Virus record (IMG/VR): IMGVR_UViG_3300032053_000585
Span: 1 to 22,284 of that record
Direction: 5' to 3' (one strand)
DNA length: 22,284 bases
Source of the DNA: a virus
Shown: piece after piece, positions 1 through 22,284 of the stretch
Layout: each line of letters begins with the position of its first letter
Numbering within the stretch: the stretch's first letter is position 1
Notes under the pieces: model-generated
Seen by the model: only the letters and a program-made list of their open reading frames with translations
What the model was told of the DNA's origin: nothing
Database searches by the model: none
Made by a program: the position numbers and the translations under genes

Positions 1-1
1 T

Positions 2-328
2 GGCTTCGACCTCGCGTACCTGGGCTATCACGGCAGCGAGGACCAGCAACTCGGCTACCGGCTCGGGGCGAAGGAGGGTCATCGCACCTTCGTCCACGAA
101 CCACCGTTCGCCTGGCATCCCGAAACTCCCCTCTTTCATTCCGAGCCTGCGAGTAACATCATGGGCACGCACCGGATGGTGCGGACAACGATCAACGGGT
201 TTGACTTCTCGGCCTGCGAGGAGTGCCCGTGTCGGGAACCTATCGATGTCCGAGGTATGACCACTCAGGAGACGGTGATCATCTCGTACAACCGCGAGCA
301 GTTCACTCTGAAGAAGGAGCGCATCTGA
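2..328 (+). CDS. Glycosyltransferase, GT2-like, C-terminal fragment (5' truncated)
   Basis: The reading frame is open from the window edge and ends at TGA 326-328, giving the last 108 residues of a protein whose start lies upstream. Near its beginning it carries GSEDQQLGYRL, which resembles the G-x-ED-x-x-L-x-x-RL acid motif in the C-terminal part of family 2 and galactosyltransferase-like GT-A enzymes, where it contributes to acceptor binding and catalysis. A His-Pro (WHPE) and further histidines follow, as often seen downstream of that motif. It would be a cytoplasmic sugar transferase acting on a virion or host glycan; the substrate cannot be inferred. The stop overlaps the next start (TGATG). 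A second GT-A-like gene lies 325 bases downstream, supporting a glycosylation role. The catalytic DxD region is not visible, so the family call rests on one motif and context. Confidence 0.55.
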   Translation, partial: GFDLAYLGYHGSEDQQLGYRLGAKEGHRTFVHEPPFAWHPETPLFHSEPASNIMGTHRMVRTTINGFDFSACEECPCREPIDVRGMTTQETVIISYNREQFTLKKERI

Positions 329-648
329 TGACGGCTTTGGCGATCACCCCCGCCTCCGGCTCTATCACCCACGCGAAGACCATCTGTCGTGTCGACGTGT
401 CGGGTGCCCCCGCGAACACCACGACCGGCTACGACCCGGCGAAGTACCCGACCAGTCCCGAGGTCCGCTACTACATCGCGTTCATCGTGAACGCGGTCGA
501 GCAGGGCCGCAGCTACGTCTTTGGCGTCAACGGCGGCAAGCACAGCTTCAACAACTACATCTTCCCGTCCGCCGGGACGTGGACGTTGAACCTGTGTGAC
601 GTGGCGGACGACTCCACGGCTGCCGCGCTCTCCGTCGTCGTCGCCTGA
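328..648 (+). CDS. Small virion-like protein, unknown function
   Basis: A 106-residue product. The same frame is open upstream to 223, but the ATG at 328 overlaps the preceding stop (TGATG), the coupling used throughout this window, so I prefer it. The sequence is rich in Ala, Thr, Val and Gly, with alternating beta-strand-like stretches and a C-terminal GTWTLNLCD segment typical of small beta-sandwich (Ig-like) virion decoration domains. No catalytic motif, signal peptide or membrane segment is visible. It lies between two glycosyltransferase genes, so it could be a decoration protein or an acceptor for them, but that is inference from position. I do not recognise the family. Confidence 0.7.
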   Translation: MTALAITPASGSITHAKTICRVDVSGAPANTTTGYDPAKYPTSPEVRYYIAFIVNAVEQGRSYVFGVNGGKHSFNNYIFPSAGTWTLNLCDVADDSTAAALSVVVA

Positions 649-653
649 CCGCG

Positions 654-1529
654 ATGACGAGGCAGCCTAAGGCCCGCCGTGCGACGCGGGCCGGGATCGT
701 AGACGGCACCGAGATGGAGATCATCTCGGCCAACGACCAAGTCTCCACTGAGCAGCGATGCGTCGGCACCGTCGCCATGGTCACCCGCGACAGCGTCGCT
801 GCTCAGACCGCCATCAGCTGGTTGATGGACGACCGCTCCTACATCGGCCCCAACGAGTACAACATGCGGTACATCGTCCAGGGCAACGTGCTCGTCCACC
901 AGCGCAACGAGTGCATCGCGAAGATGGATGGCGACTGGATCCTGTTCATCGACTCCGACATGAGCTTCCAGCCGGGGGCGATCTCGGCCCTGGTGGAGAC
1001 CCAGAAGAAGTTCGACCTCGACATCGTCGGGGGGCTGTGCTTTCAGCGCACGCCGCCGTACCAGCCGACGATGTACGTCAGGGCCGCGAACGCCGAGCAC
1101 GGGTACACCTTCCTCGAGGATTACGACGAGGACGCCGCCGTGGAGGTCGACGCCACCGGCATGGCCTTCGTCCTGATCCACAAGCGCGTCTTCGACCGCG
1201 TCCTCCGCCACAAGACGGGCGAGGGCTTCCCTGACCTCGAGCAGCGGCGCTCGATGCGACCCCCGCCCTTCTTTCGCTGGGAGGGCGAGTACGGCGAGGA
1301 CTTCATGTTCTGCCGCGAGGCCAAGGCGGCCGGTTGCCGCATCTTCGTGGATACCTCGATCAAGATCGGCCACGTCGGCCTGACGACGGTCACCGAGGAG
1401 ACCTTCCTCCGGGAGATCGCCTTCCGCAAGCCCGACGAGCAGGCCTTCCGCACGGAGCAGCTCGCCACCGTCGGCCACAAGACGATCACCCCCGAGGACG
1501 CCCGCAGGAAGCTGGGGATCACCTGGTGA
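654..1529 (+). CDS. Glycosyltransferase, GT-A fold (GT2-like)
   Basis: A 291-residue soluble protein. The nucleotide-sugar site is seen as ILFIDSDMSF with a D-x-D triad at residues 100-102, just after a hydrophobic strand. Further on, YGED (213-216) matches the acidic catalytic motif of GT-A enzymes, and IGHVG (His240) resembles the late metal-ligand histidine. The spacing and 290-residue length fit single-domain GT-A transferases found in phages and in glycan clusters. It probably transfers a sugar from a nucleotide donor to a protein or glycan in the cytoplasm before assembly; donor and acceptor are unknown. Start 654 lies 6 bases after the previous stop and has no clear Shine-Dalgarno; the internal ATG at 714 is a less likely alternative. 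Its TGA overlaps the next gene's GTG. Confidence 0.8.
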   Translation: MTRQPKARRATRAGIVDGTEMEIISANDQVSTEQRCVGTVAMVTRDSVAAQTAISWLMDDRSYIGPNEYNMRYIVQGNVLVHQRNECIAKMDGDWILFIDSDMSFQPGAISALVETQKKFDLDIVGGLCFQRTPPYQPTMYVRAANAEHGYTFLEDYDEDAAVEVDATGMAFVLIHKRVFDRVLRHKTGEGFPDLEQRRSMRPPPFFRWEGEYGEDFMFCREAKAAGCRIFVDTSIKIGHVGLTTVTEETFLREIAFRKPDEQAFRTEQLATVGHKTITPEDARRKLGITW

Positions 1530-1999
1530 CCGAGGTCATCGAGGGCACGGCCGTCGAGGTTTCGAACGAGCCGGTGCCGGTGGACTCGCTCCTGCCGCCG
1601 GACTTCGCGGGCTGGGCGGGCGACCAGCCGTGCTTCCTCGTCTTCGAACCAGCCGATGACGACGGAGCGGGGAACATCGGGATCGACATCGACGTGGCAG
1701 GCTGGATCGAGGGCAACCGCGCCACGTTCCGCCGCCCTGGGCTCTGGTTCCTGATGGACAAGGGGACCGGCGGTCCGCTCCTGGCGATGCCCATCGAGGA
1801 AGGCGACCAGTTCTACTACCACCGTCACTTCGTGGGCACAATCGGGGTCGTTAACGGACCGCTGGCCACGCTGCATGTGATAGGGAAGAAGCGACCAGAC
1901 GGCACCGTCGCCCGGCTTTGGCTGTTCCCCAACGGTATGGTCATGAGCGGCGAAGAGAGCGAGGTCGACGTGGTGGCATCGAGGATGGTGGCGGTGTAG
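1526..1999 (+). CDS. Hypothetical appendage protein (paralogue of the 3284-3691 product)
   Basis: A 157-residue product. I chose GTG 1526 because it forms a GTGA overlap with the preceding stop; the open frame upstream runs against the glycosyltransferase gene. It has no recognised domain. Two stretches resemble the protein encoded at 3284-3691: IDIDVAGW (residues 53-60) matches VDMDVRGW, and residues 110-137, beginning GPLATLHVIG and ending WLFPNG, match its residues 81-110, beginning GPLAGIRIYG and ending WVLPDG. The two are probably distant paralogues, either of which could be a small baseplate or fibre-associated protein. It is predicted to be beta-rich and soluble, with no signal peptide. 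Function unknown. Confidence 0.7.
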   Translation: MTEVIEGTAVEVSNEPVPVDSLLPPDFAGWAGDQPCFLVFEPADDDGAGNIGIDIDVAGWIEGNRATFRRPGLWFLMDKGTGGPLLAMPIEEGDQFYYHRHFVGTIGVVNGPLATLHVIGKKRPDGTVARLWLFPNGMVMSGEESEVDVVASRMVAV

Positions 2000-2017
2000 C
2001 ATCTCGCCAACGGTTCA

Positions 2018-2031
2018 TACCCTTCGGGGTA
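2018..2031 (+). promoter_or_regulatory. UUCG-tetraloop hairpin in the 57-base gap
   Basis: TACCC (2018-2022), TTCG (2023-2026) and GGGTA (2027-2031) form a perfect 5-bp stem closed by a C(UUCG)G tetraloop, one of the most stable RNA loops. It lies between the stop at 1999 and the start at 2057, with no T tract after it, so it is not a classical intrinsic terminator. It could stabilise or separate transcripts. The AAGGA Shine-Dalgarno of the next gene (2047-2051) lies outside the stem, so it would not block initiation directly. Confidence 0.4.
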
Positions 2032-2056
2032 GGCTGGGGTAGCGTAAGGAAACCTG

Positions 2057-2725
2057 ATGCCAATCACCATTCCGGCTACCGGGTCTGGCACGGCGACACC
2101 AATCGTCAGTACCGACAATGTCACAGCTGACAGCAGTCAGGTTCAGAATGTTGCGCTTGTTACGGTGTCGGGTGGCGTACTGACTCGGCTCGCTGCTCCA
2201 ACGCAGTACGTTGAAGACGTAGCGATGGGGGCGACTCCGACCGGCACGGCCATCATGGGTTACGGGTCGACAGCTGTACCGACGGCCGTCAATGCCGACG
2301 GTGACGCGGTTACGGCTTGGTATAACAGGAACGGCGTACAGATAGTCGGGTTCGCGCCACACGTCGCCTTGGTCGGCAGTCCGTGGACCTTGACGAGCAA
2401 AACCGTTCAGACGACAACGACTCAGACAAGCGGTGTCGTTATGGCTGGTGGTGCGAGTGAGACGCTTGTTGTCACGAGTATCCAGATCCAGGCTGGCGGA
2501 ACCGTCGCTGGGACAGTTCAGGTGTACTTCGGGACGGCTGCGTATAGCCGTGGTACTAGCAGGGCTATCTTCGATGGTGAGTTCGCACCCTCCGCTACGC
2601 TCAAGCCAGGCGTGATCATGCAGGGGCCGTTCATCGCTGGGGCTGCGGGCGACGATGTCCTCGTGACGACCTCAGCGGCGATCAATCCACTAACGATCAC
2701 GATCTGGTACTACGTGGTGACCTGA
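2057..2725 (+). CDS. Virion-like structural protein, unknown function
   Basis: A 222-residue product. ATG 2057 is supported by AAGGA at 2047-2051. It is Thr, Val, Ala and Gly rich with long stretches of alternating polar and hydrophobic residues, as in beta-structured virion proteins. The C-terminal half has a segment around IFDGEFAPSATLKPG and ends with PLTITIWYYVVT, a pattern that looks like a closing beta-strand of a small jelly-roll or capping domain. Its third-codon positions are visibly richer in A and T than those of the flanking genes, suggesting a separate origin. The tiny frame directly downstream repeats its last residues. It is probably a tail-appendage or decoration component, but no family is recognised. 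Confidence 0.7.
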   Translation: MPITIPATGSGTATPIVSTDNVTADSSQVQNVALVTVSGGVLTRLAAPTQYVEDVAMGATPTGTAIMGYGSTAVPTAVNADGDAVTAWYNRNGVQIVGFAPHVALVGSPWTLTSKTVQTTTTQTSGVVMAGGASETLVVTSIQIQAGGTVAGTVQVYFGTAAYSRGTSRAIFDGEFAPSATLKPGVIMQGPFIAGAAGDDVLVTTSAAINPLTITIWYYVVT

Positions 2726-2772
2726 TGGCCACCGCCCCGCTGACCATCACGCTCTGGGGCTACGAGGTCTAG
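2725..2772 (+). pseudogene. Micro-ORF, possible remnant of a duplicated C-terminus
   Basis: ATG 2725 overlaps the previous stop (TGATG) and opens a 15-codon frame ending TAG 2770-2772, two bases before the next start. Its product ends PLTITLWGYEV, nearly the same as PLTITIWYYVVT at the end of the preceding protein. It may be the leftover end of a deleted paralogous gene, or a short coupling peptide that carries ribosomes to the ATG at 2775. The resemblance is visible in the sequence; the history is inference. Confidence 0.4.
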
Positions 2773-2774
2773 GA

Positions 2775-3284
2775 ATGGTTGCCACGCTCACGCCACGGGT
2801 CTACACCGGTTCCAGCGCAGGGACAGAGAGCGCTGCCGTCACGGGCATCGACTGGGTGTCGATCGACAACGCCGTGAACAGCGGTACCAATCGCACGGAC
2901 TACCCGGTCCAGGGCGGCACCGCGAGCTTCGAAAAGCACGTCCGCCTCAAGCTCGACGTCGCCCCGGCCACGGCGGTCACCAACTTCAAGTTCTGGATGA
3001 GCTCGTCCGCCGTCTCGAATATCCTGCTGCGGGCGAAGTTGGCCGTGGGAACGGGGGGTGCCTCACCCGGCACCGGCGACTCCACCCCAACGGCCACCGC
3101 GATGACCGGGGACGCTGACGCCTACAGCTACACGACGGGCGCGAGAGGTGCCTGGGATGTCGCGTCGTACTCCACGATCAACTACGTCACCAAGGCAATC
3201 CTGCTGCAGCTTCAGCCGAACACCAGCGCGACCCCGGGCGCCATGGCCCAGCAGACGATGAACTACGCCTACGACGAGACCTAG
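2775..3284 (+). CDS. Hypothetical virion-associated protein
   Basis: A 169-residue product starting two bases after the micro-ORF stop and ending TAG 3282-3284, which overlaps the next GTG. Composition is Thr, Ala, Ser and Gly rich. The middle holds KHVRLKLDVAPAT and a strand-rich FKFWMSSS region, then a Gly/Pro/Thr linker (about residues 93-115), then a C-terminal segment ending in QQTMNYAYDET, reminiscent of the closing strand of phage beta-sandwich domains. No enzyme motif, signal peptide or membrane span is seen. Position among the small appendage genes suggests a fibre or baseplate part, but I do not recognise the family. Confidence 0.7.
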   Translation: MVATLTPRVYTGSSAGTESAAVTGIDWVSIDNAVNSGTNRTDYPVQGGTASFEKHVRLKLDVAPATAVTNFKFWMSSSAVSNILLRAKLAVGTGGASPGTGDSTPTATAMTGDADAYSYTTGARGAWDVASYSTINYVTKAILLQLQPNTSATPGAMAQQTMNYAYDET

Positions 3285-3691
3285 TGGACGGCCTGCTATT
3301 CGATGCGGTGGCGATGCTGCCGGATGGGTCGGGCGTCCGGGTCGACATGGACGTGCGAGGCTGGACCTCGGTACTTGAGCGGCCCCTCGTGTCCCTGTCG
3401 CTGGTGCCCAAGGACGGCGCTCTGGCGTCGGACGGGACGCCCTTCCAGCCGGTCACGGTTCAGGTCCCGGCGGGTGCGAGCCCGCTGGCATTCAGCCGGG
3501 TGAAGAAGTCGTTCTCGTCGAGCGGCGGGCCGTTGGCAGGGATCCGCATCTACGGCGTGGGATATTCCGTGCGGGATGAGCCCGACGTTATCGTGTGGGT
3601 GCTGCCCGACGGGTCGATCGAGGTCGGTTCCGACACGCTGCTCTCCGACACCATCCTTGACCGACTGTCCAGGGAGGCGCTGTCGGTGTGA
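3284..3691 (+). CDS. Hypothetical appendage protein (paralogue of the 1526-1999 product)
   Basis: A 135-residue product. GTG 3284 overlaps the upstream TAG and is the natural coupled start. VDMDVRGW (residues 20-27) and residues 81-110, running from GGPLAGIRIYG to WVLPDG, align with the protein encoded at 1526-1999, so a gene duplication is likely. The rest is a mixture of short beta-prone segments without catalytic signatures. Its stop at 3689-3691 overlaps the next ATG. A role as a small structural protein of the tail tip or decoration layer is a guess from context. Confidence 0.7.
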   Translation: MDGLLFDAVAMLPDGSGVRVDMDVRGWTSVLERPLVSLSLVPKDGALASDGTPFQPVTVQVPAGASPLAFSRVKKSFSSSGGPLAGIRIYGVGYSVRDEPDVIVWVLPDGSIEVGSDTLLSDTILDRLSREALSV

Positions 3692-3951
3692 TGTCCAAGT
3701 GGCATTGCCGGTACGGGGATTGGTGGATGGTCCAGGTCGTCTGGGACGGCTGGGTCAGCCTCGGCATCCACGTCGACTTCAAGCACCGCACGGACAGCTT
3801 CGGCCACAGCTTCGGCCCTTACGTCGACCTGCACCTTGGCATCGTGATCGTCTCGCTCGGTTGGCACCCGGCATTCAGCACTGACCTCGAGCGGGTCAGC
3901 TCGGTGAGCCGGGGCGGGGCGGCCATCGACGCGACGGGCACGGTTTACTGA
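3691..3951 (+). CDS. Small conserved-looking phage protein, unknown function
   Basis: An 86-residue product. ATG 3691 overlaps the previous stop (TGATG); the GTG at 3688 would add one residue and is less likely. The core reads DGWVSLGIHVDFKHR, then a His/Gly/Pro-Tyr stretch FGPYVDLHLG, then VSLGWHP. This pattern of tryptophans and repeated hydrophobic strands is one I associate with small hypothetical phage proteins, but I cannot assign a family or function. It lacks a signal peptide or convincing membrane helix. The stop at 3949-3951 overlaps the start of the large propeller protein, so the two are translationally coupled and may act together. Confidence 0.65.
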   Translation: MSKWHCRYGDWWMVQVVWDGWVSLGIHVDFKHRTDSFGHSFGPYVDLHLGIVIVSLGWHPAFSTDLERVSSVSRGGAAIDATGTVY

Positions 3952-6900
3952 TGCCGACCATCAGCAAGTTCGCGAACGCCAACGCCGTCGTCACGACCGG
4001 CTGGACGAACCCGACCAACGCCTACGCGGACGACACCTCGTACGCCACGGCCGCCCCGGGCAAGAACCTGACGGTCAACAGCGACTACGGCTTCGCCGAC
4101 TTCACCTCGGCGGAGATCCCGAACGGTGCGGTGATCGCATCGGTCACCATGTCGATCCGGGTCTTCTGTTCGGTCGCCACGGCGAACATGACGCACGGCG
4201 TCCAAGGGATGAAAAGCGGATCGGCCAGCGGATCGGAGGCGACCCAGAACCCATCCGCCGTGGGCGAGGTCACGGTCACCGCTACGCTGTCCGGGATCAC
4301 TCTCGCGGATCTGCGAGCCGCGTCCACCGTTCTGAAGGCCCGGGCGCGCTCCTCGAAGGGCTCCACGAACACCGCCTACACCAGCTCGCTGGACTGGGTG
4401 AATATCACCGTTACGTGGACAACGGTCGAGGGTTCATTCACGGGCGATGCCACGATCCGGCAGACCAAAAGCGGGTCTTTCACAGGCGACGCCACCGTCA
4501 TGCAGGGCACCCGGGTATACGGGAGCTTCTCTGGCGACGCGACGATCGTTCCCTATCCAGCCCAGGTTCGTAACGCGGTAGGATCGAACAATGGTGCTGG
4601 CGCTACGACGCTAACGGCGACCGTCCCAACGGTCGTAGCCGGGGACAATCTGCTTCTCGCAGTGACAGCGCGGGGTGGTGTGGCTGCCACCCCGAACAGA
4701 GGGCCGAAGTACGCCCGCCAGCGGGTGCAGGTCAGCAATGATGCCGCCTTAGTGTATGCGAAGCCAGGCGGTTCAGAGATCTGGGCGATCGAGGAAAACC
4801 GGATCGTCCGCGTCATTTCGACGACGACCAACACGACGATCGCGACTATTCCATGGACCGGGCTCACCGGCGTTGCTGCGTCCATAAGCGGCCCAGGTAA
4901 ACAGATTGGAGTGTTCAAGGCCGACGGTTCGAAGTTCTACCTGACGACGACCGGTGCAAGTGGTGGCGTGGTGTACGAGTTCACCACGTCGAGCTACACA
5001 TTGACCGCCTCGATCGCTGTCGGGAACGGCTCGTCGTACCTTTGCATGAAGCCAGATGAGACTCGTCTGTACGTCCTCAACACGACGGACTCGACCATGT
5101 CGGTGATCAACACCAGCGGCATGACCATCGTGACGACGATCACTGGGTTTGCGGCTTCCTCGACCATGCTGGCGATCTTGGAAGATGGGACGAAGGTCTT
5201 TGTCGCCGGGGCCACTTATGGCGGCGGGGTCGACGTCGTCCTGACCTCGGCCAACACACGCTCGAACATCGCCAAGGCGTCGTATCGCTGGGATGGCATT
5301 GCCGTCAATCACGCCTCTACCCGTGTGTACGTGGGTGGCGGAACCGGCACTGTCGGCGGGGCCATGGTCATCAACGCCACGACCAACGCCGAGGTGACGA
5401 CGGTCACGTACAGCAGTTCTGATCTGTCCGGCGTCGGTGTCTCGCCCGACGACACTTACTGGTTCCTCGGCCTGTACGGCGGTAGCGCGCTCCGGGTCTA
5501 CGCTCAGGCCGCCAACACGCTTGACTACACGATCACCGGTCTGGCCAGCTTCCAGTCCCACTATCAAGCTTGGACACCTGACGGTTCCCGTATGTGGGTT
5601 CTCGATGGGACGAACCTCTACATCGTTGACCCGGCAAGCTGGACGGTAGTCGAGACCATCCCGCGTCATCAGGGGACGGGTGGCTTCTCCACATCCGGCG
5701 CGTTCGTGGCTGACACCACCTACGGCCCGACGGGGTACGTGTGGTGGTGTTCCTACTTCACGTATGGGACAGAGATCAACGCCATCGCCGGGGACCCGTG
5801 GCTTCCCTTGGGCGCCGCTGTAGTGAGTGGCACCGACCTCTCTCAGCGAGTGTTCTGGAAGAAAGCTGGGTCGAGTGAGCCTGCCAGCTACATAGTCAAC
5901 CTCGCGACGTCTCAGGCCGCATCAGCGGTGATGGCCTCAGTGGTGGGCGGTTCCCAGCTGGGAGTCCCCGTCTTGAGCGACGGCCCGACAGGGACCTGGA
6001 TCTCGAACGCACAGGGCACCACGGCCTTCGCTGCTGTGACGTACGTAGATACGTCCGGGTATTGGGTAGCCGTCGGAGCCGGTGGGGCGCTGCGCCACGC
6101 CACTGGCCGACCCACTGGCGCTTGGACGTCCAATCCGCAAGGCTCGAACAACTTCAACGACGTCATGTTCACACCAGGTGGAGGGATTGTTGGCGATTGG
6201 GTCGCGGTAGGCGCCAATAAGACCCTGTACTACAAGCTCTACCCCGACCCCTCTGGTGCTTGGACGGCGTGGAGCCCGCCGGGTGGGGCTGGTGCAACGG
6301 ACCTTCGCAGCGTCGCCTATGGCAATGGGTGGTGGGCAGCAGTTGGCAGCATGGGGCTGGTCTACAACCAAACCCACCCGGACGACGCCTGGACGCTTGA
6401 CGGTGCCTATCCGACCACGGTTGGTAATGGTATCGCCTACGGGTCGGGTAACTGGGTCGGTGTTGGAGACAGCGGCGGCCTGTATTACAAGAATAGCGGC
6501 AACATCTCGACCGGCAGCTGGGTATCGAACGCGCAGGGGTCCACCACGTTCAACGATGTTCTCTGGGCTGCGACGGTAGCGCACCCGAGTGGTATCTGGG
6601 TCGCCGTCGGTGACAGTGGCGTGGTTCGCACGGCAGTCAACCCCAGTGGAGCTTGGACGCTGAACACTCAAGGCACGGATGCCATTCAGTCCGTGTGTTA
6701 CGACAGTGCCAGTGGTCTATGGCTGGCGACCACGGCGGTCGACATCCTGTATGCCGCCGACCCGACCGGAGTGTGGACGGCGCAATCGCAGAGCCTCAAC
6801 GGACTGCGCGATGTCAGGGGCGGTGATGGCTTCGTGGTCGCAGTCGGTGACACCGGAGCCGTCTACTACGCCCCGGACGGTTACTCGACAGACACGATCA

Positions 6901-7280
6901 GCTCGACCCAGTACGGCGGCCAAGCCAACGCCTCATCGGCGAACGTAGTCGCCCCGGCCATCGGGAGCTGGGCCAGCGCCGCCGGTCTCAGCCTGTTCTT
7001 TGGTGGATCAGCGTACAACACGACACCGGCCGCTCCGTCTGGGTATACGGAGAAGGCGTCGTCGTCGGGTGGTACGGGGTCTTCGGGCGACACGACAGAG
7101 GTGGCGGGTAATCACATCGAACCGGCCGTCACGAGCCTCTCAGCCTTGACGGCCGCCTGGTCCAACGCAGCGATCAACATCGGGCATTCGGTGTTCATCA
7201 TCCAGACGATCCAGCCAGAGGCTCCGCCCGCGTCAGGTGAGGCGCCCATGCCCTTCGTCGGCGGGGGATACTACCCGTGA
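3951..7280 (+). CDS. Giant tail/appendage protein with two seven-bladed beta-propellers
   Basis: A 1109-residue virion-like protein. Residues 1-160 form a beta-rich N-terminal domain. Residues 161-200 hold three copies of the 14-residue repeat found in the next gene (GSFTGDATIRQ and relatives). Residues about 262-572 contain seven YVTN-like blades, each with a [DE]-[GE]-[ST]-[KR] turn and a VINT/VxxTI-type strand. Residues about 678-977 contain seven blades with W[VL]AVG-[AD]-[ST/K]-G motifs and GAWT turns, like BNR/Ycf48-type propellers. Segments at about 205-243, 615-670 and 985-1088 look like three pieces of one adhesin-like domain, so both propellers may be inserted in its loops. The most likely role is receptor or glycan binding on the tail. 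No catalytic residues are evident. After roughly codon 165 the third positions become less GC-rich, suggesting mosaic origin. Confidence 0.8.
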   Translation: MPTISKFANANAVVTTGWTNPTNAYADDTSYATAAPGKNLTVNSDYGFADFTSAEIPNGAVIASVTMSIRVFCSVATANMTHGVQGMKSGSASGSEATQNPSAVGEVTVTATLSGITLADLRAASTVLKARARSSKGSTNTAYTSSLDWVNITVTWTTVEGSFTGDATIRQTKSGSFTGDATVMQGTRVYGSFSGDATIVPYPAQVRNAVGSNNGAGATTLTATVPTVVAGDNLLLAVTARGGVAATPNRGPKYARQRVQVSNDAALVYAKPGGSEIWAIEENRIVRVISTTTNTTIATIPWTGLTGVAASISGPGKQIGVFKADGSKFYLTTTGASGGVVYEFTTSSYTLTASIAVGNGSSYLCMKPDETRLYVLNTTDSTMSVINTSGMTIVTTITGFAASSTMLAILEDGTKVFVAGATYGGGVDVVLTSANTRSNIAKASYRWDGIAVNHASTRVYVGGGTGTVGGAMVINATTNAEVTTVTYSSSDLSGVGVSPDDTYWFLGLYGGSALRVYAQAANTLDYTITGLASFQSHYQAWTPDGSRMWVLDGTNLYIVDPASWTVVETIPRHQGTGGFSTSGAFVADTTYGPTGYVWWCSYFTYGTEINAIAGDPWLPLGAAVVSGTDLSQRVFWKKAGSSEPASYIVNLATSQAASAVMASVVGGSQLGVPVLSDGPTGTWISNAQGTTAFAAVTYVDTSGYWVAVGAGGALRHATGRPTGAWTSNPQGSNNFNDVMFTPGGGIVGDWVAVGANKTLYYKLYPDPSGAWTAWSPPGGAGATDLRSVAYGNGWWAAVGSMGLVYNQTHPDDAWTLDGAYPTTVGNGIAYGSGNWVGVGDSGGLYYKNSGNISTGSWVSNAQGSTTFNDVLWAATVAHPSGIWVAVGDSGVVRTAVNPSGAWTLNTQGTDAIQSVCYDSASGLWLATTAVDILYAADPTGVWTAQSQSLNGLRDVRGGDGFVVAVGDTGAVYYAPDGYSTDTISSTQYGGQANASSANVVAPAIGSWASAAGLSLFFGGSAYNTTPAAPSGYTEKASSSGGTGSSGDTTEVAGNHIEPAVTSLSALTAAWSNAAINIGHSVFIIQTIQPEAPPASGEAPMPFVGGGYYP

Positions 7281-7429
7281 TATCTGGCACGTCTAGGTGC
7301 TCCTGACAGGGCTGGTCTCCGTTCCGTTAATGGAAGATACTGTCGTCCAGAGATAGCCACAAACGGCCCAATCCAATGGGCTTAAGCCTCGGGTAGCAAT
7401 CCCATGCAGAACACCCCGGTTGTAACTGA
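7281..7429 (+). promoter_or_regulatory. 149-base intergenic region with palindromes before the giant repeat gene
   Basis: This is the longest geneless gap in the window. It holds an imperfect palindrome TTCCGTTAATGGAA (7322-7335, TTAA centre), a short hairpin GCCCA/TGGGC (7366-7370 with 7377-7381) and a perfect 10-bp palindrome GGCTTAAGCC (7379-7388, TTAA centre). No confident -35/-10 pair or T-tailed terminator is visible. A nine-codon frame, ATG 7404 to TGA 7433, overlaps the next start as ATGA and could couple translation, which matters because the ATG at 7430 lacks a Shine-Dalgarno. It may be a promoter, operator or terminator for the giant gene; which one cannot be decided here. Confidence 0.35.
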
Positions 7430-10400
7430 ATGAGCCTCCTGCTTCTCTTCCACGGAGCAGGAAGTGGCGCCAGCACGCAGACGGGCTCGACGACGCTCGA
7501 CGTCGTCATCAAGCGCACCCAGACGCCGACCTTCCTCGTTGCCGCCGTCTTCCGCACCACCTACTCCCCGACCTTCGTTGTCGCCGCGACGATCAAGCGC
7601 ACCCAGACCGGGACCTTTAGTGCCGGCGCGGTCCTCAAGAAGGCGATCTCGGGGTCGTTCACTGCAAACGCGGCCACGAAGCGCACCCAGACGGGGTCGT
7701 TCACTGCAAACGCGGTCCTGAAGATCACCGGTCTCAACAGCCTCACGGCCGCTGCCACGATCAGGCGGACCCAGACGGGGTCGTTCACTGCAAACGCGGC
7801 CACGAAGCGCACCCAGACGGGGTCGTTCACTGCAAACGCGGCCACGAAGCGCACCCAGACGGGTTCCTTCACGGCGAACGCGGTCCTGAAGATCACCGGT
7901 CTCAACAGCCTCACGGCCGCTGCCACGATCAGGCGCACGCAGGCAGGGTCGCTGACGGCGGACGCGACCCTCAAGTCAACCCGAGCTGGATCGTTCACCG
8001 CGAGCGCCGTGGTGCTGGGCCTCAACCAGCCAGGCTCGTTCACCGCGAACGCCGTCATCAAGCGAACCCAGACGGGCGCCTCCTCAGCGAACGCGGTCAT
8101 CAAGGACCCAGACCAGCCTGGGTCGCTCACGGCCGCTGCATGGGTCAAGGGAACCATCGCGAGCTCCTTCGCGGCGAACACCGTCGTCAAGGCGACCGGT
8201 AGTGGCTCCCTTACTGCCAACGCAACCCTGAAGGCGACTCGCAGCGGTTCCTTCACGGCGAACGCCGTCACCAAGCGCCTCGGCCAGTCGGGTTCCTTCA
8301 CGGCCTCCGCTCTCGTCAAGGCCACGGGGACGGGGACCTTCACGGCTGCGGCCATCGTCAAGGCGCCGATCTCGGGTTCCCTCACGGCCAACGCGGCCAT
8401 CGTGCGTTCGGTCGCCGGCTCCCTGACAGCATCTGCCGTTCTCAAGAAGACCGCCACCAGCTCCTTCGTCGCCGATGCCGCACTGAGGAAGACCGCCGCA
8501 GGCACGTTCACGGTGGGGGCCTGGATCCAGAAGACCAACGCCGGCAGCTTCACGGTGGCGGCGATCACCAAGCGGACCGCCGTTACCCTCGTCACCGCCG
8601 ACGCAGTCATCCGCTGGACGCCGCTGCGGGGCATCACCGCTGACGCGACCCTGAAGGCCACCAGGACGGCCGCAGCGACCGTCGACGCGGCTATCCGACG
8701 TCTGGGTCAGCCGGGGTCGTTCACGGCCTCTGCGTGGCTGCAGAAGACCGTCAGCGGGTCCTTCACCGTCAGCGCTGTTCTGAGGGCGAGCCGAGCCGGG
8801 GCCCTCACCGCCGACGCCGTTACGAAGGCCGTCTTTACCAAGACGACCACCGCAGACGCCATATTCAAGCGGACGAGCACGGGGGCTTTCACAAGCGACG
8901 CGGTCCTGCGCCGGACGCAGGCCGGCTCGTTCACCGCCGCCTCGTGGATCCAGAAGCCGGTTTCGGGCGCCTTCACGGCGTCTGCCGACATCAAGGCCGC
9001 AGTTTCGGGCTCGTTCACGGCCAACGCCCTGATCGGCGGAGCCGGGCATGGCGTCTATGGCATCGACGCCGTCATCAAGGCCACGAGCTCGACGAAGACC
9101 CTCACGGCCGACGCCGTTCTCCAGAGGACCTTCGCGGGCTCGTTCACCGCGAGCGCATGGCTCCAGCGAACCGTGCCGGCATCGTTCACGGCCAACGCCG
9201 TTCTGAAGGCAACGCGCTCCGGCCTCTTCACTGCCGACGCGATCACGAAGCGGACCCAGGTCGGCGCGTTCACCGCCAGCGCGATCACGAAGCGGACTCA
9301 GGCCAGTCTGCTCACCGCCGACGCGGTCCTCCTCCGGGCCAACGCCGGCACGTTCACGACCAACGCATGGCTCCAGAAGACGGTCCCTTCGCCCTTCACC
9401 GCGAACGCCGTCATCAGGGGTGGCGCGGCGTCGTCCTTCACCGCGAACGCCCTGTTCCTTCGGACGGGGTCCTCGATCTTCACGGTCTACGCGATCACCA
9501 AGCGGACCCAGGCGGGGTCGTTCACGGCGAGCGCCGTTCTCCTGCGGACCGCCGCCGGGTCGTTCGCGGTCAACGCGCTGACCCGGAGGGCCCAGACCGG
9601 CGCCTTCACTGCCGACGCCGTCGTCAAGGGGGCTCGCTCCGGCTCCCTCACCGCCGACGCCGTTATCCGCAGGGCCCAGACGGGGTCCTTCACCGCCGAC
9701 GCCGACATCCTGAGGGCGGTCGCAGGTAGCCTCACGGCCAACGCGATCATCAGGCGGGTCGCAACAGGCTCGTTCACCCTCGACGCAGCCGTGAGGCGGA
9801 CGAGCGCGTCGTCCTTCACTGTCGACGCCGTTCTCCGTCGGACCCAGGCGGGGCCGTTCACCGTCGCGGCGTGGATCCAGCTGACCACCGCGAGTTCGTT
9901 CACGGCCAACGCCGCCCTGAAGGCCACGCGGACGGGCTCGTTCACCCTCGACGCCAGCGTTCGAACCGGAACATCCGGGGCGTTCATCGCGTCGGCAATC
10001 CTGAAGTCCTTCCTCGCCGGCGCCTTCACGGCGAACGCGACCCTGGCCCGCAACAGCGGCACGAAGACCTTCACCGCCGACGCTTGGCTGCAGAAGACGG
10101 TCGCGTCCGCCCTGACGGCGAACGCAGTCCTGAGGGCGACGAGGGCCGGCGCGTTCACCGTCGACGCCGTCACGAGGCGGACTCAGGCGGGCTCGTTCAC
10201 CGCCAGCGCCGACATCCGCGCCGCGATCTCCTCCAGCTTCACGGTGGCTGCGGTCATCCGCTCCAGTGCGAGCTCGAGCTTCTCGGCGGCGGCGGTCATC
10301 CGATCCAGCCGGTCGAGCACGTTCACGGCCTCGGCCGTCATCAGGTCGGCGGCCTCCTCGAGCCTCCACGCGGACGCCGTCATCCTCCGTCCGGTCCAGA

Positions 10401-11833
10401 GCTCCTTCAAGTCCGATGCGGTTCTTCGTAAGGCCATCGCGTCCTCCTTCACGGGGGATGCGGTTGTCAGGGCGACCCGGGCTGCGTCGTTCCCGGCGAG
10501 CGCGGTCATCCTCAAGGCCGCTGCTGGTGCCCTGACGGCCAGCGCCATCGTACGGGCTATCGGGATCGGCTCCTTCACGGCGAACGCGGCCCTGAAGGCC
10601 ACGCTGGCATCCAGCTTCACGGCCGGCGCGTGGGTCGCAGGGTCGGGCGTCGGCGCCATCACGGCCGATGCCGTCATCAAGAGGACGGTGTCGGCGGCCC
10701 TGACGGCCGACGCCGTGAAGAAGGCCACGACCGCCGGCAGTTTCACCGCCTCTGCGCTCGTCATGCGGACCGCAGCCGGGGCGTTCGTGTCCGACGCCGT
10801 CCTCGCCAAGACACGGTCCGCCTCGCTCGCGGTGGATGCGGTCGTCAGGCGTACCGCAGTCGGGGGCATCAGTGCGGATGCCACGGTTCGACGGACCTCT
10901 TCGGCCACTCTGACAACCAACGCCATCGTACGGGCTGCGGTCGTCGGTTCGTTCAGCGCGGCTGCGTGGATCATCAACCCGACCGGCCACGTCGGGTCGA
11001 TCACGGCGGACGCCGTGATCTATCGTTCGGCGGCGTTTGGTATAACGGCCAACGCGGTTCTGAAGGTAAGTACAACCCGCTCCCTCACCGCCGGAGCGTG
11101 GGTAGCCGGTTCCGGGGTCGGCGCAATCAGCGCAGACGCTATTGTGCGGCGCACTGCGTCTGGTACGATGCGGGCAGACGCCGTTCTTCGGTCGAGCTCG
11201 GTCAGCTCCTTCACCGCGAACGCTGTCGCGAAGAGAACAGCTCAGGCCGCCCTGGCAGTCACTGCGGTCATCAGGGCCACCCGAACGGGCGGGTTGACCA
11301 CCAACGCTGTTCTCCTGACCCCTGCAACAGGTTCCTTCACCGCCGCCGCCTTCATCGTGATCGGCGGAGCGGCGGGGTCCTTCACCTCCGACGCCACCGT
11401 CCTTGCGGCGCGGACGGGCAACTTCAAGCTCGATGCGATCCGGTCCGCCTCCCTTGCCGGAACGCTGACGGTCGATGCCAATATCCGGGGTTCGACGGCT
11501 GGCGCGTTCACGCTCGATGCCTCCATCGTGGGGCTGTCGAGGGGAACCTTCACCCTCGACGCGCAGATCACCGGCCCTGGATACGGCATCTTCACCATCG
11601 ATGCCTCGATCAGCCAGCGCATCGTGCAGGAGATCGAGGGCACCAACAGCGCGGCCACCTGGGCTGCCAACTGGTCAGCCCGGACGTACGAGGCCACCAA
11701 CAGCGCGGCGACCTACGCCTCGGCTGACTCGGCCGCGACCTACGGCTTCATGTGGTTCTGGACCCGCCGGTCCCTCTTCACCGTGAACGCGGCTCTCTGC
11801 GGCGGCTTCACCCTCAACGCGGAGATCGTATGA
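7430..11833 (+). CDS. Giant tandem-repeat protein, ~98 copies of a 14-residue repeat; putative fibre
   Basis: A 1467-residue product. Residues 1-18 are a short leader (LLLLF then Gly/Ala/Ser), too short and lacking charge for a clear signal peptide. Residues 19-1399 parse as 98 consecutive units with consensus G-S-F-T-A-[DN]-A-V-[IL]-K-[RK]-T-x-[AST]; only eight units carry one or two extra residues, and the lengths sum exactly. Then come an Ala/Asn/Ser linker with three SAAT[WY] copies, an FMWFW patch, and two partial repeats at the C-terminus. Alternating inward residues (F3, A5, A7, [IL]9) suggest one beta-strand and turn per unit, as in a beta-solenoid or fibrous stalk. No cysteine pattern or enzyme motif appears. 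It is flanked by the propeller protein and a baseplate-like gene, so a tail fibre, stalk or surface adhesin is likely. Ser/Thr in every unit could serve as O-glycosylation sites; that is inference. Confidence 0.85.
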   Translation: MSLLLLFHGAGSGASTQTGSTTLDVVIKRTQTPTFLVAAVFRTTYSPTFVVAATIKRTQTGTFSAGAVLKKAISGSFTANAATKRTQTGSFTANAVLKITGLNSLTAAATIRRTQTGSFTANAATKRTQTGSFTANAATKRTQTGSFTANAVLKITGLNSLTAAATIRRTQAGSLTADATLKSTRAGSFTASAVVLGLNQPGSFTANAVIKRTQTGASSANAVIKDPDQPGSLTAAAWVKGTIASSFAANTVVKATGSGSLTANATLKATRSGSFTANAVTKRLGQSGSFTASALVKATGTGTFTAAAIVKAPISGSLTANAAIVRSVAGSLTASAVLKKTATSSFVADAALRKTAAGTFTVGAWIQKTNAGSFTVAAITKRTAVTLVTADAVIRWTPLRGITADATLKATRTAAATVDAAIRRLGQPGSFTASAWLQKTVSGSFTVSAVLRASRAGALTADAVTKAVFTKTTTADAIFKRTSTGAFTSDAVLRRTQAGSFTAASWIQKPVSGAFTASADIKAAVSGSFTANALIGGAGHGVYGIDAVIKATSSTKTLTADAVLQRTFAGSFTASAWLQRTVPASFTANAVLKATRSGLFTADAITKRTQVGAFTASAITKRTQASLLTADAVLLRANAGTFTTNAWLQKTVPSPFTANAVIRGGAASSFTANALFLRTGSSIFTVYAITKRTQAGSFTASAVLLRTAAGSFAVNALTRRAQTGAFTADAVVKGARSGSLTADAVIRRAQTGSFTADADILRAVAGSLTANAIIRRVATGSFTLDAAVRRTSASSFTVDAVLRRTQAGPFTVAAWIQLTTASSFTANAALKATRTGSFTLDASVRTGTSGAFIASAILKSFLAGAFTANATLARNSGTKTFTADAWLQKTVASALTANAVLRATRAGAFTVDAVTRRTQAGSFTASADIRAAISSSFTVAAVIRSSASSSFSAAAVIRSSRSSTFTASAVIRSAASSSLHADAVILRPVQSSFKSDAVLRKAIASSFTGDAVVRATRAASFPASAVILKAAAGALTASAIVRAIGIGSFTANAALKATLASSFTAGAWVAGSGVGAITADAVIKRTVSAALTADAVKKATTAGSFTASALVMRTAAGAFVSDAVLAKTRSASLAVDAVVRRTAVGGISADATVRRTSSATLTTNAIVRAAVVGSFSAAAWIINPTGHVGSITADAVIYRSAAFGITANAVLKVSTTRSLTAGAWVAGSGVGAISADAIVRRTASGTMRADAVLRSSSVSSFTANAVAKRTAQAALAVTAVIRATRTGGLTTNAVLLTPATGSFTAAAFIVIGGAAGSFTSDATVLAARTGNFKLDAIRSASLAGTLTVDANIRGSTAGAFTLDASIVGLSRGTFTLDAQITGPGYGIFTIDASISQRIVQEIEGTNSAATWAANWSARTYEATNSAATYASADSAATYGFMWFWTRRSLFTVNAALCGGFTLNAEIV
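7484..11626 (+). repeat. Coding tandem repeat array, 42-bp unit (~98 copies)
   Basis: The DNA repeat has a 42-bp period that is a multiple of three, so frame is preserved. Most units have diverged at the DNA level while keeping the protein consensus, which points to an old array under selection for the protein. The 5' part (7651-7935) is much more uniform. Units with an A-W-[LI]-Q-[KR] centre recur every five units for part of the array (starts near 8501, 8714, 8924, 9137, 9347 and again 9851, 10064), a superimposed period of about 210 bp. Confidence 0.9.
7651..7935 (+). repeat. Recent in-frame duplication inside the repeat array (168-bp offset)
   Basis: The 117 bases at 7651-7767 recur at 7819-7935, shifted by 168 bases, exactly four 42-bp units. 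The copies differ only in a short stretch around the GSFTANA codons (TCGTTCACTGCAAAC versus TCCTTCACGGCGAAC). This near identity contrasts with the strong divergence elsewhere in the array and shows that units are still gained by unequal recombination or slippage. Confidence 0.85.
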
Positions 11834-12150
11834 GTTTGACCTTCGTCCAGGGCGACACCGCCCCGGACATCACCGCGATCATCCACGAAGAAGACGACCC
11901 CACGTCGATCATCGACCTCAGTCTGGCGTCCGGGGTCCGCTTCCAGATGCGGAAGGCGGAGGACCACCGCTACACCGTCAACGCCGCCGCCACGATCCTC
12001 GACGCACCGGCGGGCAAGGTGAGCTACTCGTGGGGCCCCAACGACCTGTCGGTCACGGGGACCTTCAACGTGCAGTGGGAAGTCACCTACGCGGGCGGTC
12101 GCGTGCAGACCACGAGCCCCGAGGTCCAGGTCACGGTTCGTCGGCAGTAG
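11830..12150 (+). CDS. BppU-like baseplate upper protein N-terminal domain
   Basis: A 106-residue product; the ATG at 11830 overlaps the stop of the giant gene (ATGA), and the longer upstream frame lies inside that gene. It opens with FVQGDTAPDI, continues with IIDLSLASGVRFQMRK, then a strand pair ending GKVSYSWGPNDLSVTGTF, and closes with WEVTYAGGR and TSPEVQVTV. This series matches the N-terminal domain of phage baseplate upper proteins (BppU_N family) seen in many siphophages, where it anchors receptor-binding parts to the baseplate. The whole protein is just this domain. It may connect the giant fibre or the propeller protein to the tail. Family assignment is by recognition of the pattern. 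Confidence 0.7.
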   Translation: MSLTFVQGDTAPDITAIIHEEDDPTSIIDLSLASGVRFQMRKAEDHRYTVNAAATILDAPAGKVSYSWGPNDLSVTGTFNVQWEVTYAGGRVQTTSPEVQVTVRRQ

Positions 12151-12153
12151 GAC

Positions 12154-12759
12154 CTAGAGGACGCGCCGCCAGCTCAGGCGGCGGACGATCCGGCTTACCA
12201 TCGCTGCGGTCAGGTCGAAGGATCGACTGATCGAGGCATACGACTCACCGCCTTCGGCACGACGGCGGATATCGAGAACGATCTCGGAGTTCAGTTTCCA
12301 GCCAGCACCGCCGGAATGACGGTATTCCCCGAAGCCGCCGCGTTGACGACCCTTGGCAACCATGTCGAGGGCGTTGACGGATTGGCTACCGACCATCAAG
12401 TGGTCGGGGTTCACGCAGGGCGGGTTGTCGCAACGGTGAAGGACATTCATCCCCGTCGGGATCTGGCCTCGGTAGAAGTCCCAAGCCAGACGGTGGGCCA
12501 TCTCGATCCTTCCGGGGTTACCAGTCCTCAACTGGCCGTAGCCATGGGTGTTGGTAGCTCCAGTCCACAGCCAGCAATCACCACTCTTATCGACTCGCTC
12601 CTCCCAGCGATCTCGCTTGGGCCGGACGAGATGAGGAGGTTCTCGATACGCATGGATCACCTTGTCGGGATCACCAGTTCGCTTCCACCTCGTGTAGTGC
12701 TTCTGGCACCAGCCGCGACAGATGGCCTTGGTGGGACAGTCGCTGATCGCGCACTTCAT
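12154..12759 (-). CDS. Free-standing HNH endonuclease (HNH_3-type) with C-terminal helix-turn-helix
   Basis: A 201-residue protein on the strand opposite all neighbours. Residues 3-21 have a zinc-ribbon-like C-x4-C-x5-C-x3-C-x2-H pattern. About 62-90 carry CWLWTGATNTHGYGQLR and AHRLAW, the signature of the HNH_3 group, and about 108-120 hold HRCDNPPCVNPDHL, with the His/Asn/His metal-site residues. Residues 156-195 look like a helix-turn-helix (SYASISRSFDLTAAMVSR). Such proteins cut DNA at specific sites and spread as homing elements between phage genes. The frame is open to an ATG at 12789, but I prefer 12759 because it gives the usual N-terminus and sits 7 bases after a TACAAT box, consistent with a leaderless transcript. 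It separates the baseplate gene from a glycosyltransferase. Confidence 0.85.
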   Translation of the reverse strand: MKCAISDCPTKAICRGWCQKHYTRWKRTGDPDKVIHAYREPPHLVRPKRDRWEERVDKSGDCWLWTGATNTHGYGQLRTGNPGRIEMAHRLAWDFYRGQIPTGMNVLHRCDNPPCVNPDHLMVGSQSVNALDMVAKGRQRGGFGEYRHSGGAGWKLNSEIVLDIRRRAEGGESYASISRSFDLTAAMVSRIVRRLSWRRVL

Positions 12760-12766
12760 GCAAGAG

Positions 12767-12772
12767 ATTGTA
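12767..12772 (-). promoter_or_regulatory. Candidate -10 box for the HNH gene (leaderless start)
   Basis: On the minus strand TACAAT is followed by seven bases and then the ATG at 12759, placing the expected transcription start on the A of the start codon. Actinobacterial hosts commonly use TAnnnT -10 boxes and leaderless mRNAs. No good -35 is seen about 17 bases upstream, and no Shine-Dalgarno precedes either candidate start. The sequence is visible; promoter activity is inferred. Confidence 0.4.
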
Positions 12773-12791
12773 CCACTCACGGTAACCATCG

Positions 12792-14066
12792 ATGAGTCGC
12801 GTACTATGGTTTTCAGATGCCGGCGCCACGACGGGCTTTGCCCGCGTCACGCACAGCATCGGCGAACGTCTGGTCGAAGACTTCGGCCACGACATCCACG
12901 TCTTGGCGACGAACTTCCGGGGGGACTCCTGGCCGTGCGAGCGCCCCGGGCACTCCCACGTCACGCCACTCCGCCTGTACCGCCCGGACACCATCGTGGC
13001 CGGCGACATCTACGGCCGGGCGCGGATCATCGAGATGCTTGCCAAGGTCGAGCCCGACGTGGTGGTCTTCCTCCAGGACCCCCAGGTCGTCCTCAACACA
13101 CTGTTCGCCAACATGAAGGACCCAGATCGGATCCTGCTCCAGTACCGACCGATGCTGGCATACGTCCCGAGCGACGGGACCAACCTCCCTCCAACATGGA
13201 CGACGGTCCTGCCCAAGGTCACCAACGTGGTCGCGATGAGCGAGTGGGGGCAGGGTCAGTATCAGCCCAGCAACCTCGTCTACCACGGCATCGACGCCGA
13301 GGTCTTCTGGCCCATCAGCGAGAAGCCGAAGACCACCAGCACCGGCATCGTGTGCAAGACGAAGAACGACTGCAAGCGGGCCTTCGGGCTCGACCCCGAC
13401 AAGTTCCTCGTGGGCCGCGTGGACACCAACAGCGGACGCAAGGATTACCCGGCGCTGATCAAGGCCCTCTGGCCGCTGATGGAGAAGTACTCCGACATCG
13501 AGGCCTGGTTCCACTGCGAGGACGAGGCGGCCAACGTCGGCGTCCGCATGCAGGACATGCTCCTGCGGAACGTAGCCAACGTGAAGCCGGATCGGTTCCA
13601 CTTCCCGGGCCTGCACACCAGCTTCGAGGGCTGGTCGGTCGAGGACATGAACGTCCTCTACTCCGCCTTCGACGTGTTCGTTTCAACGAGCCGGGGCGAG
13701 GGCTTCGGGCTCACGCTGGCAGAGGCCGCTGCGGCGGGCTGCCCGATCATCGCGCAGAACGTGTCCGCCATCCCTGAGGTGGTCGGACCCGGCGGGATCC
13801 TGGTGGAGCCCTCGGGCTACATGGTCACGCCGCCATCGGGCCAGGACAACTGGCTCCCCGACATCGCGGCCTTCACGGAAGCCATCGAGCGGATGTACCA
13901 CTCGAGGGGCCTTCGGAGAGATCTAGGCGAAGCGGCCGTCAAGCACGTCCGCGAGAAGTTCTCCTGGGACACCGCCGCCCAGCTATTCGATGAGTACATC
14001 ACGGCCCTCGAGCACTTCGAGCCAGCCGTGTCGAGTACTGAAGCATCGCCGGAGGCCGCCCCGTGA
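12792..14066 (+). CDS. Glycosyltransferase family 4 (GT-B fold)
   Basis: A 424-residue soluble protein. It starts with a Rossmann-type strand and glycine turn (VLWFSDAGATTGFARVT) typical of GT-B enzymes. The C-terminal half holds FVSTSRGEGFGLTLAEAAAAG with the E-x7-E pair Glu303 and Glu311, the donor-binding signature of GT4, followed by CPIIA and VSAIPEV. A conserved-looking NSGRKDYP (around 214-221) marks the inter-domain region where GT4 proteins often have G-R/K residues for the phosphate. It would transfer an activated sugar in the cytoplasm. It overlaps the protease gene by ATGA-type coupling at 14063-14066, so it is co-translated with the head genes. Acceptor unknown; a virion protein is the likely target given the context. 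Confidence 0.85.
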   Translation: MSRVLWFSDAGATTGFARVTHSIGERLVEDFGHDIHVLATNFRGDSWPCERPGHSHVTPLRLYRPDTIVAGDIYGRARIIEMLAKVEPDVVVFLQDPQVVLNTLFANMKDPDRILLQYRPMLAYVPSDGTNLPPTWTTVLPKVTNVVAMSEWGQGQYQPSNLVYHGIDAEVFWPISEKPKTTSTGIVCKTKNDCKRAFGLDPDKFLVGRVDTNSGRKDYPALIKALWPLMEKYSDIEAWFHCEDEAANVGVRMQDMLLRNVANVKPDRFHFPGLHTSFEGWSVEDMNVLYSAFDVFVSTSRGEGFGLTLAEAAAAGCPIIAQNVSAIPEVVGPGGILVEPSGYMVTPPSGQDNWLPDIAAFTEAIERMYHSRGLRRDLGEAAVKHVREKFSWDTAAQLFDEYITALEHFEPAVSSTEASPEAAP

Positions 14067-15517
14067 ATACGTTCAAGATCTTCGTCCCGCTACTCAAGGC
14101 ATCACGTTCCGACGACGGGAAGCTGCGCTTCCATGGCATCGCCAGCTCGTCCGTCAAGGACCGCCATGGGGATGTGATCACAAGGACGGCGCTCTCCGAG
14201 ATGGAGCGCAGCGCCTCCGAGAACATGACCATCTTCCTCAACCACGAGTACAAGGTCCCCGAGGACGTGGCCGGGTCGGTCGAGCGCGCCTTCCTGCGCT
14301 CCCACCCCACGGACCCCGACATCCAGGACCTGTCGTTCGACATCGTGGTCAACCAGAGCAACCCCCGCGCCGTCAGCGCGTGGGAGGCCATCGACAACGG
14401 CACCAAGCTCGGCCTGTCCATCGGCGCCCGCATCCCAGACGGCGGAGCGACCCGGGACAAGCAGAGCGGCCGCTACGTCATCGACCACATCGACCTGCTC
14501 GAGACCTCCATCGTCGGCGTGCCGGCGAACCCCAGGAGCTGGGTCGAGTACGCCGTGAAGAGCCTCAACGTCTCGTGGGCCGACGAGGGCCTCGAGAAGA
14601 CCGGCGACGTGGTCGTCCGCTCCGATGGCGAGGTCGGCATCGTGGTCGAGGAGCCCGAGGACGTGGAGGATCTTGTCGCGGCGGTGGCCGTCGAGGCGGG
14701 AACGGGCGAGATCATGGAGGGCCTCGAGGTCCTCGAGGGCCAGACGGCGGAGCTCGTCGTTCACGAAGACGGCACGAGCGAGGCCTACATCGTGGAGGGC
14801 GTCGATGGCGAAGACGTGGAGCTGGCGAAGGCGAAGAAGCCAGCTGGACACACCCATCCCCACGCCCACGAGCACGACCATGCCCACGAGCACTGGAACG
14901 GCATCGTCCATAGCCACGAGCACAACCACACCCACGCCCACGAACACGATGACGGCCACGAGCACATCGATGACCGCCAGGGATCCGAGCACGATCACTC
15001 CCACATGAACGCCTATGGCGAGGACCACGCCCACGACGAGGATGGCGCCCGCAAGGACGACCAGCCGACCGTCGACGACCTCGCGGAGCACCTGGAGGCC
15101 TTCGAGGCCTCCCTCAACCCCACCCCCGATGACGGCGACGGTGCCGTATCGGCCCCGCAGGAAGCTCCCACGAGCGGCCCTGAGAACGGGGACGACTCCG
15201 CAGATACGACGACGGAGCTGGACCTCCAGCCAACCTTCGCCGCGTCGATGCGAGCCACCAACGAGATCCTCAAGTCGCTCACCCGCGAGCTGATCGACGC
15301 GAAGACCTCCCTGGCAATCGCTGAGCAGGAGCGTGACCAGGCCATGGAGCTGGCCCAGAAGGCCATCGGCGACACGGCCTCCCTGTTGGAACGCCTGTCT
15401 GCGACCCCCCTTGGGCGCAAGACGGTCGTGACCGAAGCGGCCTCGAACCTCGAGAGCCTCAAGTCGGTCTACGGCGAGGCGTTCATGGACCTCTTGAAGA
15501 AGGACAACACCAGATGA
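14063..15517 (+). CDS. Prohead protease fused to His-rich linker and scaffold-like domain
   Basis: A 484-residue protein. Residues 1-165 resemble HK97-type prohead (U35/S78) serine proteases: FHGIASSSVKDRHGDV near the start, IFLNHEY with the candidate catalytic His61, GLSIGA, and LLETSIVGVPANP with the candidate Ser149. Residues 165-260 are acidic, Val/Glu rich. Residues 262-324 contain 22 histidines in 63 residues, mostly alternating H-x-H. Residues about 345-484 are acidic then helical, with a heptad-like coiled coil (about 410-440), as in scaffold domains. The protease is expected to mature the procapsid and remove scaffold. Fusion of protease and scaffold is known in other phages, but the His-rich stretch is unusual and may bind metal. 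It overlaps the capsid gene by four bases. Confidence 0.8.
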   Translation: MNTFKIFVPLLKASRSDDGKLRFHGIASSSVKDRHGDVITRTALSEMERSASENMTIFLNHEYKVPEDVAGSVERAFLRSHPTDPDIQDLSFDIVVNQSNPRAVSAWEAIDNGTKLGLSIGARIPDGGATRDKQSGRYVIDHIDLLETSIVGVPANPRSWVEYAVKSLNVSWADEGLEKTGDVVVRSDGEVGIVVEEPEDVEDLVAAVAVEAGTGEIMEGLEVLEGQTAELVVHEDGTSEAYIVEGVDGEDVELAKAKKPAGHTHPHAHEHDHAHEHWNGIVHSHEHNHTHAHEHDDGHEHIDDRQGSEHDHSHMNAYGEDHAHDEDGARKDDQPTVDDLAEHLEAFEASLNPTPDDGDGAVSAPQEAPTSGPENGDDSADTTTELDLQPTFAASMRATNEILKSLTRELIDAKTSLAIAEQERDQAMELAQKAIGDTASLLERLSATPLGRKTVVTEAASNLESLKSVYGEAFMDLLKKDNTR

Positions 15518-16893
15518 CCATGACCAACGAGGAGTTGGCCGATCTGCTCAAGAGCAACAACGAAGCTCTCGAGGCCATCGGTTCCACACTCCAGAAGATG
15601 AACGCGACGCCCAACGTCGCCGTTCCCGCGCCGGCGACGGCGCAGGGGATCAGCGACCAGGCGACCCCGACGCAGGAGATGCGTCGGTTCATCACCCCCG
15701 ACGAGCGGCTCGCTCTGTCGGACACCCTGCGGACGAGGAGCGACAGCCAGCTTGGCGCGCTGTTCACCCAGCAGGCCCGCGCCCAGAGCATGGGCATCCC
15801 GCTCGACCTGTGGCTCAACACCGCCGGCTTCGCGGCCCAGAACGCCTTCGATGGCATCCGTGGGCAGCTCCAGCCGGAGGTCGCGAAGGCCCTCGACAGC
15901 GTCGGCGCCACGGCCCTGATCCGTCAGGACCTCGAGCCGATCCTGTACGAGATCTTCATCCGGATCTTCCCGGCCTACGAGCGGTTCCGCAAGGAGCCCG
16001 CCAACGGCCTCGTCCACGCGTGGAACCAGATCACGGCCTACGGCGATGCCAAGTTCATGGCGGAGCTCGGCACGGTCAGTGACGACACCTCGACCTACCA
16101 GCGCCAGACGACCAACGTCGCCATCCTGGCGACCCGGCGCGGCATCTCGCTCAAGTCGCAGTTCGCTGTGATGGCCGGCGGGATGAACTACAACCCGGAG
16201 CAGATCGAGCTCCAGGGTGGCCTGCGGTCCATCGCGCACCGCATGCAGACCACGATCTTCGAAGGCAACGCCGCCGACTCCGGTGGCACGGCCGACAACA
16301 ACCTCGGTGTGTACGACGCGAACGCCTTCACCGGCCTTCGCCAGCTCCTCGAGACCGGCAGCGCATGGGCCGTCGACCCGTCGGGGTACAACACCACGAC
16401 CGGCTACGCCCAGGGCTTCCGCGCAGGCCTCGACTCGGCGGTTCTGCCGATCATCCAGGCCGGCGGACGTCCGTCGGTTGTCTGGTCCCACCCCTCGGAG
16501 AAGATCACCTTCAACGAGCAGCAGGACATCAACTTCCGCATCCTCGCCGGCCAGAACCAGGAGACCCTGGGTGTCGGCGTCGTGGCGGATCGGATCAACA
16601 CCGTCGCCGGCCCCGTGCCGTGGGCGGTCGTTCCCGGCGACAGCATCAGCTCCTACCACCGCACCGGCAGCACGGTCAACACCGTCGCCAACGGTTCCAA
16701 GGTCCGGGACATCTATGTCCTGGATGAGGAGAGCATCACGCTCCCCTACCTCGGGTCCCCCGGGCCCACGGTCCTCGAGATCCCCATCGGCATCAGCGGC
16801 CAGCTGACGCACCTCTACATCGTGTTCCTGATGAACGGGCTCGCGGTGAAGGTCCTGCCGTGGAACAACAAGATCATGGTGAAGATCGCCTGA
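15514..16893 (+). CDS. Major capsid protein (HK97-like)
   Basis: A 459-residue protein directly downstream of the protease, with ATGA overlap at 15514 and an AGAAGGA Shine-Dalgarno near 15498. Residues 1-40 are a helical, Asn/Glu-rich arm that could be a processed delta-like segment; residues 48-110 form further helical sequence. The body is alpha/beta with ILYEIFIRIFPAYERF, LATRRGISLKS, and a C-terminal strand set ending VLPWNNKIMVKIA, consistent with the HK97 fold in position, size and pattern. It would form the head shell. A strong hairpin follows, as is common after capsid genes, whose product is needed in large amounts. Family call rests mainly on synteny and pattern. Confidence 0.8.
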   Translation: MTMTNEELADLLKSNNEALEAIGSTLQKMNATPNVAVPAPATAQGISDQATPTQEMRRFITPDERLALSDTLRTRSDSQLGALFTQQARAQSMGIPLDLWLNTAGFAAQNAFDGIRGQLQPEVAKALDSVGATALIRQDLEPILYEIFIRIFPAYERFRKEPANGLVHAWNQITAYGDAKFMAELGTVSDDTSTYQRQTTNVAILATRRGISLKSQFAVMAGGMNYNPEQIELQGGLRSIAHRMQTTIFEGNAADSGGTADNNLGVYDANAFTGLRQLLETGSAWAVDPSGYNTTTGYAQGFRAGLDSAVLPIIQAGGRPSVVWSHPSEKITFNEQQDINFRILAGQNQETLGVGVVADRINTVAGPVPWAVVPGDSISSYHRTGSTVNTVANGSKVRDIYVLDEESITLPYLGSPGPTVLEIPIGISGQLTHLYIVFLMNGLAVKVLPWNNKIMVKIA

Positions 16894-16911
16894 TCTCGTT
16901 CCGCATATAGC

Positions 16912-16950
16912 GCGAGAGGGCCGGGGCTCCCCCGGTCTCGGCCCTCTTGT
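16912..16950 (+). terminator. Strong hairpin after the capsid gene
   Basis: Bases 16912-16922 pair with 16940-16950 (11 bp, two G-U), with core AGAGGGCC/GGCCCTCT, and an inner GGGG/CCCC stem closes the loop. An alternative fold pairs CGAGA (16913-16917) with TCTCG (16936-16940) and CCGGGG with CCCCGG. No T tract follows, so it is a non-canonical terminator or an mRNA stabiliser separating capsid from connector expression. Confidence 0.7.
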
Positions 16951-16963
16951 ATTCAACGGAGCG

Positions 16964-17914
16964 ATGATGCCTTCGTATCTCTCGCCTGCACGCTTCAAGA
17001 AGATGGGCTTTGGCATCGACGTGAGTGAGCTCGATGACGACGCCCTGGCGGCGCTCAGCGCCCAGGCCACGGTGTGGGTCAACGCCTACTGCCTGGTCCC
17101 GCGCCTGCCGCAGATGCACGACTTCCGGGGCGGCACCGTCGTCGGTGAGCAGCACTCGTGGCGCTACCCCGAGACGCCCTTCGACGTGGGGCAGCGGAAG
17201 GCCTACCCGTTCCACTGGCCGATCAAGCGGATCAGCCAGTTCCGCATCTACGTCACCAACACGCAGTACGTCAACATCGCCCCGACCGAGCTGTTCCTCA
17301 ACAACAGCCTGCGGTACATGGAGGTGGTGTCCCTCGCGATCACGAGCTCGGGCCTCTACAACGCCCTGATCATCCCGAACATCGGGCTCGCCACGCCCGT
17401 CGTGCGCCTCGGCTACGACTACGGCTGGGACCTGTATGAGTCGGGCGAGATGCTCCAGCCCTACGACGGCCAGACCTGGGGCGCCCAGAACCAGTGGTGG
17501 TACTCCGACTACGAGGCCAACGACGTGTACGGGGAGAAGGTCGGCGGACCCCCGGTCATCACCGTCAACGGCTCCGTCGTGACGACCGGCTTCACGGTCA
17601 ACTACGACGAGGGCACCGTGGTCTTCGACGTCGAGCCGGCCGCTGGGACCATCGTGCAGGCCGCCTATCACTACAAGCTGCCGGGCGACCTCCAGTACGC
17701 GGCCGGGCACATCATGGCCTGGCTGCACACCGAGGCCGAGCAGCACGCCCGGGGCATGGCGCACCTTGACTCCCTCGAGATCGGCGAGGTGAGGATGAAG
17801 CGACCCCGTGTATTCGCACCCTCTGAGAAGAACCCGCCGGACCTCGAGACCCTGATCCCCGAGGCCGCCGCGCTGCTCTACACCTACCGCTTCGACGGCG
17901 TGAGCGTCCGGTGA
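16964..17914 (+). CDS. Head-tail connector/adaptor protein (probable)
   Basis: A 316-residue protein, first in the connector operon. The start at 16964 has GGAG at 16958-16961, very close; the second ATG, at 16967, has better spacing and would remove one residue. The protein has a helical N-terminus (SELDDDALAALSAQATVWVNAYC), a beta-rich middle with RIYVTNTQY and WDLYESGEM, and a helical C-terminus (YAAGHIMAWLHTEAEQHARG) followed by a basic RMKRPRVF segment. Helical adaptor cores of this kind attach to the portal in siphophages. The position between capsid and stopper genes supports the role. No family signature is strong enough to name. Confidence 0.6.
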   Translation: MMPSYLSPARFKKMGFGIDVSELDDDALAALSAQATVWVNAYCLVPRLPQMHDFRGGTVVGEQHSWRYPETPFDVGQRKAYPFHWPIKRISQFRIYVTNTQYVNIAPTELFLNNSLRYMEVVSLAITSSGLYNALIIPNIGLATPVVRLGYDYGWDLYESGEMLQPYDGQTWGAQNQWWYSDYEANDVYGEKVGGPPVITVNGSVVTTGFTVNYDEGTVVFDVEPAAGTIVQAAYHYKLPGDLQYAAGHIMAWLHTEAEQHARGMAHLDSLEIGEVRMKRPRVFAPSEKNPPDLETLIPEAAALLYTYRFDGVSVR

Positions 17915-18345
17915 GCAGCGGACCGCCGCCCTTCAGCCCGACCAAGAACCGCTTCATCTACCCGACCCAGATGGCGAACATCGCCCAGTATGTCAGCCGG
18001 CTCGGGATGACCGAGGACATCGAGGTCCTGCGCCGGACGCCGAACCTCGACACGGCGGCGCCGGCCAACGCCTACGGTGACGACTCCCTCGACTTCGTCA
18101 CGACCAACGACTCGCGCCGGCACTGGGTGAAGGGCTGGATCTACTCCGTTCCCTCCCAGGTCCAGCAGGTCGACACCGGCGCCATCGTCACGGTCAACAC
18201 CTACCTCCTCCGCTGCCCCGTCGGGACGGACATCCTGCCCGGCGACGAGGTCGTCATCAACGGCGAGGACTACACGGTCTCCGACACGACGGCGGAGAAC
18301 ACCTGGAAGGTCCTGATCGACTGCAACCTCCGAAGGCGCGAGTAG
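17911..18345 (+). CDS. Head-tail stopper / head closure protein (probable)
   Basis: A 144-residue protein with GTG start at 17911 overlapping the preceding TGA (GTGA). It is beta-rich, with KGWIYSVPSQVQQVD, GAIVTVNTYLLRCPVGTDILPGDEVVINGEDYTV split between strands, and a charged end (CNLRRRE). The PGDEVVINGEDYTV portion is reminiscent of head-tail joining proteins, in which a small beta-barrel closes the head after packaging. Length (about 100-150 residues) and gene order fit. Its TAG is immediately followed by the next ATG. Confidence is moderate since the assignment leans on position. Confidence 0.6.
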   Translation: MSSGPPPFSPTKNRFIYPTQMANIAQYVSRLGMTEDIEVLRRTPNLDTAAPANAYGDDSLDFVTTNDSRRHWVKGWIYSVPSQVQQVDTGAIVTVNTYLLRCPVGTDILPGDEVVINGEDYTVSDTTAENTWKVLIDCNLRRRE

Positions 18346-19047
18346 ATGCTCGACCTCGGGTTGATCGGCCGGGCGATCTTTGACGGGGCCCTCGAGGGCC
18401 TCGCCCAAGGCGCCATCGTGGTCGAGGGCCGGGCCAAGGCCAGGGCGCCCGTCCGGAACATCTTCGGCGTCGAGCACGACTTCGTCCCCAGCAAGTCCAT
18501 CGGCGACGTGCAGGCCCGTCGGTCAGCGAGGGGCGGCGATGTCGGCGCCGCCGCGAAGATGCGAACACAGAAGGCCCCCACGGCCCTCAAGGCCGGGGGC
18601 TTCCGATCCGGCCAGCAGCGCAACCTTCGGGAGCGACGGCTGGCCGTCGCAGAGAACCTCCTGGCCGACTACCAGGCGAAGGTTCCGACCAAAGTGATGC
18701 TTACCCGGCGGGGCGCGTCTGAGGTGAAGACCAAGCGCGCCCAGTACGCCGGCAGCAGCAAGGTGCCATCTGATATCGGGGCCTCCATCGGCGGCCGGTT
18801 ACGTGGAGAGATCTACGCGACACGACCGTCGGCGGAGGGCAACCGAGCGGAGGCATGGGTCATCTCCCCGACGCCGTACGCGAGGTACATGGAGTTCGGC
18901 ACACGTCACAACCGTGCCTACCCGTATCTTCGTCCGGCGGCAGAGGAGAGCCGTGCAGAGGTCGTCGGGCTCATCGCCGACGGCATCAGGGAGGCCTCCC
19001 GCACCGGGGCCTCCTCGACGCAGATCGAGATCGTGGTGCGGCTGTGA
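18346..19047 (+). CDS. HK97 gp10-like tail completion/neck protein
   Basis: A 233-residue protein whose ATG follows the previous stop directly. The C-terminal part has the hallmark PTPYARYMEFGTRHNRAYPYLRPA, here split by its usual loop, found in HK97 gp10-like proteins that sit at the head-tail junction or the tail end. The N-terminus (FDGALEGLAQGAIVVEGRAKARAPV) is the usual helix followed by an APV turn. The middle is basic (RRSARGG, QQRNLRERRL, KTKRAQ) and about 80 residues longer than typical gp10 proteins; the insertion includes RRGASEVKTKRAQYAGSS. It would help join or complete the tail. Confidence 0.75.
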   Translation: MLDLGLIGRAIFDGALEGLAQGAIVVEGRAKARAPVRNIFGVEHDFVPSKSIGDVQARRSARGGDVGAAAKMRTQKAPTALKAGGFRSGQQRNLRERRLAVAENLLADYQAKVPTKVMLTRRGASEVKTKRAQYAGSSKVPSDIGASIGGRLRGEIYATRPSAEGNRAEAWVISPTPYARYMEFGTRHNRAYPYLRPAAEESRAEVVGLIADGIREASRTGASSTQIEIVVRL

Positions 19048-19058
19048 AGGGGGTCTAG

Positions 19059-19481
19059 ATGGCAACGTCTACCACCGCCCCCATCAAACGGGCGCTCGTG
19101 CAGAAGCTCCGCGCTTCTTCCGGCCTTGTGGCCGCCATCGCAGGCGGGATCCACGAGGGAGTCGCCCCCCGCAAGGTGAAGTATCCGTTCATCACATACC
19201 AGCTCATCGCCGCTCCCTACGACTACGACTGGAGCGCGGTGATGATCCATGCGATGTTCGATATCTCTGCCTTCGCGGTGAACCCCGTCGATGCCAACAA
19301 CATCGACGCGCTCATCGCTGGAGCCCTCAACGAGGCTGGGCTCTCGGTCGACGGGCAGACCACCCTGCTTTGCCGGCGTGTTTCCGATCTGCCAACGGGG
19401 CCAGACGTGGACAGCCGTGGGAAGCGCATCTACCAGGTCGGCGGGACGTACTCCGTCTGGACCGACCAGCCTGTCTCGTAA
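19059..19481 (+). CDS. Tail terminator protein (probable)
   Basis: A 140-residue protein with AAGGGGG at 19046-19052 ahead of ATG 19059. It resembles DUF3168-type tail terminators: a helical start with KRALVQKLRASSGLVAAIAGGIHEGVAP, then KYPFITYQLI, a strand pair with a His-Ala-Met-Phe-Asp-Ile-Ser-Ala core, and a C-terminal VGGTYSVW strand. These proteins cap the tail tube and stop its growth at the neck. Size and position just before the major tail protein fit. The putative start and length are well supported. Confidence 0.75.
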   Translation: MATSTTAPIKRALVQKLRASSGLVAAIAGGIHEGVAPRKVKYPFITYQLIAAPYDYDWSAVMIHAMFDISAFAVNPVDANNIDALIAGALNEAGLSVDGQTTLLCRRVSDLPTGPDVDSRGKRIYQVGGTYSVWTDQPVS

Positions 19482-19508
19482 TCAACCCCACACTGAAGGA
19501 GCTCATCC

Positions 19509-19940
19509 ATGGCCGGTCCTGGACTCAGCCACAAGCTCCACGGTAAGAACGGTGCGATCTACTTCAACGGCCCAGTCGGGGTCGGCGTCAAGGTCACGAC
19601 CAAGACGGAGTGGACGCTCAACCTGAACCGCGATTATGTCGACGCGACGGTGTTCGGTGACACGAACAAGACCTATCTCGTCGGCCTTCGCGACATCCAG
19701 GGGACGTTCGCCGGCCTTCTCGACACCTCGGGTGACTACCAGGTCGCCGCGAGCGCGTCGGACGCGATCAACATCTACCTCTACGGCGACGACGGCACGA
19801 ACGGCGGCGCGATCCTGCTCATCGCGAGCGGCCCCGGGCTGATCGACGCCGCCATCACCGCGAGCAACACCGACGCGATCAAGACGACCGGGAACTTCCG
19901 GGCGGCTGGCGCGTGGACGGTCTTCACGACCGGCAACTGA
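19509..19940 (+). CDS. Major tail (tube) protein
   Basis: A 143-residue beta-rich protein with a good AAGGAG Shine-Dalgarno (about 19496-19501). It begins with a Gly/His/Lys/Asn stretch (LSHKLHGKNGAIYFNG) and contains WTLNLNRDYVDATVFGD and LVGLRDIQGTFAGLLDTSG, with DATVFGD being the type of segment seen in siphophage tube subunits, and ends GNFRAAGAWTVFTTGN. It would polymerise into the tail tube around the tape measure. Position between tail terminator and chaperones is the classic site. A strong RNA hairpin follows, as expected for a highly expressed gene. Confidence 0.75.
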   Translation: MAGPGLSHKLHGKNGAIYFNGPVGVGVKVTTKTEWTLNLNRDYVDATVFGDTNKTYLVGLRDIQGTFAGLLDTSGDYQVAASASDAINIYLYGDDGTNGGAILLIASGPGLIDAAITASNTDAIKTTGNFRAAGAWTVFTTGN

Positions 19941-19953
19941 TCCGTAACATCCC

Positions 19954-20020
19954 CCGGGTGGGAGGGGCCCTAAGATCATGGCCTCTCCCGGCTGCCGACC
20001 GCGTGGCCCCTCCTGCCCGG
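19954..20020 (+). terminator. Strong, bistable hairpin after the major tail protein
   Basis: Bases 19954-19969 pair with 20005-20020 in a 16-bp stem (14 Watson-Crick, 2 G-U) around a 35-base loop. The same 5' arm can instead pair at 19960-19969 with 19980-19989 (10 bp, one G-U, 10-base loop), so the two folds exclude each other. No T tract follows; AGATTT is the only weak run. It probably ends or reduces transcription after the tube gene, or protects its mRNA. The GAGG Shine-Dalgarno of the next gene (20027-20030) is just downstream of the stem. Confidence 0.65.
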
Positions 20021-20037
20021 AGATTTGAGGATGGCGT

Positions 20038-20367
20038 ATGGGATACCTGTTCAAGACGATCCGGTCGGGGACCTACCGTCCCGCCGGGATTGTTGATGTT
20101 CCGTTCCTTGGAGCCAAGGTGGCGGAGATCAGCAGCTGGACCCTCACGAGGCGAGGAGACACGGGGCAGGATGCTGCTCTGTATGATCTCCGAGCCTCGT
20201 TTTCCTTCGTGGTCGACGCCCTCTGGGACGACCCGGATTACGACAAGCGGGTGTTGGTCAACCTCAACCCGCATAGGCAGTACAGGCTCACCCAAGCCCC
20301 AGGTTTCGCGATGGTGCGACAGGGGCAGAGCCTTCTGATTGAAGGAGTTACCCTCGATGTCGTCTAA
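20038..20367 (+). CDS. Hypothetical protein between tail tube and chaperone genes
   Basis: A 109-residue product with GAGG (20027-20030) seven bases before ATG 20038. It starts MGYLFKTIRSGTYRPAG, contains WTLTRRGDTGQ and a hydrophobic/acidic middle (FVVDALWDDPDYDKR), and ends LLIEGVTLDVV. It is mixed alpha/beta and soluble, with no catalytic motif. It overlaps the chaperone start by 11 bases, so translation is coupled. It may be a tail accessory factor, but I do not recognise the family. Confidence 0.65.
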   Translation: MGYLFKTIRSGTYRPAGIVDVPFLGAKVAEISSWTLTRRGDTGQDAALYDLRASFSFVVDALWDDPDYDKRVLVNLNPHRQYRLTQAPGFAMVRQGQSLLIEGVTLDVV

Positions 20368-20731
20368 GGCAGCGGCCGCTCTCACATCCGACTTCCTGGA
20401 GGAGACCCTCACCGTTCGCGGGGTCACATACCGCCTGCGCGAGCTCTCCATCGGCGAGTACGACGATCTGGTCAAGAAGGCCACGATCACCAGGACCAAC
20501 GCCCTCGGCGAGGAAAGCGAGACCATCGACAACTCGGTCTTGCTCAAGATGATGGTGATCAAGTGCCTCGTCGACCCGAAGCTGACGCCGGAGCAGCAGT
20601 CGCGACTTCCGATGCGGGTGATGCTCAAGCTCAACACCACCGTGAACCGGATGCACTACGGCGACGAGCCCGAGGAGAAGACCCCCGAGCCCGCCGAAGA
20701 CGGTGAAGGAGCGGCCGAGGGAAACGCCTGA
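20357..20731 (+). CDS. Tail assembly chaperone, G-type (zero-frame product)
   Basis: A 124-residue protein. ATG 20357 has AAGGAG at 20342-20347; a TTG at 20339 would run through this Shine-Dalgarno and is rejected. Composition is typical of the G chaperone: acidic, helical, LTVRGVTYRLRELSIGEYDDL near the start and an acidic Glu/Pro/Gly tail that ends AEGNA. The slippery site overlaps its last codons. It coats the tape measure during tail assembly and is absent from the finished virion. The frameshifted longer form is listed separately. Confidence 0.8.
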   Translation: MSSKAAAALTSDFLEETLTVRGVTYRLRELSIGEYDDLVKKATITRTNALGEESETIDNSVLLKMMVIKCLVDPKLTPEQQSRLPMRVMLKLNTTVNRMHYGDEPEEKTPEPAEDGEGAAEGNA

Positions 20732-20925
20732 CGACCCGCGACCTCATCTTCCGCATCGCGAGGCGGTACGGGAAGTGGCCCCATGAGGTCGCGGCACTCC
20801 CTTTTCACTACTACCTCGCCTTGCGCGAGGATTGGATCAGGGGCAACACCGCCGCCGCCACAAGCGACGACGACGCGGAGCACTTCGACATCAACGCTGA
20901 GTCTCTCGTAGGAGAGGCGGTGTAG
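20357..20925 (+). CDS. Tail assembly chaperone, G-T frameshift fusion
   Basis: Translation reads 20357-20725, slips back one base and continues from 20725 to 20925, giving 189 residues: 123 from G plus 66 from the -1 frame. The extension starts RLTTRDLIFRIARRYGKWPHE, carries FHYYLALREDWIRG, and ends in an acidic Asp/Glu region. In siphophages the rarer GT form binds both the tape measure and the tube protein, so the ratio set by frameshifting matters. The T part is not separately started. The next gene starts 13 bases after its stop. Confidence 0.8.
20719..20725 (+). other. Programmed -1 ribosomal frameshift site, GGGAAAC
   Basis: The heptamer G-GGA-AAC (20719-20725) lies in the zero frame two codons before the G stop at 20729-20731, matching the X-XXY-YYZ rule and the site known from lambda-like G/GT genes. 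The -1 frame is then open from 20725 to TAG 20923-20925 and contains no in-frame ATG, so the shift is the obvious way to express it. A weak stem CGCGA/TCGCG (20737-20741 with 20756-20760) lies downstream. Confidence 0.85.
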
Positions 20926-20938
20926 CGCCGACGGGGCG

Positions 20939-22284
20939 ATGACCATGGCGAACGAGGAAGTCAGCACTATCGGCGTCAAGCTGACGCTGGACGCGTCGGG
21001 CTTTACGGGTCCGCTCGACGCAGCACAGGGTCGACTGAACGCCTTCCAGAAGCAGAGCCAACGGGCAGCGACCGGCGTAACCGCTGGCCGTGCTGGCCGT
21101 GCCGGCGTGGCCGGAGGGGCGGGGACGACGACCGCAGGCGGTGGCAGTACGGCCATCGCGGTGGAGATCAGCCCCGCCCAGCTCAACCGCGCCCTGCGGG
21201 CCGCCTCGGCCACGATGCCGGTCGTCGACATCCCCGTCGCCGTCGTCAAGTCCTCGGTCGCGACGATGCGGCGGCAGATCATCTCCGAGCTCGGGACCAT
21301 CATGGTGCCCGTCTCGGCCAAGGTCGCCACCGGTCAGGCCAAGGCCGTCATGGCGGGCATGCTCACGGACCAGGTGGGCACGCGCTCCGGCGCCGCGCAC
21401 ACCGTGGAGTCCGCTACCCGACGGAACCTTCCGCAGCGAGCCCATGGCGGTCCGGTCCAGCAGGGTCGGCCGGTCATCGTCGGCGAGCGCCGCCCGGAGG
21501 TCTTCGTCCCAGGGGCGAACGGGACCATCGAGCGCGACGTGGCGATGTATCGCCGCCGCGCAAGCGAGCTCGCGGCGCTCGAGTACCAGATCCAGCAGCG
21601 CGAACGCGGCATCCAGCACGCCCTCCGTGGCGCCGGCGTGCGCGGCCACGGCGGGAAGTACGGCGCGGTGCGTCCTGGCACCACCCGTGGCTGGAAGGAT
21701 TACCAGAGCGAGACCTGGGGCTACGAGCGCGGCGAGCCGGGCAGGGTCTACCACGGCACGGATCACATGCCCGAGATCAGGGGCACGATGCAGCCGTACT
21801 CGCGCCCCGGCCTCATGCCCCGCTCGGGTCCGCCAGCCTTCTGGTCGCGCATCCCCATCGGCTATGGACCGAACCTCATCCGGGCACGGGAAGACGCCCG
21901 GTGGGGGGACGCCGGGGGTGGCATCGGTTGGCCGACGACCTACAACCGCATCCCCCGCCGCGACCTCCAGTACTGGGGCCAGGACAACGACTGGCACAAG
22001 TTCCGTCGCGGACGTGCGAGGATGGCTGGCGGGCCCGTTCATGCCTGGCGCGGCGCCACGGCCCTGGCCTACCAGTCGACGATGGAGAACGAGGGCGGGA
22101 CCTTCCCCCTCGCCGGCGGCCCACAGCCCGGCTCCGGCTACGCCGTGGGCGTCGCCACTGGCACCAGCCAGCGCGTGCCCGCCGGTGACCCCGTGGCCTT
22201 CATGCGCGCCTACCACGCCCAGCGGCGCGGGCAGATGGAGGCCGGTGGCTTCCCGCCCTTCGTCGGGACGTGGCTCCACGAGGG
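20939..22284 (+). CDS. Tape-measure-like protein with unusual added domains (3' truncated)
   Basis: Open to the window end; 448 codons are seen. ATG 20939 is chosen over 20945 because it is the first in frame; no strong Shine-Dalgarno is present. Residues 1-45 (IGVKLTLDASGFTGPLDAAQ) look like the start of a tape-measure protein. A Gly/Ala/Thr linker follows. Residues 169-197 carry HGGPVQQGRPVIVGERRPE and FVPGANGTI, a motif that is normally near the C-terminus of tape measures. Then comes a tyrosine- and tryptophan-rich region with RVYHGTD (269-275), similar to ADP-ribosyltransferase first-strand motifs, and at 368-448 HAWRGAT, GYAVGVA and FVGTWLHEG, reminiscent of a domain seen in mobile-element polyvalent proteins. 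The latter two are tentative. The gene may be a tape measure carrying an injected effector. Confidence 0.6.
   Translation, partial: MTMANEEVSTIGVKLTLDASGFTGPLDAAQGRLNAFQKQSQRAATGVTAGRAGRAGVAGGAGTTTAGGGSTAIAVEISPAQLNRALRAASATMPVVDIPVAVVKSSVATMRRQIISELGTIMVPVSAKVATGQAKAVMAGMLTDQVGTRSGAAHTVESATRRNLPQRAHGGPVQQGRPVIVGERRPEVFVPGANGTIERDVAMYRRRASELAALEYQIQQRERGIQHALRGAGVRGHGGKYGAVRPGTTRGWKDYQSETWGYERGEPGRVYHGTDHMPEIRGTMQPYSRPGLMPRSGPPAFWSRIPIGYGPNLIRAREDARWGDAGGGIGWPTTYNRIPRRDLQYWGQDNDWHKFRRGRARMAGGPVHAWRGATALAYQSTMENEGGTFPLAGGPQPGSGYAVGVATGTSQRVPAGDPVAFMRAYHAQRRGQMEAGGFPPFVGTWLHE

Follow-up and report, generated by a model that had tools for sequence, protein, structure and literature searches.

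Which cell is infected is decided by the phage fibres, and very stable protein rods can be obtained from their shafts. Phage fibres are mostly trimeric, and the triple beta-spiral, in which short repeats form a viral attachment shaft (adenovirus, reovirus sigma1), is also a trimer, with repeats of about 15 residues and a Gly/Pro turn that is conserved. Bacterial surfaces often bear long repeat adhesins. In the BppU and FibU-FibL anchors of TP901-1 and 80alpha, an N-terminal BppU_N-like domain has a genetic link to a fibre-like protein. The BppU N-terminal domains form a ring in the baseplate of TP901-1, and neck passage structures (NPS) comprise elongated proteins that are proposed to be attached by a similar ring and that end in carbohydrate-binding modules (PMC10747895).

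In this study, a window comprising the whole of a 22,284-base record of a bacterial virus, known solely from environmental DNA, was analyzed, focusing on a gene for a 1467-aa protein built mainly from a 14-residue repeat. This protein is probably the shaft of a tailed-phage virion fibre, a thin beta-rich rod, perhaps of solenoid type, with C-terminal, BppU_N-linked anchoring and with adhesive domains that it carries or acts together with. Such a role is of a known kind, and the repeat family itself is undescribed in the libraries searched. The array and the NPS of the lactococcal siphophage TP901-1 have in common elongated (here putative) virion proteins and a proposed BppU_N-like ring. However, the NPS anchor domain is N-terminal, whereas here it is encoded by a separate overlapping gene or lies after the array, and no 14-residue array is mentioned for NPS (PMC10747895). 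What the present loci offer on a neck location and a carbohydrate-binding end domain is the gene order and one weak ConA-lectin-like match (PF13385). The BppU and FibU-FibL anchors share with the locus the genetic tie to a fibre-like protein, but here the domain of about 106 aa stands alone, the presumed shaft is the array, and the polarity is reversed. Triple beta-spirals resemble the array in their short repeats, whereas the unit here is 14 (10-18) residues long with one hydrophobic cluster, and no sequence match between them was found; as regards triple beta-spiral traits, the array has 14-residue units, Gly at position 1 in 63% of units, and Pro as only 1.2% of residues. The tandem GGxGxDxUx nonapeptide of RTX calcium-binding beta-rolls is absent from the unit consensus GSFTADAVIxRTxx. 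A simple, interchangeable and insertion-tolerant repeat would be an added building principle for phage adhesion devices and a modular nanorod for protein design, and it would give annotators a handle on long 'hypothetical' genes of environmental viruses.

Gene order of the window and the 14-residue array

The features of the window were as follows:

654-1529, + strand: family 2 glycosyltransferase (GT2), upstream of the putative fibre genes (PF00535, E 8.5e-9)
3951-7280, + strand: upstream virion-type gene, 1109 aa, with an N-terminal domain, three units and beta-propeller-like regions
4431-4562, + strand: three unit copies inside the 1109-aa gene (residues 161-204)
7430-11833, + strand: repeat gene (candidate fibre), 1467 aa, with ATG start and a TGA stop that overlaps the next start
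7484-11626, + strand: 98 consecutive 14-residue units (residues 19-1399; identity 0.361 at lag 14, shuffles at most 0.143)
11627-11812, + strand: C-terminal tail, 48 non-repeat residues that include short sub-repeats, followed by a last unit
11830-12150, + strand: BppU_N-like protein, 106 aa (PF10651, E 6.7e-5, 23.1 bits, equal to the Pfam curated cut-off)
12154-12789, - strand: HNH homing-type endonuclease (PF13392, E 1.2e-12)
12792-14066, + strand: Group 1/GT4-type glycosyltransferase (PF13692, E 5.7e-16; phrog_2170)
14063-15517, + strand: prohead protease, S78 (PF04586, E 1.2e-7)
15514-16893, + strand: major capsid protein (phrog_752, E 8.6e-12)

Further + strand genes encode a tail-completion protein (PF11367), proteins with weaker head-tail matches, a tail tube protein and three small proteins without a credible match, and the last ORF is assigned to the tape measure by its position alone. 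The HNH gene, on the other strand, lies midway through the virion operon, with the BppU_N-like and GT4 genes on either side. In the 1109-aa protein the three units stand between the N-terminal domain and the beta-propeller-like regions, and the C-terminal part is 42% identical to a domain found between repeat blocks in one of the relatives described below (L027).

The first-pass annotation had divided residues 19-1399 of the 1467-aa protein into 98 units with nine extra residues. The same result was obtained from an independent, iterative position-specific parse, the extra residues being P201, P230, S287, P428, T555, T878, HV1187-1188 and A1315, and one further, isolated unit was located by it at residues 1448-1461, past the 48-residue non-repeat stretch. 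The self-identity of the array was 0.361, 0.337 and 0.296 at lags of 14, 28 and 42, respectively, and the highest value among 200 shuffles at lags 1-60 was 0.143; the 98-unit periodicity is thus far above chance. The window consensus of the unit is G S F T A D/N A V I/L K/R R T x A/T, with Ala7 in 96% of units, and positions 3, 5, 7 and 9, earlier described as mostly hydrophobic, were indeed found to be occupied by F/L, A/V, A and I/L/V, respectively, position 8 often being hydrophobic too.

The array uses every one of the four possible codons for the near-invariant Ala at position 7, for Thr at position 4 and for Gly at position 1, which argues that the repeat is held at the protein level and is not merely a recent DNA duplication. 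A crude pN/pS of 0.28 was obtained among similar unit pairs, a value biased low because the pairs were picked for protein similarity. At 7650-7998 the DNA itself is repeated in tandem, in copies of 42, 84 and 168 bp, which suggests that the array has grown by duplication. A C-terminal stretch of 130 residues is 52% identical to the C-terminus of the repeat protein of another contig, L019 (E 6e-36). Two long reverse-strand ORFs lie opposite the array (8084-10990, - strand, 968 aa; 7561-8661, - strand, 366 aa); they are probably by-products of the 42-bp period and the high G+C.

The first-pass annotation had named no family with the unit consensus, allowing that one may exist; none was found in Pfam, PHROGs or NCBIfam or in a profile search of the PDB. 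The best Pfam score for the unit was 16.2 bits against a curated cut-off of 26.9, 40 array segments gave only scattered, weak and unrelated PHROGs families with no consistent match, no NCBIfam model matched the array, and the best PDB match had an E of 0.24, which is not credible. Matches by phmmer to antibody heavy chains (E 0.05-0.65) were taken as composition effects and excluded. Three different tblastn queries found no match in 50,697 phage genomes, a result that holds for that collection and sensitivity; two of the three find 47 loci of the local set when scored at the same database size, and a match for the neighbouring protein was obtained with the same tool. The repeat was not found described in the literature, where sequence strings are poorly searchable, and the searches for Rfam matches and promoter-like sites returned none.

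The repeat family and its neighbourhood in other viral contigs

A back-translated peptide search with the whole array against viral contigs found nothing, its automatic patterns having fallen on unconserved stretches, and therefore a degenerate DNA pattern covering two adjacent FTA(D/N)A cores was used instead. Its matches were 41 stretches in 33 additional contigs of uncultivated viruses and 8 stretches in genome contigs; of these 8, only one (L043) holds a convincing array without being an IMG/VR contig as well. L044-L046 hold short or different repeats, and for L048-L050 no array was obtained. The different tandem repeat of L045 and L046, both Bacteroidales MAG contigs, is FTADAFERxHxPFE, which matches the DNA pattern. 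L047, filed under a Diapherotrites archaeon MAG, shares its size (39,772) and its 315-aa repeat ORF with the IMG/VR contig of L040 and is thus probably a virus binned with that MAG.

The repeat profile matched all 33 records, as expected for records chosen by the pattern. A total of 1,397 distinct units gave the family consensus [GK][ST]FTADA[VIY][ILV]xxTxx, with frequencies of 0.91 for Ala7, 0.79 for Ala5 and 0.74 for Asp6 (Asn 0.17). Unit spacing across the family is mostly 14, often 15 and rarely 16-18 or 10. About 20 units have just 10 residues, and in L004, L035 and L041 such units recur (such as ADAVIMPVFRADAV), with a Pro turn replacing the usual loop. Variable positions showed no lag-2 preference among 1,198 neighbouring pairs, i.e., no odd-even alternation, and irregular joints between units showed no preference for even spacing; the alternating two-unit period expected if odd and even units differ, as in a simple antiparallel meander, was accordingly rejected. 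Many relatives carry other domains at the N-terminus or between repeat blocks, mostly of about 150-300 residues, one of which is weakly ConA-lectin-like (PF13385, E 5.9e-5, below cut-off). In L004, L005, L022, L032, L035, L037, L040 and L054 the array is followed at the C-terminus by repeats of about 7-11 residues (for example LDVELRKPS and ISADIDADT), which are perhaps the junction to the virion. Judged by its sequence, the repeat forms a genuine family, and none of the libraries searched describes it.

A BppU_N match over the cut-off was present in 15 of the 33 contigs. Among the 18 records that have both (window included), 13 have the BppU_N-like gene downstream of the array, on the same strand and at a distance of at most 1 kb, and in most of these the S78 protease gene then follows at about 1.7-3 kb; in the remaining records the BppU_N-like gene lies 2-5 kb upstream of the repeat gene (four contigs) or just over 1 kb downstream (one contig). 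In the window its start codon overlaps the stop codon of the repeat gene (ATGA at 11830-11833), and in L041 a single open frame, possibly with an internal start, spans the array and a BppU_N domain that is 59% identical to the BppU_N-like protein of the window. Nine contigs have a portal gene 6.7-11.4 kb upstream of the array on the same strand, with GT2 genes between. In three contigs the repeat gene adjoins other proteins, namely minor tail/hub proteins (L012 and L039) or a Tail Collar protein and a GH25 endolysin (L024); by their gene neighbours, these three are tail-fibre slots, the usual place of tail fibre genes.

Predicted structure and alternative readings

Two segments of the window array were folded with AlphaFold2. 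The model of residues 556-751 reached a pLDDT of 72.2 (other models 40-57) and a pTM of 0.53, and that of residues 879-1046, folded from an ungapped 40-row alignment (A4), a pLDDT of 59.2 and a pTM of 0.54; alignments A2 and A3 had register-shift gaps and were dropped in favour of A4. With VIA-align, the best alignment of the first model was to 3p4g (MpAFP; Z 14.7, rmsd 2.9, 179 aligned) and that of the second to SufB/SufD (Z 13.1, rmsd 3.1, 166 of 168 residues aligned; next group Z 6.2), right-handed beta-solenoids with one unit per coil thus being nearest to both models, which are of limited confidence. MpAFP region II and the SufB/SufD core are without sequence similarity to the repeat, and their functions are unrelated. 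Left-handed solenoids (GlmU, LpxA, LpxD) aligned at an rmsd of about 9-12 angstrom and were not used, and no Foldseek match of the models had an E below 0.05, every match being at 0.057 or above.

The first-pass annotation had considered one strand plus turn per unit plausible, and possibly one unit per solenoid coil, and had proposed folding consecutive units as a check. Single-copy prediction did return solenoid-like best alignments for both segments, but at moderate to low confidence and with the Foldseek values given above. The units are beta-rich and regular, as supposed, yet DSSP assigned three short strands per unit in the first model and one 8-9 residue strand in the second, so that the secondary structure is unlike between them. 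Taken together, the models favour, without proving, one unit per coil of a right-handed beta-solenoid. With 98 units at 4.8 angstrom the rod would be about 47 nm long, and the same length would follow if each unit were one strand of a cross-beta stack. The roughly 20 units of 10 residues fit a constant-coil solenoid poorly.

The same role could be filled by another fold, namely a trimeric or otherwise intertwined fibre (e.g., a triple-stranded beta-helix) with one strand per unit per chain, the single-chain solenoid then being an artefact of folding one copy. We regard this as less likely since both models, made from different segments, align best to single-chain right-handed solenoids, even though trimers are usual among phage fibres, the second model has a single strand per unit, and a unit spacing of 10-18 residues with whole-domain inserts is tolerated by strand-plus-loop designs. 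A single-chain solenoid, if true, would be a departure from the usual trimeric fibre. As a more specific proposal, to which we give somewhat less than an even chance, the array may represent a phage-specific 14-residue beta-solenoid repeat forming expandable single-chain rods of about 50 nm or more, with a C-terminal BppU_N-type ring anchor and exchangeable domains between coils, possibly glycosylated by the phage, and so far found only in uncultivated phages.

Where on the virion such a fibre would be attached is a separate question. Main-group repeat genes lie between the portal and prohead protease genes, and NPS have been proposed for TP901-1 with a ring like that of the BppU N-terminal domains, so that the array may decorate the head or neck, as a whisker or a neck-passage type of structure, and not be a receptor-binding fibre of the tail tip. 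This reading has somewhat less than an even chance; the tail-fibre slots of L012, L024 and L039 speak against it. It is also conceivable that the protein is not a virion component but a surface adhesin of the infected cell, secreted or acquired by lysogenic conversion, since long repeat adhesins are frequent on bacteria and some of the PDB solenoids aligned to the models are secreted adhesins. This appears quite improbable, because the gene lies within the head-tail operon on the same strand and overlaps the BppU_N-like gene, the neighbourhood is conserved and includes a tail-fibre slot in other contigs, and no signal peptide is apparent by eye in the N-terminus MSLLLLFHGAGSGASTQT.

The proposed shaft and possible flanking modification genes

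On the virion fibre-shaft reading, the extra globular domains of the relatives and the place among virion genes indicate that the repeat protein is probably the stiff shaft of a fibre that touches the host. Each 14-residue unit would add one step of strand and turn, probably one right-handed beta-solenoid coil, and the stacked units would form a thin, stiff rod. The units seem interchangeable, so that the rod could lengthen by duplication and take in globular domains between units. We infer that the BppU_N-like protein of the overlapping gene fixes, or helps to fix, the C-terminal end of the shaft to the virion, and that other, probably adhesive, domains are carried by the relatives at the N-terminal end or along the shaft. 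In the phage of the window, the probable adhesive domains would be encoded mainly by the preceding gene, which itself has three units. Standing against the shaft reading are the four contigs with the BppU_N gene upstream and the one with it just over 1 kb downstream, the 10-residue units, the array-then-anchor order, the moderate to low confidence and differing secondary structure of the two models together with their Foldseek values, and the fact that few receptor-binding domains were recognised.

Sugars may be added to the Ser/Thr-rich shaft, or to other parts of the virion, by the glycosyltransferases encoded on either side. In L051, the genes from portal to array (2792-9784) include two nucleotide-sugar epimerase matches, three glycosyltransferases and an endolysin-like protein and are possibly a virion glycosylation cassette. 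A sulfotransferase-like protein lies near the repeat gene in L016 (3694-5133, - strand; PF13469, E 8.7e-6, just below cut-off) and is possibly another sugar- or protein-modifying enzyme.
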